From: Microbacterium sp. W4I4 | GTDB lineage: Bacteria > Actinomycetota > Actinomycetes > Actinomycetales > Microbacteriaceae | Assembly: GCF_030816235.1 (NCBI RefSeq) | Contig: NZ_JAUSXT010000001.1 | Coordinates: forward strand, 2,418,001 to 2,482,000 | Reading direction: 5' to 3' | DNA length: 64,000 bases | Shown here: piece after piece, positions 1-64,000 of the stretch | Layout of the letters: each line of letters opens with the position of its first letter | Position numbering within the stretch: the stretch's first letter is position 1 | Translations under genes and position numbers: made by a program | The notes under the pieces: model-generated | Database searches by the model: none | What the model was told of the DNA's origin: nothing | The model's input: the letters and a program-made list of their open reading frames with translations, nothing else

Positions 1-512
1 TGGAACTGCACGCCGACGATCGGCAGGCTCTCGTGCGCGATCGCCATGATCGTGCCGTGCTCGGCGCGCGCGGTCACGCGCAGCACGCCAGGCAGGTCGG
101 CTTCGGCGAGTGCGAGGGAGTGGTAGCGCCCGGCGGCGAAGGGCGAGCGGATGCCGTCGAACAGCGCCGAGCCGTCGTGAGTCACCTGCGACACCATGCC
201 GTGCATCAGCTCAGGAGCGCGGCCCACCGTGCCGCCGAAGGCCCCGCCGATCACCTGGTGCCCGAGGCACACGCCCAGCAGCGGCATCCGTCTCTCCGCC
301 GCCGCGTGGACGACCGCCGACGACGCCCCGGCATCGCCCGGGGCCCCGGGCCCGGGCGAGATCATCACGGCATCGTACGCATCCAGCAGCAGCGCGTCCT
401 CACCGGCATCCGCCTCGACCATGGTGATCTCGGCTCCCAGCTCCCGCAGGTAGCCGATCAGCGTGTGCACGAAGCTGTCATGGTTGTCGACGACCAGCAC
501 TCGTACGGTCAT
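1..512 (-). CDS. pabA: Glutamine amidotransferase, anthranilate/aminodeoxychorismate synthase component II (partial)
   Basis: Class I glutamine amidotransferase that would supply ammonia for 4-amino-4-deoxychorismate (folate) or anthranilate (tryptophan) synthesis. The first 170 residues are visible. They start MTVRVLVVDNHDSFVHTL and carry the nucleophile motif GVCLGHQ (Cys about residue 82) and the oxyanion-loop motif SPGPGAP. The window ends just after VGVQF, so the HPES catalytic motif lies outside. Its ATG overlaps the stop of the upstream 51-aa membrane protein (ATGA), so translation is probably coupled. In actinobacteria a trpG/pabA copy sits between crgA and the pknB cell-division cluster, so folate (pabA) versus tryptophan (trpG) cannot be settled here. 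Confidence 0.9.
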   Translation of the reverse strand, partial: MTVRVLVVDNHDSFVHTLIGYLRELGAEITMVEADAGEDALLLDAYDAVMISPGPGAPGDAGASSAVVHAAAERRMPLLGVCLGHQVIGGAFGGTVGRAPELMHGMVSQVTHDGSALFDGIRSPFAAGRYHSLALAEADLPGVLRVTARAEHGTIMAIAHESLPIVGVQF

Positions 513-664
513 TCCAGATCGACCTCGCCCGGGGAGACGTACGGGCTCACCCAGGGGAACACGTAGAAGAACAGGCCGTAGAGAACGGTGGCCACCACGA
601 CGAGCAGGATCAGCAGGCGCACCCACCAGGGTCCGGGCAGCAGGCGCCACAGGGCGGCGTACAT
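509..664 (-). CDS. Small single-pass membrane protein (51 aa)
   Basis: A short gene that fits exactly between the sortase and pabA, sharing ATGA overlaps at both ends (its ATG at 662-664 with the sortase stop, its stop with the pabA ATG). The product begins MYAALWRLLPGPWWVRLL and has one long hydrophobic segment (about residues 14-38, rich in L/V/F/Y), then a short polar tail ending VDLE. No family is recognised with certainty. The double overlap is the main evidence that it is translated. The context (sortase, crgA) suggests a cell-envelope role, which is inference. Confidence 0.75.
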   Translation of the reverse strand: MYAALWRLLPGPWWVRLLILLVVVATVLYGLFFYVFPWVSPYVSPGEVDLE

Positions 665-1458
665 CAGGGTGCTCCTTCGGCTGAGGGCGGGGCGACGTCG
701 ACTTTCGCGAGAGACGCCGGCGGCCCCTCGGAGCGCGGCTGGAAGCCCTCGAACACGCCGTACGCGATGATGCGCTCGGCGAGAGAGTAGAGCGGCGAGC
801 AGGCCGTGAGGGTGATGTAGCGCTCACCGGTCTGCTGGGCGGGCATCTGCGGCACGTCGGCGAGCACGTCCACCTGCGTGGGCTTCACGTACTCGAGCGT
901 CCGGAAGCGGTAGGTGTACCAGCCGCCGGGAGTCTCGACGACGATGGCGTCGTTCACCCGCAGCTTGTCGAGCTTGTTGAACGGCTTGCCCCACGTGGTG
1001 CGATGCCCGGCGAGCGAGAAGTTCCCCACCTCGCCCGGCATCTTCGACTGCGTGTACAGACCGATGCCGATGTGATCGAGCGTCCGCGAGCGGGAGGTGC
1101 CGCCGGCGATGTCCTTGACGTAGTCGTCGCCGAACCGGGGGATGCGCATGACCGCGAAGCGCTCGGCGTCGGCCGGATGCTGCAGGACCGGCAGCGCATA
1201 CTGGGTCCGGCCGTCCGCATCCTCGACCACGGGAGGCGGCTCCGGAGCAGGCGCCTCGGCCCACTCCTGGATCCTCGCAGCACCCTCGGCGTTCTTCTGC
1301 GCATCGATGATGATGTCGCCGATCCACATCTGCCAGGCCACGAACAGCAGCACCACGACGCCCGCCGTCAGCAGCAGCTCGCCCAGCACACTGGTGAACG
1401 TCGCGCGAGACCGACGTCGCCCGCGACGCGAGGCCCGCCTGGACGCGACAGCATGCAT
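664..1458 (-). CDS. Class E sortase
   Basis: Membrane-anchored transpeptidase that attaches surface proteins to the cell wall. The 264-aa product has a basic N-terminus, one transmembrane segment (about 22-45), a linker rich in Pro/Glu, and a sortase domain. The catalytic triad is visible: His152 in AGHRTTWG, Cys220 in TLTACSP and Arg229 in SLAERIIAYG. Class E sortases of high-GC Gram-positives typically recognise LAXTG. The start at 1458 is preferred over an upstream ATG at 1596 because TAGACT lies 7 nt before it on this strand (1466-1471), matching other leaderless starts here. It also avoids overlap with crgA on the opposite strand. No sortase substrate was recognised in the window. Confidence 0.9.
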   Translation of the reverse strand: MHAVASRRASRRGRRRSRATFTSVLGELLLTAGVVVLLFVAWQMWIGDIIIDAQKNAEGAARIQEWAEAPAPEPPPVVEDADGRTQYALPVLQHPADAERFAVMRIPRFGDDYVKDIAGGTSRSRTLDHIGIGLYTQSKMPGEVGNFSLAGHRTTWGKPFNKLDKLRVNDAIVVETPGGWYTYRFRTLEYVKPTQVDVLADVPQMPAQQTGERYITLTACSPLYSLAERIIAYGVFEGFQPRSEGPPASLAKVDVAPPSAEGAP

Positions 1459-1495
1459 GAGTGGAAGTCTATTCGTCCCCGCTAGACTGAACCTC
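1459..1495. promoter_or_regulatory. Divergent leaderless promoters of sortase and crgA
   Basis: Only 37 bp separate the two opposite start codons. On the plus strand TAGACT (1483-1488) lies 7 nt before the crgA ATG. On the minus strand TAGACT (complement of 1466-1471) lies 7 nt before the sortase ATG. That spacing puts transcription starts on the start codons. The two polymerase footprints must overlap, so the genes probably cannot initiate at the same moment (inference). Confidence 0.65.
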
Positions 1496-1735
1496 ATGGC
1501 ACGATCCCGCGTACCCGAAGAGCCCGTCGAGCGCCCCGAGGGCGACACCAACGCCCCCAATGCGGTCTGGTTCAAGCCCGTCATGGTCGGCTTCATGCTG
1601 CTCGGGCTCGCCTGGATCCTGGTGTACTACATCTCCGGCTCGCTGTACCCGGTCCCGGGCCTCGGCGGATGGAACCTCGGCATCGGCCTCGGCATCGCCC
1701 TGATCGGCTTCCTCATGACCACGCGCTGGCGCTGA
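1496..1735 (+). CDS. crgA: Cell division protein CrgA
   Basis: Small membrane protein (79 aa) of the actinobacterial CrgA family, which in Mycobacterium and Streptomyces links FtsZ, FtsQ/FtsI and peptidoglycan enzymes at the septum. A polar N-terminus of about 25 residues is followed by NAVWFKPVMVGFMLLGLAWI, an extracytoplasmic loop (SLYPVPGLGGWNLGIG) and a second membrane segment ending TTRWR, the usual two-TM layout. The start has TAGACT 7 nt upstream and no Shine-Dalgarno, so it looks leaderless. A strong terminator follows directly. Length and layout match the family. Confidence 0.93.
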   Translation: MARSRVPEEPVERPEGDTNAPNAVWFKPVMVGFMLLGLAWILVYYISGSLYPVPGLGGWNLGIGLGIALIGFLMTTRWR

Positions 1736-1752
1736 CCGGGCGCTGCGATTCG

Positions 1753-1790
1753 AAGGACCTCTCGCTGATGCGAGGGGTCCTTCTTTTTTC
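1753..1790 (+). terminator. Rho-independent terminator after crgA
   Basis: A 13-bp perfect stem (AAGGACCTCTCGC / GCGAGGGGTCCTT, allowing one G-U) with loop TGAT is followed by CTTTTTTC. It lies 17 bp after the crgA stop. Confidence 0.88.
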
Positions 1791-1826
1791 TCTCTCTCTA
1801 CAGATGACGGGCAGAGAGCGGGCGGA

Positions 1827-1906
1827 GGGATGCTCCCGAAGCGAGCATCGGGGAGGGACCCGCGAAGCGGGAGGGGCACCCGCTCTGCGAGCGGCGGGAG
1901 CATCCC
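1827..1906. repeat. Intergenic hairpin repeat, family A, copy 1
   Basis: Between two convergent 3-prime ends. Outer arms GGGATGCTCCCG (1827-1838) and CGGGAGCATCCC (1895-1906) are perfectly complementary. The core (about 1842-1894) reads GCGAGCATCGGGGAGGGACC, then CGCGAAGCGG and GAGGGGCACCC, then CGCTCTGCGAGCG. The same core recurs at 13619-13668, 16803-16859 and 20901-20984 with different outer arms. Confidence 0.85.
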
Positions 1907-1939
1907 GTAGCCCGCGGACGCATGACCTCATCCCCGAAG

Positions 1940-1991
1940 TTATCCACAAGACTATCCCCAGATGGGGAGAATTACACGGTTGTTATTCACA
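1940..1991. other. Pair of DnaA-box-like 9-mers away from oriC
   Basis: TTATCCACA at 1940-1948 is the consensus DnaA box, and TTATTCACA at 1983-1991 differs by one base. They lie between the convergent crgA and rhomboid genes, about 20 kb from the origin. Confidence 0.5.
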
Positions 1992-2021
1992 GGGCGGGAT
2001 AACCCTGTTAACAACGTCTGA

Positions 2022-2921
2022 TCAGGACAGATAGATCATCGGGGGGATGACGAGCACGAGGATCATCAGCAGCACCGCCACCGCGGACAGCAGCGCGATC
2101 TGCCAAGTTCGCTGGGTTCGCTTGCGCGTGCGGGTGTAGATGTACGCCACCAGCGCCCCCACGATCGCACCACCCAGGTGCGCTTGCCAGGCGATACCCC
2201 CCAGCGTGAAGCCGAGCACGAAGTTGATGCCGAGCACCACGAGGATCCCGGTGACGTTCGCGCCGACATGGCGACCGATGATCAGCAGTGCGGCCATCAG
2301 GCCGAAGATCGCACCAGAAGCGCCCACCGTGGCAGTACGTGGATCCGCGAGGAGCGCGACGGCGACGGAGCCGCCGAGAGCGCTGATCAGATAGAGCGCG
2401 AGGTATCTCACGCGTCCGAGCATGGGCTCGAGGCTCTGTCCGAGCATCCACAGCGCGAGCATGTTCAGGCCCAAGTGGAGGAAACCGCCATGCACCAGGG
2501 CTGTCGTGAGGAGCCGCCACGGCTCGAAGGGGACGCCAGGCAGATCGAGGTAGACGTAGAGCGGCGCGAAGAGCAGCGCGTTCTCGATCCCGCGCCCGAT
2601 GCCGGGAACCATCTGCAGCAGGCTGATAGCGGAAGTGACGGCCAGCAGCGCGTACGTCACGACCGGGCGGCCGGTGCGGCCGGCCATGGTGACGGCGCCG
2701 GTGGTGCGGCCGCCCCAGCGGCGCTGGGCCTTGCGTTGGGCGGGCGACTGGTTCTTGCGCTGCTCCTTCATGCACTCGGGGCAGATCACGCCGACCGGGC
2801 CCTGAGTCTGGCATTCGGGGCAGATCGTGCGCATGCAGCGCTGGCAGAGCACGAAGCTCTGCCGATCCGGATGCCGATAACAGAAGTTGTCTCGATTGCT
2901 CGTGAACTCTGGTGTCGTCAT
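2022..2921 (-). CDS. Rhomboid family intramembrane serine protease with N-terminal zinc-finger-like region
   Basis: Intramembrane protease of 299 aa. The N-terminal 50 residues hold Cys/His pairs (CYRHPDRQ, CQRC, CPEC, CPEC) typical of the small zinc-binding region fused to many actinobacterial rhomboids. The rhomboid core follows with about six or seven membrane helices. The dyad is visible: Ser202 in GASGAIFG and His248 in WQAHLGG. HGGFLHLGLN (His148, Asn153) supplies the oxyanion-region residues. The start at 2921 gives MTTPEFTSNRDNFCYRHPD and excludes a low-complexity upstream extension. It reads toward crgA and lies 55 bp downstream of the cyclophilin gene on the same strand. Substrates are unknown. 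Confidence 0.92.
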   Translation of the reverse strand: MTTPEFTSNRDNFCYRHPDRQSFVLCQRCMRTICPECQTQGPVGVICPECMKEQRKNQSPAQRKAQRRWGGRTTGAVTMAGRTGRPVVTYALLAVTSAISLLQMVPGIGRGIENALLFAPLYVYLDLPGVPFEPWRLLTTALVHGGFLHLGLNMLALWMLGQSLEPMLGRVRYLALYLISALGGSVAVALLADPRTATVGASGAIFGLMAALLIIGRHVGANVTGILVVLGINFVLGFTLGGIAWQAHLGGAIVGALVAYIYTRTRKRTQRTWQIALLSAVAVLLMILVLVIPPMIYLS

Positions 2922-2976
2922 CCGGATCGGCTCGGCTCTCTCGTCGGCTCCGAGGAGCCCGTACGGGTGGGTTGCG

Positions 2977-3534
2977 TCAGGCGGCGACGATGTCGACCGA
3001 GTGCAGGACGACGTCCTCCACAGGCTTGTCGCCGGCACCGGTGCGCACGGCGGCGATCTCGTCGACGACCTTCTTGGACGCATCGTCCGCGACCTTGCCG
3101 AAGATCGTGTGCTTGCCCTGCAGCCACGGCGTCGGGTCGGTGGTGATGAAGAACTGCGAGCCGTTGGTGCCCTCGGCCTGGCCGGTGATGGCGTTGCGGC
3201 GCAGGCCCGCGTTGGCCATGGCGAGGATGTAGGGCTCGGTGAAGTCGAGTTCCATGTTGATCTCGTCGTTGAAGCTGTAGCCGGGGCCGCCGACGCCCTG
3301 ACCGAGCGGGTCGCCGCCCTGGATCATGAAGTTCGGGATGATGCGGTGGAAGATGACATCCTTGTACAGTGCGCCCTCACCGGGCTTGCCGGTGGCCGGG
3401 TGCGTCCAGTCCTTGGAGCCGTCGGACAGGCCGACGAAGTTGGCCACGGTGTTCGGGGCGTGGTCGCCGAACAGGTCGATGACGATGTCACCGTGGTTGG
3501 TGTGCAGTGTTGCGACATGAGAAGCGTGAGGCAT
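2977..3534 (-). CDS. Peptidyl-prolyl cis-trans isomerase, cyclophilin type
   Basis: Cyclophilin-fold foldase (185 aa) that speeds prolyl isomerisation. No signal peptide is visible, so it is probably cytoplasmic (PpiA/PpiB-type). Family motifs include FHRIIPNFMIQGGDP (catalytic Arg and the Phe/Met/Gln of the active site), GYSFNDE, LAMANAG and TNGSQFFIT. The length is normal for an actinobacterial single-domain cyclophilin. The ATG at 3534 is the first in frame, and the HTNHGDI strand follows directly. A hexamer GAGAAT lies about 6 nt upstream, so it could be leaderless, but this is weaker than the TANNNT cases. The position beside rhomboid, crgA and trpG matches other actinobacterial genomes. 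Confidence 0.95.
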   Translation of the reverse strand: MPHASHVATLHTNHGDIVIDLFGDHAPNTVANFVGLSDGSKDWTHPATGKPGEGALYKDVIFHRIIPNFMIQGGDPLGQGVGGPGYSFNDEINMELDFTEPYILAMANAGLRRNAITGQAEGTNGSQFFITTDPTPWLQGKHTIFGKVADDASKKVVDEIAAVRTGAGDKPVEDVVLHSVDIVAA

Positions 3535-3671
3535 GCCTCTATTCTCGCAGAGGCGGGCTGTGCGAGAGCGAATAGTCGCACATCTTCAGGACCTGCACCA
3601 GATCCCTGCCCGCATACAGTCTCGTCTGGCAAGATGAGTCACCTACGAACTCCGACGGACGGGAGAGCAAC

Positions 3672-4166
3672 GTGAACCTCAACCGCAAGCGCAAGAAAGA
3701 ACTGCGCAAGCTTCAGGACGATGCGGGACAGCTGTGGGAGGCGCAGCAGGTGCTCGTCGGCCATGCCGCGGATGTCGCCCGCGAGGCGGGCCGACAGCTC
3801 GGCAACTTCAACCGCGAGCAGGTTCTGCCTGTCGTGCAGGACACCTATAACCGCCGTGTGGCGCCCACCGTGGACCGCGGGGTCAAGATCGGCCGCCACG
3901 TCGTCGACGATAAGGTCGTCCCGATCGTGGGCGGCGTCGTCGGCAGCGCGCTGTCGGCATGGGATGTCGCCAACAACAAGCGCCAGGGGCTGATGCACAC
4001 GGTCGCACCGGCGCCCAAGAGGAAGAGCATGGGCCTCGGCTCGGTCGTGGCGATCGTGCTCGGCGCCGCTGCAGCGATCGGCGTGGTGGTCGCCGCCTGG
4101 CAGGCGCTGCGCGCGGACGACGAGCTCTGGGTCGCAGACGACCCGCTTTCGACGCCCAACGCGTGA
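3672..4166 (+). CDS. Conserved hypothetical protein with one C-terminal membrane segment
   Basis: A 164-aa product starting with GTG, preceded by GGGAGAG. The N-terminal 110 residues are charged and probably helical (MNLNRKRKKELRKLQDD, then an amphipathic stretch with AREAGRQLGNFNREQ). A hydrophobic helix follows at about 120-142 (GLGSVVAIVLGAAAAIGVVV), then a short acidic tail (ADDELWVADDPLSTPNA). No catalytic motif is seen and no function is assigned. It ends 4 bp before the YbaK-like gene, so the two are probably co-transcribed. Confidence 0.75.
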   Translation: MNLNRKRKKELRKLQDDAGQLWEAQQVLVGHAADVAREAGRQLGNFNREQVLPVVQDTYNRRVAPTVDRGVKIGRHVVDDKVVPIVGGVVGSALSAWDVANNKRQGLMHTVAPAPKRKSMGLGSVVAIVLGAAAAIGVVVAAWQALRADDELWVADDPLSTPNA

Positions 4167-4170
4167 TCGC

Positions 4171-4653
4171 TTGAGCGAGCAGAACCAACGGGTGCGCGCC
4201 GCGGCGGCCGCTCGAGGTCTCGAGATCGAGATCATCGAGCGGCCGCCCGCGGGCAGCCTGGAGGAGGCCGCGGCCCTGCTGGGCCTGCAGGTCTCCGACA
4301 TCGTCAAGACGCTGGTCGTCAAACGATCCGACGACACCTTCCTGTTCGCACTGATCCCTGGCGGCCGCTCGATCTCGTGGCCGAAGCTTCGCGCCATCGT
4401 GGGCGTGAACAGGCTGCGCCTGCCCGATCCCGCGATCGCGCTTGAGGCGACCGGCTACGAGCGCGGCACGATCGTCCCCATCGGCAGCACGACGGACTGG
4501 CCGGTGTACGCCGACGAGACGATCGTGGGTCGGCGCATCGCGATGGGCTCGGGAGCCCACGGCTTCTCGCTGTTCATCGACGCGGACGATCTGATCCGCT
4601 CCTACGGTGCCACGGTCGCCGACATCTCCGTTCCGGAGACGGCCCGCGACTGA
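4171..4653 (+). CDS. YbaK/EbsC-family aminoacyl-tRNA deacylase-like protein
   Basis: 160-aa protein of the YbaK/ProX editing fold, which hydrolyses mischarged tRNA (for example Cys-tRNA-Pro). Features are the substrate-loop lysines in VKTLVVKRSDDTF, the glycine-rich GGRSISWPKL segment, and GTIVPIGSTTDWPVYADETI followed by GSGAHGFSLFIDADDL. The start is a TTG 4 bp after the previous stop, which favours translational coupling. A later start would remove the first helix. The exact tRNA substrate cannot be read from sequence. Confidence 0.85.
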   Translation: MSEQNQRVRAAAAARGLEIEIIERPPAGSLEEAAALLGLQVSDIVKTLVVKRSDDTFLFALIPGGRSISWPKLRAIVGVNRLRLPDPAIALEATGYERGTIVPIGSTTDWPVYADETIVGRRIAMGSGAHGFSLFIDADDLIRSYGATVADISVPETARD

Positions 4654-4670
4654 CGCCGCGAGTGCTGCCC

Positions 4671-4979
4671 TCAGACGGTCTCGACGTCGAGGAACAGGCC
4701 GGTGATCTTTCCTCCGGTGGCCTGGATCACCGCGCCGAAGAACGCGCCGCCCTCCGGTGTCGCGGTGCCCGCGGAGGCCTCGTCGTAGCCGTCGAAGGTC
4801 AGGGTGATGGTGCGATGCGCCGGCGTGGGAGTGCCGTCCTCCTTGGGCCAGACGCGGCTGGACTCCAGACCGCGCAGTCCGGGCACGGCCCGCGCCTTGG
4901 TGAGGATGTCGGGCAGAGCGGCCTCGAGGACGTCGGCCGACTCGAGGTTGTCGATGATGATCTCGACCTTGGTGGACAT
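4671..4979 (-). CDS. Small hypothetical protein (102 aa)
   Basis: Product begins MSTKVEIIIDNLESADVLEA and alternates short beta strands and helices (ITLTFDGYDEA; GAFFGAVIQATGGKITGLFLD), compatible with a ferredoxin-like or dimeric alpha/beta fold. This is a visual guess and no family is recognised. AAGGAA lies about 7 nt before the ATG at 4979, which is why that start is preferred over 4994. A 40-bp near-palindrome (4991-5030) sits immediately upstream and would cover the promoter or transcription start, so the gene is probably tightly regulated. It is convergent with the YbaK-like gene. Confidence 0.7.
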   Translation of the reverse strand: MSTKVEIIIDNLESADVLEAALPDILTKARAVPGLRGLESSRVWPKEDGTPTPAHRTITLTFDGYDEASAGTATPEGGAFFGAVIQATGGKITGLFLDVETV

Positions 4980-4990
4980 GATTGTTCCTT

Positions 4991-5030
4991 CCATCGTTTG
5001 TAGAGTTACTAGTTAGTCTACATACGATGG
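4991..5030. promoter_or_regulatory. 40-bp near-perfect palindrome, likely operator
   Basis: Seventeen of twenty mirrored positions pair. The outer arms are CCATCGT and ACGATGG, the inner arms TGTAGA and TCTACA, and the centre is ACTAGT. It lies between the NUDIX gene stop and the start of the 102-aa gene, 12 bp from that ATG. Confidence 0.7.
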
Positions 5031-5043
5031 GGAGATCTGTCAC

Positions 5044-5466
5044 TCAGAGGATTCCTGCCATCCTCAATGCGATGTCGACGAGCTTCACGCGCCGCAGTTC
5101 GGCCACCTCGGGCAGCGTGAACCATCCGGCCATGTCCGTGGAGCCGTTGGTCTCGAACCGCAGCCGGCCGCCGGTGATGTCGGCCCGGTAGACGATGCGC
5201 AGGGTGTGCAGTGGTGAGCTGGCCTTGTGCACGCGCTGCGAGCCCGGGATGACACGGGAGTGGATGCCGAGCAGTTCGGTGGGCTGGACATGGAATCCGG
5301 TCTCCTCGCGCAGCTCGCGCCGCACCGCGACCTCGGGATCCTCGCCGTCCTCCAGTCCTCCGCCTGGCATGGTCCAGGCGACGCGTCGCCCCTCGGTCCA
5401 GCGTGCGAGAAGGACGCGGCCCTCGTCATCGGTGACGACCGCGTAGGCGGCGACGCGCAGATCCAT
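5044..5466 (-). CDS. NUDIX hydrolase (MutT-like)
   Basis: 140-aa hydrolase of nucleoside diphosphates linked to another moiety. The Nudix box is intact: GGGLEDGEDPEVAVRREL followed by REETGF, matching GX5EX7REUXEEXGU. The rest (RVLLARWTEGRRVAWTMPGG; GSTDMAGWFTLPEVAEL) is typical of single-domain proteins of the family. The start MDLRVAAYAVV at 5466 is chosen because TACTGT (complement of 5473-5478) lies 6 nt upstream, the leaderless pattern seen elsewhere; the in-frame ATG at 5511 has no support. Substrate unknown. Confidence 0.9.
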   Translation of the reverse strand: MDLRVAAYAVVTDDEGRVLLARWTEGRRVAWTMPGGGLEDGEDPEVAVRRELREETGFHVQPTELLGIHSRVIPGSQRVHKASSPLHTLRIVYRADITGGRLRFETNGSTDMAGWFTLPEVAELRRVKLVDIALRMAGIL

Positions 5467-5582
5467 GACTTCACAGTAACGCCCACCCCGCGCGGCGGAC
5501 ATCGCGGGCATCGATCAGGAATCGAGAAGCACATCCGTGCGACACCCTCGTAGCGTGGATCGCAGACACGAAGGAGACCGAA

Positions 5583-6035
5583 ATGGCTGAGAAGAGCAAG
5601 ACAGCGAACTTCACCGATGTGGAACTCGCCGCGATGAAGGAGACGGCGGCCGAGCGGCGCACAGCGCGCTCCCGCTCGAAGAAGGACCCCGAGCAGATCC
5701 GTCGCGAGGGCGAGGAGGAACTGCTCGGCAAGCTGGCCGAACTCTCGGACGACGACCGCGAGCTCGGCGAGGCGCTGCACAAGCTCGTCACGGAGACCGC
5801 GCCGCACCTGGTCCCGCGCACGTATTACGGCATGCCTGCATGGGGCAAGGACGGCAAGGTTCTGTGCTTCTTCCAGGCGGCGTCGAAGTTCAAGGTTCGC
5901 TACGCCACATTCGGCTTCGATCCGACCGCGGCGTTGGACGACGGCAACGTGTGGCCGACCTCGTTCGCCGTCACGAAGCTCGGTGCGAAGGAGCTGGACT
6001 TCCTGGGCGAGCTGATTCGCCGCGCCGCCTCCTGA
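5583..6035 (+). CDS. DUF1801-like / YdhG-type protein
   Basis: 150-aa soluble protein with GAAGGAG 6 nt before the ATG. The N-terminal half is highly charged and helical (about residues 15-65). The C-terminal half contains TYYGMPAWGKDGKVLCFFQA and KVRYATFGFD, which resemble the DUF1801 / iron-chaperone fold (YdhG family). The match is by eye. No catalytic residues can be named. It stands alone with clear leader spacing. Confidence 0.7.
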   Translation: MAEKSKTANFTDVELAAMKETAAERRTARSRSKKDPEQIRREGEEELLGKLAELSDDDRELGEALHKLVTETAPHLVPRTYYGMPAWGKDGKVLCFFQAASKFKVRYATFGFDPTAALDDGNVWPTSFAVTKLGAKELDFLGELIRRAAS

Positions 6036-6106
6036 GCGATCACGCTGTCCTGAGCCATCACGCGAGATCGAGTGCGTCCGCCGACCGCGTCAGCGCACTC
6101 TGGTTC

Positions 6107-6952
6107 TCAGCGCACGACGGCGGTGACCGATGCCAGCCGCTGCAGCACCTCATGGCTGATGGATCCGAGCAGGAAGCGGCGCACGACGCCGTGCCCACGG
6201 CTGCCGACCACGGTCAGACGCGCGCCCTCGGCGAGCTCGTTGATGATCAGCGACGGGAAGCCCTCGGCCACCGCTTCCTCGATCTCCAGGTCGGGGTAGC
6301 GGCTGCGCAACCCGCCCAGCGACAGAGCGAGCGCTTCGCGGGCGTTCTGCTCCATCCCATCCCGGTAGCCGTGTGGGCTGACCATCAGGGCGTTGCGCGG
6401 TGCGGAGATCGGGGTCCAGACGATGACCGCGGTGAGGGGCTCCCCCAGACGATCTGCCTCGGCTGCGGCGAAGGCGATCGCGTCCTCCGAGACGGGCGAA
6501 CCGTCGACGCCGACCACGACACCGCTGCGCTCGTCGTCCAGGTCGAAGTCGGGCACGACCACGACCGGGCACTTCGATGCGGCGGTGATGCGGATGCCGT
6601 GGGCGCCGCGCGCAGGTCCCTTCCCTGGGCCGCGGTAGTCGCTGCCGATGACCAGCAGAGCGGCATCCTCCGACGCGACGGCGAGCTGCGCGACAGGATC
6701 GCCGACCTCGACCCGGGTGGTGACGGTCACCCCCGCCGCGGCGATCCGATCCGCCTCGGCGGCGAGCAGCTGCTCTGTCGCGGAGGTCGCGGCCTGGATC
6801 AGGGCGGCCTCGCCGATCATGCCGACCGCACCGCCGACGACGCTCAGCAGTTCGATGCTCTGATGGCGCGCGCTCGCGCGTGCGACGGCCCAGTCGACCG
6901 CCCGCCGGCTGTCGGATGCGGCGCTGACCGCGACGATGAGCTTCTCAGACAT
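6107..6952 (-). CDS. Universal stress protein, tandem UspA domains
   Basis: 281-aa protein with two USP domains, about 1-140 and 150-281. Each has the ATP-loop signature: GSDYRGPGKG...CPVVVVPD in the first and GSRGHGVVRRFLLGSIS followed by VTAVVR in the second. The Asp of the first beta strand appears in the second domain (VVGVDGSP). Tandem USPs are common in actinobacteria and are often induced by hypoxia or nutrient stress. The leader contains GGACGGAG about 7 nt before the ATG at 6952. It is adjacent to, but not overlapping, the class V aminotransferase gene on the same strand. Confidence 0.92.
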   Translation of the reverse strand: MSEKLIVAVSAASDSRRAVDWAVARASARHQSIELLSVVGGAVGMIGEAALIQAATSATEQLLAAEADRIAAAGVTVTTRVEVGDPVAQLAVASEDAALLVIGSDYRGPGKGPARGAHGIRITAASKCPVVVVPDFDLDDERSGVVVGVDGSPVSEDAIAFAAAEADRLGEPLTAVIVWTPISAPRNALMVSPHGYRDGMEQNAREALALSLGGLRSRYPDLEIEEAVAEGFPSLIINELAEGARLTVVGSRGHGVVRRFLLGSISHEVLQRLASVTAVVR

Positions 6953-7038
6953 GGCGACTCCGTCCCCTGGTGGTCCTCACTCTATGCCGTTGTGAGGGGT
7001 TCCGCTCGGGCCGCCGCCAGCACCATCGGATGCCGAGG

Positions 7039-8169
7039 TCAGAGGCCCATTCCGCGCAGGGCGGACTCGAGCCTGGCGACCGTGCCGTCGACGTCGTCGA
7101 GCTTGTCGAGCCCGAACAGCCCGACCCGGAAGGTGCTGAACGACTCGGCCTCTCCGCAGTGCAGCGGCACGCCCGCGGCGATCTGCAGGCCCTGCTCGCG
7201 GAAGCGGGCACCGGTGCGCAGTGCGGGCTCCGTCGTGTGCACCACGACCACGCTCGGTGCGGCGAATCCGGCGGCGGCGACCGAGGGCAGACCGCGCGCG
7301 GCCAGCAGCTCGCGCACTCGGGAGCCGAGCTCGACCTGCGCCGCGCGCAGTGCGTCGAGCCCGCGGTCGCGGGTCTCGATCATCTGCGTGAGGTTGTGCG
7401 CGATCGAGTCGGTGGGCATGGTGGCGTGATACGCGGCGGATCCGTCGCGATAACCGTCCGAGATCGCCAGCCAGCGGTTCAGGTCCAGCGCGAAGCTGGT
7501 CGGAGTTCCGGATGCCACGGCATCCCGACCCTTCTCGCTGAGCATGACGTACCCCACGCCGGGCGTGCCGCTCCAGCCCTTCTGTGGGGCGCTGATGAGC
7601 ACGTCGACGCCGAGGTCGCGCATGTCGACCCACATCGCACCGGAGGCGATGCAGTCCAGAACGAGGACGCCGCCGACCTCGTGCACGGCGTCGGCGAGTG
7701 CACGCACGTAGTCGTCGGACAGAAGGATGCCGGCGGCCGTCTCGACGTGCGGGGCGAAGACCACCTCGGGCCGTTCGGTGCGGATGCTCTCGACGACCTC
7801 GTCGATCGGCGCGGGGCTCCAGACCGCCTGAGAGTCATCGCTGTCGGGGCGGGCGGTGCAGACCGTGACGGCGGACGCGATGGAGCCGGTCTCGAGGATC
7901 TGAGACCAGCGGTACGAGAACAGGCCGTTGCGCACGACGAGCGCCTTCTTGCCTGTGGCAAGGTGACGCGCGACGGACTCCATGGCGTAGGTGCCACCGC
8001 CGTTGATCACCACCGCGCTGTCGGCGCCGTAGGTGTCGCAGAGGATGCCGAGGGTCTGCTGCATCACGTCGACGAAGCGCGCCGACATGTGGTTGAGGGA
8101 GCGATCGGTGAAGACCACCGAGTACTCCAGCAGGCCGTCGGGGTCGATGTCAGCGCGAGGAAGATCCAT
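7039..8169 (-). CDS. Class V PLP-dependent aminotransferase (alanine-glyoxylate / serine type)
   Basis: 376-aa fold-type I aminotransferase. The PLP lysine is Lys197 in SAPQKGWSG, and the ring-stacking Asp is in VLDCIASGAM (Asp172). NGGGTYAMESVA binds phosphate. The C-terminal small domain is complete (RVGLFGLDKLDDVDGTV). The start MDLPRADIDP at 8169 is preferred because the longer reading frame is compositionally odd. Closest to alanine:glyoxylate/serine-pyruvate transaminases, but the amino donor is not determined. Upstream, TCCAC-GAA-GTGGA (8211-8223) is a short palindrome that could be an operator. The divergent gene is a NUDIX protein 190 bp away. Confidence 0.88.
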   Translation of the reverse strand: MDLPRADIDPDGLLEYSVVFTDRSLNHMSARFVDVMQQTLGILCDTYGADSAVVINGGGTYAMESVARHLATGKKALVVRNGLFSYRWSQILETGSIASAVTVCTARPDSDDSQAVWSPAPIDEVVESIRTERPEVVFAPHVETAAGILLSDDYVRALADAVHEVGGVLVLDCIASGAMWVDMRDLGVDVLISAPQKGWSGTPGVGYVMLSEKGRDAVASGTPTSFALDLNRWLAISDGYRDGSAAYHATMPTDSIAHNLTQMIETRDRGLDALRAAQVELGSRVRELLAARGLPSVAAAGFAAPSVVVVHTTEPALRTGARFREQGLQIAAGVPLHCGEAESFSTFRVGLFGLDKLDDVDGTVARLESALRGMGL

Positions 8170-8360
8170 GTCACCAGGGTTGCACCGCGCGCGAGTTTCG
8201 GAAAGCTTCTTCCACGAAGTGGAGTGCGCGACGGCGGCAGGGGTTCGCGGGGCGCATCCCATCCCGCGCGCGGAAGCGGCCATCCGAGCCCTGCGAAGCA
8301 CCCGCGCAGCGGCGGCCGGCGGTTCTGATCACGATCGGCGCCGCGGCTTACGCTGAAGGG

Positions 8361-8912
8361 GTGACCGCCGCCGAGGATTCCGCCGCCACCCTGCGCTCGT
8401 GGACGCCGATCCGCGAAGCGGACCGCCGCCTTCAGTGCGAGTACGTGGAGTTCGCCGACGAGCCCGCGCACACGCATCGGGAGACCTCGTCCGGGCAGCA
8501 TCTGACCGCGAGCGCGTTCGTCTTCGACGCGGCTCTCGAGCAGGTGCTGCTCTGCTTCCACGGCAAGGGCCGCTTTTGGGTGCAGCTCGGCGGTCACATC
8601 GAGCAGTCGGATGCGTCTCTGGCGGATGCCGCGCTGCGCGAAGCGCTCGAGGAGAGCGGTCTGGACCGGCTCACCCCGGTGCTCGGCGCCCCGGTCGATC
8701 TCGACCGCCATGCACTGTCATCCGGCTTCGGCAGCTGCCAGGTGCACTGGGACGTCGGCTTCGCGTTCATCGCCGACCCGGATGCGACGCCCCTGGCCAG
8801 CGAAGAGAGTGAGAGTGTCGCATGGTGGCCGGTCGCCGGCCTGCCCGAGGGCAGCGTGTCCGGGCTCGCCGGACGGATCGAGCGCGCGCTCGCGTCGATC
8901 AGCGCTGCGTAA
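8361..8912 (+). CDS. NUDIX hydrolase
   Basis: 183-aa protein with GTG start. The Nudix box is recognisable at about residues 78-102 (GGHIEQSDASLADAAL, REALEESGL), with Asp replacing the usual Glu after the first Gly-x5, so metal binding may be slightly atypical. The preceding AFVFDAALEQVLLCFHGKG matches the family core. TACGCT (8349-8354) lies 6 nt before the GTG, again suggesting a leaderless mRNA. Its stop lies only 5 bp from the stop of the convergent membrane-protein gene. Confidence 0.85.
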   Translation: MTAAEDSAATLRSWTPIREADRRLQCEYVEFADEPAHTHRETSSGQHLTASAFVFDAALEQVLLCFHGKGRFWVQLGGHIEQSDASLADAALREALEESGLDRLTPVLGAPVDLDRHALSSGFGSCQVHWDVGFAFIADPDATPLASEESESVAWWPVAGLPEGSVSGLAGRIERALASISAA

Positions 8913-8917
8913 CGCCC

Positions 8918-9370
8918 TCAGGCGCTGCGCAGCGGATGCCGCATCCGGTCGCCGAAGAGCCAGCCGAATCCGACGATGATCAGCACACCGTCAACAGCGT
9001 GCAGGAACCCGAACCACCTGCTCACTCCGAAGCCCAGCCCCACGAGCAATCCCTGCACGAAGTACAGCAGCAGGAACAGCACAAGTGGAATGACCCACAC
9101 GCGCCAGTTGGCTCTGGACAGCAGGCCGAGGATCAGCAGCACAGCAGCGATCCCGTAGAGGACCATGCCGTTGATGCCATGCGGTTCGAACGCCGCCATG
9201 CCCCACGCCTGATCGCCGGGCTTCTCCTCCGCACCCCAGAAGCCGAGGGCGGCGAGTGCCACCTGCAGCAGGCTGAGGATGAGGCCGAGCAGCGCGACCC
9301 ATTTGAAGATCTGATCGCATATGACCCGCCAGCCTGCGACGGCCGTGCGCGTCTTTCCGTTGGAACTCAT
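8918..9370 (-). CDS. Four-TM membrane protein of unknown function
   Basis: 150-aa integral membrane protein with four hydrophobic segments (about 25-45, 70-86, 90-112, 118-138), a short cytoplasmic N-terminus (MSSNGKTRTAVAGWRVICDQ) and a basic C-terminus (DRMRHPLRSA). The ATG at 9370 is preceded by GGAAAGGAA. The layout resembles small DUF6220-type membrane proteins, but that family call is tentative. Monocistronic, convergent with the NUDIX gene. Confidence 0.7.
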   Translation of the reverse strand: MSSNGKTRTAVAGWRVICDQIFKWVALLGLILSLLQVALAALGFWGAEEKPGDQAWGMAAFEPHGINGMVLYGIAAVLLILGLLSRANWRVWVIPLVLFLLLYFVQGLLVGLGFGVSRWFGFLHAVDGVLIIVGFGWLFGDRMRHPLRSA

Positions 9371-9512
9371 CTGCGATGTTCCTTTCCGGCGCCAGCCGAT
9401 CCGAAGAAGCGGTCGGGCCCTGTGACTTCACTCTCGTGGTCGTCGGGGTTCCGGCTGGCCGGGGCAAACGCTACTCTTCCGACGGCGCGAGCACCACAGG
9501 TCCTCAGAAAAC

Positions 9513-9542
9513 AAGAAGACCCCGCCGAGGCGGGGTCTTCTT
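9513..9542. terminator. Bidirectional terminator beside the tRNA genes
   Basis: Perfect 14-bp inverted repeat AAGAAGACCCCGCC / GGCGGGGTCTTCTT with a 2-base centre (a slightly larger loop in practice). A-rich sequence precedes it and T-rich sequence follows. It would end the tRNA-Ile/tRNA-Ala transcript coming from the right. Confidence 0.85.
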
Positions 9543-9560
9543 CACTGTCTCAACACAGTG

Positions 9561-9633
9561 TGGAGCCTAGGAGATTCGAACTCCTGACATCCTGCTTGCA
9601 AAGCAGGCGCTCTACCAACTGAGCTAAGGCCCC
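9561..9633 (-). tRNA. tRNA-Ala(TGC)
   Basis: 73-nt cloverleaf. Acceptor stem GGGGCCT pairs with AGGCTCC and includes the G3:U70 wobble that defines alanine tRNA. The D arm is GCTCAGTTGGTAGAGC, the anticodon loop CTTTGCAAG gives TGC, and the T arm contains GTTCGAATC. CCA is not encoded. Confidence 0.97.
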
Positions 9634-9661
9634 GGACGGGTATTCATTTGGGAGAAAACTG

Positions 9662-9735
9662 TGGGGCTACCAGGACTTGAACCTGGGACCTCTTCATTAT
9701 CAGTGAAGCGCTCTAACCACCTGAGCTATAGCCCC
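9662..9735 (-). tRNA. tRNA-Ile(GAT)
   Basis: 74-nt cloverleaf. Acceptor stem GGGGCTA pairs with TAGCCCC, anticodon loop CTGATAA reads GAT, and the T loop is GTTCAAGTC. It lies upstream of tRNA-Ala in the direction of transcription, 28 bp apart, the usual actinobacterial Ile-Ala pair near gyrA. Confidence 0.97.
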
Positions 9736-9777
9736 GTCAACCTCCAAGACTTTACCGGATCCGACGGGTCAAAGCGA

Positions 9778-9810
9778 ATCGAGCCCGGCCTCTCGCCGGC
9801 CGGGCTCGAT
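9778..9810 (-). terminator. Hairpin downstream of the DUF4097 gene
   Basis: ATCGAGCCCGGC and GCCGGGCTCGAT form a 12-bp perfect stem around a 9-base loop, 14 bp after the DUF4097 stop. No strong T tract follows, so it may be an intrinsic terminator of the T-poor kind common in high-GC Gram-positives. Confidence 0.65.
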
Positions 9811-9823
9811 CCGGTGTCGACGG

Positions 9824-10627
9824 TCAGTCGGCGGCGGGGTGCAGCCGGACGGATCCCGCGGATACGGACGCGGTGATCCGGTTCGCGCTGTTCGGACTCT
9901 GCTGCAGGTGGCTGTCCAGGGAACCGGCACTGACCTCCTGCCGCAGGTCATACTGCTCGTCGGGCAGGGTGAGGTCCAGAGCACCCGCTGAGACCTCGAT
10001 CGCGACCTCGGACGGCACGGTGTCGAGCGTGGCGACGATGCGTCCTGCGTTGACCGTGAACTCAGCCGTCCGCACGTCGCCGAGGTCGATGTCGGCTCGG
10101 CCGGCATTCAGTTCGGCGTCCAGGTCACGAGCAGTTCCGTTCAGGTTCAGCGAACCGGCATTCAGGTTCACATCCAGCTCCCCGAAGTCTCCGTCGACCG
10201 ACAGCGAGCCCGCCTGCAGCGTGAAGTCAGCGTCGATTCCGCTCAACCGGTCGGGCAGGACCAGCGTCGCCCGCTGGTCACCCCGCATCCAGTCCGGACG
10301 GAACCAGTCGAAGCCGTTCTGCGGTCCTCGGACCTTGAGCTCGTCACCATCACGGCTGAGCGACCAGCCGTTCGATGACCCGCCGTCGATCTGCAGCTGC
10401 GCCTCCTCGGCGCCGGTGCGGAACTCCACCGTCACCTCGGCCGCATCCACGTTCAGATCGAGCGAGGTCACACCCTGGGTGTCAGCCTGCAGCGATCCGG
10501 ACTGCGCGCCCATCCCGCTCACCCCGGCCACGGCGGCAGTCGCTCCGGTGCCCAGCAGCACCACGCCGCCGAACACCGCCAGCACTACCGTCAGTGCGCC
10601 GATGCTCTTCTTCGTCGTGCCGTTCAT
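9824..10627 (-). CDS. DUF4097-family beta-repeat membrane protein
   Basis: 267-aa protein with one N-terminal membrane segment (about 10-33) and a long exported beta-strand repeat domain. Repeated short blocks such as FTLQAGSLSVDGDFGELDVNLNAGSLNLNG are typical of DUF4097 / LiaF-adhesin-like proteins. Its ATG overlaps the stop of the response regulator (ATGA), so it is the third gene of a kinase-regulator-effector operon. By analogy with LiaFSR-like systems it may be a sensor partner or envelope-stress effector; that role is inference. Confidence 0.82.
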   Translation of the reverse strand: MNGTTKKSIGALTVVLAVFGGVVLLGTGATAAVAGVSGMGAQSGSLQADTQGVTSLDLNVDAAEVTVEFRTGAEEAQLQIDGGSSNGWSLSRDGDELKVRGPQNGFDWFRPDWMRGDQRATLVLPDRLSGIDADFTLQAGSLSVDGDFGELDVNLNAGSLNLNGTARDLDAELNAGRADIDLGDVRTAEFTVNAGRIVATLDTVPSEVAIEVSAGALDLTLPDEQYDLRQEVSAGSLDSHLQQSPNSANRITASVSAGSVRLHPAAD

Positions 10628-11340
10628 CGCACGCCTCCCTGGTTGTCGCGGCCCGCGTCGACGGAGCCGTTGTTCTCGATATGGGCGAGTGCAGCCAGCA
10701 CTCGTCGGTTGCCGTCTTCGGGATCCAGTCCCAGCTTCTGGAAGATCGAGGTGATGTGCTTCTCGACGCTGGCCTCGCTGAGGAACAGCAGGCCGGCGAT
10801 CGATGCGTTGGACTTGCCCTCCGCGATCAGCGCGAGCACCGTGCGCTCCCGCTCGGTGAGACGCATCATCCGCTCGTCACGGTTGCGTCGGGTGAGCAGC
10901 TGCGCGACGACCTCGGGGTCGAGCACCGTGCTGCCCGCCGCGATGCGCTGCACCGACTCCAGGAACTCGGCCACATCGGCGACCCGGTCCTTGAGCAGGT
11001 AGCCGATGGCGCCTCCCTGTGCCGATCCGCCCTTCGCCGGATGAGTCTGGGCCGTGATCAGTTCGCTGGCGTAGCGCTCCTCGACGTACTGGGACAGCAC
11101 CAGCAGCGGCACGGACGGATGGGCGGCGCGGATCTCCAGCGCGGCACGGATCCCCTCGTCCGTGAAGGTCGGAGGCAGCCGCACGTCGAGGATGCAGAGC
11201 TCGGGGTCCTTCTCGGTGACGGCGTCCATCAGTCCGTGAGTGTCGGGGAGGGCGGCGACCACCTCGTGGCCGGCGTCCTCGAGCAGGCGGACCAGTCCCT
11301 CGCGGAGGAGAACCGAGTCCTCGCAGATCAGGATGCGCAT
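10624..11340 (-). CDS. NarL/LuxR-family response regulator
   Basis: 238-aa DNA-binding regulator. The receiver domain (1-135) has acidic pocket residues E7/D8, phosphoacceptor Asp52 (CILDVRLPP) and Lys in GYLLKDR. The LuxR-type helix-turn-helix near the C-terminus reads LTERERTVLALIAEGKSN and SEASVEKHITSIFQKLGL. Between YASELI and GYLLKDR there is an extra stretch (TAQTHPAKGGSAQGGA) of about ten residues compared with the usual NarL loop, enlarging alpha4-beta5. It overlaps the kinase gene by 13 bp and the DUF4097 gene by 4 bp. Targets unknown; autoregulation is likely. Confidence 0.92.
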   Translation of the reverse strand: MRILICEDSVLLREGLVRLLEDAGHEVVAALPDTHGLMDAVTEKDPELCILDVRLPPTFTDEGIRAALEIRAAHPSVPLLVLSQYVEERYASELITAQTHPAKGGSAQGGAIGYLLKDRVADVAEFLESVQRIAAGSTVLDPEVVAQLLTRRNRDERMMRLTERERTVLALIAEGKSNASIAGLLFLSEASVEKHITSIFQKLGLDPEDGNRRVLAALAHIENNGSVDAGRDNQGGVR

Positions 11341-12689
11341 GGGACCGTCACCTCCAGGCTGGTCGGACCGCCGACGGGGCTGTCGAGACGGAACGTGCCG
11401 CCCGCGGCGAGCACTCGATTGGTGATGCCGTCGAGTCCGCCACCGGGCTGCACCTGAGCGCCGCCCATGCCGTTGTCCTCGACGCGTGCCCACAGGCCTC
11501 CGTCGCGACTGCGCACGACCACCCGGCACTCGCTGGCGCGGGAGTGCTTGGCCGCGTTGGTCAGCGACTCGGCGATCGCGAAGTAGACGGCGGCCTCGGC
11601 ATCCCGGCATCCGGCGCCGGTCCCGGTCAAGCCCGGCTCGATGCGCACGTCCAGCTGCACGGGGATGTGCGAGCGTCCGGCGAGGGCCGACAGCGCGGCA
11701 TCCAGTCCACGGTCGTCCAGCACTGATGTGTGGATGCCGCGAGCCAGCTGACGCAGCTCGGTGATGGCGGCCTTGGTGGAGGTGTGCGCCTCGTCGATAA
11801 GGGCCTTGGCGGCGACCGGGTCGGAGTCGATCTTCTGCTGCGCGAGCCCGAGGGTCATGCCGACGGAGACGAGCCGCGGCTGGACGCCGTCGTGCAGGTC
11901 GCGCTCGATGCGCGTGCGCTCCAGTTCGGCGGCGCGCACGGCGCCGGCGCGCTGGGCGGTGGTGGTCTGAACCCTGGCGGCCAGTTCGGCCTCGCGGTTC
12001 GGCACCACGAGGGTGCGGCTGAGCAGGCGGTGCAGCATCGCGAGTCCGATGATGCCGGCAGTGCAGGCGAGCACGCCGAGGATGCCGACGACCGGCGCCC
12101 ATTCGACGGCGACGTCGCTGCCGAGGGGACCTGCGGCGACGCCCTGGGTGTGCAGCGGGGTGAACGCGAAGAACGCCGACCAGATCGCGCCCCAGAACAG
12201 ACGGATCAGGAGTGCGCCGGCGATGCATGCGAGCACGAAGTTGACGATCACCCGCCACATCGGACCGTTGATCGACTGCTTGCCGACATTGCGGAGCCAG
12301 CCGCCGAAGCCGGGGTGGGTGCGTGTGGTCCACTGCAGGTCAGGGAGCTCCTCGCCGTACAGGCCGCTGACGCGACGCACCTCGAACCAGGCGACGCCGA
12401 ACAGTGCGTACACCAGTCCGAGCAGGATGAAGATGCCGATGCCGAAGACGAACAGCATCCCGAGTCCGACGCCGAGCATCGCGCTCAGTGCGGCGAGAAT
12501 GCCGGAGCCGACCACTCCGAGAGCGGCGAGTTCGAGGATGGTGAGGAAGAGACGATGCGGACGCTTCGCCGTGTCGCCGGCAGTGGCCGGCTGGGAAGAG
12601 ATGGGGGCGGCCGGTCCGGCTGCGGGAGCGGCCACCTGCGGTGCCGCGGGCGGTGCCGGCGGCTGGGAAGGTGTCGGATTCGTGGTCAT
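11328..12689 (-). CDS. Sensor histidine kinase (HisKA_3 type)
   Basis: 453-aa membrane kinase, cognate to the overlapping regulator. A Pro/Ala-rich cytoplasmic N-terminus (about 1-50) is followed by four or five membrane segments to about residue 215, a short helix, and the dimerisation/phosphoacceptor motif ERTRIERDLHDGVQPR with His266. The HATPase domain follows (ESLTNAAKHSRA N box; VEDNGMGG G1 box; GGGLDGITNRV). There is no large extracellular sensor domain, so the signal is probably sensed in or at the membrane. The start at 12689 is supported by TAGCTT (complement of 12697-12702) 7 nt upstream, a leaderless arrangement. Confidence 0.92.
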   Translation of the reverse strand: MTTNPTPSQPPAPPAAPQVAAPAAGPAAPISSQPATAGDTAKRPHRLFLTILELAALGVVGSGILAALSAMLGVGLGMLFVFGIGIFILLGLVYALFGVAWFEVRRVSGLYGEELPDLQWTTRTHPGFGGWLRNVGKQSINGPMWRVIVNFVLACIAGALLIRLFWGAIWSAFFAFTPLHTQGVAAGPLGSDVAVEWAPVVGILGVLACTAGIIGLAMLHRLLSRTLVVPNREAELAARVQTTTAQRAGAVRAAELERTRIERDLHDGVQPRLVSVGMTLGLAQQKIDSDPVAAKALIDEAHTSTKAAITELRQLARGIHTSVLDDRGLDAALSALAGRSHIPVQLDVRIEPGLTGTGAGCRDAEAAVYFAIAESLTNAAKHSRASECRVVVRSRDGGLWARVEDNGMGGAQVQPGGGLDGITNRVLAAGGTFRLDSPVGGPTSLEVTVPCAS

Positions 12690-12808
12690 GTCAACAAAGC
12701 TACGGTGCCCCGCGAGATCGCGACACGGAGGCACCCGGACACCCTGGTTCGGGTTTTCCCTACTCTCGGTCGCCCGCTCGAGGTGCGCGAGGTGGTTCAC
12801 TGGGCACC

Positions 12809-13531
12809 ATGACGGATTCCGACGCCACTCACGCCGCCGAACCTCATGGCGGTGGCGTGAGTCAGAAGCTCAACTGGCTGCGCGCCGGCGTGCTCGGAGC
12901 CAATGACGGCATCGTCTCGGTGGCATCGCTGGTGGTGGGCGTCGCTGGCGCCACGACCGACAATGCGGCGCTGCTGATCGCGGGCCTTGCCGGCCTGGTC
13001 GGCGGGGCGATCTCGATGGCGCTGGGCGAGTACGTGTCTGTGAGCAGCCAACGCGACTCGGAGCAGGCCCTCATCCACGAGGAGCGCGAAGAGCTGCGCA
13101 CCATGCCCGAGGAGGAGCTCGCCGAACTCACCCAGTTGTACCGCGACCGCGGTCTCAGCGAGCAGACCGCCCACCGGGTGGCGGTCGAGCTGACCGAGCA
13201 CGACGCCCTCGCCGCTCACCTGGAGGTGGAACTCCGCATCGATCAGAACGACCTGGTGAACCCCTGGCACGCCGCGGTCTCGTCGGCGATCGCGTTCACG
13301 ATCGGTGCGCTGCTGCCCCTGCTCGCCATCCTGCTCCCACCTCCCGAGTGGCGCGTGCCCGTCACCTTCGCCGCCGTGCTCATCGCCCTCGCCGCAACCG
13401 GCACGATCGCCGCCAAGGTCGGCGGCTCGAGTCCGGTCCGTGCATCCGCCCGCCTGGTCATAGGCGGCGCGCTGGCCCTGCTCGCCACCTGGCTGATCGG
13501 CACCCTCCTAGGCACCACCGGCGTCGTGTAG
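12809..13531 (+). CDS. VIT1/CCC1-family transporter
   Basis: 240-aa membrane protein of the vacuolar iron transporter family, which moves Fe2+ or Mn2+ out of the cytoplasm. It has the hallmark first helix LRAGVLGANDGIVSVASLVV, then GGAISMALGEYVSVSSQRDS, a charged helical hairpin (about 85-140: EREELRTMPEEELAEL) that corresponds to the metal-binding domain, and three C-terminal helices. The ATG at 12809 is the first in frame after the divergent kinase promoter. Ion specificity is not shown by sequence alone. Confidence 0.9.
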   Translation: MTDSDATHAAEPHGGGVSQKLNWLRAGVLGANDGIVSVASLVVGVAGATTDNAALLIAGLAGLVGGAISMALGEYVSVSSQRDSEQALIHEEREELRTMPEEELAELTQLYRDRGLSEQTAHRVAVELTEHDALAAHLEVELRIDQNDLVNPWHAAVSSAIAFTIGALLPLLAILLPPPEWRVPVTFAAVLIALAATGTIAAKVGGSSPVRASARLVIGGALALLATWLIGTLLGTTGVV

Positions 13532-13603
13532 GGCTTTCCTCTCTCCCCAACTCAGCCTGCGAGCTCGGCGAAGCTCGAGCCCCCTCGTGCAGCTGAGGAC
13601 GGA

Positions 13604-13683
13604 GAAATCCCTCTTTCGAGAGCATCGGGGAGGGACCCACGAAGTGGGAGGGGCACCCGTTCTGCGAACGAAAGAGGGATTTC
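13604..13683. repeat. Intergenic hairpin repeat, family A, copy 2
   Basis: Outer arms GAAATCCCTCTTTCG (13604-13618) and CGAAAGAGGGATTTC (13669-13683) pair over all 15 bases. The core (AGCATCGGGGAGGGACCC, ACGAAGTGGGAGGGGCACCC, GTTCTGCGAAC) matches copy 1 except for compensating base changes in its small stems. Lies between convergent VIT and DUF3566 genes and could act as their bidirectional terminator. Confidence 0.87.
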
Positions 13684-13711
13684 GGAGTCCGACCCACCGG
13701 CCGGAGAGAAC

Positions 13712-14116
13712 TCAGTTCGACATGAAACCGACGAGCAGCCCGCCCGTCACCTTCACCGCCAGGTTGTAGATTCCGGCGACGACAGCGCCGAGCACCGTGA
13801 AGACGATGAGGTTCAGGATCGAGACGACCGCGCCGAACGCCATCACCTGCGGCAGCCCGATGAGGCTCTGCAGGTCGACCGCCCCGTCGCTGACGGAGTC
13901 GAGGATCTCGCCCGCCTGGCTGATCACGTTGGTGGCCTGCAGCACCATGAAGATGAGGAAGAAAGACACCATCGTGACGATCGCGAGGGCCACCGCTCCG
14001 AGGAACGACAGCTTCACCGCGGACCAGAAGTCCACGTAGACCAGGCGCAGCCGGACCTGCTTGCCACCGCTCTTGCGGGTGGACTTCTTGGCCAGCTTGT
14101 CTGCGACGGTGCTCAT
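13712..14116 (-). CDS. DUF3566 membrane protein
   Basis: 134-aa protein of the DUF3566 family, which in actinobacteria lies directly downstream of gyrA. A basic N-terminus (KLAKKSTRKSGGKQVRLRLV) precedes two long membrane segments (about 35-60 and 92-120), with YVDFWSAVKLSFLGAVAL as the family hallmark. It begins 3 bp after the gyrA stop on the same strand, so it is probably co-transcribed. Function unknown; links to cell-division or septal membrane proteins have been proposed only for relatives. Confidence 0.88.
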   Translation of the reverse strand: MSTVADKLAKKSTRKSGGKQVRLRLVYVDFWSAVKLSFLGAVALAIVTMVSFFLIFMVLQATNVISQAGEILDSVSDGAVDLQSLIGLPQVMAFGAVVSILNLIVFTVLGAVVAGIYNLAVKVTGGLLVGFMSN

Positions 14117-14119
14117 CGA

Positions 14120-16759
<2,640 letters not shown>

Positions 16760-16791
16760 GTGTCTTCTCTTCGGTACTCGGTGCCGGGATC

Positions 16792-16870
16792 GAGGATGCC
16801 GCTTCGCTCGCAGAGGCGGGTCCCTCCCGCTTCGCGGGGCCCTCCCGATGCTCGCTCACGCGGCATCCTC
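16792..16870. repeat. Intergenic hairpin repeat, family A, copy 3 (inverted)
   Basis: Outer arms GAGGATGCCGC (16792-16802) and GCGGCATCCTC (16860-16870) are perfect complements. The core is in the opposite orientation to copies 1 and 2 (CGCTCGCAGAGGCGGGTCCC, TCCCGCTTCGCGGG, CCCTCCCGATGCTCGC). Lies between the gyrB stop and gyrA start. Confidence 0.85.
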
Positions 16871-16928
16871 AGTCCCTCATGTTCTGAAGTTGTGTCACCG
16901 CCGAGATCAGCGGTGGGTGTGTAAAGGG

Positions 16929-19013
16929 TCAGATGTCGAGGAAGCGGACGTCCTTGGCGTTGCGCTGGATGAAGGTGCGTCGGGACTCGACGTCCTCACC
17001 CATCAGCACGCTGAAGATCTCGTCTGCGGCCGCAGCATCGTCGATGGTGATCTGGCGAAGGGTGCGCGTGGTGTGATCCATCGTGGTCTCCCACAGCTCC
17101 TTCGGGTTCATCTCGCCGAGACCCTTGTAGCGCTGGATGCCGGCATCCTTCGGCAGACGCTTGCCGTTCGCGATGCCGTCCTTCATCAGCGCATCGCGTT
17201 CAAGGTCGGTGTAGACGTACTGATGCGGGGCGTTGGTCCACTTCAGCCGGTACAGCGGCGGCATCGCGAGGTACACGAAGCCCGCCTCGATCAGGCCGCG
17301 CATGTAGCGGAACAGCAGCGTCAGCAGCAGCGTCGTGATGTGCTGGCCGTCGACATCGGCATCCGCCATCAGCACGATCTTGTGGTACCGGGCCTTCTCG
17401 ATGTCGAAGTCCTCGCCGATGCCCGTGCCGAAGGCCTGGATCATCGCCTGCACCTCACGGTTGCCGAGCGCCTTGTCCAGACGAGCGCGCTCGACGTTGA
17501 GGATCTTGCCGCGCAGCGCCAGGATCGCCTGGGTGTGCGGGTCGCGACCCTGCACCGCCGAACCGCCGGCCGAATCACCCTCCACGAGGAAGATCTCGCT
17601 GATCGACGGGTCCTTGCTCGTGCAGTCCTTCAGCTTGTCCGGCATCGCCGCAGACTCGAACACGCTCTTGCGCCGAGCGGTCTCGCGCGCCTTGCGGGCG
17701 GCGAGGCGGGCGGTGGCGGCATCGATCGACTTGCGGATGATGTTCTTCGCCTGCTGCGGGTTGCGGTCGAACCAGTCGCCGAGCTGATCGTTGACGATCT
17801 TCTGCACGAACGCCTTCGCCTCGGTGTTGCCCAGCTTGGTCTTCGTCTGGCCCTCGAACTGGGGCTCGCCGAGCTTGATCGAGATGACGGCGGTGAGGCC
17901 CTCGCGCACGTCGTCGCCGGAAAGGTTCTCGTCCTTCTCCTTGAGCAGGTTGTTCGCGCGGGCGTAGCGGTTCACCAGGCTGGTCAGCGCCGCACGGAAG
18001 CCCTCTTCGTGCGTGCCTCCCTCGTGCGTGTTGATCGTGTTGGCGTAGGTGAACACGTTCTCGGTGTACGAGGTGGTCCACTGCATCGCGACCTCGAGCG
18101 AGATCTTGCGCTCCTTGTCCTCGCTGTCGAAGTCGATGATCTCCTCGTTGACGACCTCGGCCTTGCGGACCTTGTTGAGGTACTCGACGTAGTCGACCAG
18201 ACCGCGCTCGTAGAGGAACACGTCGGAGGGCTGCTTCGCGGTGCTCGTGCCGTCGACGTTGTCGATCTCGTAAGCGGATGCCGGACGCTCGTCTCGCAGC
18301 GCGATGCGCAGTCCCTTGTTCAGGAACGCCATCTGCTGGAAGCGGGTGCGCAGCGTCTCGTAGTCGAACTCGACGCCCTCAGTGAAGATCTCCGGGTCCG
18401 GCCAGAACGTGATGAGTGTCCCGGTGCCCTCGGTCTCGCCGACCTGCACGAGTCCCTGCTGCGGGACTCCGCCGTTCGCGAAGCTGTGCCGCCAGATGTG
18501 GCCCTGACGCTTGATCTCGACGTCGAACCGCGTGGAGAGCGCGTTCACGACCGACGAGCCCACGCCGTGCAGGCCACCGGAGACCGCGTAGCCGCCGCCG
18601 CCGAACTTGCCGCCGGCGTGCAGGATCGTCAGCACCACCTCGACGGTGGACTTGGTCGGGTCGGAGGAGTGCGGATCGACCGGGATGCCGCGGCCGTTGT
18701 CGTCCACGCGGACTCCGCCGTCTTCGAGGATCGTCACCTCGATGTTGTCGGCGTAGCCGGCGAGGGCCTCGTCGACCGAGTTGTCGACGATCTCGTACAC
18801 CAGGTGGTGCAGACCGCGCGGACCCGTGGAGCCGATGTACATGCCCGGGCGCTTGCGGACGGCCTCGAGACCCTCGAGGATCTGGATGTCGTCGGCACCG
18901 TAGTCGCCGGGGACCTTCCGGGATTCAGAGGAGGAGGACTCGGTTCCTGCACCCCCTCGGGTCGCTGAGCTCGTCGTCGCGTCGTTGTCGTCAGCAGGGG
19001 TTTCAGGTGTCAT
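16929..19013 (-). CDS. gyrB: DNA gyrase subunit B
   Basis: 694-aa ATPase subunit of gyrase. The GHKL ATP site reads [10 protein letters not shown] and DNGRGIPVD, the transducer lysine is in the QTKTKLGN region, and the TOPRIM domain has EGDSAGGSA and [11 protein letters not shown]. The C-terminus RFLDI is typical. The start at 19013 ([11 protein letters not shown]) is chosen because an upstream in-frame ATG (19049) overlaps the promoter hexamer TAGAAT. The N-terminal 50 residues are a Ser/Thr/Asp-rich extension not needed for catalysis. Overlaps nothing; dciA lies 117 bp upstream. Confidence 0.98.
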
Positions 19014-19047
19014 CAGAAATGATTCTCCACATCGAAAGTACCCTCTC

Positions 19048-19053
19048 ATTCTA
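19048..19053 (-). promoter_or_regulatory. Probable -10 element of gyrB
   Basis: TAGAAT on the minus strand lies 34 bp before the gyrB ATG. A GGAGA lies between them about 11 nt before the ATG, giving a short leader. Confidence 0.5.
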
Positions 19054-19130
19054 GCGGGTTTCCGAGGGGTACATGCGCCTCAAACGCCGTGTACGCGATT
19101 CTGAGCGTCTGAGGGGTGGTTCGTGATGTC

Positions 19131-19652
19131 CTACCCGTAGGTATCCCGTGGGCCTCTTCCCGGCACGACCCGCGGACCCCATTTCCAGGACGGCACATCG
19201 GGACCGATAAAGCGGATGTTGACGACGCCGGCATCCGGATAACGGTTGCCGATCTCGGTCATGATCACCGCGCGCATGAACTGCAGATTCTTCGCCCACG
19301 CCGTGGAGTCGCACTTCACCGTGAGCACACCGCGCTCCAGCGAGACGGGTTCGGAGTGCTTCGCGGTGTCGGATCCGGCCAGCTCGGCCCACTGGCGCAC
19401 CAGGTCCTCGGCGGCGAGGGTCTTCTCCCACCCGGAGTCCTTGGTGAGCTTGGCGAGCACATCGCCGAGCATGCCGGGGTCGCGACCCTTCGAGAACGGC
19501 GCGTTGTCATCGTCGACCTGGATGCGCTTGCGACGCTTCCAGTTCTTCGAGCTCGGCTTCAGCCCGCGCAGACGCAGGTACGTCGCGACGGTCTCCGGCG
19601 GCTGCGGGCCGGTCGCCGCGGGGCGGGCCGCGGGCTGCTGCGGGTCAGTCAT
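19131..19652 (-). CDS. DUF721 / DciA-like protein
   Basis: 173-aa protein of the DUF721 family. DciA is the ancestral loader or operator of the replicative helicase DnaB in bacteria without DnaC. The C-terminal half holds the KH-like DUF721 core (GSDTAKHSEPVSLERGVLTV, STAWAKNLQFMRAVIM, IRFIGPDVPSWKWGPR). The N-terminal half is Pro/Ala/Gln-rich then basic (KNWKRRKRIQ). The start at 19652 overlaps the end of recF by 8 bp, and the order recF-dciA-gyrB is conserved in actinobacteria. Confidence 0.9.
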   Translation of the reverse strand: MTDPQQPAARPAATGPQPPETVATYLRLRGLKPSSKNWKRRKRIQVDDDNAPFSKGRDPGMLGDVLAKLTKDSGWEKTLAAEDLVRQWAELAGSDTAKHSEPVSLERGVLTVKCDSTAWAKNLQFMRAVIMTEIGNRYPDAGVVNIRFIGPDVPSWKWGPRVVPGRGPRDTYG

Positions 19653-20832
19653 CGGCATCCTGGGTCCCTGAACCGGTCGAAGGGCGCTCATCGCTGATCG
19701 TGCCGGCGCTGATCCGCACCACGTGACGGTGCAGCTGCTCCGGGATGTCGGCTTCGACCGCGGCCGTGACGATCACCTGCTCGTAGCCTGCGGTCAGCGC
19801 CGCCAGGCGCTGCCGACGCTCGGCATCCAGTTCGGCGAACACGTCATCGAGGATCAGCACCGGGTCACCGGCCGGGGACTCGTCTCGCAGCAGGGCAGCG
19901 GATGCCAGGCGCAGGGCGAGCGCCACGGACCACGATTCGCCGTGTGAGGCGTAGCCCTTCACCGGCAGGTCGCGCACCCGCAGCACGAGATCGTCGCGGT
20001 GCGGTCCGACGAGCGTCAACCCGCGCTCGATCTCCTTGGCGCGCTTGTCCTGCAGCGCCGCGCGGAAGAGATCCTCGATCTCACCGCGGACGTCGGTCTC
20101 GGCATCCGGCTCCTGCGATTCCTCGGGATCCCCACCCCGAACCGACAGCGCCCACTCGAGCTGCGGACGATGATCTGCACCGGCGATCGCCGTATACGCC
20201 TCCGACAGCGGACCCTGCAGGTCGGTCGCCAACCGGATCCGGGCGTGGATGATCTCCGACCCCAGCGAGACGAGCTTGTCATCCCAGACGTCCAGAGTCG
20301 ACAGGCCCTCACCGCGAACGCCGCGAGCCCGCGCGGATTTCAGCAGCGCCGTGCGCTGGCGCAGCACACGCTCGTAGTCTGCGATCACACCCGCCATCCG
20401 CGGAATCCGCTGAATCAGCAGCTGATCCGCGAATCTTCTGCGCGAGGACGGGTCACCGCGGACGATCTGCAGATCCTCAGGAGCGAACAGCACGACATGC
20501 GCGTAGCGGGGGAGCTCATTTGTCTTGGACGGGGAGCCGTTGATCCGCGCACGGTTCGCACCCTGCCGATTCACCTGCACCTCGACGAGGACCGCCCGGC
20601 TGCCGTGCTGCAGACGGGCCCGGATGACGGCGAACTCCTGGCCGTCGCGCACCATCGGTGCATCGGACGAGACCCGGTGCGAACCGAGCGTCGCGAGGAA
20701 GACGACAGCCTCGGCGAGATTCGTCTTGCCCTGACCGTTGCTGCCGACCAGCACGTTCGGACCCCGATGCAGGGTCAGATCCGCGGTCGCGTAATTGCGG
20801 AAGTCAACCAGGTTCAGGTGCTCCACGATCAC
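19645..20832 (-). CDS. recF: DNA replication and repair protein RecF
   Basis: 395-aa SMC-like ATPase that loads RecA at gaps. The Walker A is GSNGQGKTN (residues about 32-40), followed by FAPEDLQIVRGDPSSRRRF and, near the C-terminus, the signature/Walker B LILDDVFAELD and TAAVEADI. The start is GTG (MIVEHLNLVDFRNY), the standard RecF beginning. It overlaps dciA by 8 bp. In this window recF is separated from dnaN by a 204-bp gap filled by repeat copy 4, without the gnd gene that many actinobacteria have there. Confidence 0.97.
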   Translation of the reverse strand: MIVEHLNLVDFRNYATADLTLHRGPNVLVGSNGQGKTNLAEAVVFLATLGSHRVSSDAPMVRDGQEFAVIRARLQHGSRAVLVEVQVNRQGANRARINGSPSKTNELPRYAHVVLFAPEDLQIVRGDPSSRRRFADQLLIQRIPRMAGVIADYERVLRQRTALLKSARARGVRGEGLSTLDVWDDKLVSLGSEIIHARIRLATDLQGPLSEAYTAIAGADHRPQLEWALSVRGGDPEESQEPDAETDVRGEIEDLFRAALQDKRAKEIERGLTLVGPHRDDLVLRVRDLPVKGYASHGESWSVALALRLASAALLRDESPAGDPVLILDDVFAELDAERRQRLAALTAGYEQVIVTAAVEADIPEQLHRHVVRISAGTISDERPSTGSGTQDADD

Positions 20833-20884
20833 GGCTTCAGCCTACCTTCGGGGTCAGACGTCGGCTTGTTCACTGTGGGGTTCG

Positions 20885-21000
20885 GGTTGGGGACCTTCCC
20901 TGCGCTCGCAGAGCGGGTACCCCTCCGGTTCCTGAGCGAGCGTAGCGAGACGAAGGGCGCGGGTCCCTCCCCGATGCTCGCTCCGGGAAGATCCCCAACC
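20885..21000. repeat. Intergenic hairpin repeat, family A, copy 4, interrupted by a family B repeat
   Basis: Outer arms GGTTGGGGACCTTCCC (20885-20900) and GGGAAGATCCCCAACC (20985-21000) pair with one mismatch. The inverted core begins TGCGCTCGCAGAGCGGGTAC and ends GGGTCCCTCCCCGATGCTCG. Its central GCTTCGC-type loop is replaced by a family B unit (GGTTCCTGAGCGAGCGTAGC, GAGACGAAGG) at about 20927-20955. Confidence 0.85.
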
Positions 21001-21036
21001 CTCAGCACCTGATCGGAAGAGGGGGGAGAGAGGGCG

Positions 21037-22179
21037 TCAGCGCAGCAGCAGGTTCGGCTGCAGCAGGTACTTGAACGAGTCGAGACCAGCCTGGTCGACA
21101 GAGGTCTGGCTGGTCACGAGAACCGGGCTGAGCTTGTTGGCGTTGTCGCTCGAGGTGAACGTCACGCGGGTGAACTCGCTCTTGACCGCGCCGAGTGCCT
21201 CGAGCAGGTACTGCGGGTTCAGGCCGAGGGTCACCTCGTCGCCGCCGTTCAGGTGCGCGTCGACCGACTCGGATGCGCGGGCCTGCTCGCTGCCCGAGGC
21301 ATCCATCGTCACGCCGTCGGCGCCGAACGTGAAGCGCAGCGGCGCGGAGCGATCCAGCACCAGAGCCACACGACGGACGGCCTCGATCAGGTCACCGGTG
21401 TTCACGACCGCGTAGTGGTCCGTCTGCTCGGGGAACAGTCGGCGCACGGGCGGGAAATTGCCCTTGATCAGGAGAGAGGTCACGGTCTTGTTGCCAGCGG
21501 TGAACGCGATGATCTCGCGGTCACCCGCTCCCGAGAACGCGATCTCGATGTTGCCGGCGTGCGCGAAGGTCTTGCCGACCTCGGTCAGAGTGCGAGCCGG
21601 GACCAGCGCGGTCTGGTCGGTGCCCTCGCCATCCCAGGGAACGTCGCGCAGCGAGACGCGGTAACGGTCGGTCGCGACCAGGCTCAGGTTCGTGCCCGAC
21701 ACCTCGAGCTGCACACCCGTGAGGACGGGGGTCACATCATCGCGGGATGCCGCGAAGGCCACCTGCGCGATCGCGGTGCCGAAGTCCTCGGCGGGAACGA
21801 CGCCCGTCGAGCCGGTCACCTCGGGAATCGAAGGGTATTCCTCCACCGGCATGGCGGCCAGCGTGAACCGTGCGGACCCGCAGGTGACGGCGATGCCGCC
21901 ATCCTCCTCGACGACGACCTCGATGGGTGCGTTCGGAAGCCGGCTCGCGATGTCGGAGAGCAGTCGGCCATGCACGAGGATCGTGCCCGGCTCATCGACG
22001 GTCGCCTCGATCGTCGTGCGGGCGGATGCCTCGTAGTCGAAGGCCGAGAGGGTGAGACCGCCGTCGGATGCCTCGATGAGCACACCGGCGAGGATCGGCT
22101 GAGGATTGCGCTGTGGCAGCAGCTTCACGACGAAGGACACAGCCTCGCTGAACACATCGCGGTTGACCTGGAACCTCAC
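21037..22179 (-). CDS. dnaN: DNA polymerase III beta subunit (sliding clamp)
   Basis: 380-aa processivity clamp that tethers DNA polymerase III. Three clamp domains are readable: VRFQVNRDVFSEAVSFVVKL at the start, EEYPSIPEVTGSTGVVPAEDF and LLIKGNFPPVRRLFPE in the middle, and a C-terminal stretch reading GLDSFKYLLQPNLLLR, near the canonical M-P-R ending. The GTG at 22179 is preferred to an ATG at 22203 because GAGGGAG lies 5-6 nt upstream and the usual N-terminus starts at this residue. dnaA is upstream across oriC. Confidence 0.97.
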   Translation of the reverse strand: MRFQVNRDVFSEAVSFVVKLLPQRNPQPILAGVLIEASDGGLTLSAFDYEASARTTIEATVDEPGTILVHGRLLSDIASRLPNAPIEVVVEEDGGIAVTCGSARFTLAAMPVEEYPSIPEVTGSTGVVPAEDFGTAIAQVAFAASRDDVTPVLTGVQLEVSGTNLSLVATDRYRVSLRDVPWDGEGTDQTALVPARTLTEVGKTFAHAGNIEIAFSGAGDREIIAFTAGNKTVTSLLIKGNFPPVRRLFPEQTDHYAVVNTGDLIEAVRRVALVLDRSAPLRFTFGADGVTMDASGSEQARASESVDAHLNGGDEVTLGLNPQYLLEALGAVKSEFTRVTFTSSDNANKLSPVLVTSQTSVDQAGLDSFKYLLQPNLLLR

Positions 22180-22592
22180 GGGCGCTCCCTCGTTGTCATT
22201 CACGCAGCGGACCTGCTGCAGGCCATCCCATGCTAGTCGTACCGGGCGAAGCCCCCGCTACCCGGATCCGGCGAGGATCCGGGTTCCGTCCACATCCGTC
22301 TGGTCATCGGATCGCCCATTACTGAGAGAGATCTCTTAACGGTGTTAACAACTGTGGATTCTGTGGATAACTCCGTGGATATCAACGAAGAGTAGGAAAC
22401 TACATCCGTGTCACATGTGGACGCCCTGAGGAATCCGCGGGTTTCGGGTGCATCCGAGTCAGAACTGCGAGTGACCGTTATCCACAGGGGAGGCTGCCGG
22501 ACGGCATCCGATCGTCCGGGTTTCCACAAGTTATCCACAACCCCTGCGGACAACCGCACCGATTCCGCGGGAGCGCAGGCGTGTCGGGGGCG
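22180..22592. other. oriC, dnaN-dnaA interval
   Basis: 413 bp with no gene. DnaA boxes: TGTGGATAA 22362-22370, TTATCCACA 22478-22486 and 22531-22539, and weaker forms at 22353-22361 (TGTGGATTC), 22374-22382 (CGTGGATAT) and 22521-22529 (TTTCCACAA). The segment about 22318-22410 is clearly AT-richer than its surroundings (ATCTCTTAACGGTGTTAACA) and is the best candidate for the unwinding element. Confidence 0.88.
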
Positions 22593-23984
22593 TCAGCGCC
22601 GGCTGATCTGCGTGGTGATCTCGGTGACCTGGTTGTAGATCGAGCGGCGCTCCTTCATGAGCTCGCTGATCTTCTTGCACGCGTACATCACGGTCGTGTG
22701 ATCGCGGTTGCCGAACAACTGGCCGATCTTCGGCAGCGACAGGCTCGTGCGCTCCCGGCACAGGTACATCGCGATCTGTCGTGCGCCCGCGATCTGCTGC
22801 GAGCGGCTGGAGCCGTACAGATCGTCGACCGTGAGCTTGAAGTACGCAGCGGTCGCGGTGATGATGTCCGTCGGCGAGATGACGTTGTCATCGGCGGTGT
22901 CGATGATGTCGCGCAGCACGGACTGTGCGAGCGAGGTGTCCAGCGCCGAACGGTTCAGGCTCGCGAAGGCGGACACCCGGATGAGAGCGCCCTCGAGTTC
23001 GCGGATGTTGGAGGAGACGACCGTCGCGATGTACTCCAGCACCTCATCGGGGATGTGCAGGGAATCGCTCTGCGCCTTCTTGCGCAGGATCGCGATGCGG
23101 GTCTCGAGGTCGGGAGCCTGCACGTCGGTGATCAGACCCCACTCGAAGCGGCTGCGCATCCGATCCTCGAATCCGGTGAGCAGCTTCGGCGCGACATCAC
23201 TGGTGATCACGACCTGCTTGTTGTGATCGTGGAGCTGGTTGAACGTGTGGAAGAACGCCTCCTGCGTCTCGGCGCGGCCCTGCAGGAACTGGATGTCATC
23301 GATCATCAGGATGTCGACCTCGCGGTACCTGCTCTGGAAAGCGGCTCCGCGGTTGTTCGCGATCGAGTTGATGAAGTCGTTCGTGAACTCCTCGCTGGAG
23401 ACGTAGCGCACCTTCACCCCCGAATACAGGGACTGCGCGTAGTCGCCGATGGCGTGCAGCAGGTGAGTCTTGCCCAGACCCGAATCGCCGTAGATGAACA
23501 GCGGGTTGTAGGCCTTCGCGGGTGCCTCGGCCACGGCTACCGCTGCGGCATGGGCGAAGCGGTTGGACTGACCGATCACGAAGTTGTCGAAGGTGTACTT
23601 CGGGTTCAGACGCGATTCGTGTCGCAGCTGCGTGGGAGCCTCGACGGCTGATTCCAGACGGACAGGCTCCGGCGTCGCGAAGTCGGGGACCGAGATCGGC
23701 GCGGTCGGCTGATCTGCGAGCTCGTGGTTCACCACCGTGCGGTAGGACGCGACCTCGTCACCGATCGCCGTGAGCGCCTCCATCAACGGAAGACGCAGAC
23801 GCTTGTTGATCTGCGCGGCGGTCAGGTCGTTGGGCACATCGAGGTACAGCACTCCGGCCATGACCCCCGCCGGCACCACCAGGCTGAGGAACCCGTGCAG
23901 CTGAGGCGAGACGCGCTCATCCTGGGAGAGACGTTCGAGCAGCGTCGACCAGATCGGCACATCGGGGTGGGCTGCAGTGGTCAT
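22593..23984 (-). CDS. dnaA: Chromosomal replication initiator DnaA
   Basis: 463-aa initiator ATPase. Domain I is at about 1-95, a short variable linker follows (about 96-130), then the AAA+ core with Walker A GDSGLGKTH, Walker B ILMIDDIQF and sensor 1 TSD. C-terminal domain IV holds the box-binding helix FGNRDHTTVMYACKKI. The start MTTAAHPDVPIW at 23984 is the first ATG consistent with domain I; a much longer frame upstream runs through the DnaA boxes and is rejected. Two strong boxes lie upstream (24035, 24136), so DnaA probably autoregulates. Confidence 0.98.
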   Translation of the reverse strand: MTTAAHPDVPIWSTLLERLSQDERVSPQLHGFLSLVVPAGVMAGVLYLDVPNDLTAAQINKRLRLPLMEALTAIGDEVASYRTVVNHELADQPTAPISVPDFATPEPVRLESAVEAPTQLRHESRLNPKYTFDNFVIGQSNRFAHAAAVAVAEAPAKAYNPLFIYGDSGLGKTHLLHAIGDYAQSLYSGVKVRYVSSEEFTNDFINSIANNRGAAFQSRYREVDILMIDDIQFLQGRAETQEAFFHTFNQLHDHNKQVVITSDVAPKLLTGFEDRMRSRFEWGLITDVQAPDLETRIAILRKKAQSDSLHIPDEVLEYIATVVSSNIRELEGALIRVSAFASLNRSALDTSLAQSVLRDIIDTADDNVISPTDIITATAAYFKLTVDDLYGSSRSQQIAGARQIAMYLCRERTSLSLPKIGQLFGNRDHTTVMYACKKISELMKERRSIYNQVTEITTQISRR

Positions 23985-24307
23985 GGTGCTCCGGGCGAGG
24001 TTGTGGAAAGGTCGCCTGAAGCGTGGTCTCCCCCTGTGGATAACGTCGTCTGCCACGGTAGTCACCGCTCGCCGGAACAGCAAGCCGTCCCCGGAAACAC
24101 GCGGGTGTGTCGTGATCCGTTGAGAAGTCCACAGGTGTGGATAATGGATGTGCGCAACCGGCAGGCAGCGAAAGAGCATCCGTCGGCGGATTTGCCCTGC
24201 GCGGCGGCAGGTCGTACCCTTAATCGGTTGACTTATGCCTATTTGGGCAGTACCCCCTGTCTCCGGATGATGAACCCCGGTGACACCATCATTTCCGGAG
24301 TGATTCC
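23985..24307. other. dnaA-rpmH interval with DnaA boxes and divergent promoters
   Basis: 323 bp without a gene. TGTGGATAA occurs at 24035-24043 and 24136-24144, and TTGTGGAAA at 24001-24009. Toward rpmH, TTGACT (24228-24233) is followed after 17 bp by TACCCC, a possible rpmH promoter. Together with the dnaN-dnaA interval this gives DnaA sites on both sides of dnaA. Confidence 0.75.
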
Positions 24308-24445
24308 ATGACCAAGCGCACTTTCCAGCCCAACAACCGTCGCCGCGCCAAGAAGCACGGCTTCCGTGCTCGCATGCGCACCCGTGCCGGCCGCGCCATC
24401 CTTTCGGCACGCCGCACGAAGGGCCGCACCGAGCTCTCGGCTTGA
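24308..24445 (+). CDS. rpmH: 50S ribosomal protein L34
   Basis: 45-aa basic protein of the large subunit, [19 protein letters not shown] then [20 protein letters not shown]. Length and sequence are those of bacterial bL34. GGAGTGATTCC precedes the ATG. rnpA starts 19 bp after the stop. Confidence 0.98.
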
Positions 24446-24464
24446 GCCACAGCCCGGATCCGCT

Positions 24465-24815
24465 TTGCTCGCCCGGCCGAATCGTCTGACCCGCGGTGTC
24501 GACTACCGCCAGGTGGTTCGCCGCGGCGCGCGATGCGGTGGGTCGCGGCTGATCACCTCGGTGCTGCCTGCATCCGAGTTGCGTGGCGCGCGATTCGGGT
24601 TCATCATCAGCAAGCAGGTTGGAACCGCCGTGGTTCGCAACACCGTTCGTCGCCGTCTGAAGGCGATCTGTGCGGAGTTCCTGGACACGGTTCCCGAGGG
24701 CACGGACATCGTCATCCGTGCCCTTCCCGCATCCGCCGGCGCCGACTTCACCGAGTTGCGCGCGGATGTCGTGCGCTGTCTGAACCGGCTCGTGGCCGGA
24801 ACGGCGCGAGCATGA
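24465..24815 (+). CDS. rnpA: Ribonuclease P protein component
   Basis: 116-aa protein cofactor that helps the RNase P RNA mature tRNA 5-prime ends. The start is TTG at the conserved LARPNRLTRGVDYRQVVRRG; no ATG/GTG fits there. The RNR motif reads GTAVVRNTVRRRLKAIC. It overlaps yidD by 4 bp (ATGA). Order rpmH-rnpA-yidD-yidC is standard. Confidence 0.96.
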   Translation: MLARPNRLTRGVDYRQVVRRGARCGGSRLITSVLPASELRGARFGFIISKQVGTAVVRNTVRRRLKAICAEFLDTVPEGTDIVIRALPASAGADFTELRADVVRCLNRLVAGTARA

Positions 24816-25162
24816 GCGCGCTGCCGTCCTATGCATTCGGAACAGCGCGGTTCCACGCATCCGACCTGCTGCGCAGCATCCTGATCCTGCCGCGCAACGC
24901 GGTTCTCGCCTTCCTGGTGGCGTACAGGTCTGTCATCTCGCCGCTGTACGGGGACGTTTGCAGGTATTACCCGTCTTGTTCCGCATACGCTGTAGGTGCG
25001 GTTCAGCAGCACGGTGCCGTGTGGGGAGCAGTTCTCTCCACGTGGCGCATCCTGCGCTGCAACCCGTGGAGCAAAGGCGGCGTCGACGACGTCCGTCCGC
25101 ACGCTCACTTCCGATACGAACTGACTCCGCACGGATTCGTCGTACCCGCTCGAAAGGACTGA
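24812..25162 (+). CDS. yidD: Membrane protein insertion efficiency factor YidD
   Basis: 116-aa protein that aids YidC-dependent membrane insertion. Hallmarks are YRSVISPLYGDVCRYYPSCS, AVQQHGAVWG and LRCNPWSKGGVDDV (with conserved Cys). It has a longer N- and C-terminus than the E. coli protein, usual for actinobacteria. ATG overlaps the rnpA stop. The yidC GTG follows after 3 bp. Confidence 0.95.
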   Translation: MSALPSYAFGTARFHASDLLRSILILPRNAVLAFLVAYRSVISPLYGDVCRYYPSCSAYAVGAVQQHGAVWGAVLSTWRILRCNPWSKGGVDDVRPHAHFRYELTPHGFVVPARKD

Positions 25163-25165
25163 ACA

Positions 25166-26227
25166 GTGGGTCTTGACCTTCTGCTCGCAAGCACGCCCCC
25201 CGCTGACTCGGGTGGGGGATTCGACCTGCTCGGCATCGTGCTGTGGCCACTCAAGTGGGCGGTCGAGCTCATCCTCGTCGCGTGGCACTGGCTGTTCACC
25301 GTCGTCGGTCTGTCCGCGGCATCCGGAGTCACCTGGGTCCTGTCGATCATCGGGCTGGTGATCGTCGTCCGTGCAGCTGTCTTCCCGCTGTTCGTGAAGC
25401 AGATCAAGAGCCAGCGCAAGATGATGGAGATCGCTCCTGAGCTGAAGAAGGTTCAGGAGAAGTACAAGGGCAAGCGAGACCAGCTCTCCCGCGAGGCCAT
25501 GAGTCGCGAGACCATGGCGCTGTACAAGAAGCACGGCACCACGCCGATGTCGAGCTGTCTGCCGCTGCTCGTGCAGATGCCCATCTTCTTCGCGCTGTTC
25601 AGTGTGCTGCGTGATGTGGGAACGCACGCGAAGGCAGGCGGCGGAGGCGTCGGGATGCTGACGCCCGAGCTCACCAAGGAGTTCTACGACGCGAAGCTCT
25701 TCGGCACCGTGTCCCTGCATGAGACGCTCGGAGACGCGTGGTCGGCAGGGAACACCCCGGCCATCGTGCTGCTGGTGATCCTCGTCGTGCTCATGATCGG
25801 CTCGCAGTTCTACACGCAGCTGCAGATCATCTCGAAGAACCTGTCGCCCGAGGCCAAGACCGGCCAGGCGTACCAGATGCAGAAGATCATGCTCTACGTC
25901 CTGCCCCTGGGCTTCATCTTCTCGGGCGTCTTCTTCCCCCTCGGCGTCGTCGTCTACTGGTTCGTCTCGAACCTGTGGACCATGGGACAGCAGTTCATGG
26001 TCATCCGTGAGATGCCGACGCCCGGGTCCGAGGCGGCTCGTGCTCGCGAAGAGCGTCTGGCTCGCAAGGGCAAGGCGATCGCCGCTGACGGCAAGGTCGT
26101 TCCGATGGCCGTGTACGAGGCGGAGCAGCAGCGCCTGCTGGATGAGGCAGAGCGCGCGAAGGCCGAGGCCCCCAAGCGCGAGCAGCCCCTGGGCAAGAAG
26201 CGTGCGAAGAAGAAGGGGTCCAACTGA
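25166..26227 (+). CDS. yidC: Membrane protein insertase YidC
   Basis: 353-aa Oxa1-family insertase. Hydrophobic segments appear at about 25-60, 62-85, 128-150, 195-215 and 240-265. The charged cytoplasmic hairpin KQIKSQRKMMEIAPELKKVQ and the conserved MSSCLPLLVQMPIFFALF are present. The C-terminus is a basic tail (KKRAKKKGSN) that binds ribosomes. Start is GTG. The stop overlaps the jag ATG by one base (TGATG). Confidence 0.97.
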   Translation: MGLDLLLASTPPADSGGGFDLLGIVLWPLKWAVELILVAWHWLFTVVGLSAASGVTWVLSIIGLVIVVRAAVFPLFVKQIKSQRKMMEIAPELKKVQEKYKGKRDQLSREAMSRETMALYKKHGTTPMSSCLPLLVQMPIFFALFSVLRDVGTHAKAGGGGVGMLTPELTKEFYDAKLFGTVSLHETLGDAWSAGNTPAIVLLVILVVLMIGSQFYTQLQIISKNLSPEAKTGQAYQMQKIMLYVLPLGFIFSGVFFPLGVVVYWFVSNLWTMGQQFMVIREMPTPGSEAARAREERLARKGKAIAADGKVVPMAVYEAEQQRLLDEAERAKAEAPKREQPLGKKRAKKKGSN

Positions 26228-26721
26228 TGACCGCTGAAGAACTGAAGACGTCGGCGGAGTCGACGGTGGAGGAGCTCGAGCGCGAGGGCGACATCGCCGC
26301 GGACTTCCTCGAGGGTCTTCTCGACATCGCCGACATCGACGGCGACCTGAATCTCGATGTCCGACAGGGGCGTGCGTACGTCTCGGTCGAGGCCGAGGGT
26401 GACGCGCTGGCGCTGCTGTCGGCCCCGGATACCGTTCAGGCCCTGCAGGAGCTCACACGCCTGGCTGTGCAGAGCAGCACGGGGTCGTTCTCCCGGATGA
26501 TCCTCGACATCGGCGGATCGCGCGACACGCGTCGCCGGCAGCTCGAGTCGCTGGTGAATGCCGCCGCGGCTCGCCTGGATGACGGCGCCGGCCAGGCATC
26601 GCTGCCCGCGATGTCGAGCTACGAGCGCAAGCTGGTGCACGACATCGCCGCGGAGCGGGGCCTTGTCTCCGAGTCGTACGGCGAGGGTGCGGATCGTCAT
26701 ACGGTGATCACCCGCGGCTGA
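26227..26721 (+). CDS. khpB: Jag/KhpB RNA-binding protein (KH and R3H domains)
   Basis: 164-aa RNA-binding protein, the KhpB partner in other Gram-positives, implicated in cell-wall and division gene control. The KH-like domain is at about 35-95 (LLDIADIDGDLNLDV), and R3H at 128-162 (SSYERKLVHDIAAERGL, GADRHTVITR). The N-terminal Jag_N domain of Firmicutes proteins is missing, as usual in actinobacteria. Overlaps yidC by one base, so translation is coupled. Confidence 0.93.
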   Translation: MTAEELKTSAESTVEELEREGDIAADFLEGLLDIADIDGDLNLDVRQGRAYVSVEAEGDALALLSAPDTVQALQELTRLAVQSSTGSFSRMILDIGGSRDTRRRQLESLVNAAAARLDDGAGQASLPAMSSYERKLVHDIAAERGLVSESYGEGADRHTVITRG

Positions 26722-26735
26722 GCTCGTTCGGTGGA

Positions 26736-26751
26736 TGTTTCACGTGAAACG
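26736..26751. other. parS: parS site 1
   Basis: TGTTTCACGTGAAACG: the 14-bp palindromic core GTTTCACGTGAAAC is perfect. ParB nucleates here. Confidence 0.95.
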
Positions 26752-26763
26752 GTGCGGCCCCAC

Positions 26764-26900
26764 CCCGGTCATTGAGCGAGCGAAGCGAGTCGAAATGCCC
26801 CGCACGTGGACCGCCCCGGTCATTGAGCGAGCGGAGCGAGACGAAATGCCCCGCACCTGCATCGCCCCCGGTCATTGAGCGAGCGGAGCGAGACGAAATG
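26764..26900 (+). repeat. Three near-tandem family B repeats
   Basis: Three copies of CGGTCATTGAGCGAGCGAAG followed by CGAGTCGAAATG, starting CATTGAG at 26770, 26821 and 26873 (spacing 51 and 52 bp). Each contains the interrupted palindrome GAGCGAGCGnAGCGAG. The last ends 20 bp before the rsmG ATG. Confidence 0.88.
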
Positions 26901-26920
26901 CAACCCGACCAGGAACTTAC

Positions 26921-27553
26921 ATGACTGATTCGCAGCCCGTCGTTGAGGTAGAGCCCGCTGTCGCGGCATCCCTCTTCGGTGACCGCATAGTCCTCGCACG
27001 TCAGTTTGCGGCTGCTCTGGTTGCTGAGGGGGAGCTGCGTGGTCTCATCGGCCCGCTGGAGCTGCCTCGGCTCTGGACCCGGCACATTCTGAACTCGGTG
27101 ATCGCCGCGCCTCTGTTCCAGGGATCCGTCGCTGATATCGGTTCGGGTGCCGGGCTGCCCGGTCTGGTGCTGGCGATCGCGCGTCCGGATGTGCAGTGGA
27201 CGCTCGTCGAGCCCATGGAGCGTCGGGTCATCTGGCTGAACGAGCAGGTCGCTGCTCTCGGCCTGGACAACGTGACCGTGATGCGTGCCCGTGCAGAGGA
27301 TGTCGGTCTGGAGTTCGACATCGTCACCGCCCGTGCTGTGAGTGCGCTGCGCACTCTGGTTCCGATCACTGCCCCTCTGGCCAAGGATGGGGGAGAGCTG
27401 ATCTTCCTCAAGGGTCAGAACGTAGATGCCGAGATCGATGCTGCGCAGAAGGCGTTGAAGAAGCACAAGGTCACGGATGTGGCGGTCGACACCCTCGGCG
27501 AGGGTGTCCTCACCGAGACCACCCGGGTCTTCCGCGCCCGCGTGCGCGCCTGA
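26921..27553 (+). CDS. rsmG: 16S rRNA (guanine-N7)-methyltransferase RsmG (GidB)
   Basis: 210-aa SAM-dependent methyltransferase that modifies G527 of 16S rRNA; loss confers low-level streptomycin resistance in many species. The SAM motif reads VADIGSGAGLPGLVLAI, followed by VEPMERRVIWLNE and VTARAVSALRTL. AGGAA lies 7 nt before the ATG, just after the repeat array. Position between jag and parA is standard. The gene is less GC-extreme than its neighbours but otherwise ordinary. Confidence 0.96.
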   Translation: MTDSQPVVEVEPAVAASLFGDRIVLARQFAAALVAEGELRGLIGPLELPRLWTRHILNSVIAAPLFQGSVADIGSGAGLPGLVLAIARPDVQWTLVEPMERRVIWLNEQVAALGLDNVTVMRARAEDVGLEFDIVTARAVSALRTLVPITAPLAKDGGELIFLKGQNVDAEIDAAQKALKKHKVTDVAVDTLGEGVLTETTRVFRARVRA

Positions 27554-27598
27554 CTCGCGACCGGTTACCTCCCAATGGTCACCGGTTGAACCCGTGGA

Positions 27599-27614
27599 TG
27601 TTTCACGTGAAACG
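27599..27614. other. parS: parS site 2
   Basis: TGTTTCACGTGAAACG, perfect core, 46 bp after the rsmG stop. Confidence 0.95.
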
Positions 27615-27632
27615 TCCACGGCATTCTGCCTC

Positions 27633-27664
27633 CGGTCGGTGAGCGAGCACAGCGAGTCGAAGCG
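27633..27664 (+). repeat. Family B repeat
   Basis: CGGTCGGTGAGCGAGCACAG then CGAGTCGAAGCG, lying between parS 2 and parS 3. Confidence 0.85.
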
Positions 27665-27668
27665 CCAG

Positions 27669-27684
27669 CGTTTCACGTGAAACA
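27669..27684. other. parS: parS site 3
   Basis: CGTTTCACGTGAAACA, perfect 14-bp core. Confidence 0.95.
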
Positions 27685-27698
27685 TACGGCGCCACCTC

Positions 27699-27734
27699 CG
27701 GTCGTTGAGTGAGCGACAGCGAGTCGAGACGCCC
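27699..27734 (+). repeat. Family B repeat
   Basis: CGGTCGTTGAGTGAGCGACA then GCGAGTCGAGACGC, between parS 3 and parS 4. Confidence 0.85.
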
Positions 27735-27792
27735 GTGTTCTCCAGGGCGTGGATGGCTGCTGATGTTGCCGCATTTTGTGTCGTCGCATCGA

Positions 27793-27808
27793 CGTTTCAC
27801 GTGAAACA
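27793..27808. other. parS: parS site 4
   Basis: CGTTTCACGTGAAACA, perfect core. Confidence 0.95.
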
Positions 27809-27820
27809 TTGCGCGCCCCC

Positions 27821-27856
27821 CGGTCGTTGAGCGAGCGATAGCGAGTCGAAACGCCC
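27821..27856 (+). repeat. Family B repeat
   Basis: CGGTCGTTGAGCGAGCGATA then GCGAGTCGAAACGC, between parS 4 and parS 5. Confidence 0.85.
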
Positions 27857-27907
27857 GATCCTCCAGACGCATCATCTCGACAAGTAGTTCCCCCTCCACA
27901 GAGTTCC

Positions 27908-27923
27908 GTTTCACGTGAAACAT
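27908..27923. other. parS: parS site 5
   Basis: CGTTTCACGTGAAACA, perfect core, 57 bp before the GIY-YIG gene. Confidence 0.95.
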
Positions 27924-27979
27924 CCACAACCATCGGGAACTCAAACTCGGATGTCGTACCAGCCCTCTAGTCTCGCCAG

Positions 27980-28300
27980 ATGACCGGATACGCGTACCTC
28001 CTCCGTTGCTCCGATGGGACCTTCTATGCGGGAAGCACGCGCGACTTGTACAACCGCCTCGAGACTCATGCGCAGGGGATGGGCAGCGCGTACACGGCGT
28101 GCCGACTTCCGGTGGAGTTGGTTTGGTTCGCGGAGTTTGCCCGCATAGATGACGCCTTTGGATTGGAGAAGCGCATCCAGGGATGGAGTCATGCCAAGAG
28201 GCTCGCGTTCATCGAGGGAGGCTTCGATGCCATCAAGGGGTGGAGTTCCCGCGAGCGGAGACTGCGGGCAATTGCTGATCCACCGACCCCCGGTCGTTGA
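27980..28300 (+). CDS. GIY-YIG nuclease-superfamily protein (UPF0213-like)
   Basis: 106-aa single-domain protein. GIY-YIG elements are AYLLRCSDGTFYAGST, the conserved Arg in RDLYNRLETH, and the metal-binding Glu in FGLEKRIQGWSHAKR, so the fold looks intact. TAGTCT (27968-27973) lies 6 nt before the ATG, so the gene looks leaderless. Its stop codon (TGA in GTTGAGCG) lies inside a family B repeat that follows the coding region, so the C-terminus PPTPGR comes partly from repeat DNA. It lies within the parS array. Small GIY-YIG proteins of this type have no agreed cellular role. Confidence 0.88.
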   Translation: MTGYAYLLRCSDGTFYAGSTRDLYNRLETHAQGMGSAYTACRLPVELVWFAEFARIDDAFGLEKRIQGWSHAKRLAFIEGGFDAIKGWSSRERRLRAIADPPTPGR

Positions 28301-28323
28301 GCGAGCGCAGGGAGTCGAAGCGC
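28291..28323 (+). repeat. Family B repeat overlapping the GIY-YIG stop
   Basis: CGGTCGTTGAGCGAGCGCAG then GGAGTCGAAGCGC. The TGA stop of the preceding gene is the repeat's own TGA. Confidence 0.85.
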
Positions 28324-28338
28324 ACATCCTCAGCCAGA

Positions 28339-28382
28339 GGGCATTTCGTCTCGTCGCTGGCGCTCCTCGCTCAATGACCGGG
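28339..28382 (-). repeat. Family B repeat, inverted
   Basis: GGCATTTCGTCTCGTCGCTG then GCGCTCCTCGCTCAATGACC, the reverse orientation of the unit. First element of module 1. Confidence 0.85.
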
Positions 28383-28389
28383 AGAGCGA

Positions 28390-28405
28390 TGTTTCACGTG
28401 AAACG
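28390..28405. other. parS: parS site 6
   Basis: TGTTTCACGTGAAACG, perfect core. Confidence 0.95.
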
Positions 28406-28429
28406 TGGAGTCCCCTTGCGTGGCATCCG

Positions 28430-28507
28430 CGTTTCGTCTCGTCGCTGCGCTCCTCGCTCAACGACCGCGGAGTTTCGGTCGTTGAGCGAGCGCAGCGAGT
28501 CGAAACG
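28430..28507. repeat. Inverted plus direct family B repeats, head to head
   Basis: An inverted copy (CGTTTCGTCTCGTCGCTGCG, CTCCTCGCTCAACGACCG; 28430-28468) is followed by a direct copy (TTTCGGTCGTTGAGCGAGCG, CAGCGAGTCGAAACG; 28474-28507). Together they can form a long stem. Confidence 0.85.
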
Positions 28508-28529
28508 TGGTCCCCACTCCGGGATGTCG

Positions 28530-28570
28530 GGCATTTCGTCTCGTCGCTGCGCTCCTCGCTCAATGGCCGG
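28530..28570 (-). repeat. Family B repeat, inverted
   Basis: GCATTTCGTCTCGTCGCTGC then GCTCCTCGCTCAATGGCCG. First element of module 2. Confidence 0.85.
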
Positions 28571-28578
28571 GAGGGGGA

Positions 28579-28594
28579 TGTCTCATGTGAAACG
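28579..28594. other. Degenerate parS site
   Basis: TGTCTCATGTGAAACG differs from parS 6 at two positions in the left half and first arm (TTTCACG becomes TCTCATG). It holds the same place in the second ~190-bp module that parS 6 holds in the first. Binding by ParB is likely weakened. Confidence 0.7.
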
Positions 28595-28616
28595 TAGATT
28601 CCCCATGCACAGCATC

Positions 28617-28677
28617 CGTGTCCTCGCTCACTGTGGCGGAGTTTCGGTCGTTGAGCGAGCGAAGCGAGTCGAAACGT
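28617..28677. repeat. Truncated inverted and full direct family B repeats
   Basis: A decayed inverted copy (TCCTCGCTCACTGTGGCGGA) is followed by a full direct copy (TTTCGGTCGTTGAGCGAGCG, AAGCGAGTCGAAACG). Confidence 0.8.
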
Positions 28678-28691
28678 GCACATCCAGAGGA

Positions 28692-28735
28692 CATTTCGCC
28701 TCGTTGCTGGCGCTCCTCGCTCAATGACCGGAGGG
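28692..28735 (-). repeat. Family B repeat, inverted
   Basis: CATTTCGCCTCGTTGCTGGC then GCTCCTCGCTCAATGACCGG, about 50 bp before the parA start. Confidence 0.85.
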
Positions 28736-28784
28736 TTCGTCGGTGTGGGTCGGTTAGAGTGGTAGACGGTCCCGAAAGGAGTCG

Positions 28785-29717
28785 ATGTTTCACGTGAAAC
28801 CATCCGACACAGCATCGCCGAACCACGATTTCGGGATGGACACCCCGCTTGCTCGGGAGCTCGCCGACCTCTCCAGTCGCCGCAAAGCACTCCGCGATGT
28901 GAGCGTCAGCTTCTCCGGAGACACCCGCATCTTCACGGTCTCGAACCAGAAGGGTGGCGTCGGCAAGACCACGACCGCGGTCAACCTGGCATCCGCTCTC
29001 GCCGATCTCGGCGCACAGGTGCTGGTAATCGACCTCGACCCGCAGGGCAACGCCTCCACGGCGCTCAATGTCACGCACACGGCCGACACTCCGAGCATCT
29101 ACGAGGTCCTCATCGACGACCTCCCCTTCGCCGACATCGTGCAGGGGAGCCCCGAATCACCGAATCTCTTCTGTGCGCCCAGCACCATCCACCTCGCGGG
29201 TGCTGAGATCGAGCTCGTATCCCAGGTTGCACGCGAGTTCCGGCTGCGTCGTGCCCTGAGCACCTACCTCGAAGAGCACCCGAAAGACATCGTCATCATC
29301 GACTGCCCGCCGTCGCTGGGGCTGCTCACCATCAACGCCTTCACTGCGGCGACCGAGGTGCTCATCCCGATCCAGTGCGAGTACTACGCGCTCGAGGGAC
29401 TGAGCCAGCTGCTCGGCAGCATCCAGATGATTCAGAAGCACCTCAACCCGGAGCTCGATCTCACCACGATCCTGCTCACGATGTTCGATGCGCGCACGCG
29501 CCTCGCGCAGCAGGTGGCTGATGAGGTGCGCACCCACTTCCCGGAACAGGTTCTCGATGCTGTCATCCCCCGTTCCGTGCGAGTTTCCGAGGCGCCCAGC
29601 TTCGGTCAGACCGTGATCGCGTACGACGGATCCTCCGCCGGTGCGGTCGCCTATCGTGAAGCAGCGGTGGAGATCGCACGGCGCGACCCGCACGCAGCAC
29701 AGAAGAAGGAGAAATGA
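28785..29717 (+). CDS. parA: Chromosome partitioning ATPase ParA (Soj)
   Basis: 310-aa Walker-type ATPase that segregates origins together with ParB. The deviant Walker A is K56-GGVG-K61-T62 (NQKGGVGKTTT). Other motifs are IDLDPQGN and IIDCPPSLG. AAAGGAG lies 3 nt upstream of the ATG, so the annotated start is well supported. The first codons (M-F-H-V-K-P) are themselves a parS site, which gives a non-canonical N-terminal extension of about 45 residues before the ATPase core. The parB ATG overlaps its stop. Standard origin-proximal parAB. Confidence 0.97.
   Translation: MFHVKPSDTASPNHDFGMDTPLARELADLSSRRKALRDVSVSFSGDTRIFTVSNQKGGVGKTTTAVNLASALADLGAQVLVIDLDPQGNASTALNVTHTADTPSIYEVLIDDLPFADIVQGSPESPNLFCAPSTIHLAGAEIELVSQVAREFRLRRALSTYLEEHPKDIVIIDCPPSLGLLTINAFTAATEVLIPIQCEYYALEGLSQLLGSIQMIQKHLNPELDLTTILLTMFDARTRLAQQVADEVRTHFPEQVLDAVIPRSVRVSEAPSFGQTVIAYDGSSAGAVAYREAAVEIARRDPHAAQKKEK
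28786..28801. other. parS: parS site 7, inside the parA start
   Basis: TGTTTCACGTGAAACC, perfect 14-bp core, beginning at the second base of the parA start codon and encoding residues 2-6 (FHVKP). ParB binding here could block parAB translation initiation or transcription through the start. Confidence 0.93.
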
Positions 29718-30691
29718 TGGCAAAGCGAACGGGACTCGGTCGAGGGATCGGTGCACTCATCCCGACGACGGATCACTCGGAACGCCCTGTCGACGTCTTC
29801 TTCCCCGGCGCAGTGAAGGTCAAGCCGGTCGAGTCGACCGAGACCTTCGTCGAGACGCCGTCGGATGCTGCCCTCACTGAGGTCCCCGGCATCCGACTCG
29901 TCCAGGTCGACCCGAACAGCATCGTTCCGAACCCCCGTCAGCCGCGCACCCACTTCGACGAGGATCACCTCTCAGAACTGGTGCACAGCGTGCGCGAGTT
30001 CGGTGTTCTGCAGCCGGTCGTCGTGCGCAAGAACGCAGCCGGCGAGTACGAGCTGATCATGGGGGAGCGGCGCACCCGCGCCGCCCGCGAGGCAGGTCTC
30101 ACCGAGATCCCCGCGATCGTCCGCGAGACCGCCGACGAGAACCTGCTGCGCGATGCCCTTCTCGAGAACCTGCACCGGTCGGAGCTGAACCCGCTCGAAG
30201 AGGCATCGGCGTACCAGCAGCTGCTCGAAGACTTCGGCATCACCCAGGAGGAGCTGGCCACCCGTATCGGCCGTTCGCGCCCGCAGATCAGCAACACGAT
30301 CCGCCTGCTGCGTCTGCCGTTGCCTGTCCAGCAGCGCGTCGCCGCAGGCGTGCTGTCGGCAGGTCATGCTCGTGCGATCCTCTCGGTCGACGACCCCGAG
30401 AAGATGCAGCGCCTCGCGGACAAGGTCGTCAACGAAGATCTCTCCGTCCGCGCGACAGAGGCAGCAGCGAAGGCCCTGCCCGCCGCCTCGGGAAGCACCT
30501 CGAAGCCCCAGGCCGGCGCCCGCCGCGCTTACCTCGATGAGGTGGGCGCGAAGCTCGGCGATCGGCTGAACACCCGTGTCCAGATCTCTCTGGGGGCACG
30601 TAAAGGCCAGGTCAAGATAGAATTCGCATCGATTCAGGATCTCAACCGAATCCTCGCCGATCTCGGTGAAGAGGAGTACGGCAAGCGCTGA
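29717..30691 (+). CDS. parB: Chromosome partitioning protein ParB (Spo0J)
   Basis: 324-aa CTP-dependent DNA clamp that binds parS and spreads. The N-terminal ParBc domain has VDPNSIVPNPRQPRTHFDED and the CTP-binding motif GERRTRAAREAGL. ENLHRSELNPLEEASAYQQL and TRIGRSRPQISNTIRLLRLP form the parS-binding helix-turn-helix. The C-terminus has a dimerisation segment (IEFASIQDLNRILADLG). The ATG at 29717 is preferred to that at 29714 because AAGGAG lies 5 nt upstream; both overlap the parA stop. parS 8 lies 70 bp downstream. Confidence 0.97.
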   Translation: MAKRTGLGRGIGALIPTTDHSERPVDVFFPGAVKVKPVESTETFVETPSDAALTEVPGIRLVQVDPNSIVPNPRQPRTHFDEDHLSELVHSVREFGVLQPVVVRKNAAGEYELIMGERRTRAAREAGLTEIPAIVRETADENLLRDALLENLHRSELNPLEEASAYQQLLEDFGITQEELATRIGRSRPQISNTIRLLRLPLPVQQRVAAGVLSAGHARAILSVDDPEKMQRLADKVVNEDLSVRATEAAAKALPAASGSTSKPQAGARRAYLDEVGAKLGDRLNTRVQISLGARKGQVKIEFASIQDLNRILADLGEEEYGKR

Positions 30692-30760
30692 AGGAGGTCG
30701 GGGGAGCGGGCGCGTCGAAGCTGTCGAGCCCGCTCACTCGACCACCGGACGCCCATGCAC

Positions 30761-30776
30761 CGTTTCACGTGAAACA
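30761..30776. other. parS: parS site 8
   Basis: CGTTTCACGTGAAACA, perfect core, 70 bp after the parB stop. Confidence 0.95.
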
Positions 30777-30892
30777 TCGCGAAGACAGGTCGACGTTCAC
30801 TGTGATCTCATCGGCATCCGCTGACACACGCGGGATCCGCGGGCGCGCGGACAGATGACCTCCATACCCACTCACCTGCGTAGGCTGGAATC

Positions 30893-31225
30893 ATGAGCGA
30901 ATCAGTCCCCCGTCGCGCCAGTCTGGAAGTGCTTCGCGCGGAGGCCACGGACGAACTCGCCGTCCTGATCCAGGAGCGACTCCGCTCCGGTGAGGATCCC
31001 TGGGACTTCATGGAGGATCTGCCGAGCGTCGATGAGCTCGTCGTGTACCTGCTCCGGGCTGAGAACATCACCGCGAACGACGGTGTGCGCCCCAACGCCG
31101 CGCGCCACTACCGCGTGCTGCGCCAGATCGCCTTGGAGTATCCCGAGCTGACCGGCACCGTCTGGCACATGCTCGGCGAGCAGCGCCACCGCCGCTGGGA
31201 TCCGACGATCGCTGACGCGTTCTGA
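30893..31225 (+). CDS. Conserved hypothetical protein (110 aa)
   Basis: Soluble, mostly helical small protein with charged N-terminus (MSESVPRRASLEVLRAEATD) and the block PWDFMEDLPSVDELVVYLLR. No recognised domain. TAGGCT (30881-30886) lies 6 nt before the ATG, so it is another leaderless candidate. It ends 11 bp before the GrpB-like gene, so the pair may be co-transcribed. Function unknown; proximity to parB is conserved only as far as this window shows. Confidence 0.72.
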   Translation: MSESVPRRASLEVLRAEATDELAVLIQERLRSGEDPWDFMEDLPSVDELVVYLLRAENITANDGVRPNAARHYRVLRQIALEYPELTGTVWHMLGEQRHRRWDPTIADAF

Positions 31226-31236
31226 GGCGGCCGAGG

Positions 31237-31746
31237 GTGCTCGCACCATACGATCCGCAGTGGCCGTCGCTGTTCGAAGAGGCCCGAGCAGCGTTGCGCG
31301 CGGCAGGAAATGCGGCGTGGGAGATCGAGCCCATCGGTTCCACCGCGGTCCCGGGGATGTCGGCGAAGCCGGTCATCGACATCGCAGTCCGGTCCGACGG
31401 CGATTTCGACGACTACCGTCCTCTTCTGGAGGAGGCCGGGTGGTGCGTCGGGAGCAGCGTGCGCACGCATCCGGTGATGATCTTCGCTCCGGACGGCCGA
31501 CGCACGCGCATCGCCCATTTCTTCACCCCGTCGCAATGGCCGCTGGCCCATCAGAGGGTCCTGCGCGACTGGCTGCGCACTCACCCTGAGGATGCCGCCC
31601 TGTATGAGCAGGCGAAGGCGGATGCCGCAGTCAGCGCGACCGATCGTCGCAGCTACAACGACGGAAAGACCCTCGTGATCCAGCAGATCATGGACCGTGC
31701 GCGCGCAGCGCGCGGCCTGGCATCCGTCATCGCCTTCGAGAAGTAG
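31237..31746 (+). CDS. GrpB-family nucleotidyltransferase-like protein (UPF0157)
   Basis: 169-aa protein of the GrpB/UPF0157 family, a small member of the nucleotidyltransferase fold, known in some cases as part of bacterial dephospho-CoA kinase fusions. The signature is YDPQWPSLFEEARAAL with GSTAVPGMSAKPVIDIAV (Gly-Ser and Asp positions of the active site). IQQIMDRARAAR is the usual C-terminal region. GTG start 11 bp after the previous stop. A bidirectional terminator follows. Substrate unknown. Confidence 0.85.
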   Translation: MLAPYDPQWPSLFEEARAALRAAGNAAWEIEPIGSTAVPGMSAKPVIDIAVRSDGDFDDYRPLLEEAGWCVGSSVRTHPVMIFAPDGRRTRIAHFFTPSQWPLAHQRVLRDWLRTHPEDAALYEQAKADAAVSATDRRSYNDGKTLVIQQIMDRARAARGLASVIAFEK

Positions 31747-31765
31747 CTGTCGGATCCGAACATAC

Positions 31766-31803
31766 AAGAAGCCCGCCACCCCGAAAGGGCGGCGGGCTTC
31801 TTC
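31766..31803. terminator. Bidirectional terminator between GrpB-like gene and trxA
   Basis: AAGAAGCCCGCC and GGCGGGCTTCTT are complementary over 12 bp with a loop containing ACCCCGAAAGGGC that can extend the stem. It is A-rich on the left and T-rich on the right, serving both convergent genes. Confidence 0.88.
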
Positions 31804-31817
31804 ACGTGATCAGCCGG

Positions 31818-32141
31818 TCAGCCGATGAACGCCTCGAGGTCCTTCTCGAGCGCGAACTTCGGCTTGGCGCCGATGATCGTCGTCTTGACCTCACCGCCGT
31901 GGAACACCTTCATCGCGGGGATCGAGGTGATCTGGTACTGCATCGCGAGGTTCGGATTCTCGTCGACGTTCAGCTTGAGGATAGTGATCTTGTCGGGGTT
32001 CTCCGACTGGATCTCGTCCAGGACCGGCGAGACCATGCGACACGGGCCGCACCACTCGGCCCAGAAGTCGACGAGAACCGGGCCATCGGCCTGGAGCACG
32101 TCCTGCTCCCAGGTCGCCTCGGTGGTTGCCTTGGCAGTCAT
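31818..32141 (-). CDS. trxA: Thioredoxin
   Basis: 107-aa disulfide reductase. The active site WAEWCGPCRM has Cys31/Cys34. KLNVDENPNLAMQYQITSIP includes the cis-Pro. AAGGAGAGTTTC precedes the ATG at 32141, so the longer upstream frame is discarded. TrxB is immediately upstream (64 bp), the electron donor in NADPH to TrxB to TrxA. Both are near murJ/DUF6049 as in other actinobacteria. Confidence 0.97.
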   Translation of the reverse strand: MTAKATTEATWEQDVLQADGPVLVDFWAEWCGPCRMVSPVLDEIQSENPDKITILKLNVDENPNLAMQYQITSIPAMKVFHGGEVKTTIIGAKPKFALEKDLEAFIG

Positions 32142-32205
32142 GAAACTCTCCTTGTCAGTTGTCATCCGGTTGAACACCGGATGCGGTGAAACTGTTCCCG
32201 CCGGC

Positions 32206-33180
32206 TCAGCCGACGATGACCTCTGCGGCCTCAGCGGCCGGCTCCTCGACGGAGGCATCCTCGAGGGATGCAAGGAAGTGCTCCACGTCGAGGGCTGCGA
32301 CGACTCCGGAACCGGCAGCCGTGGCGGCCTGACGGTAGGTGGGGTCGATCACGTCGCCGGCGGCGAAGATGCCGGGAACGGAGGTCAGCGAGGTGCGGCC
32401 GTCGACCCAGATGGTGCCGGCCGGGGTCAGCTCGAGCTTGTCGTGCACGAGGTGGGTGCGGGGGTCGTTGCCGATGGCGACGAAAACGCCCTGCAGGTCG
32501 AGATCGCGAGCCGAGCCGTCGACGGTCGAGCGCAGGCGCACGCCGGTGGTCTCGAACTCGCCGAGGATCTCCTCGACCTCGCTGTTCCAGATGAACTCGA
32601 TCTTCTCGTTCGCGAACGCCCGCTCCTGCATGATCTTCGAGGCGCGCAGGCTGTCCTTGCGGTGGATGACGTAGACCTTCGACGCGAAGCGCGTCAGAAA
32701 GGTCGCCTCTTCCATGGCGGAGTCGCCGCCGCCGACCACGGCGATCGTCTTCTCGCGGAAGAAGAAGCCGTCGCAGGTCGCGCACCAGGAGACACCGTGG
32801 CCGGACAGTCGCTCCTCACCCTCGATGCCGAGCTTGCGGTACGCGGATCCGGTCGCGTAGATGATGGTGGATGCCTCGTGCACGGCGCCCGAGCCCAGCA
32901 CGACCTTCTTGACAGGGCCAGACACGTCCAGCTCCACGACGTCGTCGTACAGCACCTCGGTGCCGAACCTCTCCGCCTGCTCCTGCATCTTGACCATCAG
33001 ATCGGGGCCCTGGATGCCCTCGGGGAAGCCCGGGAAGTTCTCGACATCCGTCGTCTTGGTCAGCTCGCCGCCGACCTCGACGGAGCTTGCGACCATGAGC
33101 GGCTGCAGGTTCGCGCGCGCCGCATAGATCGCGGCGCTGAACCCGGCCGGACCCGAACCGATGATGATGACCTGACGCAT
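32206..33180 (-). CDS. trxB: Thioredoxin-disulfide reductase
   Basis: 324-aa FAD/NADPH enzyme that reduces thioredoxin. The FAD site is VIIIGSGPAGFSAAIYAARA. Redox cysteines are Cys133 and Cys136 (WCATCDGFFF). The NADPH loop is VVGGGDSAMEEA, and the C-terminal FAD motif is GIFAAGDVIDPTYRQA. AGGAGA precedes the ATG at 33180. A longer frame running upstream to 33990 is out of register with murJ coding and is discarded. Confidence 0.97.
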   Translation of the reverse strand: MRQVIIIGSGPAGFSAAIYAARANLQPLMVASSVEVGGELTKTTDVENFPGFPEGIQGPDLMVKMQEQAERFGTEVLYDDVVELDVSGPVKKVVLGSGAVHEASTIIYATGSAYRKLGIEGEERLSGHGVSWCATCDGFFFREKTIAVVGGGDSAMEEATFLTRFASKVYVIHRKDSLRASKIMQERAFANEKIEFIWNSEVEEILGEFETTGVRLRSTVDGSARDLDLQGVFVAIGNDPRTHLVHDKLELTPAGTIWVDGRTSLTSVPGIFAAGDVIDPTYRQAATAAGSGVVAALDVEHFLASLEDASVEEPAAEAAEVIVG

Positions 33181-33329
33181 TGAATCTCCTCTGCCGGCAG
33201 ACGGAACATCGGATGCGATGAACCCGCCACGACTGCTTAAACCAATGGTAACCGGGGGACATTCCCTCGGGCTGAGCGCTCGACATCCGGATCTGAGCCG
33301 CGTTGCGGAGCCCGGCTCGGCATCCGGGA

Positions 33330-34949
33330 TCAGCGGGAGGGCAGGAACCGCGTGACGAGACCGCGGGGGGAGGCCAGTTCGGGCGCCCGGATGACGATGA
33401 GGACGAGCGCGTAGACGATCACGGCCACGAGGCCGATGACTCCGGTGCCGACCGCGCCGAGCAGCTTGTCGACGAAGACCGAGCCGGTCTGGCCCGCGGT
33501 CCACCCGTCGTCGGCGCCCATCAGCACGAACACTCCCCAGCCGGCGAACCCGGCGGGAATCGCGGCGATCGTGAAGCGCAGCATCGACAAGAGCGTGCGA
33601 GGCAGTTCGAGACCCCCCAGCCGGTTGCGCAGGATCCAGATGGCGATCACGGTCTGCACGATGCCGGCGATGGACTGTCCGAGAGCCACTGCGGCGGCGA
33701 GCTGACCGAGCGGCGCGAGGGCGGCGGCGAGCAGCGAGAACCCGATGATGAGCGCGACCTGAACGAGGGTGAAGAGGAACGGCGTGCGGGTGTCTCCATA
33801 GGCGTAGAAGGTGCGCTGCACGATGAACAGCAGCGACAGCGGCACGAGCCCGACGAGATAGCAGATCAGTACCGGGGCGGCCTGCACGGCCTGTTCGGGG
33901 CTCTCGGTGAAGATGCGCGTCGCGGGGACAGCGGCCACGGCCAGAGCGACGCCGGAGCCGACGACGAACAGCAGCACGAAGCGCATGCATCGGGCGACGT
34001 CGCTGCGCACCTCGTCGTCGCGCTGCGCGGCCGCGTGCTCGGCGATCTGGGTGAAGTAGGGGGTGCCGATCGAGATCGCGAAGATCGAGTACGGCAGCAT
34101 GAACACCAGCCAGGCGGCCATCATCAGGGCTGTCGAGGGGTGATCACCGGACGCCGCTGTCACGACCTGCGTCTGGATGAGTCCGGCGATCTGCCCGGCG
34201 ATGACCATCAGGAAGGTCCATCCGGCCAGCGAGCCGACCTGGCCGAGTCCGACACCGCGCCAGCGGAAGTCGGCGCGCAGCTTCAGCCCGGTGCGCTTCC
34301 AGGCGAACAGCAGCAGCGCACCCTGCAGGGCGATGCCCGCGGTGGCCGTGCCGCCGAGGACGGCGATCATCGAGGGGTCCCACGTGCCGACCTGGTTGCG
34401 GTTCCCACCGAACAGGGCGATGAACACGAGGAATCCGAGGATGGAGATGATGTTGTTCGCGACCGGGGTCCACGTGTACGGGCCGAACACGCGCTTGGCG
34501 TTGAGGGTCTCGCCGATCAGTGCGTACAGGCCGTAGAAGAAGATCTGCGGCAGGCACCAGTACGCGAACGCGGTGCCCAGCGCCAGCTGCTCCGGGGTGA
34601 ACTTCTCGGCATAGAGCATCACCAGCCAGGGTGCGAGCAGCATCGCCAGCACGGTCGCACCGAGGAACACCACGGTGCCGAGCGTGAACAGCTTGGAAAT
34701 GTAGGCCCGGCCGCCGTCCTTGTGCACGGCGGACTTGACGATCTGCGGGATGATGACGGCGGTCAGGATGCCGGTCTGGATGATCGTGAAGACGTTGTTG
34801 GGTAGCTGGTTGGCGACGGCGAACGCGTCGGCGGGGCGCCCGAAGCTGCCGATCGCCGCGACGAGCACGATCGTGCGCACGAGCCCGGTGATGCGTGAGA
34901 TCAGGGTCCCCGCGCCGAGGATGGCGCTGGCTCGGCCGAGACTGGTCAC
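33330..34949 (-). CDS. murJ: Lipid II flippase MurJ
   Basis: 539-aa polytopic membrane protein of the MOP superfamily, about 14 helices, which flips the peptidoglycan precursor lipid II. Readable features are the N-terminal SLGRASAILGAGTLISRITG block, DAFAVANQLPNNVFTII, and long hydrophobic repeats ending RAPELASPRGL. It lacks the C-terminal pseudokinase and extracellular domain of mycobacterial MurJ. GTG start overlaps the DUF6049 stop by 3-4 bases. Essential for cell-wall growth in relatives. Confidence 0.92.
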   Translation of the reverse strand: MTSLGRASAILGAGTLISRITGLVRTIVLVAAIGSFGRPADAFAVANQLPNNVFTIIQTGILTAVIIPQIVKSAVHKDGGRAYISKLFTLGTVVFLGATVLAMLLAPWLVMLYAEKFTPEQLALGTAFAYWCLPQIFFYGLYALIGETLNAKRVFGPYTWTPVANNIISILGFLVFIALFGGNRNQVGTWDPSMIAVLGGTATAGIALQGALLLFAWKRTGLKLRADFRWRGVGLGQVGSLAGWTFLMVIAGQIAGLIQTQVVTAASGDHPSTALMMAAWLVFMLPYSIFAISIGTPYFTQIAEHAAAQRDDEVRSDVARCMRFVLLFVVGSGVALAVAAVPATRIFTESPEQAVQAAPVLICYLVGLVPLSLLFIVQRTFYAYGDTRTPFLFTLVQVALIIGFSLLAAALAPLGQLAAAVALGQSIAGIVQTVIAIWILRNRLGGLELPRTLLSMLRFTIAAIPAGFAGWGVFVLMGADDGWTAGQTGSVFVDKLLGAVGTGVIGLVAVIVYALVLIVIRAPELASPRGLVTRFLPSR

Positions 34950-37069
34950 TCGTCCTCCTTGGTCGGGGCGGGTTCGGTCACAGCGGCATCCCCGTCAGCA
35001 TCCCCCGCGTCCCGGCGCCTCCGGCGCACCGTGCGGATGAGTCCGAAGACGAACAGCAGCCCGATCGCGGCACCCAGGATGCCGATGCCGATGCCCTCCC
35101 AGTCGGCGCGCAGCGTGACATCCGCTGAGGTGGACTGGCCGATGGCGACGCCGTTCGCACTGGTGAGACGGAAGGCCACCTGCACCTCGCCGCTGGCCAC
35201 ACGCGCCTCGATCGGCACGTCGACGCGGGCGACGCTGGCGCCGATCACCTCGACCGGAGTCGTCGGCGCGATGTCCAGTCGGGGATCGGAGGGCTGGCTG
35301 TGCAGCACGACGCGCACGGTCCACGGCAGGTCGTTGCGCACCCAGACCGGCAGCGGAGCGGCCGACGTGATCAGCTGCACGGGCTTGGGCTGCTGGATGC
35401 TGACCGAACGCAGCGTGGTCTGCACGCTCTTGGCCCGGGCGGCCGTGCTCGCGACGAATTCGTCGGAGGATGGGCCGACGCCGATGGTGCGCAGCATCCG
35501 GATGCGCTCGGGCGCCAGCAGCACGGCGGGCACATCGAGGATCGACGAGAACGCCTGCAGTCGCTTCTCATCGGCGAGCATGCTCTTCAGGCCGGCAGCG
35601 CGTGTGGTGTCGGCGGTGCTGGTGAGCCTGGCGGGGGTGGCGGGCGTGGACTTGAGCGAGGACAGACTCACCGTGGGGGAGGCGAACGCGCTCAGCAGGT
35701 CGCGCACGGCGACCGGGGAGCGCGTCTCGGAGCGGTCGAGGCCGACCAGGACCGTCGGGGACTTCTGCTCGGCGAAGAAGAGGTGTCCGGCCGCACCGGC
35801 GAGCTCGCGGGCGATCGCGGGGGCGTCGGTCAGCTCCGCCGCCGCGGACAGGCGAGCGGATGCCGCCGCATCAGTCACCAGCACATCGTGCCCACTGCCG
35901 CTGTGCTCGCCGACTGTGCTGTGCGCTGCGGCCCCGTTCGAGACGGAGGTGGAGGGCAGGATCGTGGTCGCCGTCCCGCCCAGGTAGGAGTTGAACGCGT
36001 CGAGGTCCTCGTCGACCACGTCGGGGCGCGGCCACACGATGTGGGTCTGCGCTCCCGAGACGGCGGACAGTGCCGCGTTGTCGGGAAGGACGGGCGCCGC
36101 GGAGGGCGTGGTGGTCGGCTCGGGCGTCGGACCGGGGGTGCTCGGCGGGAAGTCGTCGGGCTGCAGCAGCGGCGTCAGATCGAGCGGTCCGAGCAGGCCG
36201 GGCTGTGCGGCGTGGGCCTGCGTGGCGGCATCGGCGTCGCCGAACTGCAGGGTGAACACGTCGTTCGGCAGGCGCTGCAGACGTTGCAGCCAGTCGACGG
36301 CGCTCTGCGGGGCTCGCGCGCCCAGAACCCGGATGGATGCCGGAATCGCCGGGTCGACCGCGAGGATCGCCGATGTACCGGTGACCGCGTCGAGCTGACC
36401 TGTCAGGTCACCGTCCGCAGCGGTCAGTGCCGTCAGCTCCTCCGCGGTCAGGAGCCCGCCTGCCGCGGGGGTGGCGGTGATGGGGATGAGCACCCCGACG
36501 ACGGGTGTCCCGGGGGCCGACACCACAAGGACTGTGGTGGCGGAGAGGTTCCAGACGGTCGTGTCGGCGTCGTCGGTGGACGCACCGGTCAGTCGCGCAC
36601 GCACAGGGTAGACGCCGGGCTTCAGGCTGCCGAGGCTCACGGCATCCGCGATCATGTCGACTGTTCCGGTCGTTCCGCGGGACAGTGCGGGCGACGGACC
36701 GGTCGCGACCGAGTGGAAGTCGCCGGATGCGGCGCCGTCGTCGAGCCAGGCATCCAGTGCCCCGCCGTCGCGCAGCGGCGTGCTGTCCACCTCCAGCGAC
36801 ACGGAGCCGGCACTCAGCGCGTCGTCGCTGTGGTTCGCGACCGTCACAGTGCTCACCAGCGGGCCGCCCGGATCGATGGACGCCTCGGTCGACACCATCA
36901 GCTCGACGCCGGCGGTCTCGGGCTCCGGGTCATCGGCGGCCGTGGCCGGCAGGGCGCCGACGAGGGCGCCGCTCAGCGCGAGGGAGCCGACGACGAACAC
37001 CGCGGCGAGTCGGCTCAGCAGCCTGGACGCGCGCGGGCGGGAGCCGTCGCGGGGGGAGATCGCAGTCAT
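34946..37069 (-). CDS. DUF6049 exported protein with C-terminal anchor
   Basis: 707-aa surface protein. A signal peptide (about 1-46; SLALSGALVGALPATAADDP) is followed by a long extracytoplasmic region with Pro/Thr-rich spacer (about 310-330) and C-terminal beta domains, then a membrane helix (GIGIGILGAAIGLLFVFGLI) and cytoplasmic tail. Conserved partner of murJ in actinobacteria; function unknown. TAGAAT (complement of 37116-37121) is a likely -10, and a 7-bp stem GTGCCGA/TCGGCAC in the leader (37084-37101) precedes the start. Overlaps murJ by GTGA. Confidence 0.9.
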   Translation of the reverse strand: MTAISPRDGSRPRASRLLSRLAAVFVVGSLALSGALVGALPATAADDPEPETAGVELMVSTEASIDPGGPLVSTVTVANHSDDALSAGSVSLEVDSTPLRDGGALDAWLDDGAASGDFHSVATGPSPALSRGTTGTVDMIADAVSLGSLKPGVYPVRARLTGASTDDADTTVWNLSATTVLVVSAPGTPVVGVLIPITATPAAGGLLTAEELTALTAADGDLTGQLDAVTGTSAILAVDPAIPASIRVLGARAPQSAVDWLQRLQRLPNDVFTLQFGDADAATQAHAAQPGLLGPLDLTPLLQPDDFPPSTPGPTPEPTTTPSAAPVLPDNAALSAVSGAQTHIVWPRPDVVDEDLDAFNSYLGGTATTILPSTSVSNGAAAHSTVGEHSGSGHDVLVTDAAASARLSAAAELTDAPAIARELAGAAGHLFFAEQKSPTVLVGLDRSETRSPVAVRDLLSAFASPTVSLSSLKSTPATPARLTSTADTTRAAGLKSMLADEKRLQAFSSILDVPAVLLAPERIRMLRTIGVGPSSDEFVASTAARAKSVQTTLRSVSIQQPKPVQLITSAAPLPVWVRNDLPWTVRVVLHSQPSDPRLDIAPTTPVEVIGASVARVDVPIEARVASGEVQVAFRLTSANGVAIGQSTSADVTLRADWEGIGIGILGAAIGLLFVFGLIRTVRRRRRDAGDADGDAAVTEPAPTKEDE

Positions 37070-37083
37070 AGTTCAGGTCGGCC

Positions 37084-37101
37084 GTGCCGAAGGATCGGCA
37101 C
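37084..37101 (-). promoter_or_regulatory. Short leader hairpin before DUF6049
   Basis: GTGCCGA and TCGGCAC pair around AGGA in the leader between the TAGAAT -10 and the start codon. Role unknown. Confidence 0.35.
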
Positions 37102-37166
37102 AGTCGACGCCCCCGATTCTAGGCGGCGAGCGGGCGGGAACCCTGAAGGCGCGTAGAGTGACGGCC

Positions 37167-38693
37167 GTGCCGGATCATGCCCAGCCCTTCCCCGACCTCG
37201 TGCTCGCGCAGGCGCTCGCCGCCGATCTGGACGCCGCGGACTTCCGTTCCGACCCGCTGCGCGGGCTGTGGGGCGAGGAGGCGGACGATGCTCTCGCGCG
37301 CGGTCTCCGGGAGCCGATCCTGCGGGTGATCGCCGATCAGACGGGTCCTGCCGCGACGCTGGGACGCCTTTTCGTGCTCGGGATGCCGCAGCCGCAGGAT
37401 GCCGTGCAGCGGGCGCTGCCGCGACTCGGGGTCGACGGGCTGGTGACCCTCGGGCTCGCGAGCGCACAGGGGGACTCGGGTGGTGGGGGCGGCGAGGTGG
37501 TGCCGGTGGCGAGCATCCGGCCGCAGTCCTTCGTGGACGTCGACGGTGTCGGCGAGTGGTGGATCGCCAGCGACCTCGACGAGATCGCCCTGGGCACCTC
37601 GCTTCCGGCGGACCATGTTCTCGGGGTGGGCGGTGCGTCCCGCACTCTCGCGGAGCTGGTGATTCCGGAACCCGTTGAGCGCGCCCTGGATCTGGGCACC
37701 GGATGCGGCATCCAGGCGCTGCTGGTCTCCCGGCACGCGCAGGTCGTGGTCGCGACCGACATCTCCGAGCGGGCTCTCGCTTATGCCGAGCTGAATGCGC
37801 AGCTGAACGGCGTGCACAACATCGAGTTCCGTGCGGGCAGCATGTTCGAGCCGGTGGCCGGGGAGGCGTTCGACCTGATCGTGTCGAACCCGCCCTTCGT
37901 CATCACGCCGAGGGCCACGGGCGTGCCCGAGTACGAGTACCGCGACGGCGGTCTGGTCGGCGATGCGCTGGTCGAGCAGTTCCTGCGCTCGGCGCCCGAG
38001 CACCTGCGGCCGGGCGGGATCGCGCAGCTGCTGGGCAACTGGGAGTCGCGCGGCGGCACGGCCGGGCTGGACCGCGTGAGCTCATGGGTCGGTGAGGATC
38101 TGGATGTCTGGGTGATCCAGCGCGAGGAGCTCTCGCCGCTGGCGTACGCCGAACTGTGGATCCGCGATGGGGGCACGCTGCCGCGGGATGCCGGGTTCAC
38201 CCGTCTGCTCACCGCCTGGCTCGATGACTTCGCCGCGCGTAGCGTGACCGCGATCGGCTTCGGCTACATCCTGCTGCGCCGTCCGGATGCTGAGGGCGGC
38301 AGTCGCCTTCGCCGCTTCGAGACGGTCACCCAGCCGGTCTCCAACCTCGGTCGCGCCCTCGGGGCGGGGCTGGCTGCGCATGAAGTGCTGGCCGACGGCA
38401 TCCCGGACACACTGGTCGTCGCCGCCGACGTGACCGAGGCCCGCCATCACATGCCGGGCAACGGCGACCCCAGCGTGATCGAACTGCGTCAGGGCGGCGG
38501 CTTCGCCCGCACGATCGGCGTCGACTCCGCGCTCGCCGGATTCGTGGGCGCCTGTGATGGGGAGCTGACGGTGATCCAGATCGTGCAGGCACTGGCTGAC
38601 ATCTTCGAGGTGCCGCTGGAGGACCTCTGGGCCGACCTGGAGCCCCGCATCCGCCGCCTGGTCGAGGACGGGCTGCTGCTTCCGGCATCGTGA
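37167..38693 (+). CDS. Class I SAM-dependent methyltransferase (HemK/RsmC-like)
   Basis: 508-aa protein. A variable N-terminal domain (about 1-165) precedes the SAM-binding motif ALDLGTGCGIQALLV (about 170-185) and the catalytic tetrad SNPPF (LIVSNPPFVITPR), diagnostic of N5-glutamine/N6-adenine/guanine methylases. A long C-terminal region (about 330-508) is unlike short HemK. It may methylate rRNA, tRNA or protein glutamine; not decided. Start GTG at 37167 has TAGAGT 7 nt upstream (37154-37159), so it looks leaderless; an alternative in-frame GTG at 37158 overlaps that hexamer. Confidence 0.85.
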   Translation: MPDHAQPFPDLVLAQALAADLDAADFRSDPLRGLWGEEADDALARGLREPILRVIADQTGPAATLGRLFVLGMPQPQDAVQRALPRLGVDGLVTLGLASAQGDSGGGGGEVVPVASIRPQSFVDVDGVGEWWIASDLDEIALGTSLPADHVLGVGGASRTLAELVIPEPVERALDLGTGCGIQALLVSRHAQVVVATDISERALAYAELNAQLNGVHNIEFRAGSMFEPVAGEAFDLIVSNPPFVITPRATGVPEYEYRDGGLVGDALVEQFLRSAPEHLRPGGIAQLLGNWESRGGTAGLDRVSSWVGEDLDVWVIQREELSPLAYAELWIRDGGTLPRDAGFTRLLTAWLDDFAARSVTAIGFGYILLRRPDAEGGSRLRRFETVTQPVSNLGRALGAGLAAHEVLADGIPDTLVVAADVTEARHHMPGNGDPSVIELRQGGGFARTIGVDSALAGFVGACDGELTVIQIVQALADIFEVPLEDLWADLEPRIRRLVEDGLLLPAS

Positions 38694-38712
38694 CACGCGT
38701 GTCCGCGGAGGT

Positions 38713-38771
38713 TTCAGGTCGCAGTTCGTCCCGCTTCGAGGCGGTCATTCCGGGACGAATCGCGACCTGAA
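38713..38771. repeat. Imperfect inverted repeat
   Basis: TTCAGGTCGCAGTTCGTCCC and GGGACGAATCGCGACCTGAA can pair with two mismatches (18 of 20), enclosing about 19 bases. A third partial copy, GGGACCAATCGCGACCTGGA, lies at about 38794-38813. Confidence 0.75.
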
Positions 38772-38871
38772 GCACACCGGCGCCGCGATAATGGGACCAA
38801 TCGCGACCTGGAGCGCGGCTCCCCGCGGCTCTCGCGGAATAGCATCCACAGTGCATTCGTTTGGATAGAAC

Positions 38872-39931
38872 ATGAAGGCTTTCGGATTCCTCTCCTTCGG
38901 GCACTACGCAGACGTGCCCGGTTCCGTCACGCGCACGGCCGGCGACATGCTGCGACAGAGCATCGAGCTCGCCGAGGGCGCCGATGAGATCGGGGGTGAA
39001 CGGCGCCTACGTGCGTGTGCACCACTGGGCCCGCCAGGCGGCGTCTCCGATTCCGCTGCTGACGGCCATGGCCGCACGCACGAAGCGCATCGAGGTCGGC
39101 ACCGGCGTGGTCGACATGCGCTACGAGAACCCGTTCCAGTTCGCCGAGGAGGCCGCGGCGCTGGACTACATCGCCGACGGGCGCCTGGCCCTGGGCATCA
39201 GCCGTGGCTCACCCGAGACCGCGCTGCGCGGCTACGAGGCCTTCGGCTACGTGGACGGCGAGGACACCGAGCGCGGCAGCGTGATGGCCCGCGAGAAGTT
39301 CGACCTGTTCCTGCGCATCATCGACGGTGAGCGCATCGCCCCCGGCGACCCGCGCATGGTCGGCGCCGGTCAGTACCTGGCCATCGAGCCGCAGTCGCCC
39401 ACGCTGCGCGACCACATCTGGTGGGGAGCGGGCTCCCGCGCGACAGCCGAGGACACCGGCCGCAAGGGCTTGAACCTGATGAGCTCCACCCTGCTCACCG
39501 AGGCCACCGGTCAGCCGTTCCACGAGCTGCAGCGCGAACAGATCGACCTGTTCCGCGCCGCGTACAAGGATGCAGGGCACACCGGCTCCCCGCGCGTCTC
39601 GGTCAGCCGCAGCGTCTTCCCGCTCGTCAGCGCCAAGGACCGCGCCTACTTCGGTATGCGCTCGTCGGAGAACGGCGACCAGATCGGCATCATCGACGGC
39701 TACCGGTCCACCTTCGGCAAGACCTACGCCGCCGAGCCGGATGTGCTCATCGAGCAGCTGCTCGCCGACGAGGCTGTGATGGCCGCCGACACGCTCATGC
39801 TCACCATTCCGAACCAGCTCGGCCCGGAGTACAACCTGCACGTGCTGCAGGCCTTCGCCGAGCACGTCGCCCCGGCTCTGGGCTGGAAGCCGAACACCGA
39901 GGGCCCCGTCCAGGGCGATCCGGTCGCCTGA
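38872..39931 (+). pseudogene. LLM-class flavin-dependent oxidoreductase, frameshifted
   Basis: The first 41 codons (MKAFGFLSFGHYADVPGS to EGADEIG) match the start of a luciferase-like monooxygenase. They run into a five-G tract (38992-38996), after which the remaining 315 or so codons continue in another frame (VNGAYVRVHHWARQAASPIP onward). Deleting one G restores EIGVNGAYVRVHH. The downstream part is well conserved to the C-terminus (NQLGPEYNLHVLQAFAEHV) and keeps the SRGSPE substrate loop, so decay is recent or the shift is a base-calling error. F420- or FMN-dependence cannot be told. Confidence 0.8.
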
Positions 39932-39960
39932 CACTCGCGTCGTCTGCCCCGCGCGCTCCG

Positions 39961-40027
39961 CGAGAAACCACATTCCGCATGACAAACCACGTCTCAACGG
40001 GTGTCTCATGCAGAATGTGGTTTCTCG
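39961..40027. repeat. Long inverted repeat between the LLM gene and pcnA
   Basis: CGAGAAACCACATTCCGCAT and ATGCAGAATGTGGTTTCTCG are complementary but for one mismatch, extended by GA/TC. The central part (about 39983-40005) can form a second, weaker fold. AT-richer than neighbouring DNA. Confidence 0.82.
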
Positions 40028-40091
40028 GGTGACGGAGTGCGCGACGCTGATCGCACGAACGCGCCCCACCCGCCCCGGTAACCTGGAACCC

Positions 40092-41522
40092 ATGCTCAAC
40101 ATGGCCGAAGGCCTGGCCCGCCTCGGCGCGCTCGCCGCGAATCCCGTCGTCGCGACGCTCGCCGACGCCTTTGCCGGCGCCGGTTTCGAACTCGCCGTGG
40201 TCGGCGGTCCCGTGCGCGATGCGATCCTGGGCCGCCCGATCCACGACCTCGACTTCACCACGAACGCCCGCCCCGACGACATCCTCCGCATCGTCAAGCC
40301 GATCTCCAGCACGCACTGGGACATCGGCCGCGCGTTCGGCACGATCGGCGCGAGGGTTCAGGGCGAGCAGGTCGAGATCACCACGTACCGCGCAGACAGC
40401 TACGACGGCGTCACCCGCAAGCCCGTCGTCGAGTTCGGCGACAGCATCGACGGCGACCTGCTGCGCCGCGACTTCACCGTCAACGCCATGGCCCTGCAGA
40501 TTCCTGCCGTGAAGCTCATCGACCCGACCGGTGGCGTGGAGGACCTGGTCGCAGGCCGCCTGCGCACCCCGATCGACCCGCAGGTCAGCTTCGGCGATGA
40601 TCCGCTGCGGATGCTGCGCGCGGCGCGTTTCAGCGCGCAGCTCGAGTTCGAGGTCGACTCCGACACCCTGGGTGCCATCGAGCAGCTGCGTCAGACGCTG
40701 AAGATCGTCAGTCCCGAGCGCGTGCAGAGCGAACTGATCCGGCTGATGCAGACCGACGACCCCGTGCGCGGCATCCGCGTGCTGGTCGACACCGAACTCG
40801 TCGAGGAGTTCCTCCCCGAGGTCAGCGCGCTGCGCCTCGAGGTGGACGAGCACCACCATCACAAGGACGTCTACGAGCACTCGCTCACCGTCCTGCGCCA
40901 GGCCATCGAGCTGGAGCACGCGCGCAACCCCGGCGCCGCCCCCGACGTGCCGCTGCGACTGGCCGCGCTGCTGCACGACATCGGCAAGCCGCGCACCCGC
41001 AAACTGGAGCCGGGCGGGGCAGTGAGCTTCCATCACCACGACGTGGTCGGCTCGCGCATGGCGCGCAAGCGGCTGCAGGCGCTGCGGTTCGACGGCGACA
41101 CCACGGATGCCGTCGCCACCCTCATCGAACTGCACCTGCGCTTCTTCGGCTACGCGGAGGGCGCGTGGACCGACAGCGCCGTGCGCCGCTACGTGCGCGA
41201 CGCCGGCGACCTGGTCGAGCGGCTGCACATCCTGGTGCGGGCCGATGTGACCACCCGTAACAAGCGCAAAGCGGCACGCCTGGCATCCGCCTACGACGAC
41301 ATCGAGCGGCGCATCGCCGAGCTGCGCGAGCAGGAGCAGCTCGACAGCATCCGCCCCGAGCTCGACGGCAATCAGATCCAGCAGATCCTGGGCATCGCCC
41401 CGGGTCGCGAGGTCGGCGAGGCCTACAAGTTCCTGCTCGAGGTGCGTCTGGATGAGGGAATCATCGGTGCGGATGCCGCCGAGCAGCGCCTGCGCGACTG
41501 GTGGGCCACGCGGTCGGAGTGA
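40092..41522 (+). CDS. pcnA: CCA tRNA nucleotidyltransferase
   Basis: 476-aa enzyme adding CCA to tRNA 3-prime ends. The head domain has GGPVRDAILGR and the catalytic carboxylates in HDLDFTTNA (Asp52, Asp54), then RRDFTVNAMAL. A C-terminal HD domain reads HHHKDVYEHS and LAALLHDIGKP. TAACCT lies 7 nt before the ATG at 40092, a leaderless arrangement, and a longer N-terminal frame from 40008 runs through the inverted repeat and is rejected. The two tRNAs here do not encode CCA, so the enzyme is required. In actinobacteria it lies near murJ/DUF6049. Confidence 0.95.
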   Translation: MLNMAEGLARLGALAANPVVATLADAFAGAGFELAVVGGPVRDAILGRPIHDLDFTTNARPDDILRIVKPISSTHWDIGRAFGTIGARVQGEQVEITTYRADSYDGVTRKPVVEFGDSIDGDLLRRDFTVNAMALQIPAVKLIDPTGGVEDLVAGRLRTPIDPQVSFGDDPLRMLRAARFSAQLEFEVDSDTLGAIEQLRQTLKIVSPERVQSELIRLMQTDDPVRGIRVLVDTELVEEFLPEVSALRLEVDEHHHHKDVYEHSLTVLRQAIELEHARNPGAAPDVPLRLAALLHDIGKPRTRKLEPGGAVSFHHHDVVGSRMARKRLQALRFDGDTTDAVATLIELHLRFFGYAEGAWTDSAVRRYVRDAGDLVERLHILVRADVTTRNKRKAARLASAYDDIERRIAELREQEQLDSIRPELDGNQIQQILGIAPGREVGEAYKFLLEVRLDEGIIGADAAEQRLRDWWATRSE

Positions 41523-41660
41523 CCCGCGTGACGCGTGTGTCGGTCTCGTTACGATCCTGACCGATCGGTTGGGTAAGTCCATGCCCGTGATTAGATTTGA
41601 GCCGAACCGCGTCGATGATCCGCGCGGAGTACCCGAACCATGACAGGGCAGGTCATATTC

Positions 41661-43289
41661 ATGAAGATCTCCAGGGGCCGTATCGGCCTTGCGATCGGGG
41701 CGCTCGGCGTCTCGGCACTCGTCCTCTCCGGATGCGCCACCAGCACCGGCGATACCGGCGGCGACACCGGTGATGCGAAGGGCGGCGACATCGTCGTCGG
41801 CACCACCGACAAGATCACCTCGCTCGACCCGGCCGGCTCCTACGACAACGGCTCGTTCGCAGTGATGAACCAGATCTACCCGTTCCTGACGAACAGCAAG
41901 TACGGCACCGCCGAGGTCACCCCCGACATCGCCGAATCGGCGGAGTTCACCTCGCCGACCGAGTACACGGTCAAGCTCAAGTCGGGCCTGAAGTTCGCCA
42001 ACGGCAACGACCTCACCTCGAGCGACGTGAAGTTCTCGTTCGACCGCATGGTGAAGATCGCCGACCCGAACGGCCCGTCCTCGCTGCTGGGCAACCTCGC
42101 CTCGGTCGCGGCTCCCGACGACACCACCGTCGTGTTCACGCTGAAGAACGGCAACGACCAGATCTGGCCGCTGATCCTCTCCAGCCCGGCCGGTCCGATC
42201 ATCGACGAGGACGTCTTCTCACCCGACGCCGTCACCTCCGACGACGACATCGTCAAGGGCGAGGCGTTCGCCGGTCAGTACACGATCGACTCGTACAAGC
42301 TCAACGAGCTGGTCTCCTACAAGCCGAACCCCGACTACAAGGGCGTGCTCGGCGCGGCCGAGAACACCGGCGTGCAGACCAAGTACTACGCCGACGCCTC
42401 CAACCTGAAGCTCGCGATCGGCAACGGCGACATCGACGTGGCCTTCCGCAGCCTGTCGGCCACCGACGTCGCCGACCTGGCGACGAACGACAAGGTGCAG
42501 GTCGTCGACGGCCCCGGTGGAGAGATCCGCTACATCGTCTTCAACATCAACACCATGCCGTTCGGGGCGACCACCGCCGAGGCCGACCCGGCGAAGTCGC
42601 TCGCCGTCCGCCAGGCGATGGCCGACCTGATCGACCGCGCCGCGGTGGCGAAGAACGTCTACAAGGACACCTACTCCCCGCTGTTCTCCTACGTGCCCGA
42701 GGGCATGCCCGGTGCGACCACGCCGCTGAAGGACATGTACGGCGACGGCAACGGCGGACCGGACGTCGACAAGGCGACCAAGGCGCTGGCGGATGCCGGT
42801 GTCACCACCCCCGTCACGCTGAACCTGCAGTACAACGGCGACCACTACGGCCCCTCGTCGGGTGACGAGTACGCCGCGTACAAGACGCAGCTCGAGAAGG
42901 GCGGCCTGTTCAAGGTCAACCTGCAGCAGACCGAGTGGGTGCAGTACTCCAAGGACCGCAGCTCCGACGTGTACCCCGAGTACCAGCTCGGCTGGTTCCC
43001 GGACTACTCGGATGCCGACAACTACCTGTCGCCGTTCTTCCTGAAGGAGAACTTCCTCGCGAACCACTACGACAACCCTGCCGTCAACGACGCCATCGTC
43101 AAGTCGCAGACCGAGACCGACTCGGCCAAGCGTCTGGAGCAGATCGGCCAGATCCAGGAGATGGTCGCCAAGGACCTCTCCACGCTGCCGATCCTGCAGG
43201 GCAAGCAGGTCGCGGTGGTCGGGAAGGATGTCACGGGCACCACGCTCGACGCCTCCTTCAAGTTCCGCTACGCACCGCTGAGCAAGTAA
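41661..43289 (+). CDS. Peptide-type ABC transporter substrate-binding lipoprotein (operon 1)
   Basis: 542-aa SBP of family 5 (oligopeptide/dipeptide/nickel cluster). Signal peptide and lipobox are MKISRGRIGLAIGALGVSAL then LVLSGCATST (Cys about 31). The core reads TSLDPAGSYDNGSFAVMNQI, FSFDRMVKIADPNGPSSLLG and LDASFKFRYAPLSK. Start at 41661 is placed at the signal peptide; an ATG at 41640 is also in frame. A perfect 15-bp stem-loop follows directly, so the SBP message is probably made in excess over the permeases. Substrate unknown. Confidence 0.92.
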   Translation: MKISRGRIGLAIGALGVSALVLSGCATSTGDTGGDTGDAKGGDIVVGTTDKITSLDPAGSYDNGSFAVMNQIYPFLTNSKYGTAEVTPDIAESAEFTSPTEYTVKLKSGLKFANGNDLTSSDVKFSFDRMVKIADPNGPSSLLGNLASVAAPDDTTVVFTLKNGNDQIWPLILSSPAGPIIDEDVFSPDAVTSDDDIVKGEAFAGQYTIDSYKLNELVSYKPNPDYKGVLGAAENTGVQTKYYADASNLKLAIGNGDIDVAFRSLSATDVADLATNDKVQVVDGPGGEIRYIVFNINTMPFGATTAEADPAKSLAVRQAMADLIDRAAVAKNVYKDTYSPLFSYVPEGMPGATTPLKDMYGDGNGGPDVDKATKALADAGVTTPVTLNLQYNGDHYGPSSGDEYAAYKTQLEKGGLFKVNLQQTEWVQYSKDRSSDVYPEYQLGWFPDYSDADNYLSPFFLKENFLANHYDNPAVNDAIVKSQTETDSAKRLEQIGQIQEMVAKDLSTLPILQGKQVAVVGKDVTGTTLDASFKFRYAPLSK

Positions 43290-43299
43290 CGCGTTCCAC

Positions 43300-43335
43300 A
43301 CCCGGGGGTGCTGCCTCACCGCAGCACCCCCGGGT
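43300..43335 (+). terminator. Stem-loop between SBP gene and permease genes (operon 1)
   Basis: ACCCGGGGGTGCTGC and GCAGCACCCCCGGGT pair perfectly over 15 bp with loop CTCACC, without a T tract. It is placed 10 bp after the SBP stop, so it more likely stabilises or partly terminates the SBP transcript than ends the operon. Confidence 0.75.
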
Positions 43336-43371
43336 CGTGCTCGCCCGAAGAACGCAAGAAGAGGTACCCGA

Positions 43372-44451
43372 ATGGCCGTCGACATCGGCGAGGCTCTCGT
43401 CCCCGTTCAACCCCGCAGTCGCTCCAAAGGCGGAGGACTCTGGCGCTACGTCCTTATCAGGCTTCTGCTGATCATCCCCACGGTCCTCATCCTGGTGAGC
43501 ACCGTCTTCTTCCTGATGCGGATCACCGGCGATCCCATCACCGCCGCTCTCGGCGGCCGGCTGCCCGCCGACCAGCTGCAGGAGCGCATCCATGCCGCAG
43601 GCTACGACCGGCCGCTCTGGCAGCAGTACGTGGAGTACCTCGGCGCCATCCTCCGCGGTGACTTCGGCACCACGATCACCGACCGCCGGCCCGTGGTCGA
43701 GATCATCCTGCAGTACGGCTCCGCGACCCTCGAACTCGCGATCTACGCGCTGCTCGTGGCGCTGATCATCAGCATCCCCCTGGGCCTCGTCGCCGCCTAC
43801 CGCCGCGACCGCTGGCACGACGCGGTGCTGCGCGTGATGGCGATCCTCGCCTACGCGACGCCGATCTTCTTCGCGGGCCTGCTGCTCAAACTGATCTTCG
43901 CGGTGTGGCTGGGATGGCTGCCGGTCTCAGGACGCGGCAACACCCGCACCGAGCTGCTGATGGCCGGACTCGACACACCGACCGGCATCTATCTGCTCGA
44001 TGCGATCCGCCTCGGCAACGGCCCGGCCATCGCCGACGTCCTCCAGCACGCGATCCTCCCCGCGATCGCGCTCGGCCTGCTCACCGCCGGTGTGTTCCTG
44101 CGACTGATCCGCACCAACGTGATCGGCACGCTCGGTCAGCAGTACGTCACTTCAGGCCGCTCCCGCGGCGTCAGCGAGTACCGCCTGGTCACCAAGCACG
44201 CCTACCGTCCGGCACTCATCCCGATCATCACGGTGATGGGCCTGCAGATCGCCCTGCTGCTGGCGGGCGCGGTGCTCACCGAGACCACCTTCGAATGGAA
44301 GGGCATCGGCTTCATGCTCGCCGAGTACCTGAAATCGCGTGACTTCGTGGCGGTGCAGGGCATCGTCGTGATGATCGCCGTGGTCGTCGCGGTGACGAAC
44401 TTCATCGTCGACATCATCGCGGCGTTCATCGACCCGAGGGTGAGGTACTGA
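43372..44451 (+). CDS. ABC transporter permease, DppB-like (operon 1)
   Basis: 359-aa inner permease of the peptide importer, six predicted helices. Typical segments are LILVSTVFFLMRITGDPITA, GLVAAYRRDRWHDAVLRVMA and the EAA loop in ARSRGVSEYRLVTKHAYRPA. C-terminus FIVDIIAAFIDPRVRY is standard for the family. One base separates its stop from the next ATG. Confidence 0.92.
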   Translation: MAVDIGEALVPVQPRSRSKGGGLWRYVLIRLLLIIPTVLILVSTVFFLMRITGDPITAALGGRLPADQLQERIHAAGYDRPLWQQYVEYLGAILRGDFGTTITDRRPVVEIILQYGSATLELAIYALLVALIISIPLGLVAAYRRDRWHDAVLRVMAILAYATPIFFAGLLLKLIFAVWLGWLPVSGRGNTRTELLMAGLDTPTGIYLLDAIRLGNGPAIADVLQHAILPAIALGLLTAGVFLRLIRTNVIGTLGQQYVTSGRSRGVSEYRLVTKHAYRPALIPIITVMGLQIALLLAGAVLTETTFEWKGIGFMLAEYLKSRDFVAVQGIVVMIAVVVAVTNFIVDIIAAFIDPRVRY

Positions 44452-44452
44452 C

Positions 44453-45490
44453 ATGTCCGCGATCCCCGACTCCTACGACCAGATGCCGACCCCGCAGACC
44501 GCGGTGCTCGCCGCGACGCCGCCGCGCAAGAAGCGCTGGACGGAGAAGCTCCCCGTCATCTCGCAGCTGCGCCAGAGCGTCGGCCTGCAGCGCGGGATGC
44601 TGGTGACCGGCCTGGTGATCACCGCGGTGTTCATCGTGGTCGCCGTCCTCTCCCCGCTGATCGCGCCGTACACCTGGGCGCAGCAGCAGACCGCCGACGG
44701 CGTCTCGTTCGGCACGCAGCAGGCGCCCAACAGCCTGAACCTGCTCGGCACCACCGTCTCGGGCTTCGACGTGCTCTCGCGCGTGCTCTGGGGCGCGCAG
44801 ACCGCACTGCTCGTGATCATCGCCGCCATCGTCTGCTCGATCTTCATCGGCATCGCGCTCGGCCTGGTCTCCGGCTACTTCGGCGGCTGGCTCGACCGCA
44901 TCCTCGTCGTGATCGCCGATGCCGTCTACGCGTTCCCCTCGCTGCTGCTCGCGATCGTCATGTCGATCGTCATCAGCCGCGGACAGTCCACGCTCTTCGG
45001 CGGGATCATGGCGACCGCGATCGCGATCACCGTGGTCTTCGTGCCGCAGTACTTCCGCGTGATCCGTGCGGAGGTCGTGCGTGTGCGCGCCGAGCCGTTC
45101 GTCGACTCGGCGAAGGTGATCGGCGTGCCGACCAGCCGCATCCTGCTGCGCCACGTGCTGCGCAACTCGACCCGCTCGCTGCCGGTGATCATCACGCTGA
45201 ACGCCTCCGAGGCGCTGCTGACCCTTGCGGGCCTCGGCTTCCTGGGCTTCGGCATCGAGGCGACCGCCGCCGCGGAGTGGGGCTACGACCTCAACCGCGC
45301 CGTGCAGGACGTGACCAGCGGCATCTGGTGGACGAGCGTGTTCCCCGGCGTCGCGATCGTGCTGGTCGTGCTGGGCGTCACCCTGGTCGGTGAGAGCCTG
45401 AACGACCTGAGCGACCCGCGACTGCGCACGCGCCGTCGCGCGGGGGCGAAGAAGAAGGCCACCACCGCGAGCGAAGGAGCACAGTCGTGA
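44453..45490 (+). CDS. ABC transporter permease, DppC-like (operon 1)
   Basis: 345-aa second permease. A long cytoplasmic N-terminus (about 1-60) and first helix (VTGLVITAVFIVVAVLSPLI) precede the DppC domain with GIALGLVSGYFGGWLDRIL and the EAA-type AKVIGVPTSRILLRHVLRNS. C-terminus DPRLRTRRRAGAKKK. Overlaps the ATPase gene by GTGA. Confidence 0.92.
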   Translation: MSAIPDSYDQMPTPQTAVLAATPPRKKRWTEKLPVISQLRQSVGLQRGMLVTGLVITAVFIVVAVLSPLIAPYTWAQQQTADGVSFGTQQAPNSLNLLGTTVSGFDVLSRVLWGAQTALLVIIAAIVCSIFIGIALGLVSGYFGGWLDRILVVIADAVYAFPSLLLAIVMSIVISRGQSTLFGGIMATAIAITVVFVPQYFRVIRAEVVRVRAEPFVDSAKVIGVPTSRILLRHVLRNSTRSLPVIITLNASEALLTLAGLGFLGFGIEATAAAEWGYDLNRAVQDVTSGIWWTSVFPGVAIVLVVLGVTLVGESLNDLSDPRLRTRRRAGAKKKATTASEGAQS

Positions 45491-47205
45491 CGAACGCACC
45501 GATGGAAGTGGCGGAGATCCGCGACCTGCGGGTCGTGTTCGCGACCGACGGCGAGCCCGTCGAGGCCGTCAAGGGGATCACGCTGTCCGCTCATGCGGGC
45601 GAGGTGCTCGCGATCGTCGGCGAGTCCGGCTCCGGCAAGACGGTCACCGCGAACACCCTGCTCGGGCTGCTGCCCGAGACGGCCACCACGTCCGGTGCGG
45701 TGATCGTGCGCGGGCGCTCGGGCGACGAGACCGACATCGTCCACGCCGGGCAGCACCGCTTGAGGGAGATGCGCGGGCGGGATGCCGCGATGGTGTTCCA
45801 GGAGCCGTCGACCGCGCTGAACCCGGTGTACACCGTGGGCTGGCAGATCGCCGAGGGTCTGCGAGCGCACACGAAGATCTCGAAGAAGGAAGCCAGGGCG
45901 CGCGCCATCGACATGCTGCATCGCGTCGGCATCCCCGAGCCCGAGCAGCGCGTCGACCACTTCCCTCACCAGTTCTCCGGCGGGCAGAAGCAGCGCATCG
46001 TGATCGCGATGGCGCTGGTGCTCGATGCCGGGCTGATCATCGCCGACGAGCCGACCACGGCTCTCGACGTCACGGTGCAGGCCGAGATCCTCGAGCTGCT
46101 GCGCACCTGTCGCGACGAGTTCGGTGCGACGATCGTGCTGATCACGCACAACATGGGTGTGGTGGCCGATCTCGCCGACCGCGTCGTCGTCATGTACCAG
46201 GGCGACATCGTCGAGGAGGCGCCCGTCGCCGAGCTGTTCGCGAACCCGCGCGAGGAGTACACCCGCAAGCTGCTGGCCGCCGTGCCGCACGTCGGGCAGG
46301 GCAAGTCGGCGACCGCGCCGGCGGCATCCGCCGTGGTCACTCCGCAGGATGAGCAGCACGTCGCCCCGCCGGTTCCCGAGGGCAGCCTGATCGTCGCGAC
46401 CCGGGCCGAGATCGGCTATCCCGGACGTTTCGGACGCAACCCCGTCATCGCCGTGAAGGGCATCGACTTCCACGTCGGTCCCGGCGAGGTCGTCGGTCTG
46501 GTCGGCGAGTCCGGTTCGGGCAAGACGACGATCGGGCGCGCGGTCGTGGGCCTGACCACGGTGCTCGGCGGCTCGCTGACCGTGCTCGGGCAGGAGATGC
46601 GCGGCGTCAAGAACCGCACGCTCGCCCCGCTGCGCCCGCAGATCGGGTTCGTCTTCCAGGACCCGGCGACGAGCTTCAACCCGCTGCTGACGATCGCCGA
46701 GTGCATCGCGGAGCCGCTGATCGTGCACGGTCGCGCGTCGAGCGTGCAGTCCGCGCGGACGCGCGTGAACGAGCTGCTGGATGCCGTGCGGCTGCCGGTC
46801 AACTTCGGCGACCGGTACCCGCACGAGCTCTCCGGCGGCCAGCGCCAGCGCGCCTCGCTGGCCCGCGCGCTCGCGCTGGACCCGAAGCTGCTGATCGCCG
46901 ACGAGCCGACCAGCGCCCTGGACGTGTCCGTGCAGGCGACGGTGCTGGAGCTGTTCGTGCAGCTGCAGGCCGAGCTGGGCTTCGCGTCGCTGTTCATCAG
47001 CCACGACCTGGCCGTGATCGACGCGGTGGCGGATCGGATCATCGTGCTGCAGCAGGGCCGCATCATGGAGCAGGGCACCACCGCCCAGGTGCTCGGCGAC
47101 CCCCGCGATCAGTACACCCGTGAGCTGCTGACAGCACTGCCGGTGCCCGATCCGGTGGCGCAGGCCGAGCGGCGCGCGCAGTGGCAGGCCGTGCGCCGGC
47201 ACTGA
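45487..47205 (+). CDS. Dual ATP-binding ABC protein (DppD-DppF fusion, operon 1)
   Basis: 572-aa protein with two nucleotide-binding domains that would power the operon 1 importer. First half: Walker A GESGSGKTVTAN, signature FSGGQKQR, Walker B LIIADEPTTALDV. Second half: GESGSGKTTIG, LSGGQRQRASL, LLIADEPTSALDV. Linker at about 280-310 (TAPAASAVVTPQDEQ). Usually these are two genes (as in operon 2); fusion is common in actinobacteria. GTG start. Confidence 0.93.
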   Translation: MTNAPMEVAEIRDLRVVFATDGEPVEAVKGITLSAHAGEVLAIVGESGSGKTVTANTLLGLLPETATTSGAVIVRGRSGDETDIVHAGQHRLREMRGRDAAMVFQEPSTALNPVYTVGWQIAEGLRAHTKISKKEARARAIDMLHRVGIPEPEQRVDHFPHQFSGGQKQRIVIAMALVLDAGLIIADEPTTALDVTVQAEILELLRTCRDEFGATIVLITHNMGVVADLADRVVVMYQGDIVEEAPVAELFANPREEYTRKLLAAVPHVGQGKSATAPAASAVVTPQDEQHVAPPVPEGSLIVATRAEIGYPGRFGRNPVIAVKGIDFHVGPGEVVGLVGESGSGKTTIGRAVVGLTTVLGGSLTVLGQEMRGVKNRTLAPLRPQIGFVFQDPATSFNPLLTIAECIAEPLIVHGRASSVQSARTRVNELLDAVRLPVNFGDRYPHELSGGQRQRASLARALALDPKLLIADEPTSALDVSVQATVLELFVQLQAELGFASLFISHDLAVIDAVADRIIVLQQGRIMEQGTTAQVLGDPRDQYTRELLTALPVPDPVAQAERRAQWQAVRRH

Positions 47206-47236
47206 GCTGATCAGTCCCCGCGTTCAGCCGATCGGC

Positions 47237-47629
47237 TCAGCGGAGCTCGGGGATGATGATCTCGATCTCGTTCTCGAGCAGTTCGAGATCCTTCCCGTTG
47301 AAGGTCATGAACGCGGCACCGAGGGCGTACGCGTGCCCTGCGAGTATGACGTCCTTGCTTCGTGCATGGGCCGGACGCGTCGGTGCGACGACCGCAGCCA
47401 TGCGTCCATAGCCCTCGGCCGCATCGCGATCGAACGGCAGCCAGGGGATACGAAGAAGGTCTTCGACATGCCCGAGCTCCTGCGTCCGTCGGCGCCGTGT
47501 GGTCAGGTCCGGTGCGTGTTCGATTCCGAAGCGGAGTTCGGCGAGCGAGAGGGCGCTGATCGCGAGCGAATCCTCCACTGACGCGAGCTCGTCGATGCGG
47601 ATCAGGGCGTTCGTGTCGAGGAGGATCAC
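47237..47629 (-). CDS. vapC: VapC-like PIN-domain toxin
   Basis: 130-aa ribonuclease toxin of the PIN family. Acidic active-site residues are Asp5 in MILLDTNAL, Glu in SLAELRFGIEHAP, Asp in SKDVILAGHA and the late Asp in FNGKDL. GTG start overlaps the antitoxin stop by 4 bases (GTGA), the usual antitoxin-first order. Toxicity is inferred from family. Confidence 0.88.
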   Translation of the reverse strand: MILLDTNALIRIDELASVEDSLAISALSLAELRFGIEHAPDLTTRRRRTQELGHVEDLLRIPWLPFDRDAAEGYGRMAAVVAPTRPAHARSKDVILAGHAYALGAAFMTFNGKDLELLENEIEIIIPELR

Positions 47630-48009
47630 TTGCCCTGCTCGTTCCGCAGTCGTTGCAGGTGCAGCTCGGCACGTTCCCAGGGGTCCATGAGCTCCTCATC
47701 GGACACCGTGTACGCCAGCCGTTCGGCCTCGATCTCCTGCGCCCAGTCCTGCGCAGCGCGCCGCTGGTCGGGGGTGCGCGGGTTCGCGGCGATCCGCGCC
47801 ACGACCTCGTGCATGGGTACGGATCGACGTGACGCGACGTCGCGCGCGAGCCCGGCTTCCAGCCCGCTGTCCTTCGGTCCATCGTCCGCAGCGAGCCGAC
47901 CGAGCGCTTCGCGGATCTCGGCCTCCATCGAGCGCCCGTTGCGCTTGGCGCGCTTCTTCAGCGCTTCGACGACTTCGTCGCTGAGATTGCGGATCGTCAC
48001 TGCAGCCAT
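47626..48009 (-). CDS. FitA/VapB-like ribbon-helix-helix antitoxin
   Basis: 127-aa antitoxin with N-terminal ribbon-helix-helix DNA-binding segment (MAAVTIRNLSDEVVEALKKR, AKRNGRSMEAEIREALG) like FitA. The C-terminal part (residues about 60-127) binds the toxin and is longer than most. GGGAGGTG precedes the ATG at 48009. A perfect 14-bp inverted repeat upstream (48022-48064) is the likely operator for autoregulation. Confidence 0.87.
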   Translation of the reverse strand: MAAVTIRNLSDEVVEALKKRAKRNGRSMEAEIREALGRLAADDGPKDSGLEAGLARDVASRRSVPMHEVVARIAANPRTPDQRRAAQDWAQEIEAERLAYTVSDEELMDPWERAELHLQRLRNEQGK

Positions 48010-48021
48010 GATGCACCTCCC

Positions 48022-48064
48022 GCTGGCATTGTGCTGGCACAGTCGACGCTAGCACAATGCCAGC
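48022..48064. promoter_or_regulatory. Operator-like inverted repeat of the first TA pair
   Basis: GCTGGCATTGTGCT (48022-48035) and AGCACAATGCCAGC (48051-48064) are perfect complements, separated by 15 bp, directly before the antitoxin gene on the minus strand. Confidence 0.8.
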
Positions 48065-48069
48065 ACGCA

Positions 48070-49305
48070 TCAGCGCAGGAAGAACATCCCGATCGCGCCG
48101 AACAGTTGCGGTACGAGCATGAAGCCGAGCACCACGATGAACGCGATGATCGTCACCCAGGAGACGCCCTTCTTCAGGCGCCGTCCCTGGAGGGCGACTC
48201 CCGGCGGGGGAGCGAGCATCCCGGCAGGGGGCGCGAACGGCAGCGATCCGGCAGGTGCGGAGGGGGTGCCGGGAACCGCTGCGAAACCCTGCGGGACGGA
48301 CGCCCCCGGAGGCAGCGGCGCACCCGCGGGCAGAGAGGGTGCAGGCGGAGCGGCAGGCGCCGTCTGAGCCTGAGCCTGCCGCAGCCGGTCGTCGCGCCAG
48401 CGCGCCCACTGGTCGAACTTCGTCATCAGCGCGCCGACCGCTCCGAACAGCCACGCCCAGGTCGCGGCATCCGTGGTCGAGGCGGGGCGCTGCATGTAGA
48501 GGAACATCCAGTCGTCGACGATCTCCACGTCGAGCTGCGCGGCGTGATCGATGAAGCGCGCCATGATGTCGGGCGTGAACAGGTACAGCGCGTCGGCCTC
48601 GTATCCCTGCGGGCAGTACAGCGTGAAGTACTTGTCGAAGTCGCCCTCGAGCGACAGGCGCTGGTCGCGGGAGAACGAGGCGGGCAGGTTGGTGCCCAGG
48701 GTGTTGTTGCCGAGCGCGTCGAGCACGATGTTCGGCAGGGGCACGTCGAGCTTGACGGCCACGTAGCCCCAGGTGTGCGTGGACTTGTTCTTGCCCGAGC
48801 CGGTCGTGTACCTGTAGTTGCCGAACTCCACGAATCGCGGCTGGTATCCCCTCAGCAGGGAGGACGACTGCCGCGACGACCCGCGCCCGAAGATCATGCC
48901 GGGCAGCTGCGGGTCGGCGATCTCGTGCTCGTAGACCATGCCGTTCGCGGTGGCGAAGTGGGCGAGCCGGTAGGCGGTCTCGCGGCTGCGCCGGTATGAG
49001 CGGATGCCGAGGGGGATGCCGATCGCGGCGAACCCGACGACGAGGAGCAGCGGCAGAGTGAATGCGAAGCCGACCCCACCGCTGTCGCGGAAGGCGAGTG
49101 AGCCGACCAGCAGGAACACCAGCGCTATGCCGGCGAACATCAGGCCGACGAAGACGAGCAGGACGATCGCGAGCACGTTCGCGCCGGAGGTCGGGTGCTT
49201 CGCCTTGAGCTGCCGCCAGAACTCGCTCACTGCACCGGAGCCGACCGGATCGGTGAGCGGCTTCGTATCGAAGGGGTACGCCTGCGCGGGTGCGGGGGTC
49301 GTCAT
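48070..49305 (-). CDS. Large hypothetical membrane protein
   Basis: 411-aa protein with two N-terminal helices (about 47-75 and 80-100), a middle soluble domain (about 120-270, with CPQGYEADALYLFTPDIMAR), a Pro/Ala-rich spacer (about 310-375), and a C-terminal membrane helix (VSWVTIIAFIVVLGFMLVPQ). No family recognised with confidence; it vaguely recalls DUF3137-type proteins. Both TA modules flank it, with the first antitoxin promoter only 6 bp beyond its stop. Confidence 0.72.
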   Translation of the reverse strand: MTTPAPAQAYPFDTKPLTDPVGSGAVSEFWRQLKAKHPTSGANVLAIVLLVFVGLMFAGIALVFLLVGSLAFRDSGGVGFAFTLPLLLVVGFAAIGIPLGIRSYRRSRETAYRLAHFATANGMVYEHEIADPQLPGMIFGRGSSRQSSSLLRGYQPRFVEFGNYRYTTGSGKNKSTHTWGYVAVKLDVPLPNIVLDALGNNTLGTNLPASFSRDQRLSLEGDFDKYFTLYCPQGYEADALYLFTPDIMARFIDHAAQLDVEIVDDWMFLYMQRPASTTDAATWAWLFGAVGALMTKFDQWARWRDDRLRQAQAQTAPAAPPAPSLPAGAPLPPGASVPQGFAAVPGTPSAPAGSLPFAPPAGMLAPPPGVALQGRRLKKGVSWVTIIAFIVVLGFMLVPQLFGAIGMFFLR

Positions 49306-49374
49306 CGGTTCACCTCATCCATCCGTAAACGGTACCTGGTGCGGCCACCGGTTCTGGCGGGGTGCGTTTAGCGG

Positions 49375-49404
49375 GTATATCCTGATGATGACGAATGGAT
49401 ATAC
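49375..49404. promoter_or_regulatory. Operator-like inverted repeat of the second TA pair
   Basis: GTATATCC (49375-49382) and GGATATAC (49397-49404) are perfect complements 14 bp apart, ending 10 bp before the antitoxin ATG. Its Shine-Dalgarno GGAGGAAACG begins inside the last base of the arm. Confidence 0.78.
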
Positions 49405-49414
49405 GGAGGAAACG

Positions 49415-49621
49415 ATGACGAAGACCCTCATAGACATCGACGACGCTCTGCTGGCTCGCGCGATGGAGCTGACCGGGGCCGCCACGAAGAAGGCCGCTGT
49501 CAACGATGCGCTGGCACAGGTGGTGCGTCGCATCGAGGCGCTGGGCTACATCGACATGATCAGCGGAGGAGTCGCGGTCGATCTCGATGATTCGAGCGTG
49601 ATCGACGCCGCGCAGCGATGA
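49415..49621 (+). CDS. vapB: VapB-like antitoxin (DUF2191 type)
   Basis: 68-aa protein MTKTLIDIDDALLARAMEL, then TGAATKKAAVNDALAQVVRR, the DUF2191/VapB family. GGAGGAAACG precedes the ATG. Stop overlaps the toxin ATG (ATGA). Distinct in sequence and class from the first antitoxin 1.4 kb away. Confidence 0.9.
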   Translation: MTKTLIDIDDALLARAMELTGAATKKAAVNDALAQVVRRIEALGYIDMISGGVAVDLDDSSVIDAAQR

Positions 49622-50058
49622 GGCAGATCTTTCTCGTCGACAACTCGGCACTGCAGCGGCTGCACCGCTCCGACGAGGTCGCGTCGGCTCTGACCGAACT
49701 TCTGTCGATCGGCGAGTTGGGTGGATGCCTTCCGCAGCTGTTGGAGGAGGGGTACTCCGCACGGTCGGCTGCGGAGCACCACCTCATCCGATCTGCGAAC
49801 GCGCGCGCCAGGATCTTCCTCCCTCCGGATGCCGAGGTCGCGGCGCTCGCGCTCGACCTTCAGAGCAGGCTGTTCGCCGCCGGCATCGGGAGGGCTGTCG
49901 GTGTGAGCGATCTGCAGATCGCCGCAACGGCCATCGGCCACACCACCGACGCGCAACGTGTGACGGTGGTGCACTATGACGCCGACTTCGAGCACGTGGC
50001 GCGCGTCGCACCCGAATTCCGTCACCGGTGGATCGTACCTCGCGGGTCCGTGGCCTGA
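49618..50058 (+). CDS. vapC: VapC-like PIN-domain toxin (second pair)
   Basis: 146-aa PIN protein. Asp8 in IFLVDNSALQRL, the acidic Asp in GVSDLQIAATAI and VVHYDADFEHVAR fit a VapC active site. Partner of the preceding VapB. Length slightly long for VapC. Activity inferred. Confidence 0.88.
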   Translation: MRQIFLVDNSALQRLHRSDEVASALTELLSIGELGGCLPQLLEEGYSARSAAEHHLIRSANARARIFLPPDAEVAALALDLQSRLFAAGIGRAVGVSDLQIAATAIGHTTDAQRVTVVHYDADFEHVARVAPEFRHRWIVPRGSVA

Positions 50059-50094
50059 GCGCGTGCCCGCCGTCCTCCCTGGCATGATCGATGG

Positions 50095-50454
50095 GTGACT
50101 GAGACTCAGACCCTGCCCTCGCTGGACGGACGCACCTTCGCGATGGTGTCCTCGACCACCTCGGCGGTGAACGCCGATGCGCCGAGTGTGTTCCGCTACT
50201 TCGAGCGGGACGGCGTGATCTGGGGCGACTACACGGGTGACACGGTGACCTTCGGCCGCGTCGTCGGCACCCGCTCCGGCGACAGCATCCACGTCTCTTT
50301 CGTGCACGTCCTGGCCGCGACCGGAGAGGTCGTGACCGGTGAGGGCGACAGCGACATCGAGCAGGGCGAGGACGGGATGCTGCGTCTGGTCGAGCACTAC
50401 GAGATGCACGGCGCGCCGCAGCTCAGCATCTGCGTGGAGTCCGCCACGGCCTGA
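50095..50454 (+). CDS. Small hypothetical protein (119 aa), beta-rich
   Basis: MTETQTLPSLDGRTFAMVSS start with alternating short beta strands (VIWGDYTGDTVTFGRVVGTR; DSIHVSFVHVL). Relatives are often annotated as N-acetylglutamate synthase-like, without support. GTG start, CATGAT hexamer 6 nt upstream suggests leaderless but weakly. Function unknown. Confidence 0.68.
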   Translation: MTETQTLPSLDGRTFAMVSSTTSAVNADAPSVFRYFERDGVIWGDYTGDTVTFGRVVGTRSGDSIHVSFVHVLAATGEVVTGEGDSDIEQGEDGMLRLVEHYEMHGAPQLSICVESATA

Positions 50455-50480
50455 CCTCCGGCATCCGCTTCTCAGGCCGC

Positions 50481-51068
50481 TCAGCGCGGCGGAAGCGTGT
50501 CGCGCCCTGCCGTCGCCGGCGTCCACTGCGTCATCCCGAGCGGCGCGTCCAGGCTGCGCTCGGGCAGATCGGACGGCAGCACGTACGGCCGGCGGATGAC
50601 CTCATCGAGCACGACCACGCTGACCACCGTGCGCACCTCGGGCAGCTGCGCGATCACCCCGGTGGAGAACTCGTGCACGCCGCTGACGTCGGTGGCGCGG
50701 ATCAGCAGCATCGCGTCGTGCTCGCCGGTCGTCACGGCGCAGTACTCGATGTCGGGCATGTCGGCGATCTGCGCGCGGAACGAGCCCCACGCCTGCGGGT
50801 AGACGGTCACGAAGATCATCGCCCCGATCGACAGTCCCGCGCGTGCCGGATCGACCCGGGCGCTGAACCCGGTGATCACCCCGTCGGAGACCAGCGACTC
50901 CACGCGGGTGTACGCATTGGCCCGGGAGATGCCGACCTTCTCGGCCAGCGCGGCGATCGAGATGCGGCCGTTCTCGCGCAGAAGATCCAGGATGCGATAG
51001 GAGACCGGATCGAGCACCCCGGCACTTCGTCCAGATTCCCCGTTGTGATCCGCATCATTGCTGGACAT
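50481..51068 (-). CDS. Lrp/AsnC-family transcriptional regulator
   Basis: 195-aa regulator divergent from the operon 2 importer. N-terminal HTH reads LDPVSYRILDLLRENGRISI and ALAEKVGISRANAYTRVESL; C-terminal RAM ligand domain (about 80-155). The C-terminal tail is longer than E. coli Lrp. Likely controls the adjacent ABC operon and itself, in response to an amino acid or peptide; ligand unknown. Confidence 0.9.
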   Translation of the reverse strand: MSSNDADHNGESGRSAGVLDPVSYRILDLLRENGRISIAALAEKVGISRANAYTRVESLVSDGVITGFSARVDPARAGLSIGAMIFVTVYPQAWGSFRAQIADMPDIEYCAVTTGEHDAMLLIRATDVSGVHEFSTGVIAQLPEVRTVVSVVVLDEVIRRPYVLPSDLPERSLDAPLGMTQWTPATAGRDTLPPR

Positions 51069-51109
51069 TCTGCTTCCCTACCTTGATCATCCGAACAGAC
51101 TTTGTCTTC

Positions 51110-51124
51110 ATGACGCAATGTCAT
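51110..51124. promoter_or_regulatory. Short palindrome in the lrp-SBP divergent region
   Basis: ATGAC-GCAAT-GTCAT, 5-bp arms, in the 149-bp gap between lrp-like and SBP genes. Possible Lrp site; not distinctive enough for more. Confidence 0.4.
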
Positions 51125-51217
51125 TGGACAGATCGTCGCACATCATGGGAATGTGATGAAGGTCGTCCATGATCGGATGATCCGGACCCCGAATCCACCC
51201 TGCCAATGGAGGTATCC

Positions 51218-52810
51218 ATGCTGTCGACGTTGCGCAAGTCGGCGATCGCCCTGGGAGCTGTCGCGCTCCTCGCCATCACCGGCTGTTCCGGAGGCAACTC
51301 CGCGAACAGCAACGACGGCGGCTCGAATTCCGCCGGCGGCTCGCTGGTGGTCGACACGGCCTTCTCCATCGAGACCGCCGACCCGGGTCACAGCTACGAC
51401 CCGACCGGCAACATGCTCGCCAAGGCGATCTACGAGACCCTCGTCGACTTCAAGGGCTCCGACGTCTCCACGCCGATCCCGGGCCTTGCCTCGTGGAAGG
51501 CGAACGACACCGCCACCGAGTTCACCTTCACGCTCGAGGACGGCCGCGTCTTCTCGGACGGCTCCCCGGTCGAGGCGAAGGACGTCGTCTTCTCGCTGCA
51601 GCGCATCCAGGGCATGGCCGAAGCCAAGCCGAACTTCCTGCTCACCGGCGTGACCATCAAGCAGGTCGACGACAAGACGATCGGCTTCACCACCGAGACG
51701 CCGCTGCTGCAGCTGCCCGCGATCCTCGCGAACCCGGCTCTCGGCATCGTCAACTCCGACGTCGTGATCGAGAACGGCGGCTCGACCGACGGAACCGACA
51801 CCGCGCAGAAGTACCTCGACGGCGCCTCTGCGGGCTCCGGCCCATTCGTGCTGGACACCCTCGACCTCAGCTCGCAGATCGTGCTGAAGAAGAACGAGAA
51901 GTACAACGGCGACGAGAAGCCGGCCTACGACCGGGTCGTCATCCGCAACGTCACCGAGAGCGCCACGCAGCTCGCCAACCTCAAGGGCGGCGACTCCATG
52001 GTCGCCATGGACCTCAACGGCGACCAGGTCGCCGGCCTCGGCGACGGCATCAAGGTCGACTCGGTGCCCTCCGGCCAGACCATCTTCCTGCTGCTGAACC
52101 AGTCCACCGGAGTCGCGGGAGACCTGGCGAACGTCAAGCTCGCCGAGGGCATCCGCTACGCGCTGGACTACCCGAAGCTGCTCGAGCTCGCTGGTGCCGG
52201 CGCGGTGCAGGCCACCGGCGTCATCCCGCCCGGATTCGAGGGCGCGCTCGACAAGGGCGTCACCCAGGACCTGGCCAAGTCCAAGGCGGCGCTCGCCGAG
52301 GCCGGCTACACCGGCCAGACGCTCAAGCTGCAGTTCCCGAACGACTACCCGGTCGGCGGCGTGGAGTTCACCCCGCTCGCCGAGCGCATTCAGGCGCAGC
52401 TGAAGGACGCCGGAGTGACCGTCGAGCTCGCCCCGGCGCCGTTCGCCACCGAGCTGGACGCCTACGTCAACGGCACCGAGGGCTTCGGCCTGTGGTTCTG
52501 GGGCCCGGACTACGCCGACTCGGCGAACTTCCTGCCCTTCGCGCCCGGCCTGAAGGTCGGACTGCGCTCCGGCTGGGAGGCATCCGCCGATCCCGAGATC
52601 GCGGGCCTCGCCGCCGGTGCCGCCAGCGCGACCGACCCCGAACAGCGCTCCGCCGCGTTCACGGAGTTCGCCGAGCAGATGCAGGCCAAGGGCCCGTTCG
52701 TGCCGATGATCGTGCCCGGTCGCAACATCGCCACGTCCGACAAGGTCGACGGCGCCGTGTACAACTCCGTCTGGGAGATGGACATCGCCGAGATCACGCC
52801 GGCCGGCTGA
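51218..52810 (+). CDS. Peptide-type ABC transporter substrate-binding lipoprotein (operon 2)
   Basis: 530-aa SBP family 5 protein. MLSTLRKSAIALGAVALLAI then TGCSGGNS carries the lipobox (Cys about 24). The start at 51218 has GGAGG 6 nt upstream; the ATG at 51206 is before that. Core SAFSLQ-like segments and LNQSTGVAGDLANVKLAEGI match the family. Sequence is clearly different from operon 1's SBP, so substrates differ. No stem-loop follows it. Substrate unknown. Confidence 0.92.
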   Translation: MLSTLRKSAIALGAVALLAITGCSGGNSANSNDGGSNSAGGSLVVDTAFSIETADPGHSYDPTGNMLAKAIYETLVDFKGSDVSTPIPGLASWKANDTATEFTFTLEDGRVFSDGSPVEAKDVVFSLQRIQGMAEAKPNFLLTGVTIKQVDDKTIGFTTETPLLQLPAILANPALGIVNSDVVIENGGSTDGTDTAQKYLDGASAGSGPFVLDTLDLSSQIVLKKNEKYNGDEKPAYDRVVIRNVTESATQLANLKGGDSMVAMDLNGDQVAGLGDGIKVDSVPSGQTIFLLLNQSTGVAGDLANVKLAEGIRYALDYPKLLELAGAGAVQATGVIPPGFEGALDKGVTQDLAKSKAALAEAGYTGQTLKLQFPNDYPVGGVEFTPLAERIQAQLKDAGVTVELAPAPFATELDAYVNGTEGFGLWFWGPDYADSANFLPFAPGLKVGLRSGWEASADPEIAGLAAGAASATDPEQRSAAFTEFAEQMQAKGPFVPMIVPGRNIATSDKVDGAVYNSVWEMDIAEITPAG

Positions 52811-52823
52811 GCTGACCGCAGTG

Positions 52824-53885
52824 ATGACGACAGTGGCTGTGCAGACCCGCGCGCAGCGGAAGAGATCGCCCCTCGCGGGGTACCTGCTGCGCCGGGCCGG
52901 CACGTCGCTGCTGCTGCTCATCGGCGTCACGATCGTGACGTTCCTGCTCACGAACCTGGTGCCCGGAGACCCCGTCTCCGCGGCACTGGGTGAGGGGGCG
53001 TCGCAGAACCCCGAGACCCGCGCGGCCTTCATCAAGGCGCAGGGCCTGGATCAGCCCCTGTTCGTGCAGTACTTCATCTACATGGGCAAGCTGCTGCACG
53101 GCGACCTGGGCGTCTCGCTCGTCACCGGCAGGGCGGTCACCGCGGATCTCGCGACCGCGGTGCCCGCCACCATCGAGATCGCCATCTGCGCGATCATCCT
53201 CAGCCTCGCCGTCAGCCTGGTTCTCGGCACGCTCGCCGCCTACCGTCGCGGTCTGGTCACCGATCAGATCGTGCGGGTGGTCACCCTGATCGGCCTGAGC
53301 GTGCCGACGTTCTGGCTGGCGCTGGTGAGCTTCTACGTCTTCTTCCTCAATCTGCGCATCGCGCCCGGTTCCGGCCGCGTCTCGCCGTCGATCATCCCGC
53401 CGCCCCGCGTGACGGGCATGTACACGATCGACTATCTGCTCAACGGTGACGGGGTGGGCTGGGCGGATGCCATGGCGCACCTGGCCCTGCCGGTGATGGT
53501 GCTGTCGCTGGTGACCATCGGCCTGCTCACCCGGTTCATCCGCACCTCGGTGCTGGAGGTGCTCGCCAGCGACTACGTGCGCGCCGCGCGCGCCAAGGGC
53601 CTGCCCGCCATGCGCGTGATCGTCGACTACGTGCTGCGCGGTGCGGCGCTGCCGGTGCTCACCGTCGTCGGCGTCGCCTTCGGATCGCTGCTCAGCGGCA
53701 CCGTGCTCGTCGAGTCGGTGTTCGCCTGGCCGGGACTGGGAACCTACGCCTACAACTCGGCGGCCAACCTCGACCTGCCAGGCATCATGGGCGTCGGCCT
53801 GGTCGTCGGCATCATCTACCTCGTCATCAACTTCGTCGTCGACCTGCTGTACGGCGTGCTGGACCCGAGAGTGAGGATCGCATGA
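52824..53885 (+). CDS. ABC transporter permease, DppB-like (operon 2)
   Basis: 353-aa permease with six helices: SLLLLIGVTIVTFLLTNLVP near the N-terminus, NPETRAAFIKAQGLDQPLF loop, and AKGLPAMRVIVDYVLRGAAL EAA motif. A GTG 3 bp upstream in frame (52821) is an alternative. Ends with DLLYGVLDPRVRIA and overlaps the next ATG by 4 bases. Confidence 0.92.
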   Translation: MTTVAVQTRAQRKRSPLAGYLLRRAGTSLLLLIGVTIVTFLLTNLVPGDPVSAALGEGASQNPETRAAFIKAQGLDQPLFVQYFIYMGKLLHGDLGVSLVTGRAVTADLATAVPATIEIAICAIILSLAVSLVLGTLAAYRRGLVTDQIVRVVTLIGLSVPTFWLALVSFYVFFLNLRIAPGSGRVSPSIIPPPRVTGMYTIDYLLNGDGVGWADAMAHLALPVMVLSLVTIGLLTRFIRTSVLEVLASDYVRAARAKGLPAMRVIVDYVLRGAALPVLTVVGVAFGSLLSGTVLVESVFAWPGLGTYAYNSAANLDLPGIMGVGLVVGIIYLVINFVVDLLYGVLDPRVRIA

Positions 53886-54787
53886 GCGCCCGGGAACCGC
53901 GGATGCCGATGCGGCTGAAGCTCCGCTGGCCCAGGGCCTGGCGCACGCCGCTCGGCGTGATCGGCACGGTCGTCGCCGTCGCCTGGATCATCATCGCCTT
54001 CACCGCGCAGTGGTGGGTGCCGTTCGAGCCGAACGCGCAGGCGCTGCCGCGACTGCAGGCCCCCGGCATCGACACCCTGCTCGGCACCGACGGCAACGGC
54101 CGCGACATCTTCTCGCGCCTGATGACCGGCGCCACCGTCACGATCCCGCTGGCCCTGTCGCTGGTGATCGCGGCGCTGCTCATCGGCACGATCATCGGTG
54201 CGCTCGCCGGATACTTCGGCGGCTGGATCGACGAGACGCTGATGCGCATCACCGACCTGTTCATGGCCTTCCCGACGGTGATCCTCGCGATGGTCGTGGC
54301 CGCATCGCTCGGCCCGTCCCTGTTCAATGCGGTGATCGCCGCCGTCGTGGTCTCCTGGCCGCAGTACTCGCGCGTGACACGCAGCATCGTGCTGTCGCTG
54401 CGCACCCAGAACTATGTGATCGCCGGACGTCTGCTCGGCCATTCGCCGGCCAGGACCCTGATCGTCGACATCCTGCCGAACATCGCCGGACCCCTGCTGG
54501 TGCTCGCCACCCTCGACATCGGCGCCGCGATCCTGCTCCTGTCGGGACTGTCGTTCCTCGGCCTCGGCGCGCAGCCGCCGATGGCCGAGTGGGGTTCCAT
54601 GATCTCCGCCGCGATGCAGAACTTCGACGCCTGGTGGCTGGGAGTCTTCCCGGGCCTCGCCATCCTCACGGTCGTGCTGGCGTTCAACTTCCTCGGCGAC
54701 GCGATGCGCGACGTGCTCGATCCCACCGCGGAGGTCACGCACGACAAGCAGAGCGAACTGGCCGCATCGAGCGGAGGCGGCGCATGA
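53882..54787 (+). CDS. ABC transporter permease, DppC-like (operon 2)
   Basis: 301-aa second permease. First helix is GVIGTVVAVAWIIIAFTAQW, followed by IIGALAGYFGGWIDETLMRI and the EAA motif in RTQNYVIAGRLLGHSPARTL. Overlaps the next ATG by 4 bases. Confidence 0.92.
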   Translation: MSAREPRMPMRLKLRWPRAWRTPLGVIGTVVAVAWIIIAFTAQWWVPFEPNAQALPRLQAPGIDTLLGTDGNGRDIFSRLMTGATVTIPLALSLVIAALLIGTIIGALAGYFGGWIDETLMRITDLFMAFPTVILAMVVAASLGPSLFNAVIAAVVVSWPQYSRVTRSIVLSLRTQNYVIAGRLLGHSPARTLIVDILPNIAGPLLVLATLDIGAAILLLSGLSFLGLGAQPPMAEWGSMISAAMQNFDAWWLGVFPGLAILTVVLAFNFLGDAMRDVLDPTAEVTHDKQSELAASSGGGA

Positions 54788-55575
54788 GCATCCTCGACAT
54801 CCGCGACCTCACCGTCGACATCGGCCGCCCGCTCGTGAAGGGACTGTCGCTGCAGGTGGACGCCGGGAGCATCCACGGCCTGGCCGGCGAATCGGGCTCA
54901 GGCAAGACGCTCACCGCCATGTCGGTGCTCGGCCTGCTGCCGCGGCACGCCCTCACCGGCGGATCCATCCGGCTCGGCGACACGGAGCTGCTGGGTCTCG
55001 GGCGTCGCGCGCTCAACCGCATCCGCGGGCGCCGGATCGCCATGATCTTCCAGGACCCATCGGCGTCGCTGCATCCGCAGATCCCCGTGGGCCGTCAGCT
55101 CACCGACCATATGGGAGTGCACCTCGGGCTGCGCGGCCGGGCCGCGCGCGAACGCGCCGTCGAGCTGCTCGAGCGCGTGCAGGTCGCGAACCCCGAAGAG
55201 GCGCTGCGCCGCTACCCGCACCAGTTCTCCGGCGGACAGCGTCAGCGCATCGCGATCGCCTGCGCCCTGGCGTGCGACCCCGACGTGCTGCTGGCAGACG
55301 AGCCGACCACCGCGCTCGACGTGACGGTGCAGGCAGGCATCCTGAGCCTGCTGCGCGACCTGGCCGACGAGCGTCAGCTGGCCGTGCTGCTGGTCACCCA
55401 CGACCTGGGCGTGATGAGCGCCATCGCCGATGTGGTCACGATCATGAAGGACGGCCGGGTGGTCGAGCACGCCGACCGCGCGACGCTGTTCCACGACCCG
55501 CAGCACGAGTACACCCGGCAGCTGCTTGCCGCGCTTCCGGGCTCAAGCATCGAAGGAGAGGACCACGATGTCTGA
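54784..55575 (+). CDS. ABC transporter ATP-binding protein, DppD-like (operon 2)
   Basis: 263-aa ATPase. Walker A GESGSGKTLTAM, Q-loop FQDPSASLHP, signature FSGGQRQRIA, Walker B LLADEPTTALDV, H-loop THD. C-terminal oligopeptide-type extension present (HDPQHEYTRQLLAAL). Overlaps the second ATPase by 8 bp. Confidence 0.94.
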   Translation: MSILDIRDLTVDIGRPLVKGLSLQVDAGSIHGLAGESGSGKTLTAMSVLGLLPRHALTGGSIRLGDTELLGLGRRALNRIRGRRIAMIFQDPSASLHPQIPVGRQLTDHMGVHLGLRGRAARERAVELLERVQVANPEEALRRYPHQFSGGQRQRIAIACALACDPDVLLADEPTTALDVTVQAGILSLLRDLADERQLAVLLVTHDLGVMSAIADVVTIMKDGRVVEHADRATLFHDPQHEYTRQLLAALPGSSIEGEDHDV

Positions 55576-56419
55576 GCGCACATCCCACCCGGTGGTCCTC
55601 GACGCGCGCGACATCGTCGTGCGCTATCCAGGCAACCCGCCCGTGGTGGCCGTGAACGAGGTCTCGCTGCAGGTGCACGCCGGTGAGACGGTCGCCCTGG
55701 TCGGCGAGTCCGGCAGTGGCAAGTCGAGCCTGGCCCGCGCGGCCGTCGGCATCGAGAAACTGGGCGGCGGCTCGGTGCGCTTCCTCGACGGCGAGGTCAT
55801 GCCGATGGGCATCCGCCGCAGGCCGCAGCGGCTCACCGGCATCCAGATGGTCTTCCAGGACCCGTCGACGTCGCTGAACCCGCGGCGTCGGATCGGCGAT
55901 CAGATCGCCGACGGCATCGCCACGGCCCGTGCCCGCGGCGCCGAGGGGTCCCGTGTGGAGGAGTGGCTCGAGAAGGTCGGACTGCCCGCGGCATCCGTCT
56001 CGAAGTACCCGCACCAGTTCTCGGGCGGGCAGAAGCAGCGCATCGCGATCGCCCGTGCGCTCGCCGCGCGCCCGCAGCTGCTCGTCGCCGACGAACCGAT
56101 CTCGGCGCTGGACGCCTCCACCCAGACCAGCGTGGCCGCGCTCATGCGCGACCTCGTCTCGGAGGCCGGGGCCGGGATGCTGTTCATCTCGCACGACCTC
56201 GCAGTGGTGCGCCGCATCGCCGACCGCACCTTCGTGATGTTCTCCGGCCGGGTGCTGGAGTCGGGACCGACGGATCTCGTCTGGGCCGACCCGCAGCATC
56301 CGTACACGCAGGCGCTGCTCGAGGCCATCCCCGAGCCCGATGGCGCGGGCCGCATCCCCGCGACGCCATCGGCCGCAGAGCGGGCGATCTGGGCCGACGT
56401 GCCCGCCGTCGCCCGCTGA
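55568..56419 (+). CDS. ABC transporter ATP-binding protein, DppF-like (operon 2)
   Basis: 283-aa ATPase. Walker A GESGSGKSSLAR, signature FSGGQKQRIA, Walker B LLVADEPISALDA, H-loop SHD. C-terminal peptide-type extension with PYTQALLEAIPEPD. Start at 55568 (MSERTSHPVVLDARDIV) lies within the end of the previous gene. Confidence 0.94.
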   Translation: MSERTSHPVVLDARDIVVRYPGNPPVVAVNEVSLQVHAGETVALVGESGSGKSSLARAAVGIEKLGGGSVRFLDGEVMPMGIRRRPQRLTGIQMVFQDPSTSLNPRRRIGDQIADGIATARARGAEGSRVEEWLEKVGLPAASVSKYPHQFSGGQKQRIAIARALAARPQLLVADEPISALDASTQTSVAALMRDLVSEAGAGMLFISHDLAVVRRIADRTFVMFSGRVLESGPTDLVWADPQHPYTQALLEAIPEPDGAGRIPATPSAAERAIWADVPAVAR

Positions 56420-56485
56420 GATCGAGTCACCTGACGTTCACCCGGACGTCGCCCGCGCGTCAACGGCGCACTGCACCATGAACCG

Positions 56486-57463
56486 GTGGCAGCCCCATCC
56501 GTGACCGTGATCGTGCCGGCGAAGGATGCCGGCGCATTCATCGGCACGACGCTGGAGACCCTCACCCGCCAGTTCGAGGACCGGTCCGCGCTCAAGCTCG
56601 TCGCGATCGACGACGGCTCGAGCGACGACACGGGTGCGATCATGCGCCGTCACGCCCAGGACTTTCCGCATGCGGAGGTGATCGTCAACCCCGAGCCGCG
56701 CGGGCTCGCCACCGCACGAAACCAGGGGCTGGCGCACGTCGAAGGGGAGGCGTTCTGCTTCCTCGACGGTGACGACTGGATGCAGTCGGGCCGCCTGCCG
56801 GTGCTGGCCAGGGCGCTGCACGACATGGACTGCGACTTCGTGCGCACCGACCACGTCACCGTGAAGCGCTCCGAGCGGCGACTCGTGCGCGCGCCGTTCA
56901 CCCACCGCGGCGTCGTCGCCGACCCGCGCGACGCGATCCTGCCCGCCGACGATCGCAGCATGGTCGACTATCCCTACGCGTGGGCCGGGATGCTGCACCG
57001 CCGCGTGCTCGATCAGGGCCTGGCCGGCTTCAGCGACGGGCTGTTCACCGCCGAGGACCGGCCGTGGATCTGGCGGCTGCACCTGAACGCGACCTCCTTC
57101 GCGGTCGTCGACGCCCCGCACCTGCTCTACCGGCGCGGCCTGTCCGACTCGCTGTCGAAGACGCTCGATTCCCGCCAGCTGCACTTCGCCCGAGCGTTCG
57201 GCGAGGTACTCGATCTCGTCGAGGCCGACCGGGAGGCCGAGCGGATGCTGCCCAAGGCCGTCTTCAGCGTGCTGACCCTCAGCTCCCATCATCTGGTCCG
57301 TGCACGGCGGATGCAGCCGGCGGTGCGCAGGGAGCTGCGCTCCGGCATCCGCACCCTGCTGGCGCGTCTGCCGCGCGACCAGGCCGAGGCCGTCGTCGCG
57401 CGCATCGGCGGCCCGCGCCGGCGCGTGCTCGCCCGGGTGCTGAGGGAGGTCGGGCACGCATGA
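56486..57463 (+). CDS. Family 2 glycosyltransferase
   Basis: 325-aa enzyme, first gene of the glycan operon. GT-A features are VTVIVPAKDAGAFIGTTLET, IDDGSSDDTGAI and the metal-binding DGDDWMQSG. The C-terminal helical part (about 220-325) is typical of GT2 proteins that build surface polysaccharide or teichoic acid. GTG start; an ATG 8 bp earlier is out of frame. Its stop overlaps the next ATG (ATGA). Sugar donor unknown. Confidence 0.88.
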   Translation: MAAPSVTVIVPAKDAGAFIGTTLETLTRQFEDRSALKLVAIDDGSSDDTGAIMRRHAQDFPHAEVIVNPEPRGLATARNQGLAHVEGEAFCFLDGDDWMQSGRLPVLARALHDMDCDFVRTDHVTVKRSERRLVRAPFTHRGVVADPRDAILPADDRSMVDYPYAWAGMLHRRVLDQGLAGFSDGLFTAEDRPWIWRLHLNATSFAVVDAPHLLYRRGLSDSLSKTLDSRQLHFARAFGEVLDLVEADREAERMLPKAVFSVLTLSSHHLVRARRMQPAVRRELRSGIRTLLARLPRDQAEAVVARIGGPRRRVLARVLREVGHA

Positions 57464-58815
57464 TCCAGCTGTTCCTGCTGCACAGTCCGTACGGGCTGAT
57501 GACCGCCGCGGCCGCGATCGACGCCGGACTGCTGGGCGATGCCGCGGAGCGCATCCTCGTGCCGACGAACACCGCGGCCGTTCCCGAGACGGCCACCGAT
57601 CTCGCGACCGTGCCTCGGTTCGCGTCGCTGCGGGCGCGCTTCGACCGGGTCGAGCCGCTGGACCCGCTGGTCGACCCGCGGCATCCGACCGCATGGGTTC
57701 CCGACGAGCAGGACCTGCCGATGCTGGAGCGCCTGTTCCGGCGGGCGTGGGATCTCGGCGACGCCGAGCTCGAGGTGTTCGTGCAGTCGCCGCAGGTGGC
57801 TCCCGCCCGCACCCTCATGGCCCTGTTCCGCGACGCGCGACTCGGCGTGATCGGCGACGGGCTGATGACCTACTCACCCATCCGCAGTCGCCTGCCCCGG
57901 CGGATCACCGAGCGCGTCACCCGGGTCGTGCACCCGGACGTGGTTCCCGGAGTCGAGCCGCTGGTGTTCGTCGAGACGGGCGCCTCCCGCGTGCCGGTAC
58001 CCGCCGCGGCGTTCGGGGTCGCGCTGCAGGAGGTCGGCGATGCTTCGCCGGATGCCGCGCTCGACGCCCTCGCCGCCGACGGCGCACGCACCGGCCTTGT
58101 GCTCGGACAGTACCTCGCCGCGCTCGGGTTGATCTCGGCATCCGAGGAGCAGGACATGCAGGCCGAGATGATCGACCGGGCCGCGGATGCCGGTGTGCAG
58201 CGCGTCGTGTTCAAACCGCACCCCTCGGCGCCGCCTGCGCTGACCGAGGCGCTGTCCGCGCGTGCGGCGGTGCGCGGCCTCGCTTTCGCCGTCTACGCAG
58301 GCGATCAGCCCGCGGAGTACGTCGCGCATCGGCTCGCGGCCACCGACGTGATCGCGGGTTTCTCGACGGCCCTGCCGACCGTGCGCGCGATCGCCGGCAC
58401 CCGCACGCACGCCGTCGGCACAGACACCGTTCTCGCGCGGCTTCGTCCGTACCCGAACAGCAACCGGATGCCGGTGACTCTCGTCGACGCGATGGCCCGC
58501 GGCCGATATGAGGAGCCCGGCAGGCTGCAGCAGCTCGTCGATGCGGTCGGCTACGCGATGCAGCCCGAGATCCTCGCGCACCTGCGGGATCCGGCCGCCG
58601 AGTTCCTGGCCGAGCTCGATCCGATGGAACGCGAACGGTACGTGCCGCCGGCGCGACTGCGCGCCGTGGATCTGCCGGGCGCACCGATCCCGACGCGGCT
58701 GCAGCGCGCACTGGCCTCGACCGGCGGGGTCGGACGGGTGGAGGAGCTGCGGCTCACGGCCGCGGGGGCGCGGAACCGAGCTGCACGAGTGTGGAAGGCG
58801 GCGAGAGGCCGATGA
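57460..58815 (+). CDS. Polysialyltransferase-like protein (GT52/DUF6716 neighbourhood)
   Basis: 451-aa soluble protein resembling alpha-2,8-polysialyltransferases of capsule systems. Residues 1-75 look like a Rossmann-type domain (LFLLHSPYGLMTAAAAIDAG). KPHPSAPP at about 250 matches the KPHP signature, and FSTALPTVRAIAG at about 305 the SxALP-like segment. The C-terminal 120 residues are specific. If so, it would transfer a nonulosonic acid. Overlaps next ATG. Exact family assignment is by motif only. Confidence 0.7.
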   Translation: MIQLFLLHSPYGLMTAAAAIDAGLLGDAAERILVPTNTAAVPETATDLATVPRFASLRARFDRVEPLDPLVDPRHPTAWVPDEQDLPMLERLFRRAWDLGDAELEVFVQSPQVAPARTLMALFRDARLGVIGDGLMTYSPIRSRLPRRITERVTRVVHPDVVPGVEPLVFVETGASRVPVPAAAFGVALQEVGDASPDAALDALAADGARTGLVLGQYLAALGLISASEEQDMQAEMIDRAADAGVQRVVFKPHPSAPPALTEALSARAAVRGLAFAVYAGDQPAEYVAHRLAATDVIAGFSTALPTVRAIAGTRTHAVGTDTVLARLRPYPNSNRMPVTLVDAMARGRYEEPGRLQQLVDAVGYAMQPEILAHLRDPAAEFLAELDPMERERYVPPARLRAVDLPGAPIPTRLQRALASTGGVGRVEELRLTAAGARNRAARVWKAARGR

Positions 58816-60002
58816 GCCAGCATGAAGCATCCGAACGCGGCCTGACGGTCGCGATCATCCCCGCCCGCGGCGGATCGAAGGGCGTGCCGGGCAAGAACCT
58901 GCGCAGGGTCGGCGGGATGCCGTTGATCGAGCGGGCCGTGCGGGCGGCATCCGCGGCATCCGGCGTCGACCTCGTCGTCGTCAGCACCGACGACGAGCGG
59001 ATCGCGGCCGTCGCCGAGGGTGCGGGCGCACGGGTCGTCGCGCGGCCGGCAGACCTGTCCGGCGACACGGCGACCTCCGAGAGCGCCCTGATGCACGCGC
59101 TGGACATGCTCGAAGCCGACGGCATCCGGGTCGGCACGATCGTGTTCGTGCAGGCGACGTCGCCGTTCATCCCGAGCGAGGGCATCGCCGAGGCCGTCGA
59201 CCACATCGTCTCCGGACGCTTCGACAGCGTGTTCTCCGCGCACGAGACCTACGGGTTCCTCTGGCGTCGGGATGCCGACGGGCATGCGGTCGCGATCAAC
59301 CACGACGCCGCGCACCGCCCCCGCAGGCAGGACCGCGAGCCGCATCACCTGGAGACCGGGGCGTTCTACGCCTTCGATGCGGCCGGGTTCCGCCGCTTCC
59401 AGCACCGCTTCTTCGGGCTGGTCGGGATCGTCGACGTGCCCGAGCGCACCGCCATCGAGATCGACGACGAGCATCAGCTCGCGGTCGCCGAGGCGCTGGC
59501 TGCGGCAACTGCGGGAGTTGACGCCGGAGCAGCGGATGCCGCGATCACGGCATCCGCCCTCGTCACCGACTTCGACGGCGTGCACACCGACGACACCGCC
59601 ACGGTCGACAGCGAGGGACGCGAATCGGTGCGCGTGAGCCGTGAAGACGGCATGGGCGTCTCGCGGCTGCGCCGCGCCGGCATCCCGATGCTCATCCTCT
59701 CCACCGAGCAGAACCCCGTCGTCGCCCGCCGAGCCGAGAAGCTGCAGGTGCCGGTGCTTCACGGCATCGACGACAAGGCCGCCGCGCTCACCGCATGGGC
59801 GACGGAGAACGGCATCCGTCTGGCCGACATCGCCTACGTCGGCAACGACGTGAACGACCTGGGCTCGCTCGGCATCGTCGGCTGGCCGATCGCCGTCGCG
59901 AACGCCCACCCCGAGGTGAAGGCAGCAGCGCGTGTGGTGCTCACCCGCCGCGGCGGCGAGGGAGCGGTCCGCGAGGTCATCGAGCGGATGCTGCCCCGCT
60001 GA
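58812..60002 (+). CDS. CMP-nonulosonate cytidylyltransferase fused to HAD phosphatase (NeuA-KdsC-like)
   Basis: 396-aa two-domain enzyme. Domain 1 (1-225): AIIPARGGSKGVPGKNL, ATSPFI and related NeuA motifs, activating a nine-carbon acid with CTP. Domain 2 (250-396): HAD motif TDFDGVHTD (Asp253, Asp255), Lys in IDDKAAAL and GNDVND (344-349), like KdsC or the second half of vertebrate CMAS. A phosphatase may remove the 9-phosphate made by NeuB-type synthase. ATG overlaps the previous stop. Confidence 0.87.
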   Translation: MSQHEASERGLTVAIIPARGGSKGVPGKNLRRVGGMPLIERAVRAASAASGVDLVVVSTDDERIAAVAEGAGARVVARPADLSGDTATSESALMHALDMLEADGIRVGTIVFVQATSPFIPSEGIAEAVDHIVSGRFDSVFSAHETYGFLWRRDADGHAVAINHDAAHRPRRQDREPHHLETGAFYAFDAAGFRRFQHRFFGLVGIVDVPERTAIEIDDEHQLAVAEALAAATAGVDAGAADAAITASALVTDFDGVHTDDTATVDSEGRESVRVSREDGMGVSRLRRAGIPMLILSTEQNPVVARRAEKLQVPVLHGIDDKAAALTAWATENGIRLADIAYVGNDVNDLGSLGIVGWPIAVANAHPEVKAAARVVLTRRGGEGAVREVIERMLPR

Positions 60003-60124
60003 CTTCCTGCTCCCGTTCGTCGCACGGGCTTCCGCGAACGGTCACCGGCGCGTCCTTCCCGGTTCACCTGGCGCACGTACACCTGGAAGACAGGATCGGA
60101 GTACCAACGGAACGGAGCGTCCTC

Positions 60125-60997
60125 ATGACCGTCAGCATCGCAGACCGTGTGATCGGTGAGGGCCGACCCACCTACGTCATCGCCGAGATCGGACTGAACC
60201 ACAACGGTGACGTCGAGATCGCCAAGCAGCTCATCGACGTCGCCCGTGCCGCCGGCGCGGATGCCGTGAAGTTCCAGAAGCGCACCCCCGAGATCGCCAC
60301 GCCCGAGCACATGCGCGACGTGCCGCGCGAGACGCCGTGGGGCACCATGAGCTACCTCGACTACCGCCGCCGCGTGGAGTTCGGACGCGACGAGTACGTC
60401 GAGATCGGCGACTACGCCACCCTGGCCGGACTGCACTGGTTCGCCTCGCCGTGGGATGTGCCCAGCGTCGAGTTCCTCGAAGACCTGAACGTCGTCGCGC
60501 ACAAGGTGGCATCTGCGAGCCTGACCGACACCGAGCTGCTGCAGGCGCTGCGCGACACGGGCAAGCCCGTCATCCTCTCCACGGGAATGTCGACCATCGA
60601 GCAGGTCGACCGCGCCCTGGACACCCTCGGCACTGATCGCACCATCCTCATGCACGCCACCTCCACGTACCCGATGGAGTCCGGCGAGGCGAACCTCAAG
60701 ATGATCTCCACGCTGCGCGACCGATACGCCGGCGTGCCCGTCGGCTACTCCGGCCACGAGCGCGGACTGCAGATCTCGCTGGCCGCCGTCGCGCTCGGCG
60801 CGGTCGCCGTGGAACGCCACATCACCCTCGACCGCGCCATGTGGGGTTCCGATCACGCCGCCTCGCTGGAGCCGGGCGGCCTGGAGCGCCTGGTGCGCGA
60901 CATCCGCGTGATCGAAGAAGCACTCGGCGACGGCGTCAAGCGGGTCTACCCGGGCGAGCTGGCGCCGATGGCCAAGCTGCGCCGCGTCGGGGCATGA
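60125..60997 (+). CDS. NeuB-family nonulosonate synthase, SAF-less
   Basis: 290-aa PEP-dependent aldolase that condenses PEP with a six-carbon sugar. Motifs: AEIGLNHNGD (21-29), KFQKRTPE, STGMSTIEQVD, ATSTYPMES and HITLDRAMWGSDHAAS. It stops right after the TIM barrel: the C-terminal SAF domain of N-acetylneuraminate synthases is absent. That suggests a Kdn-9-phosphate or related synthase (inference). Overlaps the next ATG by 4 bases; a 122-bp gap separates it from the fused NeuA gene. Confidence 0.86.
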   Translation: MTVSIADRVIGEGRPTYVIAEIGLNHNGDVEIAKQLIDVARAAGADAVKFQKRTPEIATPEHMRDVPRETPWGTMSYLDYRRRVEFGRDEYVEIGDYATLAGLHWFASPWDVPSVEFLEDLNVVAHKVASASLTDTELLQALRDTGKPVILSTGMSTIEQVDRALDTLGTDRTILMHATSTYPMESGEANLKMISTLRDRYAGVPVGYSGHERGLQISLAAVALGAVAVERHITLDRAMWGSDHAASLEPGGLERLVRDIRVIEEALGDGVKRVYPGELAPMAKLRRVGA

Positions 60998-62316
60998 CCT
61001 ACCCGGGCAGCCGGGAGCCCCGGCTGCGCGTGGTCGCCATCGGCGATGCCGACTCGTTCGTGAAGTGGGCGGCGCACCTGATCGACCGCCTCGACGACAT
61101 CAGCCAGCACCTGCTGCTGGTGGACACTCCGCTGGTGGTCAGCGACGCGCAGAAGGATGCCGCGCTCGCGGACACCCGCTTCGCCACGCGCCAGCAGTCG
61201 GTCAGCCGCGTCGCCTTCAGTGCGGTCGTCGAGTGGCTGGCGCGGGATGCGCCGGATGTCGTGGTGCTGGCCGGCCGTGCGCCGTTCGTGCGACTGATGA
61301 GCCGGGAGATCGACCGCCTCGCACGCCGACCGGTCGTGGTGAGCGGCCTGCCCGGGATGTCGATCCCCGCGCTGCGCGGCGCACTGGAGTACCGACGGCA
61401 CTGCGACCTGATGGTGGTGCACTCCCGCCGCGAGGTGGCCGCGTACGCCCGGCTCGGGCGCACCATCGGCGTCTCGGTTCCGATCGCCCTCGCCCGGCTC
61501 CCTTTCGCGCAGCGCTCCACCGAGCGGCAGGGCGGGACGGACCTCGTGTTCGCCGCGCAGGCCCTCGTGCCGCAGTCCCGCGATGACCGGCGTCGGATCG
61601 CGGAGATCCTGCGCCTCGCGGCCGTCGCCGACCCCACCAGACGCGTGGTCGTGAAGCTGCGCTCCCGGCCGGGTGAGGTCGAGGCGCACCGGGAGCGCGA
61701 CGGCTACACCGAGCTGCTGGAGAACGCTCCCGAGAACCTCGTCTTCTCGTTCGCGCCGATGTCCGAGGCGCTCGCCACGGCGGAGGGGCTGGTCACCGTC
61801 AGCTCCACCGCGGCGATCGAAGCGCTCGCCGCGGGCGTGCCCGTGATCGCCCTCGACACCTTCGGTATCCGGCCCGAGCTGCTCAACAGGGTCTTCGAGG
61901 AGAGCGGCCTGCTGGGCAGCGCGGATGACGTGGTGGCCCGGCGGTTCCGGCATCCGGACCCCCGCTGGGCGACCACCAACTACTTCCACGACCCGCGGGA
62001 CTCGCTCTGGTGGGATCAGGCGCGACGGCTGGTCGCTCTGCGCCGACAGGGGATGCTGCCCGCCCGCGTCGTTCCGCAGCCGCGCGGCGGTGCGCTGCAC
62101 GCCGCGTGGCACCGCCGGAACGTGCTGGGCGCGCACGACCGCTCCGTCTCCGGGCGGGTGGCGGGGTTGCTCGTCACTCCGGCCATCGCCGCTCTCATCG
62201 CGCTGAAGCGCCGGCGGGGTGGCCGGGATGCCGTGCCTGCTGAGGGCGGGACGATGGATGCCGGTACGCAGGACTTCCTGCTGACGCCGAGCCCGCTGCG
62301 CGAAGCGATCGGCTGA
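60994..62316 (+). CDS. Glycosyltransferase-like protein (DUF6716 type)
   Basis: 440-aa protein, last gene of the glycan operon. A first domain of about 170 residues (LRVVAIGDADSFVKWAAHLI) is followed by a GT-B-like C-terminal domain with TVSSTAAIEALAAGVPVIAL and GIRPELLNRVFEESGL, as in DUF6716 putative glycosyltransferases. One hydrophobic C-terminal stretch (VAGLLVTPAIAALIALK) could associate with the membrane. Substrate unknown. Confidence 0.75.
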   Translation: MTYPGSREPRLRVVAIGDADSFVKWAAHLIDRLDDISQHLLLVDTPLVVSDAQKDAALADTRFATRQQSVSRVAFSAVVEWLARDAPDVVVLAGRAPFVRLMSREIDRLARRPVVVSGLPGMSIPALRGALEYRRHCDLMVVHSRREVAAYARLGRTIGVSVPIALARLPFAQRSTERQGGTDLVFAAQALVPQSRDDRRRIAEILRLAAVADPTRRVVVKLRSRPGEVEAHRERDGYTELLENAPENLVFSFAPMSEALATAEGLVTVSSTAAIEALAAGVPVIALDTFGIRPELLNRVFEESGLLGSADDVVARRFRHPDPRWATTNYFHDPRDSLWWDQARRLVALRRQGMLPARVVPQPRGGALHAAWHRRNVLGAHDRSVSGRVAGLLVTPAIAALIALKRRRGGRDAVPAEGGTMDAGTQDFLLTPSPLREAIG

Positions 62317-62355
62317 CCGTTCAGGTCGGGGTCCGCACTCACAGCCGGGATCCGG

Positions 62356-62361
62356 TAGACT
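62356..62361 (+). promoter_or_regulatory. Probable -10 element of the rpsF operon
   Basis: TAGACT with a leader of roughly 105 nt to the rpsF GTG. The following leader contains the upstream ORF and hairpin below. Confidence 0.55.
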
Positions 62362-62407
62362 TCTGAGGTTGTCTGCCCGGCGGCGCCTTGCCGAAGGAGC
62401 AGACGAC

Positions 62408-62476
62408 ATGCACACACCCTCCTGCTTCCGGGAAAGCCCCGGGAGCCGTTCTAGTCCGAAGGAGGTGGGTAAGTGA
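62408..62476 (+). CDS. Leader ORF upstream of rpsF (22 codons)
   Basis: ATG at 62408 with AAGGAG 8 nt upstream (62394-62399) opens a 22-residue frame, [20 protein letters not shown] then GK, whose TGA overlaps the rpsF GTG (GTGA). The rpsF Shine-Dalgarno lies inside its last codons. Either it is a real coupled leader peptide or a chance frame in the ribosomal-protein leader. It is too short for composition to decide. Confidence 0.5.
62424..62446 (+). promoter_or_regulatory. Leader hairpin before rpsF (possible S6:S18 binding site)
   Basis: GCTTCCGGG and CCCGGGAGC pair over 9 bp (one G-U) around AAAGC, about 26 nt before the rpsF GTG. rpsF-rpsR leaders of bacteria often carry a hairpin bound by the S6:S18 pair with a CCG motif; the match here is suggestive only. 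Confidence 0.5.
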
Positions 62477-62838
62477 CGCACCAGTACGAGCTCATGGTCA
62501 TTCTGACCCCCGAGCTGGACGAGCGCCAGGTTGCCCCCAACCTCGACAAGTTCCTGAAGGTCATCACCAACGATGGTGGCTCGATTGACAAGGTCGATGT
62601 CTGGGGCAAGCGCCGTTTCGCCTATGAGATCAACAAGAAGAACGAGGGCATCTACGCCGTCGTCAACTTCACCGCGACGAGCGAGGCCACTCAGGAGCTC
62701 GACCGCCAGCTGAAGCTGAGCGAGCTCGTCTTCCGCACCAAGGTCCAGCGCGCCGAAGAGGCGCAGGCCATGGTCGCAGCCGAGGCGAAGCGCGCAGCCG
62801 AGAAGGCAGCTCGCAAGCCCAAGGTCGCGAAGGCGTAA
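62473..62838 (+). CDS. rpsF: 30S ribosomal protein S6
   Basis: 121-aa bS6. [20 protein letters not shown] and [20 protein letters not shown] are the standard ferredoxin-like halves. Basic Ala/Lys-rich C-terminus ([20 protein letters not shown]) is typical of actinobacteria. GTG start with AAGGAGGTG upstream. ssb follows after 6 bp. Confidence 0.97.
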
Positions 62839-62844
62839 GGCATC

Positions 62845-63345
62845 ATGGCCGGCGAAACCGTCATCACCGTGGTGGGCAACCTCACCGCAGACCCCGAGCT
62901 GCGTTACACGCAGAACGGCCTGCCGGTGGCGAACTTCACCATCGCTTCGACTCCGCGCACGTTCGACCGCCAGGCCAACGAGTGGAAGGACGGCGATGCG
63001 CTGTTCCTTCGCGCATCGGTCTGGCGCGAGTTCGCCGAGCACGTGGCAGGGTCGCTGACCAAGGGCATGCGCGTCATCGCGCAGGGCCGCCTGCGTCAGC
63101 GCTCCTACCAGGACCGCGAAGGCAACCAGCGCACGTCGATCGAGCTGGAAGTTGACGAGATCGGTCCGTCGCTGCGATACGCGACGGCACAGGTCACGCG
63201 GGCCGCATCCACCGGCGGTGCCGGTGGCGGGCAGTCCCGTCCGCAGCAGCAGCAGGTCTCGGACGAGCCGTGGTCGACCCCCGGCTCCTCGAGCGCTGAC
63301 GCCTGGAGCACTCCGGGCAGCTTCGGCGACGACACCCCGTTCTAA
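62845..63345 (+). CDS. ssb: Single-stranded DNA-binding protein
   Basis: 166-aa SSB. OB fold about 1-110 ([40 protein letters not shown]). Flexible Gly/Gln-rich linker (about 118-155) and the acidic tip GDDTPF, the protein-docking tail. Standard rpsF-ssb-rpsR order. Confidence 0.97.
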
Positions 63346-63410
63346 TGTTCCGGATGTCGGAGCCTGTCGAAGGCTCCACGGCATCCGATCTCATCATTTA
63401 AGGAAAACTC

Positions 63411-63665
63411 ATGGCTGGAAAGTCGAGCGGCGACCGCCGCAAGCCGCGGAAGGGTGGCAAGCCCACCGCTCCCGCGAAGTCGATCCGCGTGGGCGTCATT
63501 GATTACAAGGACGTCGCAACGCTTCGCAAGTTCGTGTCCGAGCGTGGAAAGATCCGCGCCCGTCGTATCACCGGTGTCTCTGTGCAGGAGCAGCGTCTGA
63601 TCGCCAAGGCGATCAAGAACGCTCGCGAGATGGCTCTCCTGCCCTACGCCGGCGCTGGCCGCTGA
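63411..63665 (+). CDS. rpsR: 30S ribosomal protein S18
   Basis: 84-aa bS18, partner of S6 on the ribosome. [20 protein letters not shown] and [28 protein letters not shown] precedes the ATG. N-terminus is basic. rplI follows after 11 bp. Confidence 0.97.
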
Positions 63666-63676
63666 GGGGTACGGAC

Positions 63677-64000
63677 ATGTCTAAGCTGATTCTCACGAAC
63701 GAGGTCGCCGGGCTCGGTAGCGCCGGTGACGTCATCGAGGTCAAGAACGGGTACGCCCGCAATTACCTCATCCCCCAGGGCTTCGCGGTTGCGTGGACCC
63801 GTGGTGGCGCCAAGCAGGTCGAGTCGATCCAGGCCGCCCGCAAGGCTCGCCAGATCCACGACCTCGATGAGGCCACCGCGCTGAAGAACAAGCTCGAGAG
63901 CACCAAGGTTCGCCTGGCTGTCAAGGCCGGTGGCGAGGGCCGTCTGTTCGGTTCCGTCAAGACGGGCGATGTGGCCGACGCCGTCGCCGCAGCCGACCTC
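63677..64000 (+). CDS. rplI: 50S ribosomal protein L9 (partial)
   Basis: First 108 codons of bL9: [20 protein letters not shown] and [18 protein letters not shown], then the long connecting helix ([20 protein letters not shown]) and the start of the C-terminal domain ([10 protein letters not shown]). The gene runs off the window end. Confidence 0.97.

Follow-up and report, generated by a model that had tools for sequence, protein, structure and literature searches.

Gene Content and Organization of the Locus

The window (the whole 64,000-nucleotide stretch of Microbacterium sp. W4I4 DNA that was analyzed) carries, at 56486..62316 on the + strand, five genes in series:

56486-57463, + strand: GT2 glycosyltransferase, 325 aa, GTG start; Pfam Glycos_transf_2, 93.3 bits; relatives lie beside the same genes
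57460-58815, + strand: polysialyltransferase-like protein (PF07388), 451 aa; A-2_8-polyST, 53.5 bits
58812-60002, + strand: NeuA-HAD, 396 aa; NeuA half ~58845-59501, HAD half 59526-59999
60003..60124, + strand: intergenic gap between NeuA-HAD and NeuB, 122 bp
60125-60997, + strand: SAF-less NeuB, 290 aa; Pfam NeuB, 261 bits
60994-62316, + strand: DUF6716 protein, 440 aa; Pfam DUF6716, 403 bits

The initial annotation described a five-gene row joined mostly by ATGA overlaps, and the gene calls agree: three of the four junctions overlap in this way (at 57460, 58812, and 60994), and the fourth is the 122-bp gap. Neither sigma-70-like promoter patterns nor terminator patterns matched within 56300-62500, no RNA families were found, and none of the five operon genes was recognized as acting in export or ligation. 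The gene neighborhood is conserved across relatives, and the operon is not a chance arrangement. Some of the 80 named loci used for comparison are cut by contig ends; gene-complement counts refer to the 66 with >5 kb on either side. A larger set of 113-114 loci contained some genes twice, and the conservation figures quoted here are a recount on the named loci. Two alignments, both thinned by hand, combined the window sequence with 42 of 72 candidates (A1) and with 36 of 47 (A2). The traits singled out at first (a NeuA-HAD fusion, a NeuB without SAF domain, and no NeuC) are all present, but they are not special to this operon: they are family traits common to dozens of actinobacteria.

The SAF-less NeuB

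The NeuB protein matches PF03102 with 261.2 bits (curated cut-off 22.1), whereas against the N-acetylneuraminate synthase equivalog TIGR03569 it reaches only 254.8 bits of the required 399.65, over model positions 1-273 of 329. Pfam detected no SAF domain at E<=1 and the protein ends 18 residues past the NeuB match, which bears out the earlier description of it as SAF-less; relatives with a stop inside the fetched DNA terminate at the equivalent of residue 287-307. In a tree of 40 rows, picked by hand, it groups with short NeuB sequences in a 25-row branch (support 100/99) made up of Actinomycetota together with one gammaproteobacterial member and one Bacteroidota plasmid member. At least 8000 candidates match the operon NeuB at E<=1e-30. 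This NeuB is a predicted Kdn-9-phosphate synthase, using mannose-6-phosphate and PEP.

The NeuA-HAD Fusion

The fusion was likewise found as annotated, both in the ORF call and in the matches of Pfam, phosphatase models, and PDB chains to the respective halves. The NeuA half, a predicted CMP-nonulosonate synthetase, scores 92 bits against Pfam CTP_transf_3, and its best PDB match is 9t4z (PpNeuA, 111 bits), followed by 1qwj (87 bits) and 1eyr (81 bits). From its chain name, 9t4z would be the CMP-Kdn synthetase of Prymnesium parvum, an enzyme reported not to use Neu5Ac (PMC6200933).

The HAD half is recognized by Kdn-9-phosphate phosphatase and KdsC models, with scores under their cut-offs, and also by PDB chains. 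The Kdn-9-phosphate phosphatase model NF058599 gives 108 bits, short of its curated cut-off of 180, and is still the best phosphatase model. Residues E299 and K310, each kept in 70 of 71 aligned named loci, align with residues changed to Ala in PDB 4hgq (the first) and 4hgr (both). Their counterparts in the Bacteroides phosphatase are Glu56 and Lys67. The HAD half is thus predicted to work like a Kdn-9-phosphate phosphatase, although it is not filed as one.

Wherever a named locus shows both NeuA and HAD (71 of 71), the two form one open frame; in 4 of the 75 named loci with NeuA, the HAD half was undetected. Streptosporangiaceae carry a three-enzyme NeuA-HAD-NeuB fusion, and this single open frame occurs in 20 of the 80 named loci; a literature search for a published fusion of these three enzymes returned nothing relevant. 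In Isoptericola, mannose-6-phosphate isomerase is the divergent neighbor of the fused gene.

The comparison of the NeuA-HAD order with that of vertebrate CMAS holds as a matter of domain order: the two halves match 1qwj and 3ewi, which we take to be the mouse CMAS chains. The likeness of the HAD half to 3ewi is weak, however (51 bits, against 177 for 3mmz).

The Putative Transferases

The PF07388 score of the polysialyltransferase-like protein is above the curated cut-off of 23.3, and its motifs DG (133-134), FKPHP (251-255), and FST (301-303) are invariant or nearly so among 37 sequences. It is likely a CMP-Kdn-using transferase, and the GT2 protein would probably contribute a neutral hexose to the repeat unit. 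No convincing sequence link was found from the polysialyltransferase-like protein to DUF6716 or to solved structures. Since GT2 and the polysialyltransferase-like gene are both missing from 34 of the 66 fully flanked named loci, the polymer must vary between relatives.

DUF6716, compared structurally with VIA-align, has a fold of the UDP-GlcNAc 2-epimerase/GT-B transferase type; its sequence gave no convincing link to solved structures. This fold raised the question of whether the protein might be a disguised hydrolyzing UDP-sugar 2-epimerase that supplies ManNAc, in which case NeuC would not be missing. We regard this as very improbable. A Gly-Asp motif is invariant in five WecB/NeuC proteins (its Asp is Asn in PDB 8sxw), whereas residues 92-98 of DUF6716, placed by strand order with no printed superposition, contain neither Asp nor Glu in any of 43 sequences. 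The catalytic Gly-Asp motif of the epimerases was not found at the expected place, and because their catalytic Asp appears to be missing, DUF6716 does not resemble a hidden NeuC. Profile comparison aligned the C-terminal half only (18% probability), and one locus (L126) is flanked by two DUF6716 copies. DUF6716 is probably a glycosyltransferase.

NeuC, ManNAc, and Mannose-6-Phosphate

A whole-genome profile search, of the kind the initial annotation had called for, agreed that NeuC is missing: there is none in the operon, and TIGR03568, whose cut-off is 235.9 bits, matches nothing in the genome better than 67.6 bits. A NeuC hidden elsewhere in the genome was rejected: both Epimerase_2 genes are WecB-type, exceeding the cut-off of the non-hydrolyzing WecB model, and the closest PDB entry of one is a UDP-2,3-diacetamido-glucuronate 2-epimerase. 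The further step from missing NeuC to mannose-6-phosphate as substrate proved less tight, since two NanE genes score over the cut-off in this genome, which also has a weak match to PF07221 (AGE family, 79.5 bits), so that ManNAc-6-phosphate or ManNAc could be available here.

These genes leave room for an animal-type phosphorylated route to Neu5Ac, in which NanE would convert GlcNAc-6-phosphate to ManNAc-6-phosphate, NeuB would form Neu5Ac-9-phosphate, HAD and NeuA would finish the activation, and the polysialyltransferase-like protein would make a sialic acid polymer; the fused phosphatase suits any phosphorylated nonulosonate, and PF07388 is a polysialyltransferase family. We nevertheless think this route distinctly unlikely. 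Both NanE genes lie outside the operon. One is close to a binding-protein sugar transporter, and the second has F5/8-type domain proteins and a LacI regulator in its vicinity, surroundings that suggest catabolism. Among 44 sampled genomes with a NeuB at least 63% identical (the NeuB clade), NanE is over its cut-off in only 6 (one borderline), PF07221 in 8, and NeuC in none; 32 of the 44 have none of the three over cut-offs, as do 16 of the 19 Streptomyces-type genomes, despite carrying the same NeuB.

The absence of NeuC is weak as a stand-alone proof (0/44 in the NeuB clade vs 3/29 among sampled genomes with other NeuB types, p = 0.059). Type I mannose-6-phosphate isomerase (PMI) is present in 43 of the 44 NeuB-clade genomes. 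Its linkage to the locus is weak as a general signal: tblastn with two queries found it flanking just 1 of the 80 named loci, and when coordinates were compared by hand, three of the 44 genomes (G110, G171, and G180), all of one family, had it within ~16 kb of NeuB.

Comparison With Known Systems

The same five families occur together in all eight Streptomyces-type regions that were retrieved, covering 8 of the 19 sampled genomes of this type. We assign this group to Streptomyces because the NeuB relatives of one member carry that name (98% top hit). The HAD domain is fused in seven and missing in one, the latter being one of two copies in its genome. In these regions polysialyltransferase-GT2 is divergent from DUF6716-NeuA-NeuB, whereas all genes of the window operon read in one direction; in one of the regions (L117), unlike in the window operon, two methyltransferases and an acyltransferase also lie next to these genes. 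Papers citing Ostash 2014 name SCO4873-SCO4882 of S. coelicolor as a teichulosonic acid cluster after that work, and in the literature SCO4881 is given as NeuB, SCO4878 as GT2, and genes of the Streptomyces wall-polymer region as hypothetical or putative. The Streptomyces-type arrangement, compared through these literature descriptions, is consistent with that cluster and shares with the window operon the polysialyltransferase-like protein, GT2, DUF6716, NeuA-HAD, and SAF-less NeuB together. Published accounts also report Kdn in Streptomyces cell walls, as a wall-bound polymer, and in Promicromonospora citrea; a literature search, with subscription journals outside its reach, returned nothing relevant on Kdn in Microbacterium or Agromyces. 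The window holds all five families that, on our reading of the Streptomyces regions, define an actinobacterial teichulosonic acid (Kdn) locus.

The PDB chain that the NeuA half matches best is named PpNeuA. Prymnesium parvum is reported to have a mannose-6-phosphate-specific synthase and a Kdn-specific CMP synthetase, but no Kdn-9-phosphate phosphatase homologue was found there (PMC6200933).

The operon is predicted to share three activities with the Kdn pathway of Bacteroides thetaiotaomicron, including the same type of HAD phosphatase with the two mutated residues kept; the differences are that the window synthetase and phosphatase are fused and that the window HAD falls under the curated cut-off. 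In Bacteroides these activities are encoded by separate genes (BT1713-BT1715).

Discussion

The Kdn reading fits better than the alternatives because the five families recur in Streptomyces, for which Kdn teichulosonic acid has been described and SCO4873-SCO4882 linked to it, and because most sampled NeuB-clade genomes have no recognized source of ManNAc or ManNAc-6-phosphate. We consider it probable, with Kdn as the predicted product, that these genes produce CMP-Kdn and incorporate it into a polymer of the cell surface, most likely a cell-wall teichulosonic acid, as the initial annotation had proposed. Mannose-6-phosphate would come from the ordinary isomerase; NeuB would condense it with PEP, giving Kdn-9-phosphate. 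Within NeuA-HAD, the HAD half would then take off the phosphate and the NeuA half would form CMP-Kdn. The polysialyltransferase-like protein would then transfer Kdn, GT2 and DUF6716 would add the partner sugar(s) or a second linkage, and proteins encoded elsewhere would carry out export and attachment to peptidoglycan.

The last of these steps is where another outcome can be imagined: Kdn, or another nonulosonate, might instead decorate a glycoprotein, a glycolipid, or a loose exopolysaccharide. That the operon has no exporter or ligase of its own, and that so many relatives do without GT2 and the polysialyltransferase-like gene, would suit such a product; the published Kdn polymer of Streptomyces, which has the same families, is described as wall-bound, and we think a non-wall product rather unlikely.

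A bolder proposal, which we would put at slightly under an even chance, is that the SAF-less branch is a dedicated lineage of mannose-6-phosphate-specific Kdn-9-phosphate synthases that shed the SAF domain together with the requirement for holding an N-acetyl group, and that Streptosporangiaceae have the whole pathway from mannose-6-phosphate to CMP-Kdn as one three-enzyme polypeptide. If so, that single fused protein should convert mannose-6-phosphate, PEP, and CTP to CMP-Kdn.

The operon is thus, in our analysis, most likely a further example of the known actinobacterial Kdn polymer loci. If the Kdn reading is true, enzyme assignments would be suggested for genes of the Streptomyces wall-polymer region, and the signature of SAF-less NeuB, NeuA-HAD, and no NeuC would predict Kdn from sequence. 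Kdn, usually viewed as a rare sialic acid, would then be predicted for Microbacterium, its family, and very many other common actinobacteria of soil.

The operon and its surroundings

The operon of the window is well supported as one for a Kdn polymer, with the product itself, its linkage, its export and its attachment to the wall being predicted:

56486-62316, + strand: five genes, in the order GT2, polysialyltransferase-like (PF07388), NeuA-HAD, NeuB and DUF6716

The initial annotation had described a five-gene row with mostly ATGA overlaps, a NeuA-HAD fusion and a NeuB lacking the SAF domain, and all of this holds: ATGA overlaps occur at three of the four junctions, the fourth (NeuA-HAD to NeuB) being a gap of 122 bp; the operon domains lie above the Pfam cut-offs, with the HAD half above that for Hydrolase_3; and the Pfam search found no SAF domain in the 290-aa NeuB. 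Translations read by eye place oligopeptide ABC transporter-like genes upstream and rpsF and ssb downstream. The genome is a single contig of 3.84 Mb, with completeness rated at 100%.

Spread of the gene set and the NeuB branch

A scan of named genomes, from which the best 80 of at least 586 NeuB loci were retained, gave Microbacterium, Agromyces, other Microbacteriaceae, Isoptericola, Timonella, Kineosporia and Streptosporangiaceae (e.g., Nonomuraea, Herbidospora, Streptosporangium and Planobispora); the four nearest NeuB genes among these 80 are all from Microbacterium and 92-97% identical to that of the window. Where more than 5 kb was available on each side (66 of the 80 loci), the flanks hold NeuA in 66/66, the HAD half in 62, DUF6716 in 59 and both GT2 and the polysialyltransferase-like gene in 32. 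NeuA and HAD form a single open frame in all 71 named loci that show both halves; NeuA stands without HAD in four of the 80, and NeuA or both halves are absent in five, each cut by a contig end. Neither NeuC nor NanE was found in any of the 80 loci by tblastn with one query each. This spread shows the NeuA-HAD fusion, the SAF-less NeuB and a locus without NeuC to be traits of the family. A flanking rpsF recurs in six of the 80 loci, every one Microbacterium.

Among the 40 rows of a NeuB tree, 25 fall in one branch (support 100/99): all 22 of the actinobacterial clade, L142, and one plasmid row each from Methylomagnum and Hymenobacter. The C-termini of all 25 lie close to that of the window NeuB, a few to about 20 residues away at most; the rows outside continue at least 53 residues past the NeuB match, except one cut by a contig end. 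A HAD-IIIA gene comes after the Methylomagnum plasmid NeuB, and none comes after that of Hymenobacter.

The HAD and NeuA halves

The HAD half carries conserved DFDG (residues 253-256) and GND (344-346) motifs, and of the phosphatase models the one for Kdn-9-phosphatase scores highest against it (108 bits, below the cut-off of 180). In the alignment, PDB 4hgq and 4hgr read like the chain of 3e81, which we take to be the Kdn-9-phosphatase BT1713, with Glu56 (4hgq) or both Glu56 and Lys67 (4hgr) changed to Ala; these are presumably the residues that set its specificity. The window HAD has E299 and K310 at these positions, each conserved in all but one of the 71 named loci that align there. The KdsC chain 4um5 has different residues. 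For the NeuA half, the PDB comparison ranks PpNeuA (9t4z, 111 bits) ahead of 6ifd (95), 1qwj (87) and 1eyr (81).

Which sugar enters the pathway

A separate phosphatase is required only where the synthase takes a substrate that is already phosphorylated; in many bacteria the starting sugar carries no phosphate, and the enzyme is dispensable (PMC6200933). The candidate substrates are Man-6-P, leading to Kdn, and ManNAc-6-P, leading to Neu5Ac. An evenly drawn class sample of 246 genomes gave a NeuB match in 73, of which 44 form the operon-type group (at least 63% identity; next best 51%). The initial annotation had found NeuC missing from the operon and raised the question of neuC and other pathway genes elsewhere in the genome; the absence of NeuC stands, with no match above cut-off in any of the 44 genomes, while the window's own genome has two NanE genes and a weak PF07221 match, placing it among the 12 exceptions to the 32 of 44 that have none of NeuC, NanE and PF07221. 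Overall, NanE is above cut-off in six (one, G094, borderline), PF07221 matches in eight and type I mannose-6-phosphate isomerase (PMI) is present in 43. Of the 19 Streptomyces-type genomes, for which the reported sugar is Kdn, 16 lack NeuC, NanE and PF07221. As a control, NeuC occurs in three of the 29 genomes with other NeuB and adjoins NeuB in all three; 0/44 vs 3/29 is not significant alone (p = 0.059). The two NanE-family genes of the window's genome lie in these regions:

L132, G000:C1:2270001-2288000: NanE-family gene
L133, G000:C1:2158001-2174000: NanE-family gene

One is near a sugar ABC transporter and the other near large F5/8-type domain proteins, neighborhoods that look catabolic.

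Elsewhere in this genome, a WecB-model gene (L002, 1471-2550) is nearest in the PDB to UDP-2,3-diacetamido-glucuronate 2-epimerase and, by eye, has a flippase-like neighbor; this is perhaps a second surface polysaccharide locus.

A three-enzyme fusion

NeuA, HAD and NeuB share a single open frame in 20 of the 80 named loci, 19 of them in Streptosporangiaceae genera, with an Ala/Pro-rich linker (AARP start in 17), and the other in Isoptericola luteus:

L053, 8654-10867 (Isoptericola luteus): NeuA-HAD-NeuB single frame, roughly 700 aa
L055, L056, L058-L061, L065-L069, L073-L076, L078-L081; also L124, L125: the same frame
L053, 7195-8457, divergent from the fused gene: type I PMI

From its sequence, this frame is predicted to be a three-enzyme CMP-Kdn synthase. 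The shared frame links the three activities to one another and, with the Isoptericola neighbor, perhaps to Man-6-P as well; Isoptericola is, however, the only one of the 80 loci in whose flanks a PMI was found. The fusion is also present in Planobispora rosea (L056). For another strain of this species, the cited part of PMC8269224 describes a cluster of Pho-controlled teichuronic acid genes, in which the entry paired with SCO4880 is a sialic acid synthase. A fused gene would fit at that entry; the published cluster appears to hold the CMP-Kdn fusion, and teichulosonic rather than teichuronic acid is the better guess for its product.

Relation to the Streptomyces teichulosonic acid region

One Streptomyces-type family, f24, supplies 19 of the 44 genomes; for one member, the related NeuB genes carry Streptomyces names (top hit 98%), and the HAD sequences of family members reach 96% identity to PDB 3mmz, which we take to be from Streptomyces avermitilis. 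The polysialyltransferase-like gene and GT2 diverge from DUF6716-NeuA-NeuB in all eight fetched f24 regions, and the HAD half is fused in seven. In the eighth, L122 (9291-10065), one of two copies in its Streptomyces-type genome, NeuA stops with no HAD before NeuB. One region (L117) also has, on the polysialyltransferase side, two Methyltransf_24 proteins and an acyltransferase and, on the NeuB side, binding proteins of the Bmp type together with an ABC transporter.

The cited passages name SCO4873-SCO4882, with reference to Ostash 2014, as the gene cluster for teichulosonic acid (PMC13011467), report Kdn for Streptomyces walls (PMC11481543), and give SCO4881 as NeuB (PMC2367054), SCO4878 as a glycosyltransferase and SCO4880 as a putative transferase (both PMC2267785). 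Our equation of the f24 regions with SCO4877-SCO4881 of S. coelicolor rests on gene order and annotation. A Kdn teichulosonic acid is likewise reported for Promicromonospora citrea (PMC6801904), and for Kribbella a polymer that is either teichuronic or teichulosonic acid (PMC6113628). A Kdn-polymer operon as such is of a known kind; what is new is the predicted enzyme assignments, the SAF-less NeuB branch and the three-enzyme fusion.
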